Shown here: one piece after another, positions 1 to 64,000 of the stretch
How the letters are laid out: the number at the start of each line of letters is the position of its first letter
Numbering within the stretch: the stretch's first letter is position 1
The notes under the pieces: generated by a model
The model's input: the letters and a program-made list of their open reading frames with translations, nothing else
What the model was told of the DNA's origin: nothing
The model's database searches: none
NCBI GenBank assembly: GCA_947444305.1
Contig: CANEZP010000001.1
Span: 82,151-146,150, forward strand
Origin: Pseudobdellovibrionaceae bacterium
GTDB lineage: Bacteria > Bdellovibrionota > Bdellovibrionia > Bdellovibrionales > UBA1609
Direction: 5' to 3'
Length of the DNA: 64,000 nucleotides
Made by a program: the position numbers and the translations under genes

Positions 1-2
1 GC

Positions 3-134
3 GCGGCCGCGAAAACTCCGCTCGCCTGCGTCGTTATGGTTATGGAGATTTTCGGTTGGCGGTACGGTGTGTACGCTTTGGCCGCGGGGTACGCGGCGTT
101 TTGCGTGTCGGGCAAAAAGGGCATTTATCTGTAA
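3..134 (+). CDS. C-terminal fragment of a ClC-type chloride channel/antiporter (partial)
   Basis: The third reading frame is open from the window edge to a TAA at 132-134 and encodes the last 43 residues of a membrane protein. The stretch TPLACVVMVMEIFG followed by a hydrophobic helix and SGKKGIYL resembles the final helix and tail of ClC-family chloride channels, which usually read as N-T/A-P-L/I-A then I/V-M-x-x-E-L/I-F-G. ClC proteins move chloride across the inner membrane, sometimes in exchange for protons. Most of the gene lies upstream of the window, so the call rests on this short motif. The two other forward frames are also open here but give Arg/Trp-rich, unprotein-like translations. 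Confidence 0.6.
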   Translation, partial: AAAKTPLACVVMVMEIFGWRYGVYALAAGYAAFCVSGKKGIYL

Positions 135-188
135 AATGGCTTTGGCGTACGGCGCGTCTTCAGTTATGGTCCGCCAACGGAGAAAAGC

Positions 189-668
189 TTGAACAAACGT
201 AATCTCATCCTCGCCATTATCGAAAAGCTCGAGAGCGATCTCGTCGTCGTCAAAACCGCCGCGTTAGCCACGCTCGAAGCCGCCACTCACGAAGAGAGTA
301 AGCCCGAGAACGAATACGACACCCGCGGTCTCGAAGCCTCGTACCTTGCCGGCGCGCAAGCCAAGCGCGTGGCCGAGATCGATCTTGCGTTGAACGTTTT
401 CCGAACTACGGGATTAAAAGAATTTTCGCCGACCGAACCTGTGCAAAGCACCGCGTTGGTCGAAATTGAACTCGACGGCAAAAAGAACGTCGTCTTCATC
501 ATGCCGCAAGCCGGGGCCGTTCGCCTTGAATTCGACGGCCGTACGGTGCAAGTTATTTCGCCCAACTCAAGTTTGGGTGAATCTTTATTGGGATTAAAAG
601 TCGGCGAGACGGCCGAATTCGAAGTCGGCACGCACCTTCGCGAGTGTAAGGTCCTTACGGTTCAGTAA
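189..668 (+). CDS. GreA/GreB-family transcription elongation factor-like protein
   Basis: A 159-residue protein starting at TTG 189 with a GGAG SD at 178-182. Residues 1-75 look like the antiparallel coiled coil of Gre factors, with an acidic tip near residues 35-46 (E, E, E, N, E, Y, D). Residues 80-159 form the FKBP-like C-terminal domain, ending with the family pattern of L-G-x-x-V-G-E-x-x-E-F-E-V. Gre factors rescue backtracked RNA polymerase by stimulating transcript cleavage in the secondary channel. The N-terminal half is more divergent than the canonical greA at 42787, so this is probably a specialised paralogue or polymerase-binding regulator. It lies 54 bp after the chloride-channel gene and converges on a lipoprotein gene. 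Confidence 0.75.
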   Translation: MNKRNLILAIIEKLESDLVVVKTAALATLEAATHEESKPENEYDTRGLEASYLAGAQAKRVAEIDLALNVFRTTGLKEFSPTEPVQSTALVEIELDGKKNVVFIMPQAGAVRLEFDGRTVQVISPNSSLGESLLGLKVGETAEFEVGTHLRECKVLTVQ

Positions 669-693
669 GCGGTTCGTCCTGATCGCCGCTATG

Positions 694-1218
694 TTACTGA
701 CACGCGGTCGGCAAACCCTCTTCTAGGTCTTGCAGGAAATCGCGTATTTGTTCCGGGTTGATTGCCAGAAGATCGCCCGAACTCAATTCAGAATCACGTA
801 AATAATATCTGTGGACGGCGCCGTTCGTGTTGGTGATTTCGATAAATTCGACGCCCGCGTCCTGGACCGAGCTTGCAGGGTTCGTGAATTGAGTCACCTG
901 CAACGCCGAGGCGAGCGCGAAGAGTTGATCGGCTTGAGCCTCGGTAAAAGAATCGCCGCGCGTACAGAGCGAGTCTTCATGTTTGCCTTCAACGTAGAAT
1001 CCCGTTGTCGTAAAGGTGATGGTCATATCGTTCAACCAATCGGGTTCTGAATCTGGTACGTCGAAGCCACCGTTGTAATATTTAAACTTAGCGACCTGAT
1101 CGCCCTGGCCGATCACGATGCCCGGTCCGGGTGCGCCGTTATTTTTCTTATCTTTATTGCCGCAGCCGAAGATCACGAGCCCGCTGATCAAGATCGTTAT
1201 CAAAGATTTCAATTTCAT
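694..1218 (-). CDS. Predicted lipoprotein of unknown function
   Basis: 174 residues from ATG 1218, preceded by a purine-rich GGGTGGGA ribosome-binding site; an upstream in-frame start would add 11 residues ahead of the signal peptide and is less likely. MKLKSLITILISGLVIFGC is a lipoprotein signal peptide with lipobox VIFGC, followed by a Lys/Asn/Gly/Pro-rich linker (about residues 20-35), which suggests membrane anchoring with a flexible tether. The remainder is an acidic globular domain with two cysteines (one in a CTRGDSF context, one at the third-last position near the C-terminus). I do not recognise the family. It ends 26 bp from the Gre-like gene in convergent orientation. Confidence 0.65.
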   Translation of the reverse strand: MKLKSLITILISGLVIFGCGNKDKKNNGAPGPGIVIGQGDQVAKFKYYNGGFDVPDSEPDWLNDMTITFTTTGFYVEGKHEDSLCTRGDSFTEAQADQLFALASALQVTQFTNPASSVQDAGVEFIEITNTNGAVHRYYLRDSELSSGDLLAINPEQIRDFLQDLEEGLPTACQ

Positions 1219-1417
1219 GTCGTCCCACCCTTTATGTTGCTTGCGGTTCACAATTGCAAAGCCGCGCCCACGCCGTAAGTTCGTGTATTAATTGTGAACG
1301 AATGGCTTCCTAACAGGTGCCGAAATGTCAGTCACAATCGTGTGTTTCAGAATGATGCAAATGAGTGCCGGCAAGGCCTAGCATCGCCGGCGACGGGGTT
1401 TCTCAAAGGAACGTCCT

Positions 1418-2551
1418 TTGCAATTCTTTACGGTAAGCATGATTCAATTTTTAGGTTGTTTCAGATTGATCCTCGTTTTCGCTCTGATCTTTCAGGGCGC
1501 AAACGCATTCGCCGTTGCCGACGTGATCGGTACGGCCGGGGATTTTTCTCGCAGCAACTCCCAAGCCGCGCTCGCGAACCGTTCCGTCGCCGACAAACTT
1601 TATAAGCAGGCGCTGGCCGATCACGACCGGGCTTGGTCAAGCTTTCCGCCGAACGTCGGGCTGCTCAGCAAATCTTTAGCGATGAGCAAAGACGCCAAGG
1701 CCGCCGATGATCAAGCCAAAGAATTTGCCCGCGGTGCGATGCACGGCGTACATACCGCCGGTACCTCCGGCGATTTCGCGCTGAAAAAATACGGCATCGC
1801 TTCGGAAAAAGAACTCGATAATCTCGCCAACGGTTCGAGTCCTTACATGCCCGCCGCCGAAAAAACGCTCGGTAAGTACGGCATGAAGTTGACCAGCGAC
1901 AAGATGTCGATCAAAACGCCGCTCGGAACTTTACCGCTCGACATGAGCATCACCGCTCTTGAAAAAGGTTTGCGTGGCGTCGCTTCGGGCCTCGGTTACA
2001 ATCCCGACGACGTATCACGAGGACTCGCCGCCGCGGCCAAAGAGCGCGACAACATCGCGGCGCAGGCGATGGCTTCCTTAGCTAAAGACGCCGCAAAGTC
2101 GGCCGCCGCGGCCGGTTCAAACGGCAGCGCCGGTCTGCCCGGCCCCGCGAAAGAAGTGACCGAAGCCGCGGCTAATTCCGCAGCCCCGGCCGCGGTCGCG
2201 GCTCCAGCCGTCGCCGCCGCCACGCAGAATGCGGCGGGCGTAAACGGCATCGACCCGCGCCAAGAAGAACTCCAACGCAATCGCGCGCAATTTCTGAAAA
2301 CGATGGGCATCAAAAGCGGTGATCCGCTCGGCGCTTCGCACCAGGATATTTTCAAGATGGTTCATTTGCGCTACCAGTCGCTTCGCAGCGAAGGTGAATT
2401 TTTCGAAGGAAGTATCGCTGAATTAGTGCCGGTGATTAAGCCCTTGGCGCAGCGGCCGCCCGCGGTACGAGTTCCTGCCTCTAACGGACCGATCCAACCG
2501 TTCATTGAGAACGGCCCGATGAAATCGATCAACCAAATTTCCAAGAGATGA
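1418..2551 (+). CDS. Secreted alanine-rich protein of unknown function
   Basis: 377 residues from TTG 1418, which has an AAAGGA SD at 1405-1410; ATG 1439 is an alternative start. Residues 1-32 form a signal peptide ending in GANAFA. Residues 35-130 are helical and rich in Ala, Lys and Asp. Around 200-270 there is a low-complexity Ala/Pro/Val stretch, probably an extended linker. The C-terminal 100 residues are more ordered and basic. It overlaps the next gene by 4 bp (ATGA), so the two are probably translated together. No enzyme motif is visible; a periplasmic or surface structural role is possible, but this is a guess. Confidence 0.6.
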   Translation: MQFFTVSMIQFLGCFRLILVFALIFQGANAFAVADVIGTAGDFSRSNSQAALANRSVADKLYKQALADHDRAWSSFPPNVGLLSKSLAMSKDAKAADDQAKEFARGAMHGVHTAGTSGDFALKKYGIASEKELDNLANGSSPYMPAAEKTLGKYGMKLTSDKMSIKTPLGTLPLDMSITALEKGLRGVASGLGYNPDDVSRGLAAAAKERDNIAAQAMASLAKDAAKSAAAAGSNGSAGLPGPAKEVTEAAANSAAPAAVAAPAVAAATQNAAGVNGIDPRQEELQRNRAQFLKTMGIKSGDPLGASHQDIFKMVHLRYQSLRSEGEFFEGSIAELVPVIKPLAQRPPAVRVPASNGPIQPFIENGPMKSINQISKR

Positions 2552-2835
2552 GCCTAATGCGAATATTATTTCTCGCTGCCTTGTTTGCGATCGCGCCCGT
2601 TGAATCCCAAGCCGAATCTAAACTCTCTACTTATATTCAAGGTACGCTCGTCGCAAAGTCGGTTAAGCAGTGGGTCGTGCACAACAACGAAGGCACCTAC
2701 TGGATTAAACTTTCCCGCCGCCCGAACTGGGTCCGCCGCGAGCGCGACGGCAAAATTTCTTTTTGGGTTAAGATCGATCAGATCAAACGGTTTCGGCCGG
2801 TTAAAATGTCGACTGCAGCTGTAGAACGGCCGTAG
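2548..2835 (+). CDS. Small secreted basic protein
   Basis: 95 residues, starting at the ATG that overlaps the previous stop (ATGA at 2548); a second ATG at 2557 could also be used. Residues 1-22 are a signal peptide (MRILFLAALFAIAPVESQA). The mature part has many Trp, Arg and Lys residues (QWVVHNNEGTYWIKLSRRPNWVRRE) and reads like a small beta-rich domain. Coupling to the upstream alanine-rich secreted protein suggests a shared function. The last 35 bp overlap the end of the outer-membrane barrel gene on the other strand. Family not recognised. Confidence 0.55.
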   Translation: MSLMRILFLAALFAIAPVESQAESKLSTYIQGTLVAKSVKQWVVHNNEGTYWIKLSRRPNWVRRERDGKISFWVKIDQIKRFRPVKMSTAAVERP

Positions 2836-3973
2836 ACGACATTCCTAAAGTCGCGCCGGTCAAAGGTGAGCGTAGTCGCTCATCTCCGAACTCTCCACGC
2901 TTAGCGCCCACGGGCCATTTAATCTTTAAAGTCAGCGAAGTGTTGTCGCTCAACGAATGCTCGAAGCCACCGAGCGCGACCGCGCTGACGTCGTCGGCGA
3001 AGCCTGCGAGCATGCCCGCTTGTAACATCCATAACGGATGCAATTGATAAGTGAAGTAGGGTAGGGCGTAGAGCTTGCCCCCGAGTACCATGAAGCGATT
3101 CGGTACGGAGGTCACGTTGGCGAAATCATCGAGGCCGGCACTTTGGTACAAAGCCTCACCGATCAAAGTCCACTTCGCCGACAATGCGCGCTCAATCCCG
3201 AGTCCGAATTGCAATTGCGAATTTTCGCCCCGCGCACGCGCAATCCAAAGTGATTCCATCCGCAGCGTCGATTGGAACGCGTCGATCGATGCGGTGAGCC
3301 CCGCGGCGGTGTGCTCCCACCAATGACCCGCGAGTACTTGAAGTTCGAATCCTTCGCCGAAGAAGCGCGTTTCGAAAAGTGCGAGGTCGTCACGTTTAGC
3401 GGTGTCGCCTCGTCCGGCGAACGCACGGTAGGCGAAACGCCCGCGCTGGTAGGATGCGCCCGCAATGTCGGGATTCTGAATCCACTCGGGGCCGGGCTGA
3501 AACACCAACGGTAAGGTCAGCTTATTCCAAACCGGAAAAAAACGAAGTACGCCCAGCGAGAGCGGTTTGCGCCCCGCGAAGATTTCGCCTTGCGCGAGCG
3601 AATACTTAACGTTCAGGCGGTCGAAATCAAAATAAGCTTCGCCGTCGGATTCACGCGTGAGCATGCGGCGCGTGTTTAAAGCCCGGCGTGAAGTCACGGC
3701 CGTAACCGCGTTCGGGTCCGTGGGTGGGTTCTTCACCCCGCGGCTCGCGACCGCGCGAATCTCCGGTTTCATCTCGGCGAACCATTGTCCACGCGTCAGT
3801 TCAATGTGCGAATTCAAAACTCCGAAGACGTCAAGCACGGAGTCATTGGCCGCGAATCCTTCTTGGTTAAGAACGCGGTACTGGGGCGAGAGCTCGACGA
3901 AATTTCGCACATTCGAACCCGCCCAACCGGCGGCGGGCACGAGACACGCGAAAAGAACGATTAAAATCTTCAC
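2801..3973 (-). CDS. Predicted outer-membrane beta-barrel protein
   Basis: 390 residues with a signal peptide (MKILIVLFACLVPAAGWA) and repeated alternating hydrophobic/polar segments with aromatic belts, ending in a terminal Phe (LQLQSTF), the usual C-terminal signature for outer-membrane insertion. The start overlaps the upstream LolA-like gene by 4 bp (ATGA at 3970-3973), so the two are translationally coupled. Context (FtsX-type permease, LolA-like carrier, barrel) suggests it is the outer-membrane end of a lipid or lipoprotein trafficking route. Its 3' end overlaps the small secreted gene on the plus strand by 35 bp. Related barrels in similar neighbourhoods are often annotated only as hypothetical. 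Confidence 0.7.
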   Translation of the reverse strand: MKILIVLFACLVPAAGWAGSNVRNFVELSPQYRVLNQEGFAANDSVLDVFGVLNSHIELTRGQWFAEMKPEIRAVASRGVKNPPTDPNAVTAVTSRRALNTRRMLTRESDGEAYFDFDRLNVKYSLAQGEIFAGRKPLSLGVLRFFPVWNKLTLPLVFQPGPEWIQNPDIAGASYQRGRFAYRAFAGRGDTAKRDDLALFETRFFGEGFELQVLAGHWWEHTAAGLTASIDAFQSTLRMESLWIARARGENSQLQFGLGIERALSAKWTLIGEALYQSAGLDDFANVTSVPNRFMVLGGKLYALPYFTYQLHPLWMLQAGMLAGFADDVSAVALGGFEHSLSDNTSLTLKIKWPVGAKRGEFGDERLRSPLTGATLGMSSTAVLQLQSTF

Positions 3974-4737
3974 GGCTGCGAGATCGAGTTCTTCAGGAAG
4001 TTCTGGTTAAATACACCGTCTTCGATGTTCTCATCGTAATGCGCGTCTAGATATTCAATGACCGTTGTGGTGTTTTTCTTGATCGTTTTCATTTCCATGC
4101 GCGAAGCGATCGTGTGCGAACCGAAGCTTTTGATGTTCGAACCCGACATGCGTTTGAGCAGCTCGCCCGACTCGGAGTAAAAATCTTGCTGCACGGTGAC
4201 CGCGCGTTTCGGTTCAATCCACATTTCCAATTTGCCCCACACCACGGGCGCGTTGGGTTTAGGCCGGCAGATGATCTTGGCGGCTTTCACGCCGTTGACT
4301 TGCTCAAAGCCCACAAATTCGTGCGTGTAATCGCGGAAAGTGCTCGAGCTCCGGACCAGATCGTCGTTCGTAAAATCCGAACCCATCCAGCTCTGCAACA
4401 TAAGACTCGGGGGGATTTTGATTAATCGCTCCACCTTCGGTAGGTATTGCCATAAATCCAATCCGGTGCGCAGGTTTCCCGTGCCTTGATCCTTGGCCGG
4501 GGCGGTGATCTTGACGAGGGCTTTGCCGGTGCCTTCGGTCCAACTCAAGATTTCCATCTCGCGCTCGGAATCCGGCCGCTGAATTTTCATCTGCAACTTG
4601 CCCCGAAAAGTTTTACCGAGGATTTGATCTTCGGCCCGCTTAATCAATTGCGAAGGGTTCGGATCGGAAATTTTACCGACGGCGGCATGCGCCCCGTTTA
4701 AAGAAAAAAGCAGCGCCGCTGCGGCTAACCATCGCAT
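3970..4737 (-). CDS. LolA-like outer-membrane lipoprotein-sorting family protein
   Basis: 255 residues from ATG 4737, chosen over GTG 4740 because the AAGGAG SD is 5 nt from the ATG. The signal peptide ends at AHA. The domain matches the LolA-like family annotated as outer-membrane lipoprotein-sorting protein (COG2834 type): an early FRGKLQMKI strand, GTGKALVKITAPAKDQGTG, and the hallmark SWMGSDFTNDDLV near residue 130. Such proteins form a curved half-barrel that carries hydrophobic cargo across the periplasm. It lies 66 bp after the FtsX permease gene and overlaps the barrel gene, so permease, carrier and barrel are probably one operon. Cargo is unknown. Confidence 0.85.
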   Translation of the reverse strand: MRWLAAAALLFSLNGAHAAVGKISDPNPSQLIKRAEDQILGKTFRGKLQMKIQRPDSEREMEILSWTEGTGKALVKITAPAKDQGTGNLRTGLDLWQYLPKVERLIKIPPSLMLQSWMGSDFTNDDLVRSSSTFRDYTHEFVGFEQVNGVKAAKIICRPKPNAPVVWGKLEMWIEPKRAVTVQQDFYSESGELLKRMSGSNIKSFGSHTIASRMEMKTIKKNTTTVIEYLDAHYDENIEDGVFNQNFLKNSISQP

Positions 4738-4803
4738 CACATCTCCTTATGTGGAGAGAGTTTAACCCTCTCGATGTTTGAGGATCGTCTTGATCCTGTT
4801 TTT

Positions 4804-6033
4804 TTATTGCGAGCGGATTGCCGCCGCGGGTTTAAGGCGCGAAGCCCGGTAGGCGGGGTAGAACGTTGCTACCACGACGACTAACCATGTAAATAGCGTG
4901 GCTTTGACGGCGCCCACCCAATTGATCACCGGATAAATGGTGAGATTGAGTTTGAACGCACCCACCGAAAGATTCTGGCCTACGAGTGGTCTCAAATCAA
5001 AGCCGAATTTCGAGTGATAAGTAATCAAGACCGCGGCGACAAAAATCCCAAGAAGCGATGCCGCAAGACCTAAGAAAAACGCCTCCCACAATACCGTGCC
5101 GATGACGCCTAGACTCGGGGTACCGAGCGCCATCATCACGCCGAACTCTTTCGTGCGCTCGAAGACGGCGATCAGAAAAGTGTTAAGAATGCCTAAGGAG
5201 ATGACGGTAAATAAAATCCCGCTTACGAGCAGCAAGCTTGCGTCATTGAACGTCGTCATCGTGACCAAGCCGTTCGAGAGATCGCGCCACGTTAGAACGC
5301 GTTGGCCCTCCGCCATCAACGGCTCAATCAATTTCTGAACTTCCTCCGGGGTTTTCTTGCCCTTCACGCGCAAGGTGACTTCGTGCACGCCGTCGAGCGC
5401 CCCGATCTGTTGTACGCATTCTTTGTTCGTTAAAACTATCCCTTTGTCGTGGTCGGGTGAACCGCTGTCGAAATATCCGCGAACGCGAAAAAGTTCGTTG
5501 CCTAAAGTTCCGTCACTCGCCTGCGCGAGCAAAACTATTTTCTCGCCGAGTTTAACGTTCAATAGTTTAGCGAGACCGCGGCTGATCAACGCCGACTTCT
5601 CGGCGCAGCCTTTTTCTTCCGCGAGGAATTCACCTTCGACCAACGTGCTCTTGATGGTCGTCACCTGCGGTTCTTTGATCGGATCGATACCTTCGAGCAT
5701 GACCGGCATCGATTGCTCGCCGCTCGAAATTAACGCCGGCAAATGAATGCGCTCGGTCGATATAATTTGTGTACCGGGGACTTGCGGCAAACGACTTTCG
5801 TCCCAACGAAAGGTTTGCTGAATCATTTTATTATCTAAATAATCCTGACGGAAAATTTGCATATGACCAAGGTAAGCGGAAGTTACGGAGTCAACGGCAC
5901 TACGGCTGCTCCCGTGCAAAATGGACTGCAACCAAAGTATAGTCGCCAGACCGAAGCCGATGCTAAACACGGTGATTAGCGAACGGCGAAAATGTCTGCG
6001 CAGATTTTTTAAACCCATCAACATTAAAATCAT
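4804..6033 (-). CDS. ABC transporter permease, FtsX/LolC-MacB type
   Basis: 409 residues from ATG 6033 with AAGGA upstream. Topology is that of the MacB/LolCE family: one transmembrane (TM) helix near residues 18-38, a periplasmic domain (about 45-260), then three C-terminal helices forming the FtsX domain (about 270-290, 315-340, 370-395), ending with FYPAYRASRLKPAAAIR, the typical coupling end. These permeases use cytoplasmic ATP hydrolysis to drive extraction of lipoproteins or peptides from the periplasmic face. The matching ATPase is divergently encoded only 15 bp away at 6049. Downstream are the LolA-like carrier and outer-membrane barrel, which argues for an envelope trafficking role. 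Confidence 0.88.
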   Translation of the reverse strand: MILMLMGLKNLRRHFRRSLITVFSIGFGLATILWLQSILHGSSRSAVDSVTSAYLGHMQIFRQDYLDNKMIQQTFRWDESRLPQVPGTQIISTERIHLPALISSGEQSMPVMLEGIDPIKEPQVTTIKSTLVEGEFLAEEKGCAEKSALISRGLAKLLNVKLGEKIVLLAQASDGTLGNELFRVRGYFDSGSPDHDKGIVLTNKECVQQIGALDGVHEVTLRVKGKKTPEEVQKLIEPLMAEGQRVLTWRDLSNGLVTMTTFNDASLLLVSGILFTVISLGILNTFLIAVFERTKEFGVMMALGTPSLGVIGTVLWEAFFLGLAASLLGIFVAAVLITYHSKFGFDLRPLVGQNLSVGAFKLNLTIYPVINWVGAVKATLFTWLVVVVATFYPAYRASRLKPAAAIRSQ

Positions 6034-6048
6034 GTATCATCCTTGGTT

Positions 6049-6780
6049 ATGGCTATACTTATATTTGAAAACGTATCGCGGGTCTACCCTGGAACTCCGC
6101 CGGTCGCGGCCGTGCACGATGTTTCCTTTCAGCTGCAGCGGGGCGCTTTCGCCGTTCTGATGGGACCGTCGGGTAGCGGTAAGACGACGCTACTTAATCT
6201 TGCGTCCGGTTTAGACCAAGTCACAAGCGGAAAAATCCGCGTCGATAATTACGACATCTCCGAACTAAATGAAAAAGAGTTATGCCGCTTTCGCCGCGAG
6301 AAGCTCGGCTTCGTTTTCCAAGCGTACAACCTGTTCCCGGCGCTCACTGCCGTAGAGAACGTCGAGTACACAAATTTAATTCGCGGCGAGACGAAGAAGC
6401 TGGCGCGCGAACGTGCCCTCCAGGCGCTCAGCGACGTAGGGCTATCCGATAAGGTGAATTCGTTTCCCGGCCAACTCAGCGGCGGGCAACAGCAACGGGT
6501 AGCCGTGGCCCGCGCCTTAGCCACGCACGCCAAAATCATTTTCGCCGATGAGCCCACGGCGAATCTCGATTCGAAGACCGCTTTTCAACTCATCGATTTA
6601 TTCGAAAACTTGAATCGCTCGCACCACGTAAGCTTTTTGTTTTCTACGCACGATGCACGGCTCGTGGATCGCGCGCACCAGAAGATCGAAATCTCCGACG
6701 GACAGTTAGTGAAACCTTCGCGCGCGATCGAGCGGGTTGCCCAACGGGGTAATACCGCCAGCAACCTGATCGAGCTTTAG
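6049..6780 (+). CDS. ABC transporter ATP-binding protein, LolD/MacB type
   Basis: 243 residues from ATG 6049; TTG 6043 would add two residues. All ABC motifs are present: Walker A GPSGSGKTT (about residues 38-46), Q-loop FVFQAYNLFP, signature LSGGQQQR, Walker B IIFADEP and an H-loop STHD. The sequence is of the LolD/MacB subgroup. It should energise the permease encoded divergently at 6033. There is no clear SD, and the 15-bp gap means its promoter must lie inside the permease gene, unless the mRNA is leaderless. Its TAG overlaps the stop of the convergent dehydrogenase gene (TTAG at 6777-6780). Confidence 0.9.
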   Translation: MAILIFENVSRVYPGTPPVAAVHDVSFQLQRGAFAVLMGPSGSGKTTLLNLASGLDQVTSGKIRVDNYDISELNEKELCRFRREKLGFVFQAYNLFPALTAVENVEYTNLIRGETKKLARERALQALSDVGLSDKVNSFPGQLSGGQQQRVAVARALATHAKIIFADEPTANLDSKTAFQLIDLFENLNRSHHVSFLFSTHDARLVDRAHQKIEISDGQLVKPSRAIERVAQRGNTASNLIEL

Positions 6781-8849
6781 ATTTTTTTGAGCGCAATATA
6801 GAAGACGCCGTCGGTGGCCGCGCAGCGGCCGCGGTAAAGACGCGAATCTTTCGGCAGTAAATAGATCTTACTCCAAAGCCATCCGGCGTTACTCACTCTC
6901 GTCTCGGGCCGCGGGTCCACGTAGACCGCGTCGCCGGCCTGAATCTGCCCGCATTCGACCGCGCCCGAAGCGGCAGCCTTGTTCCGAATCTTTCGCGCCG
7001 AACCTAAAACGATTTTGGTGTAAGTCGAATCGACGTTCGTCGGCAAACCACTGATCCATTCGCGTACCAGCTTTAGTATTTCTTCATTCTCGGGCGTACC
7101 CGCGAACTGCGGTTCTCCGCCGGGCGGCATCGGCGGGTATTCACGGCTACCCGAGATGGCGCCGTAAAGTTTGCTTTCCTCCAAATTCCCGGGCGTGATC
7201 CATTCGTTCTTAATCAAAAAATCCAAACGCGAGTAGCTATCGGCGGCGATATCTTTTTCCATGAAGCCGCCGTGGCATGAAGCGCAGTATTTCTCGATTA
7301 ACTTCGCTTCCGCTTTACGAAAACCCACCTTACTTGCCGGATCACTTTCGATTGCGTGCCGCCAAGCTAAAAATTCGATGCGCGGGTCGTTCGCTTCCCC
7401 CGCGGGGAGCGCGCAACTCGAAGCGAAGCGCTCGTCGGTGCGGGCCAGCCGAACGACGTCGCGGCCCACGCGGTCTTCCACGATGAAGATCGAGCCGTCA
7501 CGCGCGACGGTGAATCCCACCGGCGCACCCTTCGGCCGTACGCCGCGGCGGGCGTCCCAACCGGAAATCACTTCGGAATAGGGCGCGACCCGCTCAAACC
7601 CGCCGCGCGGCGCGAACGGTTTTTGTGACGGACACCCGGAGCGTTGGTTCACGCGGAAAGAGAAGTCGGGCGGCGGGACCGAGACGACCGGCAGGCCTTG
7701 GGCGTCGACGTCGTAAGCGACCAAGCGCTGGCCGGTCGGCTGATGGCCGTGCCACGACATCAAGAGTTTTCCGTTTAGCTCCGGAAACATCAAGCCGGAG
7801 TAGTACGCCATATGCAGCGGTGCCACGTGCGGCGGCATGAGCGCGTGCGGCGGTTTGTAATTGGATTTGGCGCTCGGCAATTTCGAAGCGCAGTCTAACG
7901 GCGACGAAAAGCGTTTACGCAAAGCCGCCTTCGCATTTTGCGCAAATAAAAATTCGGGCGAGATCGCGTGCGCGTTGTAACAATACGGCCAACCGTAGTT
8001 ATAACCGTCATCCTTTAAATCAATAATATTTATCTCTTCGTAGGGTTCCTCCAATTCCGGGAAGTCGCGGCTGTTCTCGCCCTGAATTACGTAACCGGCG
8101 GGTGAGACGACCATCGCCATCGAGTTACGCAAGCCCTGCCCCGTAACCGATCTAAAGCTCGGCAACACCTTCGGTAACTTCGCAAGGTCGCTCGCCCGGT
8201 AGCGATAGATCGCGCCGAGCCCCATGTCCTCCGCGTCGGGACAATCGACGTATTCCTTGCCGGGCGATTGACGGGCGGTGCAGTGGTCCGAAGGCGCACC
8301 CGAATTGACGAACAGATCACCGCTCACGGGATCAAATGTGAATTGCGTCAGCGGGTGCATGTGACCTTTGAAGCGCGGCAGGTCCTTGATCGCCGTCTGC
8401 CAAGAATGCAATCTTCCTTTTTCAAATTTGAAGCGCGAGATCTTGTCGGATTCACCAATGTAAATCCAGCCGTCGGGTGAGTAAGCGAGGCCGTGCGGCG
8501 TGTTTAACCCACCCTTCACTAATGTTGTCTTATAGGCGCCGTTTTCCCGGTGCAAAAGATAAAGACCGCCGTTGTTCGGATGCCAGCCGCCCATGTCGAC
8601 CAATAGAAACTCATCGGCGTTACGAAGTTGCAAAATAGAGCGCGGCATAACTAATTCGCCACGCGGTAAGACCATGCCTAGACAAGTGCCCGGCATGGTT
8701 TCCACTTGCAAGCGCGGGAAGCCGTCACACGAAGTGTCGCGCGGATTGTAGGAGTAGCCGGCACCGTCCACGCCGGGCGCAACGGCGGCGCGAGCGGCGG
8801 GTAGAGCGGTAAGGATCGTCAACGCAAAAACGTTTAATATTGTTCGCAT
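6777..8849 (-). CDS. PQQ-dependent sugar dehydrogenase-like propeller fused to cytochrome c
   Basis: 690 residues with a signal peptide ending ARA (about residue 21). Residues 30-500 have beta-propeller repeats of the glucose/sorbosone dehydrogenase type (for example NTPHGLAYSPDGWIYIGESD, GDLFVNSGAPSDHC, DGYNYGWPYCY). The C-terminal region carries one cytochrome c haem site, CASCH at 522-526, with a likely Met ligand in EYPPMPPG. Such fusions oxidise a sugar or alcohol in the periplasm with PQQ and pass electrons through the bound haem. The substrate cannot be read from sequence, and the PQQ base and Arg residues were not assigned by alignment. It follows the PLP enzyme gene after 14 bp on the same strand. 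Confidence 0.75.
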   Translation of the reverse strand: MRTILNVFALTILTALPAARAAVAPGVDGAGYSYNPRDTSCDGFPRLQVETMPGTCLGMVLPRGELVMPRSILQLRNADEFLLVDMGGWHPNNGGLYLLHRENGAYKTTLVKGGLNTPHGLAYSPDGWIYIGESDKISRFKFEKGRLHSWQTAIKDLPRFKGHMHPLTQFTFDPVSGDLFVNSGAPSDHCTARQSPGKEYVDCPDAEDMGLGAIYRYRASDLAKLPKVLPSFRSVTGQGLRNSMAMVVSPAGYVIQGENSRDFPELEEPYEEINIIDLKDDGYNYGWPYCYNAHAISPEFLFAQNAKAALRKRFSSPLDCASKLPSAKSNYKPPHALMPPHVAPLHMAYYSGLMFPELNGKLLMSWHGHQPTGQRLVAYDVDAQGLPVVSVPPPDFSFRVNQRSGCPSQKPFAPRGGFERVAPYSEVISGWDARRGVRPKGAPVGFTVARDGSIFIVEDRVGRDVVRLARTDERFASSCALPAGEANDPRIEFLAWRHAIESDPASKVGFRKAEAKLIEKYCASCHGGFMEKDIAADSYSRLDFLIKNEWITPGNLEESKLYGAISGSREYPPMPPGGEPQFAGTPENEEILKLVREWISGLPTNVDSTYTKIVLGSARKIRNKAAASGAVECGQIQAGDAVYVDPRPETRVSNAGWLWSKIYLLPKDSRLYRGRCAATDGVFYIALKKI

Positions 8850-8863
8850 CTGTGAATCTCTTT

Positions 8864-9997
8864 TCAGAAAGCTTGTTCAAGGTCGGCGATGAGGTCGGCA
8901 GGGTCTTCGAGCCCGACCGAATAGCGAATCAACGAATCACTAATGCCTGCCTTCGCGCGTTTGACGGCGCCGAGGCCCAAGTGCGTGCTTCTCGCGGGTT
9001 GGATAACCAGCGACTCCACTCCGCCTAAGCTTGCCGCCGTAACTGGATATTTGAGTGCGCGCAAAAAAGTAGCGGCCTCGCCGTCTTTAAGTTCAAAACT
9101 AAGCATGCCTCCGCAGCCGGAGAAAAGGCGCCGTGCGCGCGCGAACGAAGGCGAAGTTTCGAGACCGGGAAAGTTAACGCTTTTCACCTTCGGGTGCCCG
9201 GCTAAATACTGCGCGATTCGTAGCGCGCTTTCATTATGGTGTTTCATTCGCACGGCCAGCGTCTTCATTCCCCGGTGGAGTAAGAAACAAGCGTGGGGAT
9301 CGAGAGATCCACCCAGATGAGCCGCGGCGTGGTTGATTTTCTTAACCGCCGCTTTCGACCCGATCACCGCGCCCGCGATGACGTCGGAATGCCCGTTCAA
9401 ATATTTTGTTGCGCTATGCAGGCTCACGTCGAAACCGATCGTTAACGGGCGAAAGTTGACCGGTGAAGCGAACGTGTTGTCGATGACCGAGAGTAAACCG
9501 TGCTCTCGACCGAAGCGGGCGATCTCCTCGAGTTCCGGAACTTCCATCAGCGGATTCGAAATAGATTCGCAGTAAATAATCTTTGTATTGCTCTTCAGTT
9601 TATCTTTCCACGTTTCCGGCCGGCCGGCGTCGACGTGGTCAAAGTGGATTCCGAAGCGGCGTAGATCTTCGTAAAGAAGAGTATGGGTGCCGCCGTACAA
9701 AGTTTTTTGCACGAGGAGGTGATCACCGGCCTGCAAATGCGCCAGGAGAGTCGTGCTGATCGCGGCCATACCGCTCGCGAGGACCAGCGCCGCTTCGCCG
9801 CCTTCGATGATCGCTAATTTTTCGTGAAGAGCGTGATGATTGGGCGTGTTGTTCAGGCGGGTGTAGCGCACCTGATCGTAGGTTTCTTCGCCACCGTTTT
9901 CGAAATTTGCCGTTTGAAAGATCGGCATCGACACCGAGCCCTCGATGCGCGGAACGGGTTCGCCCGCGTGAATAAGCTGAGTCGTCAGTGACGCCAT
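8864..9997 (-). CDS. Cys/Met-metabolism PLP-dependent enzyme (cystathionine gamma-synthase/lyase family)
   Basis: 377 residues, full length for the Cys/Met metabolism family. TTQLIHAGEPVPRIEGSV and PIFQTANF at the N-terminus, the phosphate-binding SGMAAISTTLL, the cofactor Asp in VIDNTFASPV, and the Schiff-base lysine K198 in LHSATKYLNGHSD are all present. Family members catalyse gamma-replacement, gamma-elimination or beta-elimination on cystathionine, homoserine esters or methionine; sequence alone does not separate these. The C-terminal QPARSTHLGL segment also fits the family. It is probably cotranscribed with the downstream dehydrogenase/cytochrome gene, although a metabolic link is not evident. 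Confidence 0.9.
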   Translation of the reverse strand: MASLTTQLIHAGEPVPRIEGSVSMPIFQTANFENGGEETYDQVRYTRLNNTPNHHALHEKLAIIEGGEAALVLASGMAAISTTLLAHLQAGDHLLVQKTLYGGTHTLLYEDLRRFGIHFDHVDAGRPETWKDKLKSNTKIIYCESISNPLMEVPELEEIARFGREHGLLSVIDNTFASPVNFRPLTIGFDVSLHSATKYLNGHSDVIAGAVIGSKAAVKKINHAAAHLGGSLDPHACFLLHRGMKTLAVRMKHHNESALRIAQYLAGHPKVKSVNFPGLETSPSFARARRLFSGCGGMLSFELKDGEAATFLRALKYPVTAASLGGVESLVIQPARSTHLGLGAVKRAKAGISDSLIRYSVGLEDPADLIADLEQAF

Positions 9998-10113
9998 CGG
10001 TTTTTCCCCCTAGATGGCGCGGACACTAACATAGGCCGATCCGGGCCACGACCCCTTTGCGGGATGTCGGGGCGGGGAGTCGGCTGTTCTTTTTGAAAAT
10101 TTTGAGCTGAAAA

Positions 10114-10326
10114 CTAGTGCGTGTCGGGCGAGCGGGCCGATGAATCCAATGATGAGTCCATCACGGGATCGGCGGGGCGCGGTTCCGGCTGTGATTCGGG
10201 CGGCTGCCAAGTCGGTTGGTCTTTGTCAGCCAATTTCGGATCGACGTTACGTTCGTGCTTCACGCCGACGGTGGCATCGTCACGGTCGGTATTCGCGAAG
10301 CGCTCGGCGGTCTTTTGTTCGTTCAT
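10114..10326 (-). CDS. Small hydrophilic, probably disordered protein
   Basis: 70 residues from ATG 10326, chosen because AAGGAG lies 7 nt upstream; a longer reading frame upstream has no comparable site. MNEQKTAERFANTDRDDATVG is followed by a charged segment and a Pro/Asp/Ser-rich tail. There are no hydrophobic clusters, which suggests an intrinsically disordered cytoplasmic protein. Such small hydrophilins are often stress induced, and the neighbours (DUF1328, CsbD-like, DUF883-like) fit that idea. Function not known. Confidence 0.55.
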   Translation of the reverse strand: MNEQKTAERFANTDRDDATVGVKHERNVDPKLADKDQPTWQPPESQPEPRPADPVMDSSLDSSARSPDTH

Positions 10327-10422
10327 TTCGTGCTCCTTGGTTGGTCTTAGGTCTGAGCAAACGATGCGCCAAAAGAGGCTAGGCATCTAGGCCGGTTAGG
10401 CGAGGCGAGGTTCAACCGTGCC

Positions 10423-11070
10423 TCACAAACCGGTCGGGGCTCGCCCCAGTTCCGCAAGCCGTACGAGGGAAGGAATCGTTCCCTTTTGTCGTTGCAGTCC
10501 TTCGCGACAATCCACCCAGATCAAAGCCTTTGCCGCCTGCGAGTACTCGGCAAATAGACCGACGCCGAGTTGATCGCTCGGTGCCGCGCCGGCGATCTCA
10601 ACCGCCTTCTTCACGTTTAGTTGCACGGTCAGCGGGTTGCCGGGTTCGACGGCCTCCACGCGATGAGCTTTGCGGTGAGCCATGTTGACGAGTTCAAAGT
10701 TAAGATTGCCTTTAACCTCGGAGCGAATTCGCTCGGCAACCGCTTCGCCTCTCTTTTTCGCTAACCATTGCTGTTTGGCCGAGTGAAAACCGCGTTCACG
10801 CGTAGGGTAGTCTTTATCGGACCACGCGAGGATCACGAAGCGTGCGTAGCTCGAGATGTTCGGATCGGCCGATTGCGTGCGGGGGCACATCTCACCGATC
10901 TCACGCATCTGTTTTTTGATGACCGGGGCGGGGATCGCCGAGCTGTTGTTTTGGAATTCGATTTCACCGACGACTTGGTAGCCTAGTGATTCCGCGGCTT
11001 GGTAGGCGGGTTCCATAACGATGGCGTTCGCGAACGCCGAAGTAAATAAAGTAAAGATGAGTGTGAACAT
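10423..11070 (-). CDS. Secreted protein with possible OmpA-like fold
   Basis: 215 residues from ATG 11070, with GGAGG 8 nt upstream; this start places a signal peptide (MFTLIFTLFTSAFA) at the N-terminus. The middle part, EIEFQNNSSAI, a spacer, FVILAWSDKDYP, then KKRGEAVAERIR, follows the order of an OmpA/MotB-type peptidoglycan-associated domain (beta strand, long helix, GHxD-like strand, R-A-x-x-V helix), but the key Asp/Arg pattern is degenerate. The family call is tentative. Two cysteines (in EMCPRT and WVDCREG) might form a disulfide. It sits between the hydrophilin gene and a terminator on the same strand. Confidence 0.6.
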   Translation of the reverse strand: MFTLIFTLFTSAFANAIVMEPAYQAAESLGYQVVGEIEFQNNSSAIPAPVIKKQMREIGEMCPRTQSADPNISSYARFVILAWSDKDYPTRERGFHSAKQQWLAKKRGEAVAERIRSEVKGNLNFELVNMAHRKAHRVEAVEPGNPLTVQLNVKKAVEIAGAAPSDQLGVGLFAEYSQAAKALIWVDCREGLQRQKGTIPSLVRLAELGRAPTGL

Positions 11071-11144
11071 GGGTAAGTCCTCCCTGACTATATAAGGAAG
11101 GATGAGCATAAAGCGTGCCCACTAGACGCCCGGACCAAGGGCAC

Positions 11145-11179
11145 AAAAAAACCGCGGGGCTAGCAAGCTCCCGCGGTTT
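11145..11179 (-). terminator. Rho-independent terminator downstream of the 11212-11481 gene
   Basis: Ten-bp arms AAACCGCGGG (11149-11158) and CCCGCGGTTT (11170-11179) enclose an 11-nt loop that can itself pair. On the minus strand the hairpin is followed by seven T residues (A-run at 11145-11151 on the plus strand), as expected for a terminator ending the 11680-11212 transcript. Confidence 0.85.
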
Positions 11180-11211
11180 CGTTCAATCAAGATCTAAAAA
11201 TGGCTTAAGAA

Positions 11212-11481
11212 TCAATCCGCGCCGACTTTGTCTTTTACTTCGTCGCCGGCGTTTTGAAGCTTGTGCTTCACTTTTTTGCCCGCGCATTCCATTTTTCCGT
11301 TCACTAATTCACAAGCTTCGTCTTTAACGGCACGGCCGGCTTGTTTAGCGTTCTTCTTCACGTCTTTTGCGGCTTCAACCGTTTTCTCTTTCAGCGTTTC
11401 TTCGGCGTGCGCGAGGCCCGCGAAACCTAATGTTAACGAAGAAACCAACAAAATCGATTTGCAGAACTGAACAGCTTTCAT
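11212..11481 (-). CDS. Small secreted Lys/Ala-rich protein
   Basis: 89 residues from ATG 11481, which has AGGGGGA upstream and begins a good signal peptide (MKAVQFCKSILLVSSLTLGFAGLAHA). The mature 63 residues are Lys, Ala, Asp and Glu rich with repeated VK/AKD units (TVEAAKDVKKNAKQAGRAVKDE, KVKHKLQNAGDEVKDKV) and two cysteines, suggesting amphipathic helices in the periplasm. Similar periodicity is seen in YtxH/late-embryogenesis-like stress proteins. It lies 22 bp downstream of the DUF1328 gene and is followed by a strong terminator, so the two probably form a small operon. Confidence 0.65.
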   Translation of the reverse strand: MKAVQFCKSILLVSSLTLGFAGLAHAEETLKEKTVEAAKDVKKNAKQAGRAVKDEACELVNGKMECAGKKVKHKLQNAGDEVKDKVGAD

Positions 11482-11503
11482 AAATCCCCCTGTGAACGTT
11501 TGA

Positions 11504-11680
11504 TTACCTAACCGCTTTGCGGCCACCGACGAGGCTAGCGACAAGGCTGATGACTGCCAAGATTAAAAAGACGCCGAGCAAGGTTTGCCCGATCTCAAGA
11601 GATACTCCGGCGATATTTCCGGCACCTAAGAGCATCGCGATAAGTCCTAGTACAAAGAAAGCGAGGGCGGCTCGTAACAT
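11504..11680 (-). CDS. DUF1328 family small membrane protein (YtjA-like)
   Basis: 58 residues, ATG 11680 with GGAGG 7 nt upstream. Translation gives MLRAALAFFVLGLIAMLLGA, then GNIAGVSLEIGQTLLGVFLI, then a second hydrophobic helix and a GGRKAVR tail. This is the DUF1328/YtjA pattern: two TM helices separated by a short G/A segment. These inner-membrane proteins are common in envelope-stress and stationary-phase gene sets; no biochemical role is established. It is preceded by a promoter-like sequence (11716-11745) and probably cotranscribed with the Lys-rich secreted gene. Confidence 0.85.
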   Translation of the reverse strand: MLRAALAFFVLGLIAMLLGAGNIAGVSLEIGQTLLGVFLILAVISLVASLVGGRKAVR

Positions 11681-11715
11681 TTAAAAACCTCCAGTGGTGA
11701 TTTCTACAAAAGCAA

Positions 11716-11745
11716 AGCATAGGCCCAGACTTATAAATGGGTCAA
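11716..11745 (-). promoter_or_regulatory. Sigma-70-like promoter for the DUF1328 operon
   Basis: On the minus strand TTGACC (11745-11740) and TATGCT (11721-11716) are separated by 18 nt. The start codon lies 35 nt downstream of the -10 box, leaving room for the GGAGG site. Predicted by eye only. Confidence 0.5.
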
Positions 11746-11822
11746 TTCGCCACAACCGTCTTTTTGGGGGCTTTTTTGAAAAAATCGGGGAATAGTTCCA
11801 CTTTTTGCTTGGGGTAGAAAAG

Positions 11823-11832
11823 AACACGTGTT
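11823..11832. promoter_or_regulatory. 10-bp palindrome upstream of the sigma-54 activator gene
   Basis: AACACGTGTT is a perfect palindrome ending 12 nt before the start codon of the response regulator. It could be an operator for autoregulation, but a 10-bp palindrome can occur by chance in a window of this size. Confidence 0.25.
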
Positions 11833-11844
11833 AACTGTTTATTT

Positions 11845-13260
11845 ATGAAAAGATCAAAGCTTGTAGTCATTGATGATGACCCCGATGTTCAAGACCTTCT
11901 CGTAGGTTTCTTCCGCCCGAAGGGATTTGAGTTAGTAACATTTGACGACGCAGAGGAAGCGCTCAAGGCGCTCACTTCAACCGATGATTTTTGCGACGTC
12001 ATTATTTCGGATTTACGCCTGCCGAAGATGAGCGGGGTCGAATTGACCACGGCTCTTCTAGAAAAAGGCATCACCACCCCCCTCGTCATCATGACCGCGC
12101 ATCGTAGTGCCGAAGTCGCCCTCGAAGCGATTGAAGCCGGCGCCTATGATTTCGTGGTTAAGCCGTTGCACTTCCCGCAATTGCAGGTCTCCGTCGAACG
12201 AGCGCTGCACTTCAGCCGTATGCGCGACGAAAACCAAGCCCTGCGCGCGGTCGTCGGCGGCAACGACGCCGGTCCCATGCAAGGAATCATCGGTAAAGCG
12301 CCGAAGTTTCTGCGTGCTTTGGATCTCGCTAAGCGCGTATCTAACAGCACGGCCCACGTCCTCGTCAGCGGCGAGAGCGGGAGCGGTAAGGAAGTCGTCG
12401 CCAAGGCGATTCACCAATTCGGTTCACGTAAAAAGGGTCCTTTCGTTGCCATCAATTGTTCGGCCATCCCCGAAAACTTGCTCGAAGCCGAGCTCTTTGG
12501 TTACGCTAAAGGTGCCTTTACCGGCGCCGTTGAAAAACGCATCGGTCTCTTCGAAGAGGCCGGCGGCGGAACGCTCTTCCTAGATGAAATCGGGGATTTG
12601 AGCCTACCGCTCCAAGCTAAGCTGTTACGCGTTCTCCAAGACAAAAAGATCAAGCGTTTAGGTGAAAACCAAACCCGCGCGATTGATGTACGCGTCGTCT
12701 CGGCGACCCACAAAAATCTTCGTCAGGAAGTTATCGAAAACCGTTTCCGTGAGGATTTATTCTTCCGTTTGAACGTGATTCCGATAACGCTCCCGCCCCT
12801 GCGCGAGCGCAAAGAAGACATCATGCCGCTTTCCGAGTTCTTCCTTAAGAAGCACGCGGCCCTCAATCGCGTGAACGTTAAGGGCTTCTCAAAATCCGCG
12901 ACCGAATACCTGCTGAAAAGCATGTGGAAAGGGAACGTCCGCGAACTCGAAAACGTAGTCGAGCGCGCCGTCGTATTGTGTAAAGGTTCTTCGATCGATC
13001 TGCCGGATCTGAATTTCGAAGAGGATATGCCCGAGCAAACCAAGGCTTCCGTTGAATTCATGGACGGGGACATGTCCCGCTTCGTGGTCGCCGACGACAA
13101 GATCTTGCCGCTCGACGAGCTGATTAATAAGTACATCGTTTACGCTCTAAGCTTGAATCAGGGTGCTAAAGATCGCACCGCGAAGGATTTAGGCGTCGAT
13201 CGTAAGACGCTTTACCGCCGCGTTCGTGAGATGGAGCAGTCCGGTAACCCCATCAATTAA
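11845..13260 (+). CDS. NtrC-class sigma-54-dependent response regulator
   Basis: 471 residues in three domains. Residues 5-120 are a receiver domain with the acidic pair D10/D11/D12 and phospho-acceptor D56 (VIISDLRLPKMSG). Residues 150-385 are an AAA+ sigma-54 interaction domain with Walker A GESGSGKE, the intact polymerase-contact loop GAFTGA, Walker B LFLDEIG and the arginine-finger region. The C-terminal 45 residues are a Fis-type helix-turn-helix (TAKDLGVDRKTLYRRV). It should bind enhancer sites and activate sigma-54 promoters when phosphorylated. No SD precedes the ATG at 11845. No histidine kinase is adjacent; the only nearby signalling gene is the convergent Hpt gene. Confidence 0.95.
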   Translation: MKRSKLVVIDDDPDVQDLLVGFFRPKGFELVTFDDAEEALKALTSTDDFCDVIISDLRLPKMSGVELTTALLEKGITTPLVIMTAHRSAEVALEAIEAGAYDFVVKPLHFPQLQVSVERALHFSRMRDENQALRAVVGGNDAGPMQGIIGKAPKFLRALDLAKRVSNSTAHVLVSGESGSGKEVVAKAIHQFGSRKKGPFVAINCSAIPENLLEAELFGYAKGAFTGAVEKRIGLFEEAGGGTLFLDEIGDLSLPLQAKLLRVLQDKKIKRLGENQTRAIDVRVVSATHKNLRQEVIENRFREDLFFRLNVIPITLPPLRERKEDIMPLSEFFLKKHAALNRVNVKGFSKSATEYLLKSMWKGNVRELENVVERAVVLCKGSSIDLPDLNFEEDMPEQTKASVEFMDGDMSRFVVADDKILPLDELINKYIVYALSLNQGAKDRTAKDLGVDRKTLYRRVREMEQSGNPIN

Positions 13261-13307
13261 TCGCGGTCTTTCGGGTGGGCCGCGAGGCCCTTACCTTTGA
13301 GCAAACT

Positions 13308-13337
13308 AAAAAGGCGTCCCCGGGGACGCCTTTTTTT
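13308..13337. terminator. Bidirectional rho-independent terminator
   Basis: A perfect palindrome with 11-bp arms (13311-13321 and 13322-13332) flanked by five A on the left and seven T on the right. It lies between the convergent response-regulator and Hpt genes and can serve both. Confidence 0.9.
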
Positions 13338-13361
13338 ATGCCTAAATTCAAATCAAAGTTT

Positions 13362-13649
13362 CTAAAGCTTTACGCTGGAATTTTTATTGAACCATTGCTC
13401 AAACAAGCCCAGTTGGCGTGATGCCTCGTGGAGATCTTGCTTATCGCCGGCGGCTTCGAGTTGAATGGCGACTTTTTCAAGCTCCATGTAACCGAAGGAG
13501 GCGGCATTGCCTTTTAACTGGTGGCCGACGCGTTTAAACTCATCAAACGTCCGTTGCGACAGGGCCGCGCGCAAGCTTTCAATGTCCTTCTTACGGCGTT
13601 CGATATATTTCAGCCGAGCTTCTTCGGGGATAATCATTTCGTTTTCCAT
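13362..13649 (-). CDS. Stand-alone Hpt (histidine phosphotransfer) domain protein
   Basis: 95 residues, the size of a single Hpt four-helix bundle. The phospho-accepting histidine is H43 in VGHQLKGNAASFGYMEL, which matches the H-x-L-K-G-x-A-x-x-x-G consensus; the second half supplies the remaining helices. Hpt proteins shuttle phosphate between hybrid kinases and response regulators. It converges with the NtrC-class regulator gene, sharing a bidirectional terminator, so a functional link is plausible but unproven. ATG 13649 lacks a strong SD; ATG 13637 is a possible alternative. Confidence 0.9.
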   Translation of the reverse strand: MENEMIIPEEARLKYIERRKKDIESLRAALSQRTFDEFKRVGHQLKGNAASFGYMELEKVAIQLEAAGDKQDLHEASRQLGLFEQWFNKNSSVKL

Positions 13650-13859
13650 ATTGGACGCAATCTACCAATTTAGGTGGCGTCACGCAAATAATTCGATTCA
13701 CTTTTGACCAAAGGCGTACGGACCCGCCCCGGTCACGGTGAAAATTCGCCTCAACTTCTGGACCCCTGGTTTTAAAAGCAATACGTGGGAGTTCAGCGAC
13801 GGAATTCCTGGCGACCATCTTGCTTCTCTTTAAACGCGTATATAAGCGACGGAGGGACC

Positions 13860-14168
13860 ATGGCTACCGTGAATCAAGACGAAATCCTGCGCGAGAAATG
13901 GCAGAGCATCAAAAGCGAAATCAAAAACACATGGGATCAGCTGACCGACGAAGAGCTAGATTTAGTTAACGGCGATTTTACCGCCCTGGCCGGTTTGCTG
14001 AATTATAAATACGGAATTTCCACCGCCGAGTCGCGTAGCAAACTGCAAGAGCTGACCGCGGATTTTCGGCGCGATCTCAAGCAGGAGTCGGGCACTCGCG
14101 GACCCGCCCTTGACGAAGAGCGTGACGGAGTTCGGGGCACGCTCCGCGATCAGTACCGCCAGTTTTAA
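13860..14168 (+). CDS. CsbD-like stress protein
   Basis: 102 residues from ATG 13860, with GGAGG four nt upstream; an upstream in-frame ATG at 13785 has no SD. Residues 8-65 follow the CsbD pattern: LREKWQSIKSEIKNTWDQLTDEELDLVNGDF, then ALAGLLNYKYGIS and an A-x-x-K/Q helix. The last 30 residues are charged and probably disordered. CsbD-family proteins are small, soluble, general-stress induced and of unknown mechanism. The next gene, 44 bp downstream, is a DUF883-type membrane protein, and the pair probably belongs to a stress operon. Confidence 0.75.
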   Translation: MATVNQDEILREKWQSIKSEIKNTWDQLTDEELDLVNGDFTALAGLLNYKYGISTAESRSKLQELTADFRRDLKQESGTRGPALDEERDGVRGTLRDQYRQF

Positions 14169-14212
14169 TTGTTAACAAAACGATAAAGAAAAAAACAACC
14201 AACGGAGGCACT

Positions 14213-14587
14213 ATGCAAGACGATTTAACGACACGCGGAAAAAGTTCTAAAAAAGCCGGTAACGGCAAATGGGTACAACGCCAGGAGGCCGAAATGGACA
14301 ATGAAGCAGCTACGCCCTCAACCTTAGCACCCCACACGACTTCAACCCCTACGATCCAAGATGAATCGATCATGGGTATGGCTCGTGGCGGTAAGGTGGA
14401 CGACCTCGTCGCGACCGCACGCACGGCGTACGACAATGCCGTCACCCGTGGATCCGATCTACTTTCGAAAGTGGATTTGAGCCGCGGCACCGGCGTGATT
14501 CGTGAGTACCCGATCCAAGCCGCCGTCGGTGGTTTGATCGTTGGTTTCTTGCTCGGCGCCGCATTCTTCGGCCGCCGCCAAGAGTAG
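14213..14587 (+). CDS. DUF883-like membrane-anchored protein (ElaB/YqjD type)
   Basis: 124 residues, ATG 14213 with GGAGG four nt upstream. The N-terminal 60 residues are hydrophilic and Thr/Ser/Pro-rich. The next part, VDDLVATARTAYDNAV and GSDLLSKVDLSR, is helical. The C-terminus, REYPIQAAVGGLIVGFLLG followed by a short basic tail, is the tail-anchor helix typical of the ElaB/YqjD/YgaM group, which bind ribosomes at the inner membrane in stationary phase in E. coli. Placement after the CsbD-like gene supports a stress role. Confidence 0.75.
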   Translation: MQDDLTTRGKSSKKAGNGKWVQRQEAEMDNEAATPSTLAPHTTSTPTIQDESIMGMARGGKVDDLVATARTAYDNAVTRGSDLLSKVDLSRGTGVIREYPIQAAVGGLIVGFLLGAAFFGRRQE

Positions 14588-14653
14588 TCTTAAAGATTCA
14601 TCGGTTAGCCGCGGGCCATCGGCCCGCCGCTGATCGTACCGTCGCCTGAGGCT

Positions 14654-15742
14654 CTAATTCTCCAACAGACCCGAAAGAGACTTCGCGATATTTTGCGTAT
14701 AAACGGGCAGCCCCGCGGTAATTCCAGTCGGAGTATTCATTCGGCCACCCCGGCCCATCAAGATTTCCTTAACCTCAAGTGTGAGACCCAAGATCGGGTA
14801 AGCCTTAGCGTAGGTTGAGGTCTGCAAACCAAAAACGAGATAGCTCGTGACGATCGTTTTGCCCGCGTCGGTCGGGTGCTCTTGGAAAAAAGCAATGACC
14901 TTTCCGTACTGAACCATCTGATTAAAGTAAAAAATGTTCTGTTCAAAAACTCCGCGTACGGGCGTCGCGACGCCGGTTAAGGCGGCCACCGGAACAGATT
15001 TGCCCATCTCCGCTTCGGAAACGAAATAGCGAATTTCAGATTGCGTCGCCATGCCGAAGTCTTTTTTGTCGTACTCGTCCTCAGCTTTAAAATTGTTAAA
15101 GCCTTTCACAACCGTGCGGTACCCGCTGTTAAAAAGGTAGCAAGACTCTACGCAAGCCGAACGCTCGGTATTGGCGCACCAAGGTTGAGCCGGGCGCTTG
15201 AGGTGATCAAGCGAAAGCTCCTTCGCGGGCCGATTGATGTTTTCGGAATCTGTATTACACAAAGCTTTAAAATTATCGATTTTTGGTTGGCCACCCATGA
15301 CGGGCATCACCTGCGCCGGCGAGATCGCGGCGTGACGAATCTCGGGATCAAGTTTGCGTATGAAGTCGAGCTTGATCATGCCGGGAAGATTGATCGCCGA
15401 AGCCGGCTTATTGATGATCGTCTTTGCCTTCGCCACGAAAACCGTGATTTTTTCCGTAACCGCCAGCTTTTTTCTTCGGGTGAGTGATGTCGGCTCCGCG
15501 TAGCCGTCGAAAAGCCCGAGGTAGGCGTACTCGTTCGGATTAGTTTTCATCCAGTCGGTAAATGCGGGCGGATTGTCCGTGCTTTGGTAGTAAACCGTGC
15601 CGGGCTTCATGTTCGTCGCATTAAGCGCGGCGAAGTTTGCATTCTGGGGCAGGATTTCAAGGGCTTTTTCTTGCGCGAAAGTATTCTGGCTAAGGCCTAG
15701 GCTCAAAGCCGCGAGTAAAGCGGTCGTCGTTAATCTTTTCAT
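14654..15742 (-). CDS. Secreted protein of unknown function, partner of PBP1A gene
   Basis: 362 residues with a clear signal peptide (MKRLTTTALLAALSLGLSQNTFA). ATG 15742 follows AGAGGA. The mature protein has four cysteines around residues 165-205 (ALCNTDSEN, QPWCANTERSACVESCYLF), a compact spacing suggesting two disulfides, and a hydrophobic segment near residues 290-320. I do not recognise the family. It starts 3 bp after the stop of the PBP1A-type gene on the same strand, so it is almost certainly in that operon and may act in the periplasm with the peptidoglycan synthase. Confidence 0.65.
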   Translation of the reverse strand: MKRLTTTALLAALSLGLSQNTFAQEKALEILPQNANFAALNATNMKPGTVYYQSTDNPPAFTDWMKTNPNEYAYLGLFDGYAEPTSLTRRKKLAVTEKITVFVAKAKTIINKPASAINLPGMIKLDFIRKLDPEIRHAAISPAQVMPVMGGQPKIDNFKALCNTDSENINRPAKELSLDHLKRPAQPWCANTERSACVESCYLFNSGYRTVVKGFNNFKAEDEYDKKDFGMATQSEIRYFVSEAEMGKSVPVAALTGVATPVRGVFEQNIFYFNQMVQYGKVIAFFQEHPTDAGKTIVTSYLVFGLQTSTYAKAYPILGLTLEVKEILMGRGGRMNTPTGITAGLPVYTQNIAKSLSGLLEN

Positions 15743-15745
15743 TTT

Positions 15746-18622
15746 TTAGTCCTCTCTCAATTTAAAAAATACGGGTTGGGCGAAGATAGGCTCGACCTTG
15801 CGGCCGCGCTTGGCCCAAAGATCATGCGGTTCCTCGGCGCCGGGTTCGTAGCGGTCTTCCGCGGCGGTGACCTCGGCCTGTGCCGGTTGGTATTCGCCGT
15901 CGTCTATGCCCGGCGTCTGGTCGTCGGGATTTTCCACGATACGATCTGGCATCGGCGGCAGCATTGCCAATTCCTGCTCGGTCACGATGTCATTGCGCGT
16001 GATACGGGGCTGGCGGGTCACGCTATCAAGCCGGTAAACTTCGACCCCGCCAAGGGCCTCGTAGCCCGCGACGATCGCTTCGCTCACCTGGGCGCGGATG
16101 TCGTTGTCGGGCGTATTGAAGTAGCTACGCTCTTTAACGAATTTGAATGAAGCATCGAGGACCTGTTCGGCGATGGGCAAGGCCACGCGGCCGCCGGTAA
16201 ATTTATGGCCGAGCGAGGCGCGAACGCGGCGGCTGTCGTAACCGACCCAAACGGCAACGGTGACGTCATTCGTAAAACCAACGAACCACGCGTCATTCTC
16301 GTCATTCGAAGTTCCGGTTTTGCCGGCGACCGAGCCGACCCACCGTTTTAACCGGGTCGCCGTCCCGCGCACTAACGTGCCTTCTAAGATGCGACGGAGC
16401 TGGTAGAAGGGCACGCGATCGGGAAACGAGGGCAATGCCTCAAGCTGACCACGCGGCCGGCGGTAAACGACCTGACCGTCTTTTTCCAACTTGTCGACGA
16501 ATTGCGGAGTCGGCTTGTAACCGTCATTCGCGACGGTTGCGTAGGCCACGGCCATGTCGATCAAACGTGCGGGCTGGGCGCCGAGCACGAACGGGTATAC
16601 GCGAACCGTGTTTTTGTAAATGCCGAGTTCCTTAGTTACGCCTTGGACGTAATCTAAACCCTCGGCGGGATTGCCGGGTGAACCCATCGCCGCCATTATT
16701 CGAGCGGTCGGTTTGTTAAGTGATTTTTCGATGGCTTGGCGAATGGTGACTAATCCGTACGATTTACCGTCGTAGTTTTTCGGCGTCCAAGATTTTCCGC
16801 CTTTATTGATCGGCGGGAAAGTGACTTCTTCATCCGGAATCAACGTGTTCGGTTGAAAGCCTAAATTTAGAGCCGCCAAATAAATGAACGGTTTCAAAGT
16901 CGAACCGGTCTGGCGCGCCGTTTGGGTCACGCGGTTGAGTTGCGACTGAGCGTAGGAGAAGCCGCCCGACATCGCGAGCACTTTGCCGGATTTGTTCTCG
17001 AGCACCACCACCGCGCCCTGCACGGTCGACGGAATTCGCAATTCAGCTCGAGAATTTTTCAGCGCTTCGGGATTTACGAAAACGAGATCGTAGCGCTTCA
17101 ACGTGTTGAGAATAGAAGCTGCACCGTTCAACGCCAGCGTGCGGCCGTCGGCGAGGCCTACGCGCACGCCGCCTTTTTGTCCACGCCCGGCCGGTTGCAC
17201 AACGACCGCGAGCGGCCATTGCACGTCGAACATTTTAGGGCGAACCTTCGGCAGAATTTCTTGCCACGACTTTTTGTATTTCTCGACGTCATCGGCGATG
17301 GATCCTTCGGGGCCCTTCCAAGCCGCGCGGCCGGAATCCGCTTCGTACGAGCGCAGACCTTCTTGCAGAGCGCGGTCGGTGGCCACCTGCATATCGGAAT
17401 TTAACGTCGAATACACCGTGTAGGCGCCGGAGGTGAGCGAGGGTATGCCGATAAGCTTTTTCACCTGCCGATTGATCTCGTCGATAAAATAGTAGCCACC
17501 TTTGGTGCGCGGCGGTTCGTAGGCGATCCATTTCACGGGCGTGGCGAGGGCCGCGGCGGCTTCGGCCTCGGTCAGGTACTTATCCTCTTTCATGCGATTG
17601 ATGACGTAATCACGGCGCTCGAGCGCGCGATCGGCGTGACGTTCAACGTGATAATAGTTCGGGCCTTTGACGAGACCGGCGAGGAGCGCGGCCTCTGCAT
17701 CGTTGATTTGCTTAACGGATTTGCCGAAGTAATTCAAAGAAGCCATCTCGATGCCCCAAGAGGCGCGGCCAATAAAAACGTAATTTATGTACAACTCAAG
17801 AATCTGCTCTTTGCTGAGAATTTTTTCGAGGCGGGTGGCCAAAACCATTTCTTGGATTTTGCGCTCGAACGTAAGATCGTCGCCGACCAGTAAGTTCTTA
17901 ACTACCTGCTGCGTGATGGTCGAGCCGCCCTGCGGACGCCCTTTGCCCGAGAAATTGCTCGAAAACGCGCGGACGATCCCGCGGATATCGAGGCCGTTGT
18001 GTTGGTAAAATCTTTTGTCTTCGGCCGCGACGAAGGCATTCTTCACGTGTTCGGGCATATCTTTGATCGAAACCCACCGACGGCGGTTGTCGTCCGAATA
18101 GATCTCCGTAAATTTCTTATCGTCTTTATCTAAGAGCACCGAAGTCTCGGGCAACTTGAAGTTCTTGAGCTTGTTGTGGTCGGGCAGCGTGCCGACCGAA
18201 GTGTTGTAGTAAGCAATGACCTCATCTAGTTTCAGCGGCGAGTTCTCAACTTTTTCGCCCTTACAAAATTGTTTGTAAGCCGCGTGCAAGCCGGGCAGGT
18301 CGACCGTCTTCATCAGTTTATCGGTGAAGGTATCGGCCACGGGGGCGGGACCCATAGCTTGTGTTTCGCTCTTTAATTTTTCGGCCTTGGCTTTCGCGTC
18401 TTCCGCGTTGCCGATCATCATGCCGAACAAGAAGTCGAAATCCATATCTTCGGCTTGGAATTCTTTGATCATGAAATGACAGCCGTCGGTGAGCAATGAC
18501 GCCACCTGGGCTTGGTCCGCGATGGGATCAAACTGGGGCTTAAATTGCTCCGGCGGTTTGGTGAAAAGTTGGCTCAGCGTAAGACCTACGGCGAGTACTT
18601 TTACGATCAGGGCGTTCATCAT
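15746..18622 (-). CDS. Class A penicillin-binding protein (PBP1A-type bifunctional synthase)
   Basis: 958 residues from ATG 18622 (AGGA 7 nt upstream). A short N-terminal signal-anchor (NALIVKVLAVGLTLSQLF) precedes an unusually long non-conserved region of about 170 residues. The glycosyltransferase (GT51) domain follows, with catalytic E201 in AAEDKRFYQH and the QGGSTITQQ motif. The transpeptidase domain has S574-x-x-K577 in TGSTLKPF, SLN in KSLNKPTARI, and KTGTSN. It polymerises and crosslinks glycan strands at the inner membrane. The C-terminal extension is rich in Asp/Glu/Pro. The extra N-terminal block is longer than in typical PBP1A proteins and may be lineage specific. Confidence 0.93.
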   Translation of the reverse strand: MMNALIVKVLAVGLTLSQLFTKPPEQFKPQFDPIADQAQVASLLTDGCHFMIKEFQAEDMDFDFLFGMMIGNAEDAKAKAEKLKSETQAMGPAPVADTFTDKLMKTVDLPGLHAAYKQFCKGEKVENSPLKLDEVIAYYNTSVGTLPDHNKLKNFKLPETSVLLDKDDKKFTEIYSDDNRRRWVSIKDMPEHVKNAFVAAEDKRFYQHNGLDIRGIVRAFSSNFSGKGRPQGGSTITQQVVKNLLVGDDLTFERKIQEMVLATRLEKILSKEQILELYINYVFIGRASWGIEMASLNYFGKSVKQINDAEAALLAGLVKGPNYYHVERHADRALERRDYVINRMKEDKYLTEAEAAAALATPVKWIAYEPPRTKGGYYFIDEINRQVKKLIGIPSLTSGAYTVYSTLNSDMQVATDRALQEGLRSYEADSGRAAWKGPEGSIADDVEKYKKSWQEILPKVRPKMFDVQWPLAVVVQPAGRGQKGGVRVGLADGRTLALNGAASILNTLKRYDLVFVNPEALKNSRAELRIPSTVQGAVVVLENKSGKVLAMSGGFSYAQSQLNRVTQTARQTGSTLKPFIYLAALNLGFQPNTLIPDEEVTFPPINKGGKSWTPKNYDGKSYGLVTIRQAIEKSLNKPTARIMAAMGSPGNPAEGLDYVQGVTKELGIYKNTVRVYPFVLGAQPARLIDMAVAYATVANDGYKPTPQFVDKLEKDGQVVYRRPRGQLEALPSFPDRVPFYQLRRILEGTLVRGTATRLKRWVGSVAGKTGTSNDENDAWFVGFTNDVTVAVWVGYDSRRVRASLGHKFTGGRVALPIAEQVLDASFKFVKERSYFNTPDNDIRAQVSEAIVAGYEALGGVEVYRLDSVTRQPRITRNDIVTEQELAMLPPMPDRIVENPDDQTPGIDDGEYQPAQAEVTAAEDRYEPGAEEPHDLWAKRGRKVEPIFAQPVFFKLRED

Positions 18623-18807
18623 GATTCGGTCCTGGCGGTAATGAGTTCGTGCCTCCTTATACCAAATTACATGATGCAATGCACTAAGTAGGCGCCGTCA
18701 TTGAAAAAACTTTCTGATTGTCGATATCGTTGCAGTAGCTTATCGTTTGGTTTTCATCTAATGCGAGCACACGTGATGTGGGCCCGCAAGCCACAGGAGA
18801 ATTGTTT

Positions 18808-19173
18808 ATGAAAAGACGCGAATTTATCGGCTGGGCCGCCCTCGGTTCATCGATCTTAGGCCAGTTATCTTGGAGCAAAATCGCCCAAGCCGCCGACGCA
18901 AAAAAGCTTACGGAAAAGGATATCTTCAAAGAAGGTATGACCTCGACGATCGCCAATTACTGCGAGAATCCCGAGAAGCAGCCGAACAAGGCTTGCCCCA
19001 AATGGCCCGAGAGCAAAGGTCATTGCGAGACCTGCAACTTCTATAACAAAGATAAATCGGAAACCGATTACAAAGGTAAGAAGTACGCCCGCTGCTTGTT
19101 GCTCGGCGATCCTTCGAAGCCCCAGTTCGTCGGTCAAAAAGCTTGGTGCGGAAGCTACATCAAGCAGGCTTAG
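18808..19173 (+). CDS. High-potential iron-sulfur protein (HiPIP) with Tat signal
   Basis: 121 residues from ATG 18808, with AGGAG upstream; the in-frame start at 18778 would lie before the signal. MKRREFIGWAALGSSILG is a twin-arginine signal. The mature part has the HiPIP [4Fe-4S] ligands C73 and C76 (GHCETCNFYN), C96 (YARCLLLG) and C114 (AWCGSYI). Two extra cysteines (C52 and C63) lie near the N-terminus and might form a disulfide. HiPIPs are periplasmic one-electron carriers. It is divergent from the PBP1A gene and converges on folE2; no obvious redox partner is adjacent. Confidence 0.88.
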   Translation: MKRREFIGWAALGSSILGQLSWSKIAQAADAKKLTEKDIFKEGMTSTIANYCENPEKQPNKACPKWPESKGHCETCNFYNKDKSETDYKGKKYARCLLLGDPSKPQFVGQKAWCGSYIKQA

Positions 19174-19180
19174 TTTTTGT

Positions 19181-20077
19181 TTAGTATTTTCCGACCTTCG
19201 CGACGACGTCGTGCGCGTGAAGGCTTTCGAAATGGCGGACTTCGATTTGGAAGTTCGCCAGTTCTTCACGGTTCATCAACGCCCATTTCAATTTGCGGGC
19301 GGCATCTTCACAGAACATTAAATTTTTAGCGTTTCTACGGGCGAACTCTTGCTCGTCTTCGCGTTTGACCGCGGTCTGTACGGGCGTGCCGAGCGCTTCT
19401 TCGATTTCGTCGATCAAGCTTAACGGCGAGGGGTAGCCCTTTGCGGGGTCGAAGGTAAATTCACAAATCGCTTCCGAGCGTTGCGCGTGCGGTACGGCGC
19501 CGACTGATTCGGCTTTGCCGAGCCACTCGAGCACTTGCGCCGAGCGTACTTCCGGTTCACGAAATGCTTTTCGGAACTCTTCCTGGTTAATCTGCCGGCT
19601 GAGCGACGCGGAACAAGGGCAAGTGCTTGAATAAAGCACGCGCGTTTGCAGCTTCAATTCTCGCAGGCCTTTTTTGGAAACGACTTTGAAGCGAAGTGGG
19701 TAGCTGCGCCAGCCTTCCTCGCCGCTTAGTAAAGCTTTGCGAAGCACAGGGAATTCAAAGTCGAGCGCCAGCATGCCGGCATCGCTTAAGTTTTCGTGCG
19801 TCGCGAGCATCTGGTCCATCGCTTCGTTCAGCGCCGGCCAGGTGAGTTCATTCTCGTACAAACGATTGATGATCTTAAAAATACGCGACATGTGAATGCC
19901 ACGGCTTTGCTTATCGATGAGCGAAACGGTCGCTTGCGCGCGCGCGGGCAACAACAAGCCCTGCAGGCGAACTTGAGTTTGCACATTCTCGATGCCGACT
20001 TCATCCAAAGTCAGGGCAAGATTCTTTTCGGGTGGTAGGGTAGCCACGTCCTCAAGGCGCGGTTTTTTCGAGCTCAT
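19181..20077 (-). CDS. folE2: GTP cyclohydrolase FolE2 (type IB)
   Basis: 298 residues, matching the COG1469 family size. Diagnostic segments are KQSRGIHMSR near residue 56-65 (His/Met region for substrate) and the metal-site cysteine in YSSTCPCSASLSRQI. The enzyme converts GTP to dihydroneopterin triphosphate, the first step of folate (and queuosine) synthesis, and unlike FolE can use metals other than zinc. It is divergent from the cytidine deaminase gene. No other folate or queuosine genes are nearby in the window. Confidence 0.92.
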   Translation of the reverse strand: MSSKKPRLEDVATLPPEKNLALTLDEVGIENVQTQVRLQGLLLPARAQATVSLIDKQSRGIHMSRIFKIINRLYENELTWPALNEAMDQMLATHENLSDAGMLALDFEFPVLRKALLSGEEGWRSYPLRFKVVSKKGLRELKLQTRVLYSSTCPCSASLSRQINQEEFRKAFREPEVRSAQVLEWLGKAESVGAVPHAQRSEAICEFTFDPAKGYPSPLSLIDEIEEALGTPVQTAVKREDEQEFARRNAKNLMFCEDAARKLKWALMNREELANFQIEVRHFESLHAHDVVAKVGKY

Positions 20078-20153
20078 CAGACACTCTCTTTCGGCTTTGC
20101 GTCACCTATAAGTAGTACATGTGAATTGGAGTTGCAACGGGTATAAGGCCACC

Positions 20154-20570
20154 ATGAATGTCACACCCGATGTCGAAAAAGCTCATAAAATTGCGTGGAT
20201 GGCCCGCTCCCAAGCGCACGCTCCGTATTCTAAATTCCAAGTCGGCGCGGCGCTAAAACTCGCCGGGGTCGAGGACGCCGTGCCCGGTTGCAACGTTGAG
20301 AACGCCAGTTACGGCGCAACCATTTGTGCCGAACGAACGGCCGTTTGCACCGCCGTCTCTTTCTTCGGGCAAATAAAGCCTGAGTTTTTAGTCATCGTCA
20401 CGGGTGAGAAAAACGCGACCGTTCCCTGCGGCGTTTGCCTGCAAGTGCTTGCCGAATTCTGCGGCGACGAGATGCCGGTTTACCTCGGTAACGATACCGG
20501 AATCATCGCGCAAAAGAAGTTCAAAGATTTTCTGCCCAAAGCTTTTCGCGTATTTGAGGTCAACAAATGA
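20154..20570 (+). CDS. cdd: Cytidine deaminase
   Basis: 138 residues from ATG 20154, chosen because AAGG lies 5 nt upstream and it gives the standard length; a GTG at 20121 is in frame but too far upstream. Zinc ligands are present in ATICAERTAV and PCGVCLQVL, and substrate contacts in PGCNVENASYG. The enzyme deaminates cytidine or deoxycytidine to uridine in pyrimidine salvage. It overlaps the next gene by 4 bp (ATGA), indicating translational coupling with the SDR oxidoreductase. Confidence 0.95.
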   Translation: MNVTPDVEKAHKIAWMARSQAHAPYSKFQVGAALKLAGVEDAVPGCNVENASYGATICAERTAVCTAVSFFGQIKPEFLVIVTGEKNATVPCGVCLQVLAEFCGDEMPVYLGNDTGIIAQKKFKDFLPKAFRVFEVNK

Positions 20571-21319
20571 AGTTTAAGCGCGCCCTCATCACCGGCGCGT
20601 CGAGCGGCATCGGTCTCGCCGTTGCCGAATCGTTTGCCGCCCAAGGCATCGATCTTTTGTTGGTTGCCCGCCGCGAAGAACGTCTTCTCAAATTAAAAAC
20701 ACGGCTCGAACGTAAACATAAAATTGACGTCACGGTGGCCGCCGCCGACATGCGCAAGGCCGGCGACATCGCCGCGCTCGCTGAGATAAAAGCTTTCGCC
20801 GGCGTTGATCTCCTGATCAATAACGCCGGTTTAGCCCGCGGTACCGAAAAGATTCAAGATGCCAATCCGGCCGACTGGGAGGCCATGCTCGAAACGAACG
20901 TCACCGGTCTCCTTCGCCTCACGCGGGCGTTGCTTCCGCATATGATTAAGAAGAAGCGCGGTCACGTCGTCAATCTTGGTTCGGTCGCGGGCCGCTGGGT
21001 CTATCCAGGCGGGGCGGTTTATTGCGCTTCTAAATTTGCCGTCCGCGCGATCAGCGAAGGTTTGCGCATGGATTTGATCGGCACCGGTTTAAGGGTCACG
21101 AATATCGAACCCGGCATGGTCGAAACCGAATTTTCCGAAGTGCGCTTCCAGAGTAAAGAGCGGGCGAAAGGCGTGTATAAAGGGATGACGCCTTTAAGCG
21201 CGCAAGACATCGCGGAAAGTATCTTGTGGGCGGTACAACGGCCCGCGCACGTCAACATTCAGGAGATGGTGATCTATCCCACCGATCAGGCCGCGATCCA
21301 ACACGTGCATCGCCGTTAA
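20567..21319 (+). CDS. Short-chain dehydrogenase/reductase, YdfG-like
   Basis: 250 residues. NADP-binding TGASSGIG near residue 9-16 with downstream ARREER, NNAG at 85-88 and the catalytic Ser...YCASK (LGSVAGRW then YCASKFAV) place it in the classical SDR group; the IEPGMVETEFS and MTPLSAQDIAE segments match YdfG-type 3-hydroxy-acid dehydrogenases. The physiological substrate is unknown. Start codon overlaps the cytidine deaminase stop (ATGA). Its TAA overlaps the TAA of the convergent LysR gene in TTAA at 21316-21319, leaving no intergenic terminator. Confidence 0.9.
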   Translation: MKFKRALITGASSGIGLAVAESFAAQGIDLLLVARREERLLKLKTRLERKHKIDVTVAAADMRKAGDIAALAEIKAFAGVDLLINNAGLARGTEKIQDANPADWEAMLETNVTGLLRLTRALLPHMIKKKRGHVVNLGSVAGRWVYPGGAVYCASKFAVRAISEGLRMDLIGTGLRVTNIEPGMVETEFSEVRFQSKERAKGVYKGMTPLSAQDIAESILWAVQRPAHVNIQEMVIYPTDQAAIQHVHRR

Positions 21320-22161
21320 TTCTTAAAGCCTTTTTGGATCGCTTGCGAAAGCGCCTGCATCGCGCGAACATTCTTGTTCTCAACCCGGTAAATTAAAAAT
21401 ATTTCGTCGTTAAAGACCGGTGCGTTTTTAACGGCGTAGAGTTCATCGCTTTCCGCGTGCGCCACCCGTGCCGGTAAGATTCCGGTACCGCCGCCGGCGG
21501 CGGTCAGGGCGGCGATCACTTCCAAGTTGGAAGACTCAATTAGCCGTTTAAACCGGAAGCCTTGGCGCTTCATCTTCGCGATAAGCGTTTGGGTTTGAAT
21601 CAAGCTCGGTTCACCGATCAGCACATCTTCGTTGTTCAGATTCTTCGAGCGCCACAGCGTTACCGTATCTTTGGCTACGCATCTCATCACCAGATCGGGG
21701 TGCGGCACGGGGTTCACCACGATCCCGACGTCGAGATCGAGCGCCAGCACTTTCTGGGTGATCGTGCGCGAAAGATCATGTTCGAGAGATATTTCTAAGT
21801 CAGGGTGTTCGAGTAAAAGTGCCGGTAAAAACAGCGGTAAGGAATACCTCGCCACCGAAGCGTGGCAACCCACCGAAAATCTTCCCCGTACTTCATTCAT
21901 CGTACTTAAAGTGTGGCCGCGAAGTTCTTCCCAGCGGCTCATCAAACTTCGTGCTTCAAAGAGCAGCCGTTCGCCGGGCTTGGTCAGATTCACGCCCTGG
22001 CGTGTGCGAATAAATAACTGCGTACCGACCGCGTGTTCAAGCCGCTGCATCGCAAGCGTTAGCGAGGGTTGGCTAATTCCTAAGTGGGTGGCGGCCTTGG
22101 TGAGGTTACTCGCTTGGGCGATGGCGATGAAATAGGAAAGATCGGCGCTGGAAGGTAACAT
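21316..22161 (-). CDS. LysR-family transcriptional regulator
   Basis: 281 residues with an N-terminal winged helix-turn-helix (residues 1-60; LTKAATHLGISQPSLTLAMQRLE) and a LysR-type periplasmic-binding-protein-like effector domain. It is divergent from the dioxygenase gene 22256, the classical arrangement for a regulator and its target. A T-N11-A inverted repeat (TCCT-N5-AGGA, 22169-22181) lies just upstream of its own start and is a candidate binding site. The effector is not predictable. Stop codon shared in TTAA with the SDR gene. Confidence 0.92.
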   Translation of the reverse strand: MLPSSADLSYFIAIAQASNLTKAATHLGISQPSLTLAMQRLEHAVGTQLFIRTRQGVNLTKPGERLLFEARSLMSRWEELRGHTLSTMNEVRGRFSVGCHASVARYSLPLFLPALLLEHPDLEISLEHDLSRTITQKVLALDLDVGIVVNPVPHPDLVMRCVAKDTVTLWRSKNLNNEDVLIGEPSLIQTQTLIAKMKRQGFRFKRLIESSNLEVIAALTAAGGGTGILPARVAHAESDELYAVKNAPVFNDEIFLIYRVENKNVRAMQALSQAIQKGFKN

Positions 22162-22168
22162 AAATACA

Positions 22169-22181
22169 TCCTATCGAAGGA
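22169..22181. promoter_or_regulatory. Candidate LysR-box (T-N11-A)
   Basis: The 13-bp sequence TCCTATCGAAGGA has inverted TCCT/AGGA arms and fits the T-N11-A LysR consensus. It sits in the 94-bp divergent spacer between the LysR gene and the dioxygenase gene, 8 bp before the LysR start. Confidence 0.35.
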
Positions 22182-22255
22182 ATCAGTGTTTCATATTTTA
22201 CCTATAGCTTCTTGTTTGTTGAATTGGTATCGAACCTAAACAAAGGAAGCGATTT

Positions 22256-22912
22256 ATGAGTTCACCGTTAAGACGCCGTCAGTTTTTAAAAACATCGTTC
22301 GGTGTTGCGGGGGCGCTGTTGGCGTCCGGCGCCGGCGCCGCCGAAGTTTGCACAAAAACGGTTGCGCAAACCGAAGGTCCCTTTTACCCGGGTGAAGGAA
22401 ACATTTTACCGGTGAACGATCTCACGCGGGTTGAGAACGCATCGGGGCCCGCGCTCGGCCAAGTGATTTACGTTAAGGGCGTCGTTCGCGATTTGAATTG
22501 CGCTCCCGTGGCGGGCGTAAACGTCGAGATCTGGCAAGCGTGCGCTTCGGGCCGTTACAATCATGATGGTGACCCCAACACGGCCGCGCTTGATCCAAAT
22601 TTTCGCTACTGGGGTGAGACGTTCACGAACGATAACGGCGAATACATTTTTAAAACGATCGTGCCGGGTGCCTACCCGGCGGATACGGATTGGGACCGTC
22701 CGCCGCATATTCATTTCCGCGTGGCGAAGAGGGGCTATCAGGAATTGATCACGCAGATGTACTTCGACGGTGAGGACCTAAATTCACGCGATAAAATTTT
22801 AGAGCGTATTCCCGCTAGGCTCCGCCGGGATGTTATCGTTGCGTTTGCTCCCAACGCCGACGAGCCGTTGACCCAAATGGGCGTCTTTAATATCTCGATC
22901 GAAAAAATTTAG
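22256..22912 (+). CDS. Intradiol ring-cleavage dioxygenase-like protein with Tat signal
   Basis: 218 residues from ATG 22256 with AAAGGAAG upstream. SPLRRRQFLKTSFGVAGALLASG is a twin-arginine signal ending GAGA. The mature part has the intradiol dioxygenase pattern: QTEGPFYPGE, a short ligand Tyr in SGRYNHDGD, a second in YPADTDW and the His pair PPHIHFRV. These non-haem Fe(III) enzymes cleave catechols between the hydroxyls. A periplasmic location is unusual for aromatic degradation and suggests a role such as detoxification. No other ring-degradation genes are adjacent. A divergent LysR gene is the probable regulator. Confidence 0.85.
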   Translation: MSSPLRRRQFLKTSFGVAGALLASGAGAAEVCTKTVAQTEGPFYPGEGNILPVNDLTRVENASGPALGQVIYVKGVVRDLNCAPVAGVNVEIWQACASGRYNHDGDPNTAALDPNFRYWGETFTNDNGEYIFKTIVPGAYPADTDWDRPPHIHFRVAKRGYQELITQMYFDGEDLNSRDKILERIPARLRRDVIVAFAPNADEPLTQMGVFNISIEKI

Positions 22913-23185
22913 ATCACTTCGGGCGGCGAACTCGCATTCGCCGGCCCCGCATTTGCCGCCCCGAAAACGCCGCCTGGCGACCACAGTGTTTGTAATACAT
23001 TCCATAAATGACAAGTCGCATGCATGAATTTTACCAAAAAATTCGTCGCCATTTCCATTGGTTAGCATCTTAGAGCTTATGAGTTCCAAAGTGGAACCAA
23101 TTAGTTTGCAAAGTTTTCATCAAATGTTCTAATCATCGCCTACAAAGGTCGAGGTTGACCTGCGAACTCTCTGGAGGGGGAATTC

Positions 23186-24835
23186 ATGTTTACACGGAAG
23201 ATGGCTGCTTTAGCCCTTTTGCTCAGCGTTTTTTCGGCGGGTGCACACGCCGAACGTTACCTTGTTCAATTTAAATCAAGTCAGACATTTCAGAACGTCA
23301 TGCAAAATATGAAATCTTTCGACCCCAACCGTGCCGTTACGGGCATGAAGCTTTTGGGCAGCGGCGCGAGCGTGGGGCAAAGCTTTGAGCATCTCGATAT
23401 GCTCGTCGTCGACACGAACGATGCCGCCGCGGTCGAGAGTTTAAAAAATCACCCGGCCATCGCGTTCGTAGAGAAAGAGATCTTCCATCCCGCACCCAAG
23501 CCGATGGCAACCTGGGGAAATCAAATTTTGAATTCAAACGTGAAAACCGCGCGCATGGAAACTCCGTGGGGCATCGGCGCGGTTAAGGCTCCGCAAGCGT
23601 GGGCGATCACGAAGGGTGAATCGGCGCGCGTCATGGTCCTCGATACCGGTTTAGATAAAACGCACGTTTCGATCGCCGGCCGGTTCGAGAAGGGCCGCGA
23701 CTTTACGCTACCCGCGGGCGGCGGCGGCGACATCAATGAAGTCACCGATAGCGTCGGTCACGGAACGCACGTTTCGGGCACGATCCTCGCCGACGGATTG
23801 AACGGCGGCTTGACGGGCGTCGCGCCCGAAGCGCGTTTGCTCATGGGGAAAGTTTGTTCGATGGCGGGTTGCAGTTCCGTCGCGATTGCCGGCGGCATCA
23901 ACTGGGCGATCGACGAAAAAGTCGACGTCGTGAATATGTCATTGGGTGGCTTCTTTATTTCGAACGGTGAGGCACAGGCCTTAGCACGGGCCGAGCGGGA
24001 AGGTGTTCTCGTCGTCGCGGCGAGCGGCAACGGCGGCACGGGCACCGTTTCTTATCCCGCGGCGTACGTTACGGCCTTCGCGGTCGGAGCGGTCGACGTG
24101 AATTTAATTAAAGCCGACTTCTCGCAGTGGGGCCCCGAACTCGCCATCATGGGCCCGGGCGTTGACGTCGTATCGAGCGTGCCCCGCGGCACCGGCCGGG
24201 GCGCAACCGTGCTCATCGATTTACAAGACGGGCGCGGTCCCGTCGAAGTGAAGTCTACGCCCTTCGTAGGTTCGCCCGTTTCCGTACCTTCCTCTAACGA
24301 ACTTGTTTATGCGGGTCTGGGCAAGCCGGCAGATTTCGCCGCGGTTAATGTTCGCGGAAAGTTTGCGCTCATCTCGCGCGGAGAGATTCCGTTCAAAGAT
24401 AAAATCGCCGGCGCGATCCAAGCGGGCGCCGCGGGAGTTGTGGTTTTCAACAATGCACCGGGCTTGCTGCAAGGTTCATTAACGGAAGATGGCTCCGAAG
24501 TTGCGGTATCGGCGGCCATGATCGAGCAAACTTCCGGCGACGCCGTAAAAAGATTGATCGCGAGCGGGCGCACGGTCCGCGCGACGATGTCGGTTGATGC
24601 AACCGACTTCTCATCTTTTCAAGGAACGTCGATGGCCACGCCCCACGTCGCGGGCGTTGCGGCGCTCGTGCGTGCGGCAAACAAAGCGCTTACTCCCGCG
24701 CAAGTGCGTGAGCTGCTAAGAAGCACGGCAACGCCGCTCGGTCCCAACACCAACAATCAATACGGCAGCGGCATGGTCAACGCGGAAGCCGCCGTACAGC
24801 GCGCGAGCGGTCAGGCCTTTCGTCTCGCGAATTAA
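23186..24835 (+). CDS. Secreted subtilisin-like serine protease with PA domain insert
   Basis: 549 residues; signal peptide ends AHA (residue 22). Residues 24-100 are an I9-type propeptide. The S8 catalytic triad is D153 (VLDTGLD), H192 (GHGTHVSG) and S482 (GTSMATPH), with oxyanion Asn in ASGNGG. A protease-associated domain (about residues 340-470) is inserted between the catalytic Asn and Ser blocks. Expected role is extracellular or periplasmic proteolysis, relevant to prey or nutrient degradation if the organism is a predator (inference). ATG 23186 follows GGAGGGGGAATTC. A terminator follows at 24878. Confidence 0.95.
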   Translation: MFTRKMAALALLLSVFSAGAHAERYLVQFKSSQTFQNVMQNMKSFDPNRAVTGMKLLGSGASVGQSFEHLDMLVVDTNDAAAVESLKNHPAIAFVEKEIFHPAPKPMATWGNQILNSNVKTARMETPWGIGAVKAPQAWAITKGESARVMVLDTGLDKTHVSIAGRFEKGRDFTLPAGGGGDINEVTDSVGHGTHVSGTILADGLNGGLTGVAPEARLLMGKVCSMAGCSSVAIAGGINWAIDEKVDVVNMSLGGFFISNGEAQALARAEREGVLVVAASGNGGTGTVSYPAAYVTAFAVGAVDVNLIKADFSQWGPELAIMGPGVDVVSSVPRGTGRGATVLIDLQDGRGPVEVKSTPFVGSPVSVPSSNELVYAGLGKPADFAAVNVRGKFALISRGEIPFKDKIAGAIQAGAAGVVVFNNAPGLLQGSLTEDGSEVAVSAAMIEQTSGDAVKRLIASGRTVRATMSVDATDFSSFQGTSMATPHVAGVAALVRAANKALTPAQVRELLRSTATPLGPNTNNQYGSGMVNAEAAVQRASGQAFRLAN

Positions 24836-24877
24836 TCGACCTGAAAAGTAATTCGCTCAACAAATCGTCAAAGTCTG

Positions 24878-24904
24878 AAAAGGCTCCCCAGCGGGAGCCT
24901 TTTT
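24878..24904 (+). terminator. Rho-independent terminator of the subtilase gene
   Basis: Arms AAAAGGCTCCC (24878-24888) and GGGAGCCTTTT (24893-24903) flank a CAGC loop and are followed by a further T. It lies 43 bp after the subtilase stop and 17 bp before the EEP-family gene. Confidence 0.9.
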
Positions 24905-24920
24905 AATTATCCTGAGCGTC

Positions 24921-25679
24921 ATGCGAATGCGGATATTAACGTACAACATGCACAAAGGTTTTTGCTTCTATTCGAGGCAATACGTTTTGCGTGAACTGCG
25001 CGAGGCGATTCGCAAAGTCGATGCGGATGTCGTCTTCCTTCAGGAAGTGATGGGTGTACACCCCGTAGACATGCTGCCCGACGATCTTGATTCTCAGTTC
25101 GAATATTTAGCCGACGAAATCTGGCCGCACTTTGCCTACGGTAAGAACGCTATCTATTCCTCGGGAAATCACGGCAACGCGATCTTAAGTAAGCATCCGT
25201 TTTCGGCATTCGAAAATATCAACATTTCGACCAATAAATTAGAGCAGCGCGGGCTACTGCATGCCACTTTGCCGATTCACGGGCGCGACGTGCACCTCGT
25301 TTGCCTTCATTTAGATTTGCTTGAGCGCGGTCGCCGTCAACAAATGCAAAGCTTGGTAAAGCGCGTGCGTGAAAATGTCCCCGGTGATTCACCGTTGATC
25401 GTCGCCGGCGACTTTAACGATTGGCAGAAGAAAGTCTCGGACCCATTAGCTGAGCAACTTGGAATGGGCGAGAGCGGGGTTATCTTCACGGGATCGCACG
25501 CAAAGACATTTCCGTGCTGGCGACCTTTGCTTGCGCTCGACCGGGTCTACATCCGGCGTTTTGCTATTCATGACTATCAAGTTTTATCGGGCGTACCGTG
25601 GCGACGTATGAGCGATCACGCGGCCGTTTTGACGGAATTAGAAATTACGGATGATCCAGGCGGCAGGCGCGCAGGTTAA
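24921..25679 (+). CDS. Endonuclease/exonuclease/phosphatase (EEP) family protein
   Basis: 252 residues. Motifs in order: LTYNMHKG (residues 6-13), FLQEVMG, the GNAILSKHP block near residue 90, HLDLLERGRRQQ, GDFNDWQ (metal ligands), LALDRVYIR and MSDHAAV. These match the EEP superfamily, whose members are nucleases, phosphodiesterases or phosphatases; the WPHFAYG/GNAILSKHP subgroup is often found beside phospholipase D-type cardiolipin synthases and may act on phospholipids. No such synthase gene is adjacent here. Convergently overlaps the MerC-like gene by 35 bp. Confidence 0.85.
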   Translation: MRMRILTYNMHKGFCFYSRQYVLRELREAIRKVDADVVFLQEVMGVHPVDMLPDDLDSQFEYLADEIWPHFAYGKNAIYSSGNHGNAILSKHPFSAFENINISTNKLEQRGLLHATLPIHGRDVHLVCLHLDLLERGRRQQMQSLVKRVRENVPGDSPLIVAGDFNDWQKKVSDPLAEQLGMGESGVIFTGSHAKTFPCWRPLLALDRVYIRRFAIHDYQVLSGVPWRRMSDHAAVLTELEITDDPGGRRAG

Positions 25680-26013
25680 CGATGTGCGCGGATGCCAACA
25701 GCAAGCCCGCGGTGATCATTAGGCCGTATTCAACGCGGAAATCATCGTGACCGAACAGCATCGCCGAGATTAAAAACGCGAGGCCCGCGCCGCCGAGCCA
25801 AAGAATGCGTTTCATTTTATGAATTTGGTAGCCGCTGTATAGAGCCCAGACCGCAACCGGCAGAACTATGACCACGATGATTCGGTGAAACCATTGGTGC
25901 GAGAGCGTTTCGCCCAAAAACGGCAAGAAGATCACGAGCACCGGCGTGAACAAACAGTGGATCAAACAAATGAGTGAAGCGGAGATCCCGATCTTGTCCC
26001 AAACGGCGCGCAT
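25645..26013 (-). CDS. MerC-domain membrane protein
   Basis: 122 residues from ATG 26013 (TTG 26016 is one codon upstream). Four TM helices are visible (about residues 10-32, 46-62, 69-86, 92-110), with a CLIHCLF pair in the first helix matching the MerC transporter cysteine pair, and a conserved GHDD element in the loop. MerC proteins take up mercury or are general small-metal permeases; in this context the substrate is uncertain. It has a weak SD and overlaps the EEP gene at the 3' end. Confidence 0.75.
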   Translation of the reverse strand: MRAVWDKIGISASLICLIHCLFTPVLVIFLPFLGETLSHQWFHRIIVVIVLPVAVWALYSGYQIHKMKRILWLGGAGLAFLISAMLFGHDDFRVEYGLMITAGLLLASAHIVNLRACRLDHP

Positions 26014-26062
26014 CAATCAGTTGTGCCGACCTAAGTGAAGCGTCGTCAATCAAAACGAAAGA

Positions 26063-26090
26063 TTTAAGTGGAAAAAGTCCACCGTATTAT
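26063..26090 (+). promoter_or_regulatory. Promoter-like sequence before the small ORF at 26126
   Basis: TTTAAG (26063-26068) and TATTAT (26085-26090) are separated by 16 nt. The spacer contains AAAAAGTCCAC, also found in the spacer of the greA promoter (42741-42751). The -10 box lies 35 nt upstream of ATG 26126. Confidence 0.4.
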
Positions 26091-26125
26091 GTAAAGTCGG
26101 TTTATCTCTTGAAAGGAGGTCACGC

Positions 26126-26224
26126 ATGTTGATGAAAACTAAAATCGGAATGAAGTCTACCGATACCACCGTGGCTTCCTACGCTTGCGGCGCCTTGTTC
26201 TTTGTTCGTGCGTCTCTTCACTAG
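26126..26224 (+). CDS. Small ORF with near-perfect Shine-Dalgarno (32 residues)
   Basis: ATG 26126 is preceded by GAAAGGAGGTCACGC, the best SD in the window, and by a promoter-like sequence at 26063-26090. The product is 32 residues with one Cys and a short hydrophobic centre (MLMKTKIGMKSTDTTVASYA, then CGALFFVRASLH). There is no downstream gene within 150 bp except the candidate at 26378. It could be a leader peptide, a secreted small peptide or a type I toxin-like product; I do not recognise it. The convergence of promoter, SD and start makes translation likely. Confidence 0.5.
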   Translation: MLMKTKIGMKSTDTTVASYACGALFFVRASLH

Positions 26225-26377
26225 CAAGTACGTTAGCCACCACCAAAATTCGTTTTAGTTTCTCACGCTCACCGGCGCGAGATTTTATTTTTTAATTCAT
26301 TTTTCCAGAGCCGTTCGCGGATTTTCCGTGCGTGGTTTTATTGGATTTTTATTGGGCTTAGCCCAGAGGGTACACCT

Positions 26378-26593
26378 ATGCGTAAAAGCATACTGACTAT
26401 TTGGCCAAGGACATGGACTTGGACTTGGCCGCAGCGAGAGGAGCTCATCGAACCGATTCAATTTTTTGAAACGGAGAGATGGGTACAGGAAGAGGAAGTC
26501 TTAAAGCTTCGGCTTCAAGAAGAAACGAGAAGACCCGGCGAGCGGCTTCAACAGCTCTTGCCGAACTTAGACCTCAAAAGATTGATTTTATAA
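26378..26593 (+). CDS. Candidate Trp-rich small protein (71 residues)
   Basis: ATG 26378 follows GAGGG with 7-nt spacing and is preceded by a short hairpin (26353-26365, TGGGC-TTA-GCCCA). The N-terminus, MRKSILTIWPRTWTWTWP, has four tryptophans within nine residues; the rest is a Glu/Arg/Leu-rich amphipathic helix. The Trp codons lie within an inverted repeat (GGCCAAG at 26403-26409 and CTTGGCC at 26424-26430). No homologue is recognised, and no trp biosynthesis gene is near. The reading frame could be spurious. Confidence 0.35.
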   Translation: MRKSILTIWPRTWTWTWPQREELIEPIQFFETERWVQEEEVLKLRLQEETRRPGERLQQLLPNLDLKRLIL

Positions 26594-26617
26594 TGCGAGA
26601 AGGCGCAAAAAGAAAAG

Positions 26618-26683
26618 TCCCACTGGGATCGCGGATCACAAGCAGTCGAATCTTTTCGACCGCTAAACGAAGCCCCGGTGGGA
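26618..26683 (-). terminator. Structured terminator-like element downstream of rpmG
   Basis: Ten-bp arms (TCCCACTGGG at 26618-26627, CCCGGTGGGA at 26674-26683, one wobble) enclose a second perfect hairpin GTCGAATCTTTTCGAC (26645-26660). On the minus strand the structure is followed by CTTTTCTTTTT, and it lies 27 bp after the rpmG stop, so it may end the rpmG transcript. The long loop is unusual for a simple terminator. Confidence 0.5.
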
Positions 26684-26710
26684 TTATGTTCGTAGCGCGA
26701 AAAACTTCGG

Positions 26711-26893
26711 CTATTTGATTTCTTTGTGAATCGTATGCTTCCGTAACGACGGGCTATACTTTTTCTTTTCTAAACGCTCAGGATGCGTTTGGAAGTTCTT
26801 TTTCGTTGTGTAGCGTGAAGGCGGTTTGCCCTCTTTACGTGCTTCTGTGCACTCCAACGTGATGATACGTACTTTGCCTTTTTTCTTTGCCAT
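26711..26893 (-). CDS. rpmG: 50S ribosomal protein L33
   Basis: 60 residues from ATG 26893 with GGAGG four nt upstream; a longer frame upstream is not needed. [20 protein letters not shown] followed by [14 protein letters not shown] matches L33. Only one cysteine (C15) is present, so this is a zinc-free C-minus L33. L33 is a small protein at the E-site region of the 50S subunit. It is monocistronic here, downstream of a small ORF and not in the rpmB-rpmG or tRNA-Trp/secE context seen in many bacteria. Confidence 0.93.
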
Positions 26894-26958
26894 TTGGCCT
26901 CCGGAACTGAAACGTATAGCCCGGCTCAATGGCCACGACAACAGAAATACAGTTATTT

Positions 26959-27204
26959 TTAAGGATCTCGATAAGTTAAGAATCGGGGCACCGGAATCCT
27001 CACCGTGGGTGAAAGTTCAATGCGGCTGCACCAGGCCCAAAATCTCGAAAGAACGTAGGAATTCTGCACCATGAGCGCCCAGCGAGCGGAGTCGGAAAGA
27101 TGGGTCACCGGCGTGACTTCACCCGCGCCAGTCGCGGACGGCGGTCTCATCGGCTGACGCGGTGGACGACCGGCTTTTTTAAGCGAGGTTTTTTTTTTCG
27201 TCAT
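26959..27204 (-). CDS. Possible small basic protein coupled to the thioredoxin gene
   Basis: 81 residues from ATG 27204, which overlaps the TlpA-like gene stop as ATGA. The first 25 residues are Lys/Pro/Arg rich ([19 protein letters not shown]); the C-terminal half is Trp/Arg containing and reads less like a conserved protein. The overlap supports translation, but composition in the second half is unconvincing, and a frameshift or spurious frame is possible. Function unknown. Confidence 0.35.
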
Positions 27205-27722
27205 GAGCCCTTGAGATGACGCTGAACGCGCGCCTCAAACTCCTCCAAGGAGGTGTCGCCTTCCCAAGCGTCGACGATTTTCTGGTCGGCGCCGATCAGC
27301 AGGGTCGTGGGGACGGCGCCCGTCCAGTTCGGATAGATTTCGGTGATAAATTTGAGCGGGGTGTTGCCCTTGTAGTAGGTCGAAAAATCGACTTTCTGCG
27401 CGCGAAGAAAGTTTTCCGCCGCGAGGCGATCTTGCACATCGTCGATCGAGACGAAAATGACTTTTAATCCCTTGTTCAAATACTTCGCGCGAACTTCCAT
27501 GATGTGTGGAAACTCAATCTTGCACGGCTCGCACCACGACGCCCAAAAATTTACTAAGACCAGCGGGCTATTTTCCGCTTTGATGCGGTCGAGCAGTACT
27601 TTAGCCGTAACTTCTTGAACGAAGCCGGCCGTGCCCGCGTCGGCGTGACGAGAGTTGTAATAGTAGCCCGCTCCGCCACCCGCCACTAAGATCGATAAGA
27701 TTACAAAAAGCTTCCAATTCAT
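27201..27722 (-). CDS. TlpA-like membrane-anchored thioredoxin
   Basis: 173 residues. N-terminal TM anchor (residues 5-21) followed by a thioredoxin fold with active site WCEPC (in NFWASWCEPCKIEFPHI) and a cis-proline motif GAVPTTLLI. TlpA/ResA-type proteins reduce disulfides in the periplasm, for example during cytochrome c maturation. A low-confidence small ORF overlaps its stop. No cytochrome biogenesis genes are adjacent, though cytochrome c-type proteins and cysteine-rich secreted proteins occur elsewhere in the window. Confidence 0.92.
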   Translation of the reverse strand: MNWKLFVILSILVAGGGAGYYYNSRHADAGTAGFVQEVTAKVLLDRIKAENSPLVLVNFWASWCEPCKIEFPHIMEVRAKYLNKGLKVIFVSIDDVQDRLAAENFLRAQKVDFSTYYKGNTPLKFITEIYPNWTGAVPTTLLIGADQKIVDAWEGDTSLEEFEARVQRHLKGS

Positions 27723-27850
27723 AAGTACTTATCATTGTGAACTTAGGGATTGGCCGGGTCAAACTTTAGTCCGAGCCGCGTTTGCTCGACCAAAGCCTGA
27801 GGGGACAAAAACAAGTCATCTGAATCACTCGGAATTCCGACAAGTAAGGT

Positions 27851-29695
27851 ATGAAAAACCGATTTCGGATTCCGATCGCCGCGAAACTTATTTCCATGAC
27901 CGTAGGCTTAACGGCCCTCACGACGGTGGCCATCGCCATGGTGAGTGCCGACAGGTTCGAGAAAATTTCGATGGACCGCGAAGAGCAGTCGAGTCGCGAT
28001 CAATCTCGTGCGCGTGCCACCGAAGTTGAAGGTTTGCTGCTCGCTTACGTGGATAAGGCGAAAGTTATCGCGTCGCTCTTGATGAAGGATACGGGATCGG
28101 CCGAGGAAAAAGCGAAGTCGTTGGACCTTACCTTCGGTCGCGATAAGGATTTCGTTGCGTTAGACGTCATTAGCCGTCAACCGGGTCAGCCTCTCCGCGT
28201 GATAAACGAATCCTATTTGCAGCAATACAAGCTCGATAAAACTTTTATCGAAGCGCTACGGGTTGCCCAGGCGGGGCGGAAGCTCGTGCACAGCGAACGG
28301 TTGTTCAACGGCAAAGACGGCCACATCGAAATTCGCAACTCGTCGATCGAAGGTGGGGCCCCGTTGCTAACGATCGGTTTTCCGTTGGCGAAGGATGAGT
28401 TCGGGGCGGTGACGCACATCGTGTTGGCGGATATTCGTTTGGACCGCATGCAAAAGGTTTTTGCGGCGATGAGCGATCGCAGTCTTTTTCTGATCGATGA
28501 CGAAGGCAAACTGCTCGCGCACCCCATGGAAGAAAAAGTTTTAAAGGGCGAGTCGGTCGCCTCGATGCCCATCGTGAAAAATGCGCTTACGGCGGCCCTT
28601 AAACAAGGACAAATGCGGTTCAAAGACGGGGAGACGGCCGAGCCGTTCACCGGCGCTTTCACAAAAACTTCTTTAGGCGTGACGGCGATTTCGGTGGTTT
28701 CGGATCAGGTCATTCTCGAGGCCGCGGCGGCGGTCAAGCGTGAGGCTTTTTACATCGCCGGGCGTTTGTTGTCGCTGGCGTTGTTCTTCATCTTCGTTTT
28801 CTCTATCACGCTGACTTCGCCGATCGAAAAGCTGGTGGAGTTAACGAGTAAAGTGGCGAAGGGCGACTTTTCGAATAAAGCCAGCGTCACCTCACGGGAT
28901 GAAGTCGGGCAATTGGGCGAGGCTTTTAATTCCATGCTCGAAGGTTTGCTCGAACGGGACAAAGTGAAGAGCATGTTCAACAAGTTCCACGGCTCGAGCG
29001 TGACCGAAGATTTATTAAAAGGAAATCTCGAGCTGGGTGGTTCAAAGAAGGTCGTTACCGTATTTTTCTCCGACGTGCGTGACTTCACCAAGTTTTCGGA
29101 AGGCAACTCGCCCGAACAAGTCGTTGAGATGTTGAACGAGTATTTCCAGATAATGGTAGCCATTATCAATAAGCACGGCGGTGTGGTCGACAAGTTTATC
29201 GGCGACGCGATCATGGCGGTGTGGGGCGCCCCGAACGGAACCGAGCGTGATCCGCAAAACGCGGTGAAGGCTTGCATCGAGATGCGCCGGTCCCTCGAAG
29301 TTCTGAACACGACGCGCATCGGGCGGGGACAAGTGCCTATTAAAATCGGGATCGGCCTCCACCGTGGCGACGCAATCTCCGGCACCATCGGTTCAAGCGA
29401 GCGGATGGAATACACGGTTATCGGCGATACGGTAAACCAGGCTTCGCGGATCGAGGCCTCAACCAAAGCTTTCGGTACCGATTTCTTGTTGAGCGATTCG
29501 CTGGCCGAATTCGTGAAAGACGAATTTATCGTCGAAGAAGCGGGCCGGGTTGAAGTGAAGGGCAAGGCGGAGCCGCTGACTTTATTCAAGGTGCGCGGCT
29601 ACTATGATGAAGAGAAAAATCCCGTACTTGTGCGCACTCAATACAGCGACTACGAGGCCGCCGGCGATGACAAAGTAAAAATGGCGGCGAGCTAG
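27851..29695 (+). CDS. Membrane adenylate/guanylate cyclase with extracytoplasmic sensor
   Basis: 614 residues. TM1 near 10-31, a periplasmic sensor domain (about 40-290), TM2 near 300-318, HAMP (about 319-370), then a class III cyclase catalytic domain (about 397-585). Metal-binding aspartates are in FFSDVRDFTKFS and GDAIMAVWG; the substrate region includes KIGIGLHRGDAISG. It should convert ATP or GTP to cyclic nucleotide in response to an envelope signal. It converges on the FecR/FnIII operon at 29916-33648. In Bdellovibrio-type genomes cyclases, FecR domains and FnIII repeats often cluster (general knowledge). Confidence 0.92.
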   Translation: MKNRFRIPIAAKLISMTVGLTALTTVAIAMVSADRFEKISMDREEQSSRDQSRARATEVEGLLLAYVDKAKVIASLLMKDTGSAEEKAKSLDLTFGRDKDFVALDVISRQPGQPLRVINESYLQQYKLDKTFIEALRVAQAGRKLVHSERLFNGKDGHIEIRNSSIEGGAPLLTIGFPLAKDEFGAVTHIVLADIRLDRMQKVFAAMSDRSLFLIDDEGKLLAHPMEEKVLKGESVASMPIVKNALTAALKQGQMRFKDGETAEPFTGAFTKTSLGVTAISVVSDQVILEAAAAVKREAFYIAGRLLSLALFFIFVFSITLTSPIEKLVELTSKVAKGDFSNKASVTSRDEVGQLGEAFNSMLEGLLERDKVKSMFNKFHGSSVTEDLLKGNLELGGSKKVVTVFFSDVRDFTKFSEGNSPEQVVEMLNEYFQIMVAIINKHGGVVDKFIGDAIMAVWGAPNGTERDPQNAVKACIEMRRSLEVLNTTRIGRGQVPIKIGIGLHRGDAISGTIGSSERMEYTVIGDTVNQASRIEASTKAFGTDFLLSDSLAEFVKDEFIVEEAGRVEVKGKAEPLTLFKVRGYYDEEKNPVLVRTQYSDYEAAGDDKVKMAAS

Positions 29696-29749
29696 GTTAG
29701 CCACCAACCCGTCGTTGCGCGAAGTGCGGACGACGACGTCCGGATTTCT

Positions 29750-29767
29750 ACCCGCGCCGGCGCGGGT
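29750..29767. repeat. 18-bp perfect GC palindrome between convergent genes
   Basis: ACCCGCGCCGGCGCGGGT reads the same on both strands. It lies in the 220-bp gap between the cyclase stop and the convergent FnIII/barrel gene. There is no T-run, so it is not a standard terminator; a cruciform or protein-binding site is possible. Confidence 0.5.
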
Positions 29768-29915
29768 GCAAATGCGAATTTAAGGGCTATGTTACTAGTC
29801 GGCGAAGCGGTGGATCGGCCGGCTTGATCGCACCTTTATCGAAAGCTCCAAGCCGTAAGGATTAAAAATCGCGGGCTTTAAGCCTCGAAAGCTCTTAGCC
29901 TTTGGCATCCCTGGT

Positions 29916-31532
29916 TTAGAAGCTGAATTCCAAAATCAAATTGAGATAGTGCCCGGTAAGCTGAACTTCGTTGATCTGACCTTCGCGCGCGAAGGAGTCG
30001 GTCGCGGGCTTCGCGCTGAAGGAAGCGTTGTCGGAGCGGTAGGCGTAGCCGGCGTAACTCATCCAAGACTTATTCAGCCGGTAGCTTCCGAGCGCGCCGT
30101 ACTGGTAAGACAACGCCGATTCGATCTTGCCGCCGTTCGGTGCCGATCCCATTAATGAATAATAAGCGCGGCCGTTCGCCTGCAACCCGAAGCGGGCGCT
30201 GAGGGGAATCCAGTATGTAAATCCCAAGTGCGGTCCCATGCCCCTGACTTTGCCGACGCCGAAGAAACCGTCGACCGGTGTACCAAGAACGACGGGTAGC
30301 TCTTTCGAGAACAGGCCCGATCCGACGAGGAGTAAGCCGCCTTGCCCGAACTCCAAACGTCTCGTGACGTGTGCCTCAAGCGAAGCGAATTGAAAATTCT
30401 GGCCGCCGATCGAGAAGCCGCTGAGATCCACGATTCCGAAGCCGCCCCATTTCGACTTCGGATCTTGATAGCCGCCGCCGATGCGGCCCGTACCGCCGAG
30501 TGCCTCGAAGGTCGGCTTGGTGTTCGCGTCGTAATTACGGCCTTCGTAACTGACTTTCGTAATCAAGTAGCTTGCGATGGCGTAGTAGTTCGTCGGCTTG
30601 GTGATCGAGGCGCGTAAGATTGCGTTGTCGATATCGGCGGGGTCATTGAAATTGCCTATCATTTCGAATTCAAGCTTAGCGACCGGCGAACTTGCGCGGT
30701 GGTCACCGTTGGCTTGCACTTGCAGTTTGTATTTGCCCGTCGGGCGGGAAGTGTCGAGGGCTAGAACGTTGGCCGCGTAATCCTCTTGCTTGGCGACGGC
30801 TTCCCACTTCTTCAGCGATGGATTAAAATACTGCAGATCGTAGAGATAATTTTTTGCGTAAGCCGGGGCCGACCATTTGAGCTCTTTAATATAAGAGGAT
30901 AACGGTTTCTCGATGACGGGTTTTTTGAGCGCGGGCCCGCGTAACTCAAAAGATTGCGGAGCGTCCCACTTATCACCCTCTTCACCTTTGTCATCGATCG
31001 CGACGACATCCCAGTTTATGAAATCGCCGACTAAGACTGACGTTTCTAAGGAAGGTTCGTCGACTTCCTTTTCCACGCTCCAAACGCCGCCGGCGGTTCG
31101 GGCTTTGATTTTATATTTTACCGCGCCGGGCACGGGCTCCCATTGGAAGGTCAAATCTTGATTCAGTTCCTCTTTAGAGAGAACCACGGCGTTCGCTTCG
31201 GGATTCGTGGCGATGACCGCGGGCAACTTAACTAGCATTTCGGAAGCGGGCGACCAATCTCCGGGAACTCCGCGATCATCGAAGCTGCGGATCTGCATAA
31301 GGTAAACACCGGGCTTAATGGTTGCCGACCATCCGGCATTTTTCATCGTGAAGCGCGAAGGTTTTTTCTTCGGGTCATCTTTGCGGATCACTTGCACTTC
31401 GTAGCTGGAGGCTCCGTCGATCACGTCCCATTCGACCTCAACGTTACGGCGCACCTTGGCCGGCGCTTCGGCAAAAGCCGGCGTCGACAGCAGGAGCGCG
31501 GTAAGAATGAGGAGGGCGGACTTCAAACGCAA
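29916..31532 (-). CDS. Secreted FnIII-repeat protein with C-terminal beta-barrel
   Basis: 538 residues from TTG 31532, one nt after the stop of the FecR-domain gene. Signal peptide ends AFA. Residues 25-305 contain about three fibronectin type III-like repeats (VEWDVIDGASSYEVQV, FQWEPVPGAVKYKIKA, KWSAPAYAKNYLYDLQ). Residues 315-538 have alternating strands and end with LNLILEFSF, a terminal Phe, suggesting an outer-membrane barrel. It is the second gene of an operon with the FecR-domain gene and converges on the cyclase gene. It may present FnIII domains at the outer membrane. Confidence 0.78.
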   Translation of the reverse strand: MRLKSALLILTALLLSTPAFAEAPAKVRRNVEVEWDVIDGASSYEVQVIRKDDPKKKPSRFTMKNAGWSATIKPGVYLMQIRSFDDRGVPGDWSPASEMLVKLPAVIATNPEANAVVLSKEELNQDLTFQWEPVPGAVKYKIKARTAGGVWSVEKEVDEPSLETSVLVGDFINWDVVAIDDKGEEGDKWDAPQSFELRGPALKKPVIEKPLSSYIKELKWSAPAYAKNYLYDLQYFNPSLKKWEAVAKQEDYAANVLALDTSRPTGKYKLQVQANGDHRASSPVAKLEFEMIGNFNDPADIDNAILRASITKPTNYYAIASYLITKVSYEGRNYDANTKPTFEALGGTGRIGGGYQDPKSKWGGFGIVDLSGFSIGGQNFQFASLEAHVTRRLEFGQGGLLLVGSGLFSKELPVVLGTPVDGFFGVGKVRGMGPHLGFTYWIPLSARFGLQANGRAYYSLMGSAPNGGKIESALSYQYGALGSYRLNKSWMSYAGYAYRSDNASFSAKPATDSFAREGQINEVQLTGHYLNLILEFSF

Positions 31533-31533
31533 A

Positions 31534-33648
31534 TTACTTCACTTTCAAGTTTTTAAATTTGGGAGCCTGGATATCACTGAGGGCCGGTACCAATAAATCT
31601 TTCGCGCTGCTTTCATCGCTGGGACGCTGCAGGGAATCTACCGTTTTGAGCCGCACTTTATATTGACCGGGCTTCAAGCGGTTGAACGAAGCGGTGGTGC
31701 GGCGAACTTCTTTTTTCTCGACCACTTTGCCCGATTCCGTTTCTAAAATCATAAGGTAGTGTTTTGCGCCCTCAACTTCTTCCCAGCCGAAACTAAGGTT
31801 GCCTTTGGCGTCGCTCTTGAAAGTGTCGGGCGTATTCTGAGTCCACTGCGGCGCGGGCAAAAGCGGCCGGCGTTTAACGGTGACCGTGCGGCGATCACTC
31901 TGCGCGATCGTTTGGCCCTTCTGGTTTAAAGCTTCTACGAAGATATCGTAGTCTCCGTCGGTGGGGATCAGCGCGGTAAACTCATTCAGTTTTGCGCTTT
32001 GCCATTCGGGTTCGCCGTTCGCCAAATCTTTATTTTCGGCCCGGAATCTGTACGAAGCCACCGCCTGCGCAGGGGCTTTCCACTCCGCACGCAGGGAGGG
32101 TGTGGGGGTCGGGTATTCGTAGACCGCCGGCATTTCGGCCCAATCAATCTTCGGCATTTCATCGACGGTGAAGGTTTGAAGTTCGGAAGCTTTCTTTGTG
32201 CCGTCCTTAGGGTTGATGCTCGTAACGGTCCATTGGTATTGCCCGGGTTTGATGTCGGCTAATTTAATCATCGTCGTCTCAAGTTCTTTTTCCAAAACCG
32301 TGACGGAAGAGTTTCCGTTCATGCGCTGCACGAGAATGGCTACGCGATCGACCGCCGCAGGTGCGCTCCATTTGAACGAAACGCCGGCGCGCTGAACGTC
32401 GAGGTAAGTCAGGCGCTGATTGGCTTCCGGATAAACGGGGGTAGGCGCTTTGAGCTCCCAGGTGGACACGACGCTAAACTTGGCGACGTTGCTCGATAGC
32501 GCCTCGGTTTTATCTTTGCTTTTCAAAAAGCCGGTGACGCGCCAATAGAACACGCCGTCGGCGAGCGCTTCGGTATGCTCCGTCTTGTCGCCGTCGAAAG
32601 TCTGTTTGCTTTTTATATTCTTGAACAGCGGATCGGCGGCGATTTCAAGAATCTGATTTTCAAGCTTGTGGCGGTTCAGCCAGCGAAAGGCAACGGGCTC
32701 GTCGGCCTTAGACCTAACGACGGGCACGGTGGGTTTCGGTTCGACCAAAGCGGGCGGCGCCTTCGGGTCGATCGTTAAGGGCACAACGTTCGAGGCTAAC
32801 GGCGGAAGTCCGGGCTCATTGGATTTTGCGGTGAGGCGGACGAACCATTTGCCGGATTTACCGGCGACGGGAATCTTACCCGCTTCACCTGCGGCCGTAA
32901 TTCCGGCGGGCTTCAGGTTGGTGCGCGAGTTTCCGAACTCGGCCGATACGGTGTAGCCGGGCGCAAGCGGTTTGAATGCGACTTCTAACTTTTCGCTTCT
33001 CACCAGGTTCAACAAAATCGTCTCGCCCGCGAGCGGCCAAAGGATTTGCACGCGATCTTTATCAACCGTCATGCCTTGTTCGCTAAACGATGCCGATTGC
33101 TCTTTGTCCAACGCGATTTTTTTGCCGTCTTGTTGCAGCTCGGCCTGGCCTTTGAAAACGGCCATGTCGATTTTGCCGTCTTGGCGTTTGGAAAGACTCA
33201 TGTCCGCGGACTTCACCTTCACTTCGCCAGAGCCGGTTTTCAGCGTGAGGCCATCGCCCTCGCCCGTGCCGGTGCTCGACACGGACATATTTCCTTGCAA
33301 GAAATCGAGACTCATTCCGTTTTCATTTTCTTCAAGTACGACGAGCGAGTTCGGTTCGAGGTGAATGACCGTTCCGGATTTCACTAATTCGATTCGGGCC
33401 TCGGCATTGTCGGTCGTGCGGATCGCTTCGCCGGGGAACAAGTCATCGTTTTTGCTTACCGATTCCCAGATGACGCGTTTCAGGGGTTTACGTTGAACGT
33501 CGTTGCTGGATTCATTGAGTCGCGCGATGGGGGAGCGGTCACCGGGGCCGGCGGCGGATTTGCCGGAATGGAACCAGATTACCGAGGCGGCGAAGCATCC
33601 GGCGGAAAGCACCAGTGAAAGCGCGAGCCTTTTTACATTTCGGTTCAT
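31534..33648 (-). CDS. FecR-domain protein with FnIII-like repeats
   Basis: 704 residues from ATG 33648 (AGGGAGA upstream). An N-terminal membrane anchor (residues 8-25) is followed by a FecR-type domain (about 55-200; PGEAIRTTDNAEARIEL, GTVIHLEPNSLVVLEE, SLDFLQGNMSVSS). The rest has repeated FnIII-like strands (FKWSAPAAVDRVAILVQR, QYQWTVTSI, GYHWEV-like blocks). FecR domains usually relay outer-membrane signals to anti-sigma machinery; no sigma factor is adjacent here, so the FecR domain may be structural or linked to the cyclase. Operon with the 29916-31532 gene. Confidence 0.8.
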   Translation of the reverse strand: MNRNVKRLALSLVLSAGCFAASVIWFHSGKSAAGPGDRSPIARLNESSNDVQRKPLKRVIWESVSKNDDLFPGEAIRTTDNAEARIELVKSGTVIHLEPNSLVVLEENENGMSLDFLQGNMSVSSTGTGEGDGLTLKTGSGEVKVKSADMSLSKRQDGKIDMAVFKGQAELQQDGKKIALDKEQSASFSEQGMTVDKDRVQILWPLAGETILLNLVRSEKLEVAFKPLAPGYTVSAEFGNSRTNLKPAGITAAGEAGKIPVAGKSGKWFVRLTAKSNEPGLPPLASNVVPLTIDPKAPPALVEPKPTVPVVRSKADEPVAFRWLNRHKLENQILEIAADPLFKNIKSKQTFDGDKTEHTEALADGVFYWRVTGFLKSKDKTEALSSNVAKFSVVSTWELKAPTPVYPEANQRLTYLDVQRAGVSFKWSAPAAVDRVAILVQRMNGNSSVTVLEKELETTMIKLADIKPGQYQWTVTSINPKDGTKKASELQTFTVDEMPKIDWAEMPAVYEYPTPTPSLRAEWKAPAQAVASYRFRAENKDLANGEPEWQSAKLNEFTALIPTDGDYDIFVEALNQKGQTIAQSDRRTVTVKRRPLLPAPQWTQNTPDTFKSDAKGNLSFGWEEVEGAKHYLMILETESGKVVEKKEVRRTTASFNRLKPGQYKVRLKTVDSLQRPSDESSAKDLLVPALSDIQAPKFKNLKVK

Positions 33649-33751
33649 ATATAAGTCTCCCTACCTTTTCATTTCGGCTTAAACCCGCGAAACGTAAAAG
33701 ATTTGTGAGCGAGAACTTTGCTATCGCCGGGACAAGTGCTAGACCTCGGTC

Positions 33752-34090
33752 ATGGAAATTTCCGACCGCGCCGTCACTCTCGAACAAATGAAAAAATGGG
33801 TACAAGATTTCTGCGAAGAACGCGAATGGGACCAGTACCATGGTCCTAAAGACCTCGCCATTGGCCTAGCTACGGAAGCGAGCGAGCTGCTCGAGATTTT
33901 CCGTTTCGTAAACGAAAAAAACAGCCTCGAACTCGTCCACGACCCCGCAAAAAAAGAAGCCATCGCCGACGAACTTGCCGACAGCATTTACTTCGTCTTG
34001 AGATTCGCCCAAATGTACAACTTCGACCTAAGCAAATCCCTAAAAGAAAAACTCCAAAAAAACATAACCCGCTACCCCCCGATAAAATAA
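33752..34090 (+). CDS. MazG-like nucleotide pyrophosphohydrolase
   Basis: 112 residues, the size of single-domain MazG-like dCTP pyrophosphatases (XTP3TPA/RS21-C6 type). EREWDQYHGPKDLAIGLATE, EASELLEIFRF and ADELADSIYFVLRF supply the E-x-x-E plus E-x-x-D Mg-binding helices. It probably hydrolyses non-canonical or excess (d)NTPs to NMP and PPi as a house-cleaning enzyme. It is divergent from the FecR operon. The next 330 bp are non-coding. Confidence 0.9.
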   Translation: MEISDRAVTLEQMKKWVQDFCEEREWDQYHGPKDLAIGLATEASELLEIFRFVNEKNSLELVHDPAKKEAIADELADSIYFVLRFAQMYNFDLSKSLKEKLQKNITRYPPIK

Positions 34091-34404
34091 ACTCGGAAGT
34101 CAAAAATCGCTCCGACAAGCGCCTCCTAAATGGAGCGGACGTAAGTGCGACCTTTTCTTCGACCAACCAAAAGCGAAGCAAGGGTCAACTCCAAACTACA
34201 GCCACGCCACTCGCGTGGATCTGCATCAATTTGCATTTGATTCTTCTAAAAACAAAAAACCTCCCCTTAATCTCACTCTTGCGGCCGCGGACGGCCGCAA
34301 GAAGGCCCTCTCAAGGACGGACAAACCACGCACCAACGAAATCAGCCCATCAAAGAAGAAGTACCGCGCCCTGTAAATAAACAAAAGTAAATGACAAGGG
34401 AGCG
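34091..34404. other. Non-coding stretch with three hairpins
   Basis: No convincing coding sequence. Hairpins lie at 34108-34137 (CGCTCC, 18-nt loop, GGAGCG), 34202-34218 (CCACGC, CACTC loop, GCGTGG) and 34278-34301 (10-bp arms CTTGCGGCCG and CGGCCGCAAG, CGGA loop). None has a T-run. The region precedes the HUH transposase gene and might hold its recognition hairpins. Confidence 0.45.
34278..34301. repeat. REP-like 10-bp-arm palindrome upstream of the HUH transposase
   Basis: CTTGCGGCCG and its exact reverse complement flank a CGGA tetraloop, 124 bp upstream of the transposase start. HUH Y1 transposases recognise short hairpins; no known recognition tetranucleotide was identified. Other copies in the window were not found by eye. 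Confidence 0.45.
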
Positions 34405-34428
34405 ATGGTTTTGTATTCTCCGGAATGA
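34405..34428 (+). CDS. Seven-codon leader ORF overlapping the transposase start
   Basis: ATG 34405 follows AAGGGAG and encodes MVLYSPE before a TGA at 34426-34428 that overlaps the transposase ATG (34425-34427). The transposase start itself has no useful SD, so translation probably arrives by coupling. This would limit transposase expression. Confidence 0.35.
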   Translation: MVLYSPE

Positions 34429-34964
34429 GCAAAACACGGCCAAAGAAACAGCAAGAATTCAGGGGAGCTGGCTTCCAAAAACCGCGAGATCATTTCGGCG
34501 GCGGCCTATTTAAGGGCAATCCGAAAACAAGCCGTCCGCTCGCTTCGAAATTACCGATTCACCTCACTCTGCGGGCGCGTAAAAGCGTTCTACGCACGCC
34601 GAAAGTTTTCGGATCGGTGAATAAAATTATTCGCGAGGTCGCGGCGAAACACGGCGTGAAGATCTACAAAATGGCCAACGTCGGAAATCATCTTCACTTA
34701 GCGATCAAGCTTTCCCACGTACGCCGCTGGGCCGCTTTCATTCGGGAAATGACGGGACGGCTGGCACTTTTGTGCCGCCATCTTGATCCCGGCAAAGGTT
34801 TTTGGCTCTACAGACCGCACACGAGGATCATCCGCGGCTGGCAGAAAGCCTTTCAAATTGTAAAGGACTACATCGATCTGAATATTTGGGAAGCCGAAGG
34901 TTTTATTTCGAGAAAAGACATTAAAACGCTGAAAGACCTGCGTTTAATTTTCGGGCCTGAATAG
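34425..34964 (+). CDS. Solitary HUH (Y1, IS200/RAYT-like) transposase-domain protein
   Basis: 179 residues. A HUH motif is present at H89-L90-H91 (VGNHLHLAIKL) and a probable catalytic tyrosine at Y149 (IVKDYIDLN). The N-terminal part (residues 30-55, NPKTSRPLASKLPIHLTLR) matches the REP-associated tyrosine transposase layout. No partner TnpB or terminal repeats flank it, so it is a solitary, probably domesticated enzyme. Upstream hairpins (34108-34301) may be its substrates. Start ATG overlaps a mini-ORF stop (34405-34428). Confidence 0.8.
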   Translation: MSKTRPKKQQEFRGAGFQKPRDHFGGGLFKGNPKTSRPLASKLPIHLTLRARKSVLRTPKVFGSVNKIIREVAAKHGVKIYKMANVGNHLHLAIKLSHVRRWAAFIREMTGRLALLCRHLDPGKGFWLYRPHTRIIRGWQKAFQIVKDYIDLNIWEAEGFISRKDIKTLKDLRLIFGPE

Positions 34965-34966
34965 AC

Positions 34967-35683
34967 TCACCAAGAATTCCGTAGCTCGCGCCAATGCGCG
35001 AAGCGCTCGGCCGTTGCGGCGTTCAAAAACGGATTCACCCGCATTTCTGTTTCGATCGTCGAAGGCGAAGTCGGTTCACCGGCCGCGAGTTTTGCTTTAC
35101 ACGATTCACGGTAGGCCTGAACTTCGGCCAAAGCGGCCGCGCCGTTCTTCTCGACAAAGTCCAAGTTGTTCAATGTGTATTCGTGGCCGAAAAAGACGCG
35201 AGTGTCGGACGGCAATTCGCGCAGACGAACCATCGACGTAAACATTTGCTCGGGCGTCCCTTCGAACAGTCGCCCGCAGCCCGCCGAAAACAAAGTGTCG
35301 CCCGGAAATACGGCCTTTAAGCGCGGCAAATAGTAAGCAATTTGCCCGAGCGTGTGACCGGGCACGAACAAAACTTCAACCTCGTCGCCGAACAGATCCA
35401 CGCGGTCCGAAACGGCTTTCGTCGCTCCGGGCACCCGGCTAAAATCATATTCTGAACACCACACCTCGGCGCCGAATTTTTGCAGCAAACCCGGCGTGCC
35501 GTTCACGTGATCCCAGTGGTGATGCGTACACAAGATGTGCGTGAGACGCAGCCCCTCCGCCGCCAAAAACGTCTCGACCGGCGCGGCCTCGCCCGGATCA
35601 ACGATGGCGCAGCGGCCTTCGCTGATCAGCGCGTAGGTAAAATTATCTTTTAAAGTTTTGAGTATTTCGATGCGCTCGATCAC
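34967..35683 (-). CDS. gloB: Hydroxyacylglutathione hydrolase-type metallo-beta-lactamase (glyoxalase II)
   Basis: 238 residues, slightly short of the usual 250-260. The binuclear zinc motif THHHWDH is at residues 53-59, with VPGHTLGQ, PGDTLFSAGCGRLFEG and GHEYT supplying the remaining ligands and the glyoxalase II substrate signature. It hydrolyses S-lactoylglutathione or similar thioesters. The start ATG overlaps the pdxJ stop by 4 bp, so pdxJ and gloB are translationally coupled. The C-terminal domain (MRVNPFLNAATAERF) is present. Confidence 0.9.
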   Translation of the reverse strand: MIERIEILKTLKDNFTYALISEGRCAIVDPGEAAPVETFLAAEGLRLTHILCTHHHWDHVNGTPGLLQKFGAEVWCSEYDFSRVPGATKAVSDRVDLFGDEVEVLFVPGHTLGQIAYYLPRLKAVFPGDTLFSAGCGRLFEGTPEQMFTSMVRLRELPSDTRVFFGHEYTLNNLDFVEKNGAAALAEVQAYRESCKAKLAAGEPTSPSTIETEMRVNPFLNAATAERFAHWRELRNSW

Positions 35684-36441
35684 GGCTTTAAAACGATCGC
35701 GACGTAGTTCTTCACCGTCGTTTCGAGCCCTTGCTCAAGCGCTTCGCAAATCAGTGCGTGGCCGATTGAAACTTCTTTAATCTGCGGCACCCGTTGCAAA
35801 AGAAAACGCAAATTTTCTTGGCTAAGATCGTGCCCGGCGTTCACGCCGATCCCGAGGTCCGACGCGAACCTGGCGACGCGCGCGTAATCTTCGGTGACTT
35901 TGTCGCGTTCCCTCGTCGGAAAGGCTTCGGCGAAAGCCTCCGTGTACAACTCGATCCGTCCTGGGCGCAGAGCCGCCAACGCTTCCTCTTGCGCGCGATC
36001 GAATTTCGCCGGCTCAACGAATAGCGAAACGCGAATACCGGCCGCACCCAAGCGGGCCAGAACGCCCGCGAGAAAATCTTTATTCGCGACCAAATCCCAA
36101 CCTGCGTTCGACGTGATGGCGTCGGGCGGATCGGGCACCAGCGTCGCTTGGTGTGGCGGATGTTGCGCGAGTAAACGTAGAAAATCGGTGGAAGGATAAC
36201 CCTCAACGTTAAACTCAACCGAATGCTGGTGGTCGGGTCCGTTGTAACTTTCAACTAACGCACGCAGAAGCGGAACGTCGGAAGCGCGAATGTGCCGCTC
36301 ATCGGGGCGGGGATGCACCGTAATCCCTTGGGCACCGTAGCTCAAAATCTTTCGCGCCAGTTTGGTGACGTCAGGATTATTCTTTCCGCGAGAATTGCGG
36401 AGCGTAGCAAGCTTGTTCACGTTGACGCTCAAATGAGTCAT
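35680..36441 (-). CDS. pdxJ: Pyridoxine 5'-phosphate synthase
   Basis: 253 residues, family length. MTHLSVNVNKLATLRNSRG at the N-terminus, GITVHPRPDERHI, FNVEGYP, LVPDPPDAITSNAGWD, SLFVEPA, ELYTEAFAEAF and VNAGHDLSQEN are characteristic of PdxJ. It condenses 1-deoxyxylulose-5-phosphate with 3-amino-1-hydroxyacetone 1-phosphate to give pyridoxine 5'-phosphate. It is divergent from the SixA-like gene with 29 bp between starts and coupled to gloB downstream. The PLP it makes is used by, among others, the Cys/Met enzyme at 8864. Confidence 0.95.
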   Translation of the reverse strand: MTHLSVNVNKLATLRNSRGKNNPDVTKLARKILSYGAQGITVHPRPDERHIRASDVPLLRALVESYNGPDHQHSVEFNVEGYPSTDFLRLLAQHPPHQATLVPDPPDAITSNAGWDLVANKDFLAGVLARLGAAGIRVSLFVEPAKFDRAQEEALAALRPGRIELYTEAFAEAFPTRERDKVTEDYARVARFASDLGIGVNAGHDLSQENLRFLLQRVPQIKEVSIGHALICEALEQGLETTVKNYVAIVLKP

Positions 36442-36470
36442 GGTCCATGCTTTAACTCGTAGGAGCCACC

Positions 36471-36974
36471 ATGGTCAAAACCTTGATTCTGATTCGCCAC
36501 GGGCATCGCGACAATTCGGTGCGAACGATCGACAACGGGCTGAGCGACAAAGGCCGCGAGCACGCAAAGTCCATCAAGCGCTTCTTCAACGCTCGCTTCC
36601 AAGAGCCTGAGCTGAAGTCCGGCGTTTGGTTTGCCAGCAGCCCTAAGATTCGTTGCGTGGAAACCATCCTGCCCACCGCGAAGGCGCTGAACCGTGAAGT
36701 CGACGCTCACCCCTTGCTCGATGAACAGATGGGCAAAGAGCCTCCGGGGCGCCTCGAGGAGAGGGTGCAGGCGTTTCTAAAGGAATGGAACAAGTCCGAC
36801 GTGGGCGTCACCGTGGCGTCGAGCCATGGTGATTGGTTGCCGCTCGCCATGTTTCACCTCACAGGACTGCACTTTGATCCTAAGAAAGGCAGCTGGTTCG
36901 AAGTCGAATCCGTGTCCGGGAGAATCGCGCTCAAGTGGTACGTACCGACTTTTAAACATTTTTTCCCGGCCTAA
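36471..36974 (+). CDS. SixA-like histidine phosphatase family protein
   Basis: 167 residues. RHG motif at residues 9-11 (LILIRHGHRD), DKGREHAKSI, SSPKIRCVET and the second catalytic His in VASSHGDWLPLA place it in the histidine phosphatase superfamily, small SixA-like branch. SixA removes phosphate from phosphohistidine, for example on Hpt domains. AGGAG precedes ATG 36471. An Hpt domain lies at 13362, but a link is speculative. It sits upstream of the pho genes on the same strand. Confidence 0.85.
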   Translation: MVKTLILIRHGHRDNSVRTIDNGLSDKGREHAKSIKRFFNARFQEPELKSGVWFASSPKIRCVETILPTAKALNREVDAHPLLDEQMGKEPPGRLEERVQAFLKEWNKSDVGVTVASSHGDWLPLAMFHLTGLHFDPKKGSWFEVESVSGRIALKWYVPTFKHFFPA

Positions 36975-37126
36975 AGGTTTAACGGGAAACCGACACGCGC
37001 GGCATTGCTCTTCTCCCTAATCATTGCTAAGAGTGCGCTGTGAAAGATTCATTCGAAACAAAGAAAAATAGTTTTGAGACCTCCGCTCCTCAGCCCTACA
37101 CTAAGATGGGGGATAAGGGGGACGCG

Positions 37127-37804
37127 ATGATCAGGCATATCGATTCTGAATTACAGGCGCTAAAGGATTTAGCTTTGCAAATGGGCGGCTGTGTTGAGCA
37201 AGCGATGGAAAACGCCTGCAAGACCATCGTGGCCCGCGACAGCAAGGCTTTCGAAGAAGTGCACCGTCACGAAGACCGTATCAACGATTTGCAAATTTTG
37301 ATCGACGAGGCCTGCGTTAACGTTCTCGCTAAACAAGCTCCCGTAGCTAAAGATTTACGTTTGGTGATCGCGATCACTAAAATCAATACCGATCTCGAAC
37401 GTATGGGTGATCAAAGCGTGAATATCGCTTTGGCTGCACAAGATTTGTTTAAGTCTTATCCGCAAGTCGCTTTGCCGGCCCAAATCAGCTCCATGATCGT
37501 ACAGTGTAAAGATATGGTAAGCTCGGCCCTCGACGCTTTCTCCCGCCGTGATATCGAACTTTCCCAAAAAGTGATGGAACAAGACGACGCCGTCGACGAA
37601 TTAAAAGACAGCGTCATCCGCGACATGAAGGTTCAGATGAAATCGGGCGAAGACCAGGTCGACATCGGGCTCGCGATCATCATGATCGCTAAAAATCTCG
37701 AGCGCGTCGCCGATCACGCCACGAACATCGCCGAAGAAGTGATTTACCTCGCGACGGGTAACGATGTTCGTCACCGCGGCAATGCCGTATCGGTTAATTC
37801 TTAA
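37127..37804 (+). CDS. phoU: Phosphate-signalling regulator PhoU
   Basis: 225 residues from ATG 37127, chosen because AAGGGGG sits 5 nt upstream and MIRHIDSELQALKDLAL is the normal PhoU beginning; a GTG at 37040 would add 29 residues. Two repeats of the PhoU helical domain (about 5-105 and 110-215), with E-R-x-x-D-x-x-x-N-I metal-binding motifs (LERMGDQSVNI and LERVADHATNI). It restrains phosphate uptake and PhoR signalling. It is followed 17 bp later by phoB. No pst transporter genes are in the window. Confidence 0.95.
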   Translation: MIRHIDSELQALKDLALQMGGCVEQAMENACKTIVARDSKAFEEVHRHEDRINDLQILIDEACVNVLAKQAPVAKDLRLVIAITKINTDLERMGDQSVNIALAAQDLFKSYPQVALPAQISSMIVQCKDMVSSALDAFSRRDIELSQKVMEQDDAVDELKDSVIRDMKVQMKSGEDQVDIGLAIIMIAKNLERVADHATNIAEEVIYLATGNDVRHRGNAVSVNS

Positions 37805-37821
37805 TAAAGGTTGGTTCGACG

Positions 37822-38538
37822 ATGGAGGCTCGCAAACGGGTTTTGGTCGTCGAGGATGAGTTAGACATCCGCCAGCTCGTCGTCTTGCATCTCAAACGTG
37901 AAGGCTACGATGTGGACGAGGTCGGCGACGGCGAACAGGCGCGCGATCTTCTGACCACCAGGCAATACGAGATGGTCATTCTGGATTGGATGCTGCCCTC
38001 CCTCAGCGGTCTCGATCTTACGCGCTGGATGCGTAAGCACAGCCAGCTCGCTCAACGGACCCCCGTGCTGTTCGTCACCGCCAAAACCGAACCCGAACAC
38101 GTCGCGACGGGGCTCGACGCCGGCGCAGACGATTACATCGCTAAACCTTTCGACACTTTAGTTCTCATGGCGCGGGTGAATGCTTTGCTTCGCCGGCAAG
38201 ATTGGTTGCGCTCGCAGCCCGGTCAGCAAAGCCCGCGGCTGGTTTTGGGCGAGCTCATCCTGAACACGCAAACCTTCGAAGTCACCATGAGCGGTGAGCG
38301 CCTTGAACTGACCCGCTCCGAATTCCGTTTACTTGAATCGCTATTACAAAATCAGGGCAAAGTTCTCTCGCGCGAGTCGATCATCGAACAAATTCAGGGC
38401 GAAGGCGTGAACGTCGTCGGCCGTACCGTCGACACGCATGTCTTCGGCTTACGTAAGAAAATGGGCAAGTACGCCGATTTAATCGAAACCATCCGTGGCG
38501 TGGGTTACCGCGTACGCAACACCAATTTACCAGAATGA
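37822..38538 (+). CDS. phoB: PhoB-like OmpR-family response regulator
   Basis: 238 residues. Receiver domain (residues 5-120) with the acidic pair VVEDELDI, phospho-acceptor Asp in VILDWMLPSLSG and conserved Lys in YIAKPFD. C-terminal winged helix (about 140-235, LTRSEFRLLESLL, VDTHVFGLRKKM, IRGVGYRV). It is placed between phoU and phoR with a 4-bp overlap to phoR. It should activate phosphate-starvation genes when phosphorylated. Pho-box sequences were not searched systematically. Confidence 0.93.
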   Translation: MEARKRVLVVEDELDIRQLVVLHLKREGYDVDEVGDGEQARDLLTTRQYEMVILDWMLPSLSGLDLTRWMRKHSQLAQRTPVLFVTAKTEPEHVATGLDAGADDYIAKPFDTLVLMARVNALLRRQDWLRSQPGQQSPRLVLGELILNTQTFEVTMSGERLELTRSEFRLLESLLQNQGKVLSRESIIEQIQGEGVNVVGRTVDTHVFGLRKKMGKYADLIETIRGVGYRVRNTNLPE

Positions 38539-39962
38539 AATCAAATACGTATTTTCCTTCCAGGCTTTTCACGTGGTTCGTTTCGCAACAGATTATGATC
38601 GCCAGTGTTCTGGTCGTGCTGGTCACGGGAGCGCTCCTCATATGGATTGAGAACAGCGGCGTCGACGGCCAGGCGATGTCCTTCGGTCTGCGAACGGCGC
38701 TGGCTTCGGCCTGCGCGGCGCTGGTTATTTTTGTCTTAGTGTCGGTGTTCATGGTGCGCCGTTTGGTCGTTCCACTCGGGCGCTTGATCGAAAAAACGAA
38801 GCGTATGCGCGAAGCTCCGTTCGAGAACGAATCGCTTGAACCCGAAGCGCTGACCTACGACGAGCCGGGGGAGTGGTACGACCTCGAGCGCGCGTTAAAT
38901 AAATTAGGCCGCGATCTGCGCGGGAAAACAATTCGTCTGTCTCGTGAAAAAACCGAGCTCCGTACCATCATGTCGGCCGTGAGCGAAGCGGTCTTGGCCG
39001 TTTCGAGCGAGAAGCGCGTACTATTTTATAATTCGCATTTCGCGTATCTGTTCAATCCAAGCAGCGCGGGCGACACAACCATCAGTGAGATGTTGCGGTT
39101 TCCCGACGTCCTTGCGGCTTACGACGAGGCTTTAAAAAGCGGGTCGTTCCTCCGCCGTGAGATTCAGGTCGTCACGAAGGGTGACAACCTACCCCGCGAT
39201 TTTCAGCTTTCCGTAACGCCGCTCAAGAAGAAGCACAATCAAGAAGTTTACGGGGTAGTCGGCATCTTCTACGACATCACCGAGTTGAAGCAAGCCGAGC
39301 GCATTCGAATTGAATTTGTCGGCAACGTCTCGCACGAGCTACGCACGCCGCTCACCACGATCAACGGATACTTGCAAACCTTAAGCTCCGATTTCAAATC
39401 GGGCCGCACGGAGCAAGCGCAGGAGTTTCTGAATATCGTTTTGCAAAACGTCGGCCGGTTAAAGCATCTGGTTGAAGATTTACTCGATCTCTCGTCGTTA
39501 GAGTCAGGTAAAGAATTGCGCTTAGAAACGGTCGACGTGCGCGATATCACCGAATCGGTGCTCAAGCAGGTGAACACGAAAAAGCATCAGGTAAAAATCG
39601 ATTACGGGTTTGAGCAAATGACCGCCGACGGCAGCCGAATGGAACAAGTCTTACGCAACCTCATGGAAAACGCGGTTCGTTACGTACCCGAAGGCCGTAA
39701 CGTTCAGATTTCGTGGCTGAAGGGCGCTCGCGGTACAAACGAATTGCACGTTAAAGACGACGGCCCCGGCATCGCGCCCGAACACCAGGCACGCTTGTTC
39801 GAAAGATTTTACCGCATCGATGAAGCGCGTTCGCGCGAAACGGGCGGGACGGGTATCGGTTTATCCCTCGTGAAACACATCGTGCAGCGCCACGGCGGGC
39901 AAATCATCTTGAAAAGCCAGGTCGGCAAAGGGTCCGAATTCATTTGCGAGTTTCCGGCTTAA
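38535..39962 (+). CDS. phoR: PhoR-like sensor histidine kinase
   Basis: 475 residues. Two N-terminal TM helices (about 13-40 and 56-75), a HAMP-like linker, a PAS domain (about 135-245), then HisKA with the phospho-His in NVSHELRTPLTTING and a HATPase domain (N-box LMENAVRYVPEG, G1 DDGPGIAPE, G2 GGTGIGLSLV). PhoR-type kinases without a large periplasmic domain sense Pi status through the transport complex and PhoU. Start overlaps phoB by 4 bp. The operon phoU-phoB-phoR is followed by a convergent porin gene. Confidence 0.93.
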   Translation: MKSNTYFPSRLFTWFVSQQIMIASVLVVLVTGALLIWIENSGVDGQAMSFGLRTALASACAALVIFVLVSVFMVRRLVVPLGRLIEKTKRMREAPFENESLEPEALTYDEPGEWYDLERALNKLGRDLRGKTIRLSREKTELRTIMSAVSEAVLAVSSEKRVLFYNSHFAYLFNPSSAGDTTISEMLRFPDVLAAYDEALKSGSFLRREIQVVTKGDNLPRDFQLSVTPLKKKHNQEVYGVVGIFYDITELKQAERIRIEFVGNVSHELRTPLTTINGYLQTLSSDFKSGRTEQAQEFLNIVLQNVGRLKHLVEDLLDLSSLESGKELRLETVDVRDITESVLKQVNTKKHQVKIDYGFEQMTADGSRMEQVLRNLMENAVRYVPEGRNVQISWLKGARGTNELHVKDDGPGIAPEHQARLFERFYRIDEARSRETGGTGIGLSLVKHIVQRHGGQIILKSQVGKGSEFICEFPA

Positions 39963-39965
39963 AAA

Positions 39966-41294
39966 TTAAAACACAACGCCTAGGCCGAGCGCGAAGACGT
40001 CATCATTTTGCGCCGCCGCGTTCCGCTTGAAAGAATAATCCGCTTTAACGACTAAGTTAGGAACCGGAAAGTAAGCGAGACCTAAAACCGTCACTTCTTT
40101 ATTAAGCGAGTGGTCGGCCGTAAAACCATAAGCCATCCGTGCGTTGAGATCGTAGTTGCTACGGCGGGCAAATAGCCACAATTGTTGTTTATCGGCCAGT
40201 AGATCATACGCCGCTTGCAACGAGTTACCGCGCGCGAGTGAAGGCATGGCGGTTCCGTTATAAACCGAGATCGCTTCCGCGTCGTCGAGCTGGGCTTGGG
40301 CTACCATGCCGGTGATTTCGAAGCGCGAACCGCGCACGCGCGCGTGGATCTCACCGAGGCGGAAGCCACCGTTACGTAAAGCGGGGTCCCCCTGCGCGGT
40401 GTTGCCGGCGGCGAACGAAGCGCCCAACAGAAACCACTCATTCTTGGCGTTGATGCGCAAGACGCCCATAACGTCGTTCGCGGCGGCGTTTTGACCTTGG
40501 CTGCGTCCTCCCGCAAATAAACTTTCCTGGCGAAAGCCGCGTGCATCGAGTGAATTGAAAATGCCGATTTGCAGGTCGGCGCGCGGCCGGTCTACCCAAA
40601 AGCTCGCGCCGTTTTCATGCCAGCTGGTCGGGATGAGTTCGCGTTCAAGTTCGGGGCGTAGCACGCTGAGGTAAGTGACCGGCTCGGCGCGGGTGTTTAG
40701 CCAGCCGATCGGCACGAGCTGGTGCCCGACGCGCAAACCGCTTTCGCCTTTTTCATCCGTTAGCCAATCGAGATAGGCCATCTGCACGATGGACTGACCC
40801 TTTTGGTAAGCGACGGTGTTGCGGCTTTCGCTGCCGCCGTTCTCGAATAAAAATTGCGAGTTGAAGATCAGGCGCCGGTGCGGGCGAAAGGAAATCACCG
40901 GGGCGACGTTCATCACGTTCGTGCGATTTACGGGGCCTTGCTCGTAACTAAAAAATTCGGAGCTCATGCCCACTTGCCAAGTGGCCGACGGTGCAAAATA
41001 AATTTTTGAAGCCGCGGGCCCGAGCTGGGTGTGGAGTTGATCGGTGTCACGTAAAATGCGAAAGCCATCCGTTTGGGAAGCGGTAGGCGCGGGGACCGGT
41101 GCCGAAACCGCAGCCGGAGCCGGTGCAGGTGCGGCAGCGGGTGCAGCCGCCGGTGCCGCCGCGGCTTCCTCGTTTTTCAGTCGCAACTCTTCGAGCTGCG
41201 CTTCTAGTTTTTGCACGCGCAACGTGAGTTCTTCTTCGGACGCAAAAGTGGGAAGCCCCGCTACGATCAGGGCGGCGAAAATCAAATGCCTCAT
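39966..41294 (-). CDS. Coiled-coil porin, possibly phosphate-selective
   Basis: 442 residues from ATG 41294, which starts the signal peptide MRHLIFAALIVAGLPTFA. A 25-residue coiled coil (LTLRVQKLEAQLEELRLKNE) precedes an Ala/Pro linker (AAPAAAPAAAPAPAP), then a beta-barrel ending in GLGVVF with terminal Phe. The trimerising coiled coil plus barrel layout resembles OprO/OprP phosphate porins, and the gene converges on the phoU-phoB-phoR operon, so phosphate uptake is a reasonable inference; selectivity residues were not identified. Confidence 0.75.
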   Translation of the reverse strand: MRHLIFAALIVAGLPTFASEEELTLRVQKLEAQLEELRLKNEEAAAAPAAAPAAAPAPAPAAVSAPVPAPTASQTDGFRILRDTDQLHTQLGPAASKIYFAPSATWQVGMSSEFFSYEQGPVNRTNVMNVAPVISFRPHRRLIFNSQFLFENGGSESRNTVAYQKGQSIVQMAYLDWLTDEKGESGLRVGHQLVPIGWLNTRAEPVTYLSVLRPELERELIPTSWHENGASFWVDRPRADLQIGIFNSLDARGFRQESLFAGGRSQGQNAAANDVMGVLRINAKNEWFLLGASFAAGNTAQGDPALRNGGFRLGEIHARVRGSRFEITGMVAQAQLDDAEAISVYNGTAMPSLARGNSLQAAYDLLADKQQLWLFARRSNYDLNARMAYGFTADHSLNKEVTVLGLAYFPVPNLVVKADYSFKRNAAAQNDDVFALGLGVVF

Positions 41295-41386
41295 GCATTT
41301 AGGATAAAAGGCCAACGCCGCTAAGTCATTTTTGTAAGAGAAGGTGAGCAATTGCTGGCCGTTGATCTCTAGGCCAAAAGGCAGGT

Positions 41387-41656
41387 CTAGCGTCGATTAT
41401 TACGGCGGAAATTTTTAGGCTTTGGGTTTTCGGGAAACTGACCGGTTTGCTCGAATGATTCGAGCATTTTCTTGATCGTCGGTTGGCAACTACCGCCGCA
41501 AGCGCCGACCCCGGCGGTCGTCACGTCGAAGATTCGCCCCAGACTTTTGCAACCGGAAGCGATGGCGCCTTCGATCTTCGCTTGGCTTACGCCGTTGCAA
41601 AGACAGATCATGCGGGGCTTAGATTTTTGTTTAGCGTTTTTGTCCGCTGGATCCAT
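41387..41656 (-). CDS. Bacterioferritin-associated ferredoxin-like [2Fe-2S] protein
   Basis: 89 residues. The BFD core with ligands CLC (ICLCNGVS) and CGGSC (GVGACGGSCQPTI) is intact; the first 15 residues are a Lys-rich extension and ATG 41611 is an alternative start. Bfd-type ferredoxins donate electrons to mobilise iron from bacterioferritin, and the fold also occurs in nitrite and NifU-type proteins. No bacterioferritin gene is nearby. It overlaps the end of the DHH phosphoesterase gene by 26 bp. Confidence 0.85.
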   Translation of the reverse strand: MDPADKNAKQKSKPRMICLCNGVSQAKIEGAIASGCKSLGRIFDVTTAGVGACGGSCQPTIKKMLESFEQTGQFPENPKPKNFRRNNRR

Positions 41657-42665
41657 GTGAAGTGTCGAGTCGTTGAAGGAGCATGTTTACTACTTTGTCT
41701 TTCACTTCGTCGTAGTCGCCTTTGATCGGTGCGCCCGCCGCGAACATGTGCCCGCCGCCCTGGAAGGCTTCGGCGATGCCTAAAACTTCGAGCGCACCTT
41801 TCGAACGGAGTGAAAGCTTATATTCATTGGGTGCGTCTTCGCGGAACAAAGCCGCGGCCTGCAAGGTGTTCACGTTCATCAACATGTCGACCACGTCGCG
41901 CGAGTCATCCATGTCGAGGCCGTGCGATTTTAAATCGGCATCGAGCAGTTTCAAAACGGCGATTTGGCCCTCGCCGAAATATTCGACCTGACCCAATACC
42001 TTGGACAGAAACGCGACTTTGCCGGCGGTGTGGGTGGCGAAGAGGAAACGGTGGATCTCTTCGGCGTTGTTGATGTGCATGAGCAACTCGGCCGCGATCA
42101 AATGAGAATTCACCGAGTTCTTTACGAATTTGAAAAGCTGAGTATCGAAAGCGATCGACGTGTAGAGCGCCTGGGCGATCCGCTCATCCATGCGAATGCC
42201 GAGTCCCTTGATGATGAAATAAGAAATTTCGCCCGTCGAAGCGGCCCTCGTATCGATGAACGATCCCGGCGTAGGTTCGGGGCCTTGATTCAAAACCGGG
42301 TGGTGATCGACGAACAAAATCTCGCGGCAATGCTTTTGTAGCTCGGTGAACAAAGGATCCACCAGGCGGCGATCGTTCGTATCGAAAATGAGGCTGAGTT
42401 CGGTCGGGCCGATGGGCTTGTGCGGCGCTTCGAAGATTTCGAGGTGTTTTTCGGGCTCTAGAAAAAAATATTTTTTTGGGCACGCATCAACGAGCATGAT
42501 GCGAACCTCTTTACCGGATTTGCGCAGGCCGTGGTACAGCGCGAGCAGGGCGCCTAGGCCGTCTCCGTCACATTGTTTGTGCGTGCTCAAAAGAACGCTC
42601 TGTGCCGCCTTGATTCGGCGAACGATCGAGTCCACATTGAGCTGAGAAAGTCCCGGAGTTCCCAT
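41631..42665 (-). CDS. DHH-family phosphoesterase (NrnA-like)
   Basis: 344 residues. DHH motif as DGDGLG (CDGDGLGALLALYHGL) and FVDHHPV, with the DHHA1 domain (about 225-335; GGHMFAAGAPI). The layout matches NrnA-type bifunctional oligoribonuclease/pAp phosphatase, which degrades short oligonucleotides and 3'-phosphoadenosine 5'-phosphate; the substrate split is not decided by sequence. It is divergent from greA with 121 bp between starts. Confidence 0.9.
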   Translation of the reverse strand: MGTPGLSQLNVDSIVRRIKAAQSVLLSTHKQCDGDGLGALLALYHGLRKSGKEVRIMLVDACPKKYFFLEPEKHLEIFEAPHKPIGPTELSLIFDTNDRRLVDPLFTELQKHCREILFVDHHPVLNQGPEPTPGSFIDTRAASTGEISYFIIKGLGIRMDERIAQALYTSIAFDTQLFKFVKNSVNSHLIAAELLMHINNAEEIHRFLFATHTAGKVAFLSKVLGQVEYFGEGQIAVLKLLDADLKSHGLDMDDSRDVVDMLMNVNTLQAAALFREDAPNEYKLSLRSKGALEVLGIAEAFQGGGHMFAAGAPIKGDYDEVKDKVVNMLLQRLDTSHGSSGQKR

Positions 42666-42729
42666 GAATTAACTCTAACGGCCTCCGTTAAGGATGGCTC
42701 CTGTTAATTGCCTGAGTTAAAGGATTTGT

Positions 42730-42757
42730 TTGACTGCGTCAAAAAGTCCACTATTAT
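42730..42757 (+). promoter_or_regulatory. Sigma-70-like promoter of greA
   Basis: TTGACT (42730-42735) and TATTAT (42752-42757) are separated by 16 nt; the spacer holds AAAAAGTCCAC, shared with the promoter-like site at 26063-26090. ATG 42787 lies 29 nt after the -10 box. Confidence 0.6.
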
Positions 42758-42786
42758 GGCCAGCTTCGTTTTCGAGGAGATTTACT

Positions 42787-43263
42787 ATGTCTGACAGACA
42801 ACCAATGACCGTTTCGGGAAAAGCTAAACTTGAGTCCGAACTCAAGGTTTTGATCCACCAAGAACGCCCGGCGATCATCAAAGCCATTGAGGAAGCCCGT
42901 GGTCACGGCGATTTAAGCGAGAATGCCGATTACGACGCCGCCAAGGATCGTCAAGGCATGGTCGAGGGCCGCATTGCCGATATTCAAGGCAAACTTTCGA
43001 ACGCCGAGGTTGTGGACATCACCCAACTTCAGTCCGAAAAAATCATTTTCGGCGCCACGGTCGAATTACAAGACCAAGAGACCGACGAAAAGGTGACCTA
43101 CCAGATCGTCGGCGAAGATGAAGCCGACGTAAAAAGCGGCAAGGTCTCGATTTTCTCGCCCATCGCAAGAAGTTTGATCGGGAAGAAAAAAGGCGACATT
43201 ATTGAATTCAAGAGCCCTAAGGGCGAAAAAGAATTTGAAGTGCTCAATTTTTTTTTCAGATAA
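42787..43263 (+). CDS. greA: Transcription elongation factor GreA
   Basis: 158 residues from ATG 42787, chosen for the GAGGAG SD and the normal GreA length; a longer in-frame start at 42730 lies before the promoter. N-terminal coiled coil with the acidic tip GHGDLSENADYDAA, and FKBP-like C-terminal domain (SIFSPIARSLIGKKKGDI). It stimulates RNA polymerase transcript cleavage to rescue backtracked complexes. It is followed 29 bp later by the AsmA-like gene. Confidence 0.97.
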   Translation: MSDRQPMTVSGKAKLESELKVLIHQERPAIIKAIEEARGHGDLSENADYDAAKDRQGMVEGRIADIQGKLSNAEVVDITQLQSEKIIFGATVELQDQETDEKVTYQIVGEDEADVKSGKVSIFSPIARSLIGKKKGDIIEFKSPKGEKEFEVLNFFFR

Positions 43264-43292
43264 AATCCGCACGAACTAATTAAGTAGGCGAT

Positions 43293-45206
43293 TTGAGAAT
43301 TCTGCGTGGTAAGTCCAATCTGGAAGTTTCTTCGCAGGGTTTCGCCTGGTTTGTCGTCGGGCTGGTCTTCGCCACGTTCATCGGCGGGGCCGTCCGCACG
43401 ATCCTGAGTTCAGACCGCGTTCACAAACGTATCGTTACCGAACTCCGCAGCCGTTTTCCGCAACAAGAATTCCAAGTCGGGCAGACCGAAGTGCTGCTCT
43501 CCCGAGGGATGTGGCCGGGGTTGGGGTTGCGGGTCAAAAACTTATCTTTCCGCCAAGAAGTTTGCGGCAAGCTCAGCTTCCTCGTCGAAGTGCCGCAGGC
43601 GGTGCTGCCGGTGGATTTGTTCGCGCTCCGTAAAGGCTCGCTCCGGCTCGGGCGCGTCGAAATGAGTAACGGCTCCATTCACCTGAATTACAAACCTTGC
43701 CCGCCGGATCCCATCACTCTAGACGCGAGCCGCGAGAATCTCGAACCTAAGAAGCCGGTGATCAGCGCCCCTTCACTCGATTGGAATAAAGTGAGCCGTC
43801 ACCTCGACGGCATCGAGATGTCTAACTTCGCGATCACCTACGAGCGCAATCGCACCTGGAAACTTCTTGTTCATTCGATGCGCTTCAACGTGAGCGATGA
43901 TTTGTCGGTGCAAGGTTTGATGGAGCTGCAAAAAAGTTTACCGTTCGGCTCACTCTCGCACGTAATTAATTTGGACGCGCAAGGTGACGACCGCGTATTG
44001 CAATGGGGTGTTCACTCCGTCTTCAAGGAAGGCAACGTCCAACTTAAAGGCTCGATTGATCTGAATAATCACGCGGCCTCTGCGCAGGCATTCGTTCGCC
44101 AGCTGCCGATGAAAGACGTGATGAGCGAACTTCATCAAATGGGGTTTTCCGAACGTGACGTGCGTTTGAAAGCCTCGTGGCTAAGCTGCGCCCTGAAATG
44201 GGAAGGCTCGGCCGATCGGGCGAACGCGACCCCGGTCGTTGCCAACGATTGCAAGGTCGAAGGTGCGTACGGCCGGGTCGAATTAGATACCGCCGAGTTT
44301 TGGCTCGATCACCCGAACGAGTTGAAAAAAGAGGCCGTCGTTAAAATCAGCAAATTGCAAATGCAGCACGTGCTCGAAGCGCTCGGCCGCCAAGTGCTGC
44401 CGAAAGTTTTGGCGCGCCCCGGTTTTTGGAGCGGCGATCTTCATTACCTAACGCCTGATAGCTGGAAGCTCGAAGGCAATCTCGAGAGCGCCGAGATTAT
44501 CTTTTCTAACCGCAGCGTGCGCGGCAAACAAGTGCTCGACAAAATGCGCACGACCGTCGCGCGGGTCGATTCGAAAATCGAAGCTAAGATCGACCAGCTA
44601 GAAATTCGCGGCGGGGAATTCGCCGGTGATTTGAAGTTCACGCTCCAAAACGACTGGCGCAACGGTGAGTTCAAAGCCGATATCCAGAAGTTGCGTTTTA
44701 GTCCGGCGATCCAAACGTTGTTGGTCGGTGGGACACTCGGCAACCTGAAGTTCACCGGCGAAGGTGCGTTGACGGCGGGCGAACTCAGCCGCTGGGACGG
44801 TGATTCGGAAGTCGAGCAGATTACCGGCTCGGGCTGGTCGGTGGCCGGATTGAAAATCAAATCGCGATATTCGCCGGGCGTGTTTCACCTTGAAGGTCGC
44901 GCGCTCGAAGCCAGTTTGAACCCGCCGTGGAAAGGCTACGCGCAGCTGCAAGCCGTGCGGCCCGAAACCGACGACACCGTTATGTGGCGCGACGTTCAGG
45001 CCAAGGGCGACATTCAAGCGTCGGGCGGCGTGATCCAGAGCGTGACCGGCGTGGACTTCGAGAGCAAACAACCGTGGCGGCTTAAAGGGTCATGGGTCAG
45101 GGACGGCGAATTCAACGCGGTTTTGGCGATCGGGGCGGCGAAGCCTAAAAACTTCGCGCTCACCGGTGAGAAGGGTGTTTTGAACGTGCAGGAGCGATTG
45201 CGGTAA
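43293..45206 (+). CDS. AsmA-like inner-membrane-anchored protein
   Basis: 637 residues from TTG 43293 (weak SD TAGGCG). A single N-terminal TM helix (residues 15-36) is followed by a long, beta-strand-rich periplasmic region with the AsmA/TamB-like features LGLRVKNLSFRQ and DLFALRKGSLRLGRVEMSNGSI, the usual conserved A-L-x-x-G-x-L/R-L-G-x-V. AsmA-like proteins form rods that can transfer phospholipids across the periplasm. The C-terminal half contains LESAEIIFSN and EIRGGEFAGDLKFT repeats. It is downstream of greA and convergent with sohB. Confidence 0.75.
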   Translation: MRILRGKSNLEVSSQGFAWFVVGLVFATFIGGAVRTILSSDRVHKRIVTELRSRFPQQEFQVGQTEVLLSRGMWPGLGLRVKNLSFRQEVCGKLSFLVEVPQAVLPVDLFALRKGSLRLGRVEMSNGSIHLNYKPCPPDPITLDASRENLEPKKPVISAPSLDWNKVSRHLDGIEMSNFAITYERNRTWKLLVHSMRFNVSDDLSVQGLMELQKSLPFGSLSHVINLDAQGDDRVLQWGVHSVFKEGNVQLKGSIDLNNHAASAQAFVRQLPMKDVMSELHQMGFSERDVRLKASWLSCALKWEGSADRANATPVVANDCKVEGAYGRVELDTAEFWLDHPNELKKEAVVKISKLQMQHVLEALGRQVLPKVLARPGFWSGDLHYLTPDSWKLEGNLESAEIIFSNRSVRGKQVLDKMRTTVARVDSKIEAKIDQLEIRGGEFAGDLKFTLQNDWRNGEFKADIQKLRFSPAIQTLLVGGTLGNLKFTGEGALTAGELSRWDGDSEVEQITGSGWSVAGLKIKSRYSPGVFHLEGRALEASLNPPWKGYAQLQAVRPETDDTVMWRDVQAKGDIQASGGVIQSVTGVDFESKQPWRLKGSWVRDGEFNAVLAIGAAKPKNFALTGEKGVLNVQERLR

Positions 45207-45225
45207 GCCGTTAAAGCAACGCCTT

Positions 45226-46251
45226 TTAACTCAGGAAACTCTGCTCCTGGCTTTTGCTCCAGGTTTTTTCGTAACTACCGACCACGAGTGAAGCGATGTT
45301 TTCGGCCAGTTTTTCGGACCAACGTTTGCTTACCTTCATCTCGACTTTGTAAATGTCGGCTTCATTCCGGTTTCTAAAAAGGTAATCATCGCTCGAGATA
45401 ATTTGGTCGACCAAATTCAGTTCGAGGGCGCGGCGACCGAACCAGTATTCGCCGGTGGCGACTTGCTCGAGCACGAGCTTGGGGCGATTTTCTTTTACGA
45501 AAGTTTTGAACAGCGCGTGCGTTTCTTCGAGTTGATCGATGAACTTGCGTTTTCCTTTTTCGGTGATTTCACCGAAGACGGTGATCGTGCGTTTGAATTC
45601 GCCCGCCGTCATCTCTTCGTAATCAACGTCATGCTTCTTTAGGAGACGATGGAAGTTAGGGACCTGCGCCACGACGCCGATCGAGCCGACGATGGCGAAC
45701 GGTGCCGCTAGGATTTGGTCGGCCGTGCAAGCCATCATGTAACCACCGCTCGCCGCGACTTTATCGACGGCGATGGTCAATTGTAGGCCGGCCTGACGAA
45801 CACGCATTAATTGAGCGGCCGCTAAGCCGTACGCGTGCGCCATGCCGCCTGGGCTTTCGAGCACCACGACCACCTCGTCTTGACCGGCTCGGCCTACGGT
45901 GAGAATCGCGGTGACTTCCTCGCGCAAGTTTTCAACGTGGCCGGCGCGAACGTCGCCGATGAATTCTAAAACGTAGATGCGCTTGCGCTCTTTAACGATT
46001 TTCTTGTCGGCTTTCTCTTTTTTCTTAGCGAGCTTGGCCTCGGCTTTTTGGGTTTTGCCGTCGAGGATTGAATTCTTTAATGCGCGCGCCATGTCTTCAA
46101 AACGTTTGTTCATGTTTTCGATGGTCAGCAGGGGTTTGCTGTGGCGCGCCTTAGCCAGTAGACCGAAAAACAAAACTAAGATTATACCGATGGCGAGTGT
46201 GAGAATGATGACCTTGCCGCTGAACAGTCCAAGATCCGCTAGAAATTCCAT
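45226..46251 (-). CDS. sohB: SohB-like membrane serine protease (peptidase S49)
   Basis: 341 residues from ATG 46251 (GGAG 4 nt upstream). N-terminal TM helix (about 13-35), a Lys/Glu-rich linker, then the S49 domain: LEFIGDVRAG, VVLESPGGMAHAYGLAA, catalytic Ser in AVDKVAASGGYMMAC and GSIGVVAQVPNFHRLLK with probable catalytic Lys downstream. SohB/SppA-type enzymes cleave signal peptides or membrane-associated peptides in the inner membrane or periplasm. Convergent with the AsmA-like gene. Confidence 0.92.
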   Translation of the reverse strand: MEFLADLGLFSGKVIILTLAIGIILVLFFGLLAKARHSKPLLTIENMNKRFEDMARALKNSILDGKTQKAEAKLAKKKEKADKKIVKERKRIYVLEFIGDVRAGHVENLREEVTAILTVGRAGQDEVVVVLESPGGMAHAYGLAAAQLMRVRQAGLQLTIAVDKVAASGGYMMACTADQILAAPFAIVGSIGVVAQVPNFHRLLKKHDVDYEEMTAGEFKRTITVFGEITEKGKRKFIDQLEETHALFKTFVKENRPKLVLEQVATGEYWFGRRALELNLVDQIISSDDYLFRNRNEADIYKVEMKVSKRWSEKLAENIASLVVGSYEKTWSKSQEQSFLS

Positions 46252-46356
46252 GATGCTCCGTTTGCCTTTGCCGGGGTGTTGACCTAAGTCCGGAATGATT
46301 CGGCAAAACATTTGTTTTAACAAAGACTTCGCTAAGATCAAGGAATGGCCCTCAAT

Positions 46357-46794
46357 ATGTCTTTAATTGTGCTGTTTGCCCTCAATTTGACCCAACCCTG
46401 TAGCGCGGAAGACACGGCGGCGGCCGGCCCGAACATGAGCGTCGAGCGTATGGTCAAGCGCATCAACGAACGTCACGACGACTTCTTCCGCTATCATCGC
46501 GAACTAGAAGAGCGGTGGGAAAAGCGACGCGCTACGATCGGTGAGCGCAAAAAACTTGAAGAGGCGCACGCCTTGAAAGTTGAAAAGGCGAGGGAAGAAT
46601 ACGTTAAGGTGCGCACCAAGCGCCCGACGGATGAGGCCTCACGCTTACGTCACGAAGCCGCCGAGAAGGAACGCCTCGCGCACAGTGAGATGTTGCGGCA
46701 ACGTTACGTTCAGCAGCGGGACACGGTCGAACAGTATTTGAAGAAGGGCCGCGCCATCCCGGAACTGAAAGAATTCGACCTCGAAGGTTACTAG
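46357..46794 (+). CDS. Secreted coiled-coil protein
   Basis: 145 residues from ATG 46357; ATG 46345 is in frame but its SD (AGGA) abuts the codon, whereas spacing for 46357 is 12 nt. Short signal peptide (MSLIVLFALNLTQPCSA), then an extended charged helix (about residues 30-135) rich in Glu, Arg and Lys (RYHRELEERWEKRRATIGER and similar), likely a coiled coil. Unknown function. It is divergent from sohB. Confidence 0.55.
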   Translation: MSLIVLFALNLTQPCSAEDTAAAGPNMSVERMVKRINERHDDFFRYHRELEERWEKRRATIGERKKLEEAHALKVEKAREEYVKVRTKRPTDEASRLRHEAAEKERLAHSEMLRQRYVQQRDTVEQYLKKGRAIPELKEFDLEGY

Positions 46795-46840
46795 CGCTAT
46801 ATCTTTCCCTGGACATAAAACCTACCGGGGGAACACCTAG

Positions 46841-47380
46841 ATGAAACATTTTTTAATCGCCGCGGCTTTGATGATCTCGCCCTTTGCGCAAGCGCAAGAA
46901 TTCGGCGTTCTGCTTGGCGTGCACCAAACCACCGCCGACGCGAACTCAACCGGCACGTCGGTCGACGGCGTCTTCAATTTCAAGGCCGGCTTGGCCGTGG
47001 GCTTGGCGTTGAGCGACACCGCAAAATTCCGTACCGGATTGCTCTACAACCAACGCCACATCGAATTGAACACTGCGGGATTTAAAACCAAAGTGAACTT
47101 CGATTACTTCGACGTGCCCGCGTTGGTGCAATTCAACGTGAACGAAATGTTCGGTTTATTCGGCGGTTTGGTCGTCGGCATTAACGTGAACGATGAAACA
47201 AAACCGAAATTACAAGACGTTGACGCCAAGGGTTTGATCCCGCTGTTAAACCTCGGTGTAAACCTGATGTTTCAAGACCTGATCGGCTTCGACGTGTACT
47301 ACGAACGCGGCCTCGGCGAATTCGCGAACAACCTTGAAAACTACGGAACCTTCGGCGCGAATTTCATTTACTGGTTCTAG
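46841..47380 (+). CDS. Outer-membrane beta-barrel protein
   Basis: 179 residues with signal peptide (MKHFLIAAALMISPFAQA) and eight-strand-like alternation of Gly/aromatic strands; the C-terminus FGANFIYWF ends in Phe. It resembles small opacity/PorT-like outer-membrane barrels. GGGGGAA lies 9 nt upstream of ATG. It is followed by the hairpin repeat 47390-47425 ten bp after the stop. Function unknown. Confidence 0.78.
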   Translation: MKHFLIAAALMISPFAQAQEFGVLLGVHQTTADANSTGTSVDGVFNFKAGLAVGLALSDTAKFRTGLLYNQRHIELNTAGFKTKVNFDYFDVPALVQFNVNEMFGLFGGLVVGINVNDETKPKLQDVDAKGLIPLLNLGVNLMFQDLIGFDVYYERGLGEFANNLENYGTFGANFIYWF

Positions 47381-47389
47381 AATTTGCCG

Positions 47390-47425
47390 ACGCAGCATTT
47401 CCTTTCCAGACAGGAAAAGCTGCGT
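47390..47425. repeat. Hairpin repeat element, copy 1
   Basis: A 36-bp element: outer arms ACGCAGC and GCTGCGT enclose ATTT, inner arms TTTCC and GGAAA and an AGACA loop. The core CCTTTCCAGACAGGAAA is identical to that of the copy at 61101-61134, while one outer base pair differs in a compensatory way. It lies ten bp after the barrel gene stop. Confidence 0.75.
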
Positions 47426-47476
47426 TATCGACGAAGCCTTATCGCTTCCTCAAAATAAATTTAATTTACTAATGTT

Positions 47477-47499
47477 CTTTCCGCCGTGATGGCGGAAAG
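47477..47499. repeat. Hairpin with 9-bp arms
   Basis: CTTTCCGCC, GTGAT loop, GGCGGAAAG: a perfect 9-bp stem without a T-run, in the 282-bp gap 47381-47662. A further GC palindrome (CCGGGCCCGG) lies near 47611-47620. No gene is evident in the gap. Confidence 0.55.
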
Positions 47500-47662
47500 A
47501 CCGCGATCACAAATACGGAAGATCCCCGCGCTAAACGGAATAGGCTCTCCGAAGCCATAAAATTACGCGCCATCTTTTTTTCAGAATTTAAACAATGAGT
47601 CACGACTCGGCCGGGCCCGGTCTGGTCCTGTCCGCTCCGGCCATTCATTCCGCAGGTCCGAA

Positions 47663-48367
47663 TTAACTTTTGATTAAAGCGTTCATCGGCAACTCGGTCA
47701 GGGTCGCCACACGTTTCAAGAAGAAATAAATCAAAAACCCGGAGAACACCATTAGGGGCGCCGCGATCACGACGAAACCCATCCAGGTCATCTGCGCAAT
47801 TTGACCGTTCAAAACTTGGCTATGCTCTTCGGCGGCGAGGGCCGGGTCGATGTCCTGAAAGATGTACCAAGCCAAACCGAAGTTCATGATCGACGAAATA
47901 AAAAATGAAAGCGACAGCCATAGTGTCGTGCGCTTAAGCAAGCGCATGAAATCACTTTGCCGCGTGAACTGAACCAAGCGTTCTTCGATCTCTTTCATGT
48001 TGAGCACTTGCGGATTACAGAACATCAACCGCGCCGCGGGATTTTTGCTCCACGCCGAAGCGAGCACCATCAAACCAAGGAGCAGCGGCAAGCTGGCTTC
48101 TTTCACGGCGAACCAAATTCCCGTCAAACTCATCAGCGCGAGGCCGCCGGTCAGCAGGATGTTGACGATCCCGAGTAGCGAAACATAATTTTTCTTACCG
48201 CGTTTCACGTAATCGTGAACTCCGTACCCGAGCGGCAAGCAGAGCGCGGCGAGCAGCGTATACTTCGCGTCGAAAAACTTCGCGCCCTTGTTCAAGATGA
48301 CCACGGGAAGGAGAATGTTGATCGCGATATTAAGGAGAGGGTTCTCTTTGCTTTCTTCCGCTTTCAT
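47663..48367 (-). CDS. VC0807-like multi-pass membrane protein
   Basis: 234 residues with six or so TM helices. The segments ALCLPLGYGVHDYVK, VNILLTGGLALMSL and KEASLPLLLGLMVLAS match the VC0807-family pattern (small multi-pass protein with PLGYG and LTGG motifs), whose role is unknown. The last two helices lie after a cytoplasmic loop. It has a weak SD. It is divergent from the DUF3307 gene. Confidence 0.65.
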   Translation of the reverse strand: MKAEESKENPLLNIAINILLPVVILNKGAKFFDAKYTLLAALCLPLGYGVHDYVKRGKKNYVSLLGIVNILLTGGLALMSLTGIWFAVKEASLPLLLGLMVLASAWSKNPAARLMFCNPQVLNMKEIEERLVQFTRQSDFMRLLKRTTLWLSLSFFISSIMNFGLAWYIFQDIDPALAAEEHSQVLNGQIAQMTWMGFVVIAAPLMVFSGFLIYFFLKRVATLTELPMNALIKS

Positions 48368-48472
48368 CGATGAAGGTCTTGGTCCTTTGGCTTTTTAGTT
48401 GGAAGACGTGAATCCTTGGAGAGTATAATAAGAAAACACTGAGTCAACTCTAACTCGCGGCTGCCTGGATCA

Positions 48473-48862
48473 ATGAACATAAACGTTGAGCTCCTCTTAT
48501 GGTTGTTGATCTTTTTCCAAGTGAAACACTTCTTCGCCGATTTCGTTTTTCAAAATGTTTGGATGCTGCAGAAGTCGCGCCCCGGCTGGGATTTCGTCGC
48601 GCCCTTGGCCATTCACTGCGGCATTCACGCCGGCGCAACCTTGGCGCTCGCGTTATTCATCAATCCGTCGTACTGGTGGCTCGCCGCGCTTGATTTTGGC
48701 GTGCATTTCTTGATGGATCGCCTGAAGGCGGGTCCTACTTATCTCGGGCGCTACAACGATCATCGCAGCAAGGCTTTTTGGATCTCTTTCGGTTTTGACC
48801 AGATGATCCATCACCTGACCCACATTTACATCGCGTGGGTCTTAGCCGCGCACGTTCTCTAA
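48473..48862 (+). CDS. DUF3307-family membrane protein
   Basis: 129 residues, three or four TM helices (about 7-22, 43-62, 64-80, 107-125). The histidine/aspartate-rich pattern FQVKHFFADFVFQ, LDFGVHFLMDRLK and FGFDQMIHHLTH matches the DUF3307 family. Many conserved His and Asp in membrane helices suggest a metal- or proton-related function. Its TAA overlaps the TAG of the convergent TIGR02147 gene. Confidence 0.78.
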   Translation: MNINVELLLWLLIFFQVKHFFADFVFQNVWMLQKSRPGWDFVAPLAIHCGIHAGATLALALFINPSYWWLAALDFGVHFLMDRLKAGPTYLGRYNDHRSKAFWISFGFDQMIHHLTHIYIAWVLAAHVL

Positions 48863-49665
48863 ATCTCGAAAAGATCGACGTTGAGTACCGCGCATTCTTC
48901 GGGCGGCGACGGGCGCGAAACGGCCTCGGCTTCGGAAATAAATTTAAGCACTAAATTTTTCAATCGTTCCAGGTCTTCGCGGCTTAACGTCAATACCGAC
49001 GTGAAGTGAATGCTTTCGTTTGTGATGTCTTGCGCATCGAGCACCGCGCGGGCCCGCCAATTGGAATGATGAAGCAGTACGAAGGGTGACGACTTCGGTA
49101 AATGGAACTGCCCTTGGCGGTAACGCCATTTGTTTTTTTCCTCACCGACTAAACCAAAGCTTTGTAATTCACGGAGGGTGTTGAGCGTTGTTTTCTCATC
49201 CAAGTTAAGTCGTTTCGCGAGCGAAGCCACCGAATGCAGAGCGGGGATTGCCGTAAGAAAATGCAGCGCACTCCAATGCCAAGAAGAAAAATAACGTGCG
49301 CGTTGGGCATCGATGTCGAAGTCAGGCCGATTCGCCCGCTTAGATAGATCTTCACGCCGCCGCTTCATGTCCTTTAACTTCTCGCCCAGCGCGGTCCGGT
49401 ACGACGGGTTGCCGGCACGTTCGGACTCCACGCGGGTTTGGAAATAAGCACTCTCGTCCTCATCCATGTTGAAGAAGCCGGCGAGAACGAAGGCTTGGTC
49501 GGGGGTCAGCTGCACGTTCGAATGAATCACGCGCGACAAAAAGGAAGCCTGGCATCCCAAGGCCTCGGCCGCCCGGCTCATTTGCCCGCGGGGCGCATCC
49601 GTGAGGAGGGCTCGCTCGAGGTAGGCTTTGTAAGAAGAAAAGGTAAAGACGTTGAGTTTATCCAT
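48859..49665 (-). CDS. TIGR02147-family regulator (DUF4423 type)
   Basis: 268 residues from ATG 49665. The N-terminus FSSYKAYLERALLTDAPRGQ and ALGCQASFLSRVIHSNVQLTPDQ, an HTH-like region, followed by YFSSWHWSALHFL and the C-terminal block ITNESIHFTSVLTLSREDLERLK, match the TIGR02147 family that is common in Fibrobacteres and Bdellovibrio-type genomes. It probably controls the divergent secreted-protein gene at 49790. The predicted -10 box ends about 10 nt before ATG, so the transcript may be nearly leaderless. Confidence 0.85.
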   Translation of the reverse strand: MDKLNVFTFSSYKAYLERALLTDAPRGQMSRAAEALGCQASFLSRVIHSNVQLTPDQAFVLAGFFNMDEDESAYFQTRVESERAGNPSYRTALGEKLKDMKRRREDLSKRANRPDFDIDAQRARYFSSWHWSALHFLTAIPALHSVASLAKRLNLDEKTTLNTLRELQSFGLVGEEKNKWRYRQGQFHLPKSSPFVLLHHSNWRARAVLDAQDITNESIHFTSVLTLSREDLERLKNLVLKFISEAEAVSRPSPPEECAVLNVDLFEI

Positions 49666-49675
49666 TTGTTGCCTA

Positions 49676-49705
49676 AATATAACTGAAATCATTCAAATTT
49701 GACAA
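49676..49705 (-). promoter_or_regulatory. Sigma-70-like promoter of the TIGR02147 gene
   Basis: TTGTCA (49705-49700) and TATATT (49681-49676) on the minus strand, 18-nt spacer. ATG 49665 begins 10 nt downstream of the -10 box. A TTGACA on the plus strand overlaps the same site (49699-49704). Confidence 0.5.
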
Positions 49706-49789
49706 CATTGAAATGGGAGCCCTTCGCAAATTGGTTTACATAGATGGCCAAGGGATTGCAATTTTGCTCTCCCAAGCCGGAGAGAACCA

Positions 49790-50770
49790 ATGTTGAAGTC
49801 GATCCCTGTTTTAATTTTAGGGCTGTCCTTATCTTGCACAGTCCTAGCTGCGCCAAACAAGTTCGGCCCGGCCGGTAGCGGCGGGGGTGATCGGTGTGAA
49901 AACCGGATCAAGGTCATTATTCAGGACATCAAAGCCTGGGTCGATGCCGACGGAGGTAAAGACCTGCTCTTCAAGAATCTTCGTCGCGCGAGCGATGCGG
50001 TCGATTACAAAAATCGTATGCAACAGGTTTTATCACGGCCCACTCTCATCAAGTGCGTTGTGCAAGGTGATCAAGATTACCCCGTGTTGGTGAATGGTAA
50101 GCCCAAAGAGTGCCGGAGCTTCGTAGATGATTCGGGAACGAATCAGATCATCTGTGATCTTAAGCGTTTTTCGGTCGGTGGTGATAACCCGGACGGCGAA
50201 TCCGAGCAGTACAAAATGATTCACCACGAAGTCGCGACGCTAGGTGAGCTTGAGTTGCCGGTCGGTGAGGATTCAGAATATATTTTGTCGGATCAAATCA
50301 CGGGCTACCTTGAGACAAAGCTCGTCAAACGTCTTTCGTTAAAAAGCTTAAACGGTCCTGACCGTGACGGGATCTTCCGTATGTCCCTCGATGCCACGCC
50401 AAAGATGTGCGCCGAGCTCGTAGCGAAGTACTATCTGAAAACCATGGGCGCGGATGAAAAGTTTGAGGCTTACGACTTTAGTTACGTAAAACCTTTTATC
50501 GACTACGTAACCGATTATCCCCGCGGAACGTTCAAGGTTAGAGATCGCCGAAATAACGAAATCTACTCGGGCGACGTGTACGTCGATTTGAAAGAGGCTT
50601 ACGAGGAAACGGCAGGCATGCGCACCTACCATAAGGCCTGCTACCTATCTATGATTGCGTGCGCAAGCGAAGATCGTTCGATCAAGATCAAAACGGCCGA
50701 AGGTCGAATTATATTCTCGGCCGCGCCCGCTTGTCGGCGACCGGTCCTCCCTTTTGATTATTTTGATTAG
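49790..50770 (+). CDS. Secreted protein with conserved-looking GGD and HHE motifs
   Basis: 326 residues. ATG 49790 follows GGAGAG. Signal peptide ends VLA. The mature protein starts with GPAGSGGGDRCENRIK, has a central YKMIHHEVATLGELE motif (a possible metal site) and seven or more cysteines, suggesting disulfides. Similar secreted proteins next to TIGR02147 regulators occur in Bdellovibrio-type genomes (general recollection, not checked). Enzymatic activity is not established. It is divergent from the regulator and convergent with the barrel gene at 50771. Confidence 0.65.
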   Translation: MLKSIPVLILGLSLSCTVLAAPNKFGPAGSGGGDRCENRIKVIIQDIKAWVDADGGKDLLFKNLRRASDAVDYKNRMQQVLSRPTLIKCVVQGDQDYPVLVNGKPKECRSFVDDSGTNQIICDLKRFSVGGDNPDGESEQYKMIHHEVATLGELELPVGEDSEYILSDQITGYLETKLVKRLSLKSLNGPDRDGIFRMSLDATPKMCAELVAKYYLKTMGADEKFEAYDFSYVKPFIDYVTDYPRGTFKVRDRRNNEIYSGDVYVDLKEAYEETAGMRTYHKACYLSMIACASEDRSIKIKTAEGRIIFSAAPACRRPVLPFDYFD

Positions 50771-51763
50771 TTAAAAAACGCTGATGTCCGCGCTGATGCC
50801 CACGTTGGTCAAATCATCGCGGATATCTTCGGGCACGAATTGAATATTCGGATAAAGGAAGATCACCGGCGTGATCGAAATACCTAAGCCGAAGGATTGA
50901 GTGATCGTGTCTTTCGCGTAAGTCGTGCGGTCGGGCTCGGAACGCATGTGTTCGTAGTTGTAGAGATAGAGAACCGTGCGCAGGTTGAACGTGTCGTTGA
51001 ACATGTATTCTAAGACCGGTGACAGACCAAAAATATAATCCGCTTGTTCGGTTCGCACGTCGGCGGTGTAGTTGTCGGGATCATTCGGATCGCCCGAAGA
51101 GCCTTCTTTGTCGTAGCGCACGTACTGCGCCCAGACCGAAAAGCCGAGGGTAAAACCCGAATCGCCGAGTTCGATCACGCTGTCTTGATTGACCAGCAAT
51201 GACGAGTGGTAACCCAAGCGGGTAAGATTAGATTCGGTATAGATCGTGGGCTGGACCTGCAGCACGGATTGCAAGCCGCCCAAGTTGTAGAGCAGCTGGT
51301 AATTCAAAAATGGATTCGCCACGTCGACGCGTTTGCCGTCGTAGCCGCGTGGGCGCTCACTCGAGAAAGGCGTGATCCAGCGAACGCCGATGCCCGCGCT
51401 GAGGCTATGTTGGCTCGAGATGTTGTATTTCACGTCGGCTTGGCCGTCGAGAAAGGCCTTGTCGGTCGTGGCCGTGGTCGAAGCAATGTTCGGGCGATCC
51501 TCACTTAAGGGTTTGCGCAAGTTCCCGCCGGCGTATTCCAACGATGTACCTACCGACCAGATCGAAGTCGAACCGCTTTCGGCGCGAAGTAACTTATTGG
51601 TGATGATATTGTCGACGTCATTCGCGCGGCGCGACTGGAAGTTGAGCGCACCTACGGTGATCGCGGGTTCGTCCTCAACTTCAAGTATGGCATCGGTTTC
51701 GGCAAAAGCGGCGGGCATCGAGAGTGTGATGAGAAAAGCAATGTAATGAAAAAAAATAATCAC
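50771..51763 (-). CDS. Outer-membrane beta-barrel protein
   Basis: 330 residues with signal peptide (about residues 1-21, PAAFA), repeated antiparallel strands, and terminal FLYPNIQFVPEDIRDD then ISADISVF ending in Phe. It is similar in character to other barrels here but shares no recognised family. It abuts the secreted protein gene on the opposite strand with no gap between stops. Confidence 0.72.
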   Translation of the reverse strand: MIIFFHYIAFLITLSMPAAFAETDAILEVEDEPAITVGALNFQSRRANDVDNIITNKLLRAESGSTSIWSVGTSLEYAGGNLRKPLSEDRPNIASTTATTDKAFLDGQADVKYNISSQHSLSAGIGVRWITPFSSERPRGYDGKRVDVANPFLNYQLLYNLGGLQSVLQVQPTIYTESNLTRLGYHSSLLVNQDSVIELGDSGFTLGFSVWAQYVRYDKEGSSGDPNDPDNYTADVRTEQADYIFGLSPVLEYMFNDTFNLRTVLYLYNYEHMRSEPDRTTYAKDTITQSFGLGISITPVIFLYPNIQFVPEDIRDDLTNVGISADISVF

Positions 51764-51830
51764 GCCATCGCCCCCCGGCTAAAGATGATGAAGGAGCTTA
51801 GCTAACCGCATTGCCTAGGAAATGCAAAAG

Positions 51831-52109
51831 TTAATCGAAAAGCTCCTCGAGAAAAGATTTGCGGCGTTTCTCCTTTTTGTAATGCTTGTCGTAGGGGCGA
51901 TGTTCGCGAATGGGCTCTTCGTAGCGCACGTACTCGAGCGGCGCGGATTCGGTTTGGACCGTCATTTCTGACTTTACCGACTTCTCGATGATTTTATCTA
52001 GTTCACCGCGGTCTAACCAAACGCCACGGCATTTCGGACAGTAATCAATCTCGACGCCTTGGCGCTCGGTCATTGAGAGAACGGCATCTTTGCAAGCGGG
52101 ACAATTCAT
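51831..52109 (-). CDS. TFIIB-type zinc-ribbon protein
   Basis: 92 residues. CPAC (residues 3-6) and CPKC (24-27) form the zinc-ribbon that reads MNCPACKDAVLSMTERQ and YCPKCRGVWLDRGELDKII, the zf-TFIIB family found widely in bacteria. The C-terminal half is Lys/Glu/Arg rich. Probably a nucleic-acid or protein-binding zinc protein; role unknown. Good SD (GGAGGATC) upstream. Confidence 0.85.
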   Translation of the reverse strand: MNCPACKDAVLSMTERQGVEIDYCPKCRGVWLDRGELDKIIEKSVKSEMTVQTESAPLEYVRYEEPIREHRPYDKHYKKEKRRKSFLEELFD

Positions 52110-52242
52110 GGATCCTCCGTGTTGAATTGAAATGAGTTTCGCACGGGGAGAGAAGAATAAATAATCGATAAAAGCGGACGCCGACTTTGAAAAAACAAAA
52201 CACAGCGTGCGACATCGAGTCTTTGCGTTCGGCTGCTAGTGA

Positions 52243-52740
52243 CTAATTAACGACGTCTGGATTAACGATGGCCGAGCAAAACTCTTTTGAATCGGTCTTC
52301 AGGCCCGCAGCCCCCAAGGCGCGGCAAAGATTTTGGGTGTTGGGGTTCTTGATTGCCGAGCAGTAACCTTGGGGATCGGTTTCCATGCCAGCCCAGCCGA
52401 GTGCGCGGCAAAAATTTTGGGTATCCGCGTGTCCGATGCTGGAGCACCAACCGTTGTGATCACTCTTGAGACCGGCCCAACCGATTGCCATGCAGAGATT
52501 GCGCGTGTCTGGGTTTTCGATCTGCGAGCACCAGCCGTTCTTATCCGTCGCCAAGCCGGTCCAACCCACGGAGAGGCACAATCTTTTGTAGTCTTCGTTT
52601 TTCATGCTCGAGCATAGTTCGTTGGGATTTGCTTTCAAACCCATCCAACCTAAAGCTTCACAAAACTTGCGCATATCTCCGTCTTCGGCGAAGAGCTGAG
52701 GCGAGGTGATTAAAACTAAAATAAGCATAAAGCGGCGCAT
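52243..52740 (-). CDS. Secreted protein of five 28-residue cysteine repeats
   Basis: 165 residues from ATG 52740 (AGGGAG upstream). Signal peptide ends in LFA; the mature protein is almost entirely five tandem 28-residue units beginning MRKFC, YKRLC, TRNLC, TQNFC and TQNLC. Each unit has Cys at position 5 and 21, a GWxGL-like turn and a CS-x-I/M-x-N/H tail. Ten regularly spaced cysteines suggest five disulfides in a solenoid. I do not recognise the repeat. Expected location is periplasmic or surface. Confidence 0.85.
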   Translation of the reverse strand: MRRFMLILVLITSPQLFAEDGDMRKFCEALGWMGLKANPNELCSSMKNEDYKRLCLSVGWTGLATDKNGWCSQIENPDTRNLCMAIGWAGLKSDHNGWCSSIGHADTQNFCRALGWAGMETDPQGYCSAIKNPNTQNLCRALGAAGLKTDSKEFCSAIVNPDVVN

Positions 52741-52888
52741 AAGAACTCCCTGGAAGAACACGTGACGAATAGGCCGGAGTAGCTAAAATGATGCTATATG
52801 TCAAATCCTTTTCGCCAGTTCAAATTTGGAAAGCCCTGAGGAGAAGCATCGGGTACAAAGAGGTAAGCTTTCCACAGGTTAGGTTCGC

Positions 52889-53710
52889 ATGCCCGAATTG
52901 CCGGAGGTCGAGAACGTAAAGCTCTCATTGCAGAGCCAAGGTTTGGTCGGCCAGCGCTTCCAAAAAATTGAATTGTTGCGAAAAAATCTGCGGACGCCTT
53001 TGCGCGCCGAGCTCACGCGTAAGCTCCCCGGGCAAATTGTTCGCGATGTTTCACGCCGCGCGAAATTTCTTTTGTTCGAGACGGAAAGTTACGTGCTCCT
53101 CAGTCATCTCGGTATGACCGGATCGTGGCGCATCGTCGTCGGTGAGGTCACCGCGCTTAAACACGATCACGTCATTATCCATTTCGAATCGGGCCTAAAA
53201 TTTGTGTACAACGATCCGAGAAGGTTCGGCGTATTGGAATTGATCACCAAAGATCAGCTGCTCGCGAACCGATGGCTGAAGAATCTGGGCGTCGAACCCT
53301 TAAGCGATCAATTCACCGAGGAACTTTTATTCTTGGGTACGCGCAAACGCAAAGCGCCGATCAAAGGTTTTTTGATGGACCAAAAAAATGTGGTCGGCGT
53401 GGGCAATATCTACGCTTCGGAAGCCTTGTTCATGGCGCGCGTGGCCCCGACGAGGCCGGCCGGCCGATTGAAGAAAACCGAGGCCGAAAAATTGGTCGCG
53501 TGCATACGCGAAGTTTTGCACGCGGCGATCGCCGCCGGTGGGTCGACCATTAGCGATTATAAAAATTCGAAAGGCGAGGCGGGCAGTTTTCAAAACCGCT
53601 TTTCGGTTTACGACCGCAAGGCCGCGCCTTGCGTAACCTGCGGTGAACCCATTCGCGCGCGCGTGATCGCCGGCCGCAATACTTTTTGGTGCCGTAAATG
53701 CCAGCGTTAA
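52889..53710 (+). CDS. mutM: Formamidopyrimidine-DNA glycosylase
   Basis: 273 residues. MPELPEVE N-terminus with catalytic Pro2 and Glu3, LSHLGMTGSWR, RRFGVLEL, and a C-terminal zinc finger C-x2-C-x16-C-x2-C (CVTCGEPI...FWCRKC) with the NTFWCRKCQ hallmark. It excises oxidised purines (8-oxoguanine) in base excision repair. The MFS gene starts 13 bp before its end, so the two are coupled. ATG 52889. Confidence 0.97.
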   Translation: MPELPEVENVKLSLQSQGLVGQRFQKIELLRKNLRTPLRAELTRKLPGQIVRDVSRRAKFLLFETESYVLLSHLGMTGSWRIVVGEVTALKHDHVIIHFESGLKFVYNDPRRFGVLELITKDQLLANRWLKNLGVEPLSDQFTEELLFLGTRKRKAPIKGFLMDQKNVVGVGNIYASEALFMARVAPTRPAGRLKKTEAEKLVACIREVLHAAIAAGGSTISDYKNSKGEAGSFQNRFSVYDRKAAPCVTCGEPIRARVIAGRNTFWCRKCQR

Positions 53711-54837
53711 TTCTGCTCGCGTACTCAAGCTTGCTGACCTTAGGTTTGCTCGATAATATTCGCGGGCCGTTTTTGTTCGAGATCCAACAAGATCTAGGTT
53801 TAAGCGGGACGGGCGCCAGCGGATTCTTCGCGGCGTCGAGCTTACTCGCTTTCGTGGGCAGTTGGTTTTCGCACCGTCTGTTGCGGGGGCGCAATCCGCT
53901 TAAGGTGCTGGCGTTCGCGAGCGTCGCGATGGGCGTCGGTTTCGCGGGGATTTCTCGCTCGACCAATTTCACGGTTCTTCTTGCCGTAGCCGCGATTTTC
54001 GGTTGGGCCTACGGCACGCTCAATGCGCTTCAGAACGTCATCGTGAGCGAGGCGGCGCCGCCGCAGTCTCGCCGTCGTTATCTTAATGGATTGCAGGGAA
54101 TGTACGGATTGGCGGCGTGGCTCGCGCCGATGACGGCGACTTGGTTGCGCTTAGCCGGCTTAGACTGGCGGGCGATTTTTCTAATCTTAGCCGCATTACC
54201 GTTGGTGGTGGCGTTGCCCGCCGCGATGGTGGGCGGTCAACTGCGGCCGCAAGATAGTTCCCAAAATACGTGGAGCAAAATGGATGCGCGCGTGACCGCA
54301 GGCTTCGCGGCTTTGCTCGCGATCTACATGTGGGGTGAGTTATCCATCACGACACGCTTGGTTTTGTGGTTGCGCACGCAGCATAATTTTACGGCCGAGG
54401 CGGCCGACTCACAGTTGGCGATCTTCTTCGTGCTGATGCTGGCCGGCCGGCTCGTATTGGCGTTCGTCGAGTTGAAACACGTGAGCAATTGGGCGATTTT
54501 AACCGTTAGTCTTCTGACCTCGTCGGTTCTGTATTTCTTCGGTCTTCAATATTCACCTTACCTCGTCGCTTTTTGCGGTCTGACGCTCGCCCCGTTCTTT
54601 CCCGTCATTTTAGATCAGATCGCGACCTCGCTCGGAATGAATGCTTCACGCGCGATGGGCGTGATCATCGGGGTCGGTAACTTAAGCATCGTCGCGATGC
54701 ATTTATCGGTCGGTGCTTTGACCGATATGTTCAATCTGTCGGCCGCGCTGTTCGTCGGTCCGGCGGCACTGCTGCTCGCGGGCTGCGCGATTCTTACGCT
54801 GCGGCAAGAAAGAGTCCAATGGTTCCTTCGCCCATGA
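53698..54837 (+). CDS. Major facilitator superfamily transporter
   Basis: 379 residues, about 11-12 TM helices. The N-terminal half shows the MFS-like LLDNIRGPFLFEIQQDLGLSGTGASG and a RSTNF spacing loop; the C-terminal half has GRLVLAFVE and LTDMFNLSAAL. Substrate not inferable. It begins inside the mutM gene and ends with a 4-bp overlap (ATGA) with the sulfatase-type gene, so mutM, this gene and the next form one operon. Confidence 0.8.
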   Translation: MPALILLAYSSLLTLGLLDNIRGPFLFEIQQDLGLSGTGASGFFAASSLLAFVGSWFSHRLLRGRNPLKVLAFASVAMGVGFAGISRSTNFTVLLAVAAIFGWAYGTLNALQNVIVSEAAPPQSRRRYLNGLQGMYGLAAWLAPMTATWLRLAGLDWRAIFLILAALPLVVALPAAMVGGQLRPQDSSQNTWSKMDARVTAGFAALLAIYMWGELSITTRLVLWLRTQHNFTAEAADSQLAIFFVLMLAGRLVLAFVELKHVSNWAILTVSLLTSSVLYFFGLQYSPYLVAFCGLTLAPFFPVILDQIATSLGMNASRAMGVIIGVGNLSIVAMHLSVGALTDMFNLSAALFVGPAALLLAGCAILTLRQERVQWFLRP

Positions 54838-56735
54838 AATCGAATAATCTTAAAGTCATCGGTCAGCGCTTAGCCCTCTTGTTCGCGGCTTACTTTCTTT
54901 GTCGGCTTTTCTTCTTGGTTTGGAACCGGGATCTATTCGCGCAAACCCCGCCCGCGCAGATTCTATTGGCCTTCGTTATCGGATTACGCTTCGATCTTTC
55001 GGCCATTTTGTTCACCAACGCTTTGTTGCTCCCGTTATGGCTACTGCCCGGTCGTTGGCTGACGAACAAACGTCTGCGCAACCTTGAGCTGACGCTATTT
55101 ACTTTACTCAACACCATCGCCTTAGGTTTCAACGTCGTCGACGCCGAGTTCGTTAAATTTATCGGCAAGCGTACTTCGTACGACCTTTTGCTCATGGGCG
55201 ACGATCTTCAGCGCCACTCGCTCAACGTCATCGCTAGCTATTGGCATTTCTGCCTCGGTTGGCTGGCTTTAAGCTTCGCCGTTTTCTGGTTCGCGAAAAG
55301 ATTTACGGACACCGGCGAGAGCTGGAAGTCGGTCAGCTTTTGGTTGTGGCGTTTAGCGTTCTTAGCTTTTGCCGTCACCGGCATGCGCGGAGGCTTCCAG
55401 TTTAAACCCTTGCACCCCATGCATGCCTATTTCAGTACCCGGCACGAAATCGGCTTGCTCACTTTGAATACACCGTTCACCTTGATGAAAAGCCGCCCGC
55501 GCGGCGAAGTCCGCAGAGATCGCTACTTCGCGACCGACAAAGAAGCGATCGATCACCTTAACGAGATGACTTCGCTCTCGCGCCCGCCGCTCGCCGTGGC
55601 GAAGGGTTGGAACGTCGTGGTCATCATCCTCGAAAGCTTCAATCTTGAGTTTGTCGGCGCCGCTAACGATTATCCCGGCTACACGCCCTTCATCGATTCA
55701 CTCGCAAAGAAATCTTTTTTCTTCCCGCTCAATTTCGCGAACGCGCGCCGCTCGATCGAAGGCTTGCCGGCCGTGCTGTGCGGGCTGCCCGCCATGATGG
55801 CCGAGCCGATCATCACTTCCGATTTCAGCAATAACCGTTTCGATTGCTTGCCGAAAATATTGGGCGCAAAGGGCTACAGCACCCATTTTTTGCACGGCGC
55901 GCACAACGGCTCGATGCACTTCGACACCTTCTCGCGGATCGCGGGCTTCGAAAATTTCGTCGGGCTGAACGAATATCCGAAAGATAACCCGGCTGATCTC
56001 GACGAATACTGGGGCGTGCTCGACGAACCGATGCTTCAGTTCGCTATTAAAACCATCGATCAATCGCCGGCGCCGGTCATGTTAGGGTTGTTCACGCTGA
56101 GCTCGCATCATCCGTATTTCATCCCGCCCCAGCATCGCGGCAAATTTCCGAAGGGCACGCTCGAGATCCACGAGACGATCGGCTACACGGATTACGCGCT
56201 TAAGAAATTTTTCGAAGTCGCGGCGACGAAGCCTTGGTTTAACAAAACCATTTTTGTTATCACCGCCGATCACACGCAAAAGAGTGATAAGGCGAAGTAC
56301 CATGACTTGATTGGTCCCTGGCGTGTGCCGCTTTTGATCTACGCACCGGGTTTACTAGACGGGCAGGCGAAGACCTCGGCGGAGAGAATCACCCAGCACG
56401 TTGACGTGGTGCCGAGCGTCCTAGATTTGCTCGGGGTCAATTGGCCCGATCGCCATTTGATCGGGCAAAGCGTTTTCGATCTCGCTAAACCCGGGCGGGC
56501 TTACAATTACACTCATTACAGCTATTGGTTAATCGACCCGGAAATACTCGTCGACTTTGGGCGGGACGGGCATCCCACGAATGCTTACCGGCACCAAGGA
56601 ACTTTCGGCATCACGCCGGCGGAAGTGACGGAGCCGGCGGCCGGGAAGGCCTTGCTCGATCTTAAAGCGACCGTCCACTACATTAATGAAGGACTGCAAA
56701 AAAATTCGCTAAATACTTGGAGAGACGCAAAGTAG
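54834..56735 (+). CDS. LTA synthase/sulfatase-family membrane protein
   Basis: 633 residues from ATG 54834, which overlaps the MFS stop; ATG 54819 is in frame and also possible. Five N-terminal TM helices (first 190 residues) precede a periplasmic alkaline-phosphatase/sulfatase domain (about 245-600): IILESFNLEFVG, a likely nucleophile Ser in RRSIEGLPAVLCG (about residue 307), FLHGAHNGSMHFD and ITADHTQK. Related proteins transfer phosphoglycerol or phosphoethanolamine groups to envelope glycans or lipids. Donor and acceptor here are unknown. Confidence 0.85.
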   Translation: MKSNNLKVIGQRLALLFAAYFLCRLFFLVWNRDLFAQTPPAQILLAFVIGLRFDLSAILFTNALLLPLWLLPGRWLTNKRLRNLELTLFTLLNTIALGFNVVDAEFVKFIGKRTSYDLLLMGDDLQRHSLNVIASYWHFCLGWLALSFAVFWFAKRFTDTGESWKSVSFWLWRLAFLAFAVTGMRGGFQFKPLHPMHAYFSTRHEIGLLTLNTPFTLMKSRPRGEVRRDRYFATDKEAIDHLNEMTSLSRPPLAVAKGWNVVVIILESFNLEFVGAANDYPGYTPFIDSLAKKSFFFPLNFANARRSIEGLPAVLCGLPAMMAEPIITSDFSNNRFDCLPKILGAKGYSTHFLHGAHNGSMHFDTFSRIAGFENFVGLNEYPKDNPADLDEYWGVLDEPMLQFAIKTIDQSPAPVMLGLFTLSSHHPYFIPPQHRGKFPKGTLEIHETIGYTDYALKKFFEVAATKPWFNKTIFVITADHTQKSDKAKYHDLIGPWRVPLLIYAPGLLDGQAKTSAERITQHVDVVPSVLDLLGVNWPDRHLIGQSVFDLAKPGRAYNYTHYSYWLIDPEILVDFGRDGHPTNAYRHQGTFGITPAEVTEPAAGKALLDLKATVHYINEGLQKNSLNTWRDAK

Positions 56736-56789
56736 GATTCAAAATCCTGACGGTGCCTCCCGAGCTTCGCCAACGAATTGACGAAAAAC

Positions 56790-57011
56790 TCAATGCATCT
56801 TGTGATCTTTGACACGTGCGAGGACTTGGCACTTGGGGCAAGTCGCTTCCTCACGCAGAGTGTAATTCTCTAAATAACTTTCGATCCGGATCGTGAGCTG
56901 CGAATTACACAGCGGACAGGTGTTTTGCACGTCGACGAACGATTTGTGCCGGTGCACTTCGGTCTCTTGTTGCGCGACTAAGTCTTGATCGTTCCACTTC
57001 GTACGTTTCAT
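56790..57011 (-). CDS. Small two-CxxC zinc-ribbon protein
   Basis: 73 residues from ATG 57011 (GGAG about 11 nt upstream); a longer frame upstream overlaps the divergent gene. CPLC and CPKC pairs (NTCPLCNSQL and ATCPKCQVL) make one zinc ribbon; the N-terminal part is hydrophilic with HRHKSF. Possibly a DNA- or RNA-binding or chaperone zinc protein; not recognised further. Convergent with the sulfatase gene, 54 bp away. Confidence 0.7.
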   Translation of the reverse strand: MKRTKWNDQDLVAQQETEVHRHKSFVDVQNTCPLCNSQLTIRIESYLENYTLREEATCPKCQVLARVKDHKMH

Positions 57012-57087
57012 CTTGCTGTTGCTCCTCAGGTTGCGTTTGAATACCATTGCAACACTGGTGCTTGAGGCCTTAGGCCGGGGGGATTCT

Positions 57088-57657
57088 ATGAAACGCTTAT
57101 TCGCGACCGTACTGATGCTGTGTGTTTGGACCACGACCCATGCGAAAGAGATCGAGAAGGTTAATTTTCCGGATGATCAGATGTTGGGAAATCAAAAGCT
57201 CGTGCTCAACGGGCTGGGCCTTAGGACCAAGAAAAAGCTGGGTATGAATTTCAAGGTCTACGTCGCCGGTTTATATCTCGCGGCGAAGAGCGGCGACGCG
57301 GCGGCCACCATCGCTAGCCCCGGCGCAAAAGTCTTAGAACTTGTTTTCTTGCGCGGGGTCGATCGCGAAACTTTGCAGGAGGCCTGGCAAGAGGGGTTTA
57401 CTAAAAATTGCAAAGCCGAATGTGAAAATGCCAAGGATCAGTTCAAAGCCTTCAACGACACGATGGTCGACGTGAAAGAAAATTCCCGGCTCAAAATGAC
57501 CTTCGATAAGGACGGCGTGTCGGTTGACATCAAGGGCGCCAAAGATAATAAAAAAGCCCAAATTATCGGTGAATCGTTCAAGAAAGCGCTGCTCGCCATC
57601 TTCATCGGCGATGAACCGCCCTCGCCCGAAATGAAATCGGGGTTGCTGGGCAAATAG
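57088..57657 (+). CDS. Chalcone isomerase-like fold secreted protein
   Basis: 189 residues from ATG 57088 (GGGGGG about 6 nt upstream). Signal peptide ends THA. The mature region (VLNGLGLRTKKKLGMNFKVYVAGLYL, then LELVFLRGVDRETLQEAWQEGF) has the layout of bacterial chalcone isomerase-like (CHI) proteins, with the final LLAIFIGDEPPSPEMKSGLL. These bind fatty acids or have no known activity; the catalytic residues of plant CHI are not conserved in bacteria. Starts a run of secreted proteins. Confidence 0.8.
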   Translation: MKRLFATVLMLCVWTTTHAKEIEKVNFPDDQMLGNQKLVLNGLGLRTKKKLGMNFKVYVAGLYLAAKSGDAAATIASPGAKVLELVFLRGVDRETLQEAWQEGFTKNCKAECENAKDQFKAFNDTMVDVKENSRLKMTFDKDGVSVDIKGAKDNKKAQIIGESFKKALLAIFIGDEPPSPEMKSGLLGK

Positions 57658-57671
57658 TTTTAGGGGTTGGA

Positions 57672-58568
57672 ATGATCTGGCGCGCTTTCGCCCTCATGGC
57701 CGTTCTTCAATTTTATCCGACCGTCGATGCCGCTTCGAGCGCGAACATCTCCGGTTTGTTTACGACCTTCGGCAACGGCCGTGGGTTGATCGAATGTGAG
57801 AACGAACTCAACGCGCAGATCGCGCAAACTGAGCTGCGCATCGGTCTCAACAGTTTCAATGACGCGCGGGAATTCGAAGATTACAAAAGGCTCCTTCATG
57901 CACCGGGTTTGCCGGATATGACGGCGCACATTCAAAATTTGCCGGCCGGCGCGGTTTGGTTAGACTTGGGCGCCGGCAAAGCCTACGCACAAAGAAATTT
58001 TCTAGACGGCTTTTACCAAACGGCAAATGCCATTCGTTACGTCGCTCTTTCTTTCGCCGAACCCGATGATCACCATTATGCCGCCGACCTAAAAAAGTAC
58101 GCCGGCCAATTCCGCTTTATCGAGACCGGATTTTTAGAAGAAGCCATGGTCAACCCCTCGCACCCCATTGCGCAGTTGAATGACACGGTTGATTTCTTAA
58201 CGCAGGTCTGGGGGCCGGATGCTTACATGCGCGACGTCAGCCAGAGTTTCGAGTTCATCGCCAATGTTTTAAAGCTCGGCGGACAGGCGAGGCTCCTCCT
58301 CGGCTTCCAGACCACGTTCTACGCCAACGGGCGCGAGATGAGTCTGGTCGAAGCGGCGGAAGCTCTAGCGAACACCACCGGTGGGCGGTTGCGTTTGGTG
58401 GCGGCCAAGCGGCGCAGCGGGGCGCACTCCGTCGCGATTTTTGAGAAAGTGCACAACCGGCCGGTCACGGCGCCGACTCAATTTAAGTTGACCGAATTCT
58501 GGGACGGCGGGCCCCCAACCCGCGTTTTTGAACTGGTCCAGAACCCTGGCGTGTCGCTTGCTCAGTAA
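57672..58568 (+). CDS. Secreted methyltransferase-fold protein
   Basis: 298 residues, 14 bp after the previous gene. Signal peptide (about residues 1-20, DAASSA). VWLDLGAGKAYAQRNF at about residue 95 resembles the SAM-binding motif I of class I methyltransferases, and VDFLTQVWGPDAYM fits motif IV. A SAM-dependent enzyme in the periplasm would be unusual since SAM is cytoplasmic. It could bind a different ligand, or the signal could be a membrane-anchor. No exact homologue recognised. Confidence 0.6.
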   Translation: MIWRAFALMAVLQFYPTVDAASSANISGLFTTFGNGRGLIECENELNAQIAQTELRIGLNSFNDAREFEDYKRLLHAPGLPDMTAHIQNLPAGAVWLDLGAGKAYAQRNFLDGFYQTANAIRYVALSFAEPDDHHYAADLKKYAGQFRFIETGFLEEAMVNPSHPIAQLNDTVDFLTQVWGPDAYMRDVSQSFEFIANVLKLGGQARLLLGFQTTFYANGREMSLVEAAEALANTTGGRLRLVAAKRRSGAHSVAIFEKVHNRPVTAPTQFKLTEFWDGGPPTRVFELVQNPGVSLAQ

Positions 58569-58627
58569 TCTCCCGTTAGCGGGAAGCTGAGGCCAGGATC
58601 GGCCGTAGCTCTCGCGAAGACGGCGCC

Positions 58628-58648
58628 CGGTGACGACTTTGGTCACCG
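58628..58648 (+). repeat. Hairpin in the leader of the 58678 gene
   Basis: CGGTGAC (58628-58634) and GTCACCG (58642-58648) form a perfect 7-bp stem with a GACTTTG loop, 29 nt before the start. No T-run follows, so it is not a normal terminator; a leader regulatory hairpin is possible. Confidence 0.4.
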
Positions 58649-58677
58649 CCGGGTCTGATCCTGAAGGGGTTACAAGG

Positions 58678-59223
58678 ATGAAGCGTTCCACCATTTTTTC
58701 GTTGTCCAAAGTATTGAGCGCCCTCGGCCTAAGCGTGAGCGTTTTTGGCCTCTCCGCGCACGCGATGCCGATCAAATCTCAGATGGTAAAGCCCAGAGCT
58801 TTTTACCAAGAGGCCGATAACAATCTGCTCGAAGCGCTCGATCTGAAAAGCAAAACTCTCTTCTTTGGTAAGGCGGAGTTCGACCAGTGCGGCGCAAATC
58901 TTATGCGTCGGGCCCAAACCCTCGCGTTCTCGTGCACTCTGCCGATACCTTCCGGCGCGCGTATCTCGAAGCTGCAAACTGTATTGAATCCTAAACAGAA
59001 AGAAATCACGTTCGGCGGGACCAAACGAACCGTATTGATGTCGGTGAGCGAAGATGCGCGGCACATTACGCTTTCGACCGCCTTCGACTCGACCGGGATT
59101 GATTTCGACATTTCTAAATTCAACGATGACTTTTTCGCCGTTTACTCTAAAGTCGCGCAACTAATCATCAGCGACGCTTTGAAAGCACAGCCCGTACGGC
59201 TTGAGGTTTTAGAGAGCCGCTAA
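58678..59223 (+). CDS. Secreted protein of unknown function
   Basis: 181 residues from ATG 58678 (AAGGGG upstream); an in-frame ATG at 58630 precedes the hairpin and lacks support. Signal peptide (MKRSTIFSLSKVLSALGLSVSVFGLSAHA). The mature part has two cysteines (DQCGANL, FSCTLPI) that may be disulfide-bonded and beta-strand-like segments. Family not recognised. Downstream is the SKYELIEI-repeat gene. Confidence 0.6.
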   Translation: MKRSTIFSLSKVLSALGLSVSVFGLSAHAMPIKSQMVKPRAFYQEADNNLLEALDLKSKTLFFGKAEFDQCGANLMRRAQTLAFSCTLPIPSGARISKLQTVLNPKQKEITFGGTKRTVLMSVSEDARHITLSTAFDSTGIDFDISKFNDDFFAVYSKVAQLIISDALKAQPVRLEVLESR

Positions 59224-59239
59224 ACCGAAGGAGTTTTGC

Positions 59240-59656
59240 GTGCTCAATACCGTCTTCGTCCTTGCCCTGCTTACGATGGGCTTCAGCGCCCAAGCTCAAA
59301 TAAACTGCGCGACGGTATCTTCGCTGTCGAAGTACGAATTGATCGAAGTGGCGCGCACTTCCAAAATCCACATCTGCCCAAGTTCAAAATTTTCTAAATA
59401 CGAACTGATCGAGATTTTGAACGCCGGCGCATCGCTCACGATTCGCACGAGCGACACCCAGCTCTCAAAGTACGAAATGATCGACGTGGTCAAGGCCGGA
59501 CCGGTTTTGCTTTACGTCGATTCGGGCCGCTACTCGAAATACGAGCTTGTCGAAATCGTGAACAACGGCGCGCGCGTAGTGATCCTCAAGGACAGCATTT
59601 ATTCGAAATACGAATTGATCGAAATCTTACGCGCGGGTGCCCGCTTCGGCGATTAG
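59240..59656 (+). CDS. Secreted SKYELIEI tandem-repeat protein
   Basis: 138 residues from GTG 59240 (AAGGAG 6 nt upstream). Signal peptide ends AQA (residue 19). Five copies of SKYEL/M-I/V-E/D-I/V at residues 30, 52, 77, 99 and 122 (spacing 22-25) define a helix-plus-strand repeat: SKYELIEILNAGA followed by a beta-type ARVVILKDSI. The regularity suggests a solenoid. I do not recognise the repeat. Its TAG overlaps the convergent gene's TAA in TTAG (59653-59656). Confidence 0.85.
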   Translation: MLNTVFVLALLTMGFSAQAQINCATVSSLSKYELIEVARTSKIHICPSSKFSKYELIEILNAGASLTIRTSDTQLSKYEMIDVVKAGPVLLYVDSGRYSKYELVEIVNNGARVVILKDSIYSKYELIEILRAGARFGD

Positions 59657-60204
59657 GTCCCGCTCTTCTTCTTGAGTACGTATTCGCGCAAAGCTTTTAC
59701 GCCGAGGCGCGGGGCCTTGTCGGACTTCTCGCCCTTAACGATCAGAGCTTTCTTTTGCGCGGCAGTTAGAGTCACCATGCTCGCGGGATAGTCGTAGCTC
59801 AGATATCTTTGCTCACTATCAAGATCGGCTTTCGAGGGATCGGTAATTCGTCCACCCGTGAAGGCCCAGTAGCTTCGGCCGTATTGCGCGCCGGTGTATT
59901 TGCCGTCTTGGTTCTTCTTTAAAAAAAGCAAATAATCTTTATCTAAATCGGTAATGGGCTGGTCGTGAATTTCATCGCTCCAAGCTACCTGTAAATCCTT
60001 CGCTTCATATTTTCCGGCCCAAACTCTTAATACCGAAAAGGTAGCTTGGCCTGCGCGCGAGTTGGGTGAGCGTTCGAGTCTTACCGGCGCAACTTCAAGA
60101 ATAATCTCGGCATCGCTTATGAAACTGTTCAGCGTCGTCGGCGCGAGGCGCGCGTGAACGTTCAAAGAAAAAATCGTCAGCAGTAGAATCATTTTTGATT
60201 TCAT
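59653..60204 (-). CDS. Secreted protein of unknown function
   Basis: 183 residues with a short signal peptide (MKSKMILLLTIFSLNVHA). The pattern FISDAEIILEVAPVRLE, TFSVLRVWAGKY and LQVAWSDEIHDQPI is reminiscent of small beta-barrel NTR-like secreted domains, but I would not assign it firmly. No SD is evident. Convergent with the SKYELIEI gene through overlapping stops. Confidence 0.55.
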   Translation of the reverse strand: MKSKMILLLTIFSLNVHARLAPTTLNSFISDAEIILEVAPVRLERSPNSRAGQATFSVLRVWAGKYEAKDLQVAWSDEIHDQPITDLDKDYLLFLKKNQDGKYTGAQYGRSYWAFTGGRITDPSKADLDSEQRYLSYDYPASMVTLTAAQKKALIVKGEKSDKAPRLGVKALREYVLKKKSGT

Positions 60205-60425
60205 AGCCAGAGGATAACGGCTTAACCGTGCTTGTACAAATTTAACTGGGCACGAAATGGCTCTGCCTAACGTCGGCGTTCATCATGACTGCTACATAAT
60301 AATTGTTGTTAGCATCACGTGCGATATCGAAGTGGTGACATTCTCGCCCCGAACACGCTGGTTCAGTTTTTGTAATTCATCAATTCGACAGTCCGGTTCA
60401 TCCAACAACATCGCAAGGGGAAATC

Positions 60426-60998
60426 ATGTTTTCGTTCACGCGTGCTTCGGCTCTCGTTTTAGTTTCGGTCATTGCGTTCGCGGCTTCCGCGCAAAACTTC
60501 GGGGGCCGTCCCGGTCGCGGCGGCGGCGGCGGTTGGGGAGGCGGCGGTCATTGGCCGGGTCCCGGAAATGGCGGCGGTGGCCCCGGTCACGGCGGAGGAC
60601 GTCCGGGCCGGCCGAATCCTCCGCCTCCCGCGCGAACCGACGTCAATCGCTTCTATACCGGTCACTCGCATTTCTACACGTTGAACGCACAAGAAGGTTT
60701 CAACGCCGGCTTCCGCTTCGAAGGCTTGGCGTTCCAAACTTCGACTTACCAATTCGCGGGCTCGGTGCCGCTCTTCCGTTGCTTCACCGGCACCACGCAT
60801 TTCATCTCGAACGACGGCAATTGCGAAGGCCGCGTGCAAGAAGGATTGCTCGGCTTTTTCGCGCAACGCCCAACTCGTCAAATGCCCCGCGAAGTCGTTC
60901 GCTGCTACAACGGCCAATCGCATTTGATCACCCTAGATCGCAACGAGTGTTACCAAAACCGTTATTACGTTGAACACGTTCTAGGCTACACGTTCTAG
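60426..60998 (+). CDS. Glycine-rich secreted protein with DUF5648-like domain
   Basis: 190 residues from ATG 60426 (AAGGGG upstream). Signal peptide ends ASA (residue 22). Residues 24-70 are a Gly/Arg/Pro linker. The C-terminal region has repeats with TGHSHFYTLNAQEGFNAGFR, EGLAFQTSTY, LFRCFTGTTHFIS and CYNGQSHLITLD, typical of the DUF5648 family (HFYT repeats) found in secreted and surface proteins. Probably surface-associated. The plus-strand frame 60257-60973 is a shadow of this gene. Confidence 0.8.
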   Translation: MFSFTRASALVLVSVIAFAASAQNFGGRPGRGGGGGWGGGGHWPGPGNGGGGPGHGGGRPGRPNPPPPARTDVNRFYTGHSHFYTLNAQEGFNAGFRFEGLAFQTSTYQFAGSVPLFRCFTGTTHFISNDGNCEGRVQEGLLGFFAQRPTRQMPREVVRCYNGQSHLITLDRNECYQNRYYVEHVLGYTF

Positions 60999-61100
60999 TT
61001 TAGCTTCCGAGCTTTGCGCTTGATCTCACGCCCGAGCTTCGCACCATGGACGGCGCGAAGACGCGTGATGAGTCGAATCGCCGACCAAGCAAGTTTACAA

Positions 61101-61134
61101 CGCACCATTTCCTTTCCAGACAGGAAAGGGTGCG
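61101..61134. repeat. Hairpin repeat element, copy 2
   Basis: Outer arms CGCACC and GGTGCG, ATTT bulge, inner arms CTTTCC and GGAAAG, AGACA loop. It has the same core as 47390-47425, with outer-stem position 5/30 changed from G-C to C-G and a better-paired inner stem. It lies 37 bp before the start of the small secreted gene. Confidence 0.75.
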
Positions 61135-61171
61135 AAATTTGACTGAGGAGAGGCGGGACTTACAATTATTT

Positions 61172-61438
61172 ATGATTAAAATAATGCTACTTTCGCTCTC
61201 GCTCTTCGCACCATTTTCTTATGCGGCCGACCATAAAGGCCAATGGGAATCGGCGAAGGACGTCGTAACTCTGAAATTTGATAAGGGCTGGATTAAGTAC
61301 CGGTCGGAACCGGCGAGCCGCGTGGATTGGATCGAAGGGACCGTAGACACTTTGATTCCGGTCTCGGCTTCAAAAAGTAATTTCTTAAAAAACCAGACGC
61401 TGTACAAGCGCCCCTTCAAACGAAAAAAAGCCGCGTAG
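61172..61438 (+). CDS. Small secreted protein
   Basis: 88 residues from ATG 61172, which begins a signal peptide (MIKIMLLSLSLFAPFSYAAD). The SD GAGGAGAGG is about 16 nt or more away, so an upstream TTG at 61139 is possible. Mature sequence contains KGQWESAKDVVTLKFDKGWIKY and a Lys/Arg-rich tail. The stop lies in the stem of a terminator (61424-61455). Unknown function. Confidence 0.5.
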   Translation: MIKIMLLSLSLFAPFSYAADHKGQWESAKDVVTLKFDKGWIKYRSEPASRVDWIEGTVDTLIPVSASKSNFLKNQTLYKRPFKRKKAA

Positions 61439-61455
61439 TTAGACGCGGCTTTTTT
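61424..61455. terminator. Bidirectional rho-independent terminator
   Basis: GCCGCGT (61430-61436) and ACGCGGC (61443-61449) with a 6-nt loop; flanked by seven A on the left and six T on the right, so it can terminate the small secreted gene and the convergent rpsD gene. Confidence 0.88.
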
Positions 61456-61502
61456 AAAACTAGAGCGGATAAGGCCCGAAATTTTGGGGCCGAACTATCA
61501 AA

Positions 61503-62138
61503 CTACGCTTTACGAGCGGCGTAGTATTCAGTGAAAAGGCCGGCATCGAAAGCGAAGGGCACGTGTTCGGTGCCGGGGATCGCTTGAATGATACCGACGT
61601 CGAAGCCACCTTCGGATTCTTTGCGCAAGTAATCGGGAACTTCCAAACGGGGAGCGTTTGAAGCTTGGAGTACGATTTGGTTCTCGCGGGCGCGCTCAGT
61701 CAAACCAACTTTTGCACCTTGGGGAACGACGTACGAACCGATGCTCACTTTTTTGCCGTCAACGGTCACGTGACCGTGGCTGCACAATTGGCGGGCGGCG
61801 CGGATGCTACCTGCGAAACCTAAACGGAAAACCAAGTTATCCAAACGGCATTCGAGCAAGCCCATGAGCTTGTTCACCCAGTTGGTCGCTGAACCTTTTT
61901 TGGAGTTACGGATGAAGCGGCGAAGTTGTTCTTCACGCAGACCGTAGTGTACGCGGATCTTCTGCTTTTCTTCCAAGCGGAGTGCGTAATCGGAGTACTT
62001 GCGGCGTTTGTTGCCGTTTTCACCAGGGGGGTAGGGGCGTCTTTCCAAGGCACCGGGTTTGCCCAGGCCGGGAAGTTCTGTTCCCAAACGACGTTGTACT
62101 TTAAAGCGCGCGACTTTACCGATTCTGACTCGTGACAT
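61503..62138 (-). CDS. rpsD: 30S ribosomal protein S4
   Basis: 211 residues, full length. [24 protein letters not shown] at the N-terminus, [33 protein letters not shown] and the S4 domain ([34 protein letters not shown]) are diagnostic. No zinc-binding cysteine cluster is present at the N-terminus (C-minus form). S4 initiates 30S assembly and in enterics also regulates the alpha operon. Here it stands alone, apart from rpsM/rpsK/rpoA. Confidence 0.97.
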   Translation of the reverse strand: [211 protein letters not shown]

Positions 62139-62224
62139 CTATTAACCTTTACTAGTTATCTATCGCGTGAGCGACTGATGTGCGTTATTTGAAGATCAGG
62201 TCATAGCAAGGTGACGCGAGGCGA

Positions 62225-64000
62225 TCAAGGCGTTTTGTTCTCCAAGGGATTTAAACCCCCAAAACCAAAGCCGAAAAAGGGAGATAACCCGCCCCCGAAG
62301 CGGTCATTAAAGCCATAATAAAGCCCAAAAGTCAGGCTCAAAGGCAAATGGTAGAGGCTGGTGGTGTTCAAACGCAGCTCCGCGCCCGAACCCACGTAGT
62401 TCTCGGACATACTCGTCCGGACGTAGCGAGCGCGGCCCTGATCGTAGCCCGCGCCGTCGACGGCCATCATATCGGTGAAAAACGCCAACTCCAGGCCGCG
62501 TAAAAAGACGGGAAAGGTGCCGAAACCCTTGTCGAAATCGGTCAAGGGAAGGGCGTACTCCAGATTCGCGTTCACAATCTTACGGCCCACGAAGGTGCCC
62601 GATGGGTAGCCGCGCAATAAAAAGTTCGAATTGGCCAGATTGATCAGATAATTTCCGCCGACGTTGCGGTCGCCCAGGTCGACGATCGTGTTGGTCGGTT
62701 GCTGGGGGGCGAGTGCGCCGCGGGCTTGAAAGAACACGCGTTGTTTGCCGAAAACGGTGGCCTGGGTCGCGACGTGCGCGTAGGTACGTGCGTACTTTAA
62801 GTAATCATCTTGCTCAATGTATTCGGTGTGCCGGAGTTCGGCGTGGTAGCCGAAGCGCTCGTTGAGCGGATTTTGTAATCTCGAATATTCAATCGAGGCC
62901 GTGGGACCCAGGCGTTTATACTCAATGGCGCCGCGTTTCGTATCTCCGTAGCCGGCGCCGAGGGATAAATTCACGAAGCGGGAATAGAACGGCCATTCGG
63001 GAATTAGGCTCACCGCGGCCGCTTGGCTTTCGACAACGAGACCGCTAGCGCCGAGGTAACTCACGGACCGGTTATACCCAAGACCCATGCCCACCGGAGT
63101 GGAAGAGTTCGCGTACGAAAATCCGTAGCTGGGCTTATCGGTGACCGTATCGAACGAAGCGTTGAGGGTGTACTGATTGCGGCCGAGCGGATCTTGATTC
63201 GCGGTCATGCCCTGAAAGATTAAACCATCTTCGACCTGGTAGATGAACGGAATCCAGTAGCGCGGTAACATGTACGAAAGCGGCGAGAAGCTTTCTTCCT
63301 CAACCTTTACTTTGGTGGTCAGAGGCTTAGGCGCGGTCTCCCACTTCGGCTGTTCGAGCTTCGGCGGATTGTAATTTTCAAATGGAATCGCTTTGATACG
63401 ACGTCCCTCGCCCGTCAGTTCCGACACGATCAGCTCGCGGCGCTGGGGATCGAAGTCCACCGTCTGGATATCGGTCAGCGTGTTACTGCGCGCTTGGACC
63501 GAGCCATTTTTTATTTGATAAACGTTGCGCGCATTCGTGAGCGCGTCGGTCACGAAGAGGCCTTCGCTCGTGAAGCGGGAATTCTGCGCGGAGCTAAGAG
63601 TCTCGTTGAAGGGCGAAACTTTCTTGCTACGCACATTGATCATGTGCAATTTCTCGCGACCGCTTTTTTGCCGTACCGAAAAAACGACGTCGTTATCGTT
63701 GATGAACTCGGGCCACGATAAGCGCTGGTACAAATTGCCGATCAGAAGCGAACGTATTTTAAAATCATTCATATCGAGCAACATAAGACGGTTGCGACCG
63801 CCTTCGTTCTGAATGAAGGCGATCTTGTCACCCTTAGGCGAGGGGCCGGGTTCTTGCGCGCGGGCTTGCGTCGTCAAGCGGCGTTTTTCTTTCGTGTGGA
63901 TGTCGTAGGTCCAAAGGTCACGGTAAGAGCCGTAAGGGTATTTGATGTCGATCTGGTCAAAGACGAAACGGTCGTTCGTCATCCAGTGAACACGCAGGCC
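62225..64000 (-). CDS. TolB-like propeller fused to outer-membrane barrel (partial)
   Basis: The reading frame remains open at the window edge (codons for GLRVHW precede the first ATG at 63982), so the true start lies beyond 64000. Residues 1-210 from that ATG have WD40/TolB-type strands (RDLWTYDIHTKEKRRLTTQA, GDKIAFIQNEGGRNRLMLLD). The remainder (about 240-585) is an outer-membrane beta-barrel (GYGDTKRGAIEYKRLGP, FLRGYPSGTF). Similar surface-exposed barrel with propeller proteins are frequent in Bdellovibrio-type genomes. Function unknown. Confidence 0.8.
   Translation of the reverse strand, partial: GLRVHWMTNDRFVFDQIDIKYPYGSYRDLWTYDIHTKEKRRLTTQARAQEPGPSPKGDKIAFIQNEGGRNRLMLLDMNDFKIRSLLIGNLYQRLSWPEFINDNDVVFSVRQKSGREKLHMINVRSKKVSPFNETLSSAQNSRFTSEGLFVTDALTNARNVYQIKNGSVQARSNTLTDIQTVDFDPQRRELIVSELTGEGRRIKAIPFENYNPPKLEQPKWETAPKPLTTKVKVEEESFSPLSYMLPRYWIPFIYQVEDGLIFQGMTANQDPLGRNQYTLNASFDTVTDKPSYGFSYANSSTPVGMGLGYNRSVSYLGASGLVVESQAAAVSLIPEWPFYSRFVNLSLGAGYGDTKRGAIEYKRLGPTASIEYSRLQNPLNERFGYHAELRHTEYIEQDDYLKYARTYAHVATQATVFGKQRVFFQARGALAPQQPTNTIVDLGDRNVGGNYLINLANSNFLLRGYPSGTFVGRKIVNANLEYALPLTDFDKGFGTFPVFLRGLELAFFTDMMAVDGAGYDQGRARYVRTSMSENYVGSGAELRLNTTSLYHLPLSLTFGLYYGFNDRFGGGLSPFFGFGFGGLNPLENKTP

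Follow-up and report, generated by a model that had tools for sequence, protein, structure and literature searches.

A repeat protein of Bdellovibrionota with a proposed helix-capping motif, predicted to form an exported alpha/beta solenoid

Tandem units that combine a strand and a helix are known from two well-described architectures, the alpha/beta horseshoe of leucine-rich-repeat (LRR) proteins, where most helix-containing forms have units longer than 22-24 residues, and the closed, eight-unit beta-alpha barrel of TIM-type enzymes, for which designed barrels of the sTIM11 type (183 residues, approximately 23 per unit) are also available. Within such units, the sequence S-x-x-E is known from textbook helix chemistry as an N-cap together with its capping box. 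Here we describe a five-repeat protein encoded in a 64,000-nucleotide stretch of genomic DNA (the window), which is probably an exported, non-enzymatic alpha/beta solenoid acting as a binding scaffold; the fold is predicted, and we infer export, a disulfide and binding. What is new here is the family, the capping-box reading of its SKYE motif, its cysteine pair and its gene context in Bdellovibrio.

The five-repeat protein and its SKYE motif

The solenoid protein (59240-59656, plus strand; 138 amino acids) has a GTG start codon closely preceded by AAGGAG, 16 nucleotides after the stop of the upstream gene. Its N-terminus, MLNTVFVLALLTMGFSAQA followed by Q, resembles a signal peptide on inspection (residues 1-19, 59240-59296, with cleavage after AQA placed by eye in a region of low AlphaFold2 confidence) and suggests that the protein is exported. 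A short N-terminal cap is followed by repeat 1 (59324-59389; LSKYELIEVARTSKIHICPSSK), repeat 2 (59390-59461; FSKYELIEILNAGASLTIRTSDTQ), repeat 3 (59462-59530; LSKYEMIDVVKAGPVLLYVDSGR), repeat 4 (59531-59599; YSKYELVEIVNNGARVVILKDSI) and the C-terminal repeat 5 (59600-59653; YSKYELIEILRAGARFGD), which consists of a helix and a short strand; all lie on the plus strand. Repeat 3 is the best conserved repeat in Bdellovibrio, where its LYVD is invariant.

The original prediction of five SKYE(L/M)(I/V)(E/D) repeats was confirmed; their regular spacing also held, with start-to-start distances of 22, 24, 23 and 23 residues in place of the predicted range of 22-25. SKYE begins at residues 30, 52, 76, 99 and 122, and the heptads read, in order, SKYELIE, SKYELIE, SKYEMID, SKYELVE and SKYELIE. 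Shuffling the mature protein 20,000 times at constant composition never gave a 4-mer in five copies (the maximum was four, seen once). The repeats share 41-58% DNA identity, and different codons are used for 22-83% of the identical amino acids, depending on the repeat pair; this low identity and these codon differences argue against a recent DNA expansion, and the codon divergence indicates that the repeats are old and that the amino acid motif has been selected for.

In our reading, SKYE combines a helix N-cap and a capping box (S-x-x-E/D) and leads into an amphipathic helix; SKYE would be nearly constant because this element starts each helix, as S-x-x-E here and as S/D/N-x-x-D/E in the relatives. 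The family unit can be written as [LFY]-[S/D/N]-x-[Y]-[D/E]-[hydrophobic]-x-x-[I/L/F]-x-x-x-G-x-x-[V/L]-x-[I/L], followed by four to six polar residues. The Tyr of SKY is present in the window protein and in its relatives from genomes G206, G169 and G008, and absent in Bdellovibrio; the Asp of the capping box hardly varies at several repeats of the Bdellovibrio proteins (D41, D90, D137, D159), and the G106 member (YYSSDTL) deviates at both the Tyr and the Asp positions. Tandem helix-strand repeats of 22-24 residues with an N-cap box place the window protein in this SKYE/SxYD solenoid family, as do a cysteine before repeat 1 and another in the strand of repeat 1. These residues, Cys23 in the N-terminal cap (59306-59308, plus strand) and Cys46 in repeat 1 (59375-59377), are invariant in alignments A2 and A4, and most family members have two cysteines approximately one repeat apart; invariance at this distance suggests a disulfide, which probably ties the N-terminal cap to repeat 1.

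Family distribution and gene neighborhoods

In agreement with the original prediction, which could name no family, Pfam and NCBIfam gave nothing above threshold for the window protein, and PDB sequence searches yielded no family; a PDB profile match to proximal thread matrix protein 1 (E 0.001) covers one 51-residue stretch and was set aside. The proposed search for the repeat in other genomes recovered relatives across the phylum, and the uncatalogued, probably exported family, with five to ten repeats per protein and N-termini that read as signal peptides on inspection, comprises members in 26 Bdellovibrionota genomes, the window’s included. In 20 genomes of a genus identified as Bdellovibrio (g38), the protein has approximately 200 amino acids and seven repeats, and the gene is present twice in one of these genomes (G064). 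The family extends to more distant members in G206 (259 amino acids, nine repeats), G169 (approximately 204 amino acids, seven repeats), G106 (273 amino acids, ten repeats), G008, which belongs to the window’s own family (246 amino acids, ten repeats), and G092, where a 111-residue frame reaches the contig edge (L022, L056). The ten units of the G008 protein (SSYDARR-type, L099:5078-5818) appear to be a block of five units that was duplicated, with spacings of 21, 23, 21, 25 and 22 followed by 21, 23, 21 and 25. With the window protein as query, phmmer reached members of every one of the four other groups, with scores of 27-74 bits compared to a best score of 14.3 bits among 3,000 shuffled decoys; the window protein is therefore the link that joins the groups. 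Its own genome holds no second copy, and the protein is absent from the three other genomes of its genus.

Several database matches concern short stretches. DUF3173 (PF11372), a single-copy domain, was matched twice by the G008 relative (27.3 bits, above the cut-off of 25), the best stretch spanning 31 residues around FSSYDARQIVEEGASFY; it was listed neither for the window protein (Pfam, E up to 10) nor for the other relatives tested, and the match is probably a local helix resemblance. The match of phrog_15564 to the window protein (6.1e-08) was rejected as a sum of short helix stretches, the best covering positions 2-15 of 58 in the profile, and the profile had no match in the window’s own genome. 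The match of phrog_27431 to the G106 relative (L023:1075-1893; 1.7e-11 over 59 residues) hints that phages may carry the repeat as well; tblastn of a phage collection with the window protein and its relatives found no phage relative, plasmid and viral-contig searches with these proteins gave no match, and these negative searches leave transport as phage cargo unsupported. No paper on this protein came up in literature searches aimed at Bdellovibrio solenoids or at guessed locus tags (Bd0397-Bd0401); a link to the gliding cluster Bd0411-Bd0421 (PMC12546842) was considered and is not claimed, since the locus number of the Bdellovibrio gene is not established.

In Bdellovibrio, the solenoid gene lies just downstream of a gene for an M23 peptidase (PF01551, E 4.4e-34) and in the same direction at 15 of 21 loci, as counted by a pattern check; direct reading of two of the loci missed by the pattern added a sixteenth with this order (L064) and placed the second G064 copy (L008/L066) elsewhere, away from any M23 neighbor. 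At the 15 loci that fit the pattern, the distance from peptidase stop to solenoid start is 62-253 nucleotides, and the peptidase gene is in turn preceded by that of a PP2C-type phosphatase (named from sequence). The conserved order of phosphatase, peptidase and solenoid raises the possibility, which we hold tentatively, that the Bdellovibrio solenoid partners the M23 peptidase in wall remodeling, and that the window relative was recruited to a different secreted-protein locus for a similar wall-binding role. The evidence for this partnership is the neighborhood itself, yet the M23 neighbor is absent not only from the second G064 copy but also from the window and from two f12 relatives.

The window locus is a variable stretch between conserved genes. 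Its left neighbor encodes a 181-amino-acid secreted protein without Pfam match (58678-59223, plus strand), to which related proteins occur in 6 of the 40 genomes searched, in some of them near rpsD; the conserved boundary on the right is an rpsD gene for a ribosomal protein S4-like product (named from sequence; 61503-62138, minus strand). In G003, a genome of the same genus, a chalcone isomerase-like gene and the gene for the 181-amino-acid protein are followed by a 159-amino-acid secreted ORF and the rpsD-like gene, whereas the same interval in the window holds the solenoid gene, a 183-amino-acid secreted ORF, a DUF5648 protein and a 130-amino-acid ORF. This difference in content marks the solenoid gene as an accessory gene; a gain here or a loss elsewhere may account for its presence. 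The ORFs on both sides of the solenoid gene begin in signal-peptide-like fashion, which bears out the cluster of secreted proteins noted earlier. The DUF5648 protein (60426-60998) is itself secreted, with a Gly-rich stretch ahead of the domain (E 3e-08). Other ORFs with repeats were observed as well: a secreted ORF with repeated Cys-containing units on the minus strand of the window (52243-52761; LGWMGLKANPNELC and VGWTGLATDKNGWC); a small, secreted, cysteine-rich 212-amino-acid protein with CY(E/N)(D/E)NKWRGG repeats that adjoins the ten-repeat YYSSDTL solenoid gene in G106 (L100:3726-4364); and, in G092, an ORF in which three CxSRDNDGRxPY repeats occur together with a signal-like stretch (L056:628-1437) beside the contig-edge solenoid fragment, which lies on the opposite strand.

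Predicted fold and alternative architectures

AlphaFold2 predicts a helix followed by a strand in every repeat of the window protein, with a mean pLDDT of 82.9. The helices (residues 31-40, 53-61, 77-86, 100-108 and 123-131) each begin right after the Ser of SKYE, and the strands come after a Gly-Ala turn; the first and last strands are two residues long only. The model of a seven-repeat Bdellovibrio relative has the same helix-strand pattern (pLDDT 86.3), so that both models support the small helix/strand solenoid that had been suggested from the repeats. Foldseek found no match to the five-repeat model in the PDB at E <= 0.001, and a viral fold search had no match at the same threshold; the seven-repeat model matched TIM barrels with TM-scores near 0.4. 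A second structure aligner matched the five-repeat model to TIM barrels and a few LRR proteins (Z 5.4-6.9), and the seven-repeat model to TIM barrels and designed barrels (Z up to 8.8 among the matches listed). As a caveat, structural Z values below 8 may reflect a common arrangement, and such values are common for repeats.

A divergent LRR protein, its typical sequence signature lost, is in our judgment an unlikely explanation. LRR chains match the five-repeat model at lower rmsd than most of the TIM barrels listed beside them: LegL7 (3goz) at Z 6.1, 3.3 Å over 113 residues and 25% identity, SKP2 (7z8t) at Z 6.0 and 3.6 Å, and FBXL17 (6w66) at Z 5.7 and 3.7 Å; yet these values, including the LegL7 Z below 8, are in the range common for repeats, and no LRR protein is among the matches listed for the seven-repeat model. 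Pfam searches at E up to 10 found no LRR family for the window protein, and none was found in its relatives; the LxxLxLxx(N/C)xL segment is missing from the repeats on inspection (strands are, for example, ASLTIRTSD and RVVILKDSI), and the unit of 22-24 residues is shorter than in most helix-containing LRRs.

Well-conserved polar residues of the Bdellovibrio proteins account for 24% of strand positions and 21% of those in the strand-to-helix loop, against 8% each in the helix and the helix-to-strand loop (raw percentages), the strand-end polar residues of the Bdellovibrio protein being S80, D105, N152 and R173; this concentration suggests that the working surface lies at the C-terminal edge of the strands. 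A binding scaffold would fit this pattern best, and an enzyme site, as in TIM barrels, could be placed there as well. The corresponding alternative would be an exported enzyme, derived from or converging on TIM barrels, whose beta-alpha units form an open or complete barrel and whose active site lies at the strand ends; it appears improbable, even more so than a divergent LRR. TIM barrels are the majority of structural matches. The top scores, which bear on the geometry of the beta-alpha units, are Z 6.9 (rmsd 4.3 Å) for the five-repeat model and, for the seven-repeat model, Z 8.8 (5.2 Å) with the designed protein 8kc8; a barrel of the sTIM11 type is among the matches of the five-repeat model. 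However, TM-scores to TIM barrels are 0.3-0.5 with rmsd often above 5 Å, the window protein and its relatives show no recognisable shared set of catalytic residues, and the repeat number varies from five in the window to 7, 9, 10 and 10 recognisable repeats in relatives, which speaks against eight units closing into a barrel and fits an open solenoid. We conclude that the predicted fold is such an open alpha/beta solenoid of loosely LRR-like build; membership in the LRR or TIM families is not claimed. A chance low-complexity stretch with neither fold nor function, a reading consistent with the occurrence of the gene in a single genome of its own genus, is highly implausible and is refuted by the conserved Bdellovibrio relatives; codons that diverge while amino acids stay, homologs across the phylum and confident models also speak against it.

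Proposed role and comparison with described systems

In the proposed binding scaffold, each unit of 22-24 residues would contribute a helix and then a strand; the strands would assemble into one parallel sheet with the helices on the opposite side, the parallel order being suggested by the fold matches. The N-terminal cap strand would be fastened to the strand of repeat 1, probably by the disulfide Cys23-Cys46, and polar residues, both where the strands end C-terminally and in the strand-to-helix loops, would form an edge for a putative ligand, with the protein acting in the envelope or extracellularly. A more speculative joint reading, about as doubtful as the M23 partnership, would combine these elements into an uncatalogued class of exported alpha/beta solenoids, defined by the helix-capping repeat and the disulfide cap, that is a standard envelope component of Bdellovibrio beside the M23 wall peptidase, attaches by its strand-end edge to a ligand of the wall or the prey surface, and has been spreading through the phylum as an accessory gene. 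A repeat family for which no Pfam or NCBIfam entry was found is present in twenty genomes of the genus identified as Bdellovibrio, and its mostly M23-flanked position would allow its role to be probed by gene deletion in a predator amenable to genetics; the short and regular 23-residue unit, with its simple capping-box rule, may also be of interest to designers of repeat proteins.

Among described systems, the phage proteins PHROG 15564 and PHROG 27431, both of unknown function, have local matches to the solenoid family. TIM barrels and sTIM11 resemble the solenoid in their beta-alpha units of approximately 23 residues and in the polar residues at the C-terminal strand ends; the solenoid differs from them in its five to ten repeats, its lack of closure and the TM-scores of 0.3-0.5. 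In contrast to LRR proteins, the window protein has a capping-box helix motif and a shorter unit, and neither the LxxLxLxxN signature nor a Pfam LRR match; it shares with LRR proteins such as LegL7 and SKP2 the tandem array of strand and helix units of 20-30 residues, with a loose structural match at 3.3-3.7 Å.
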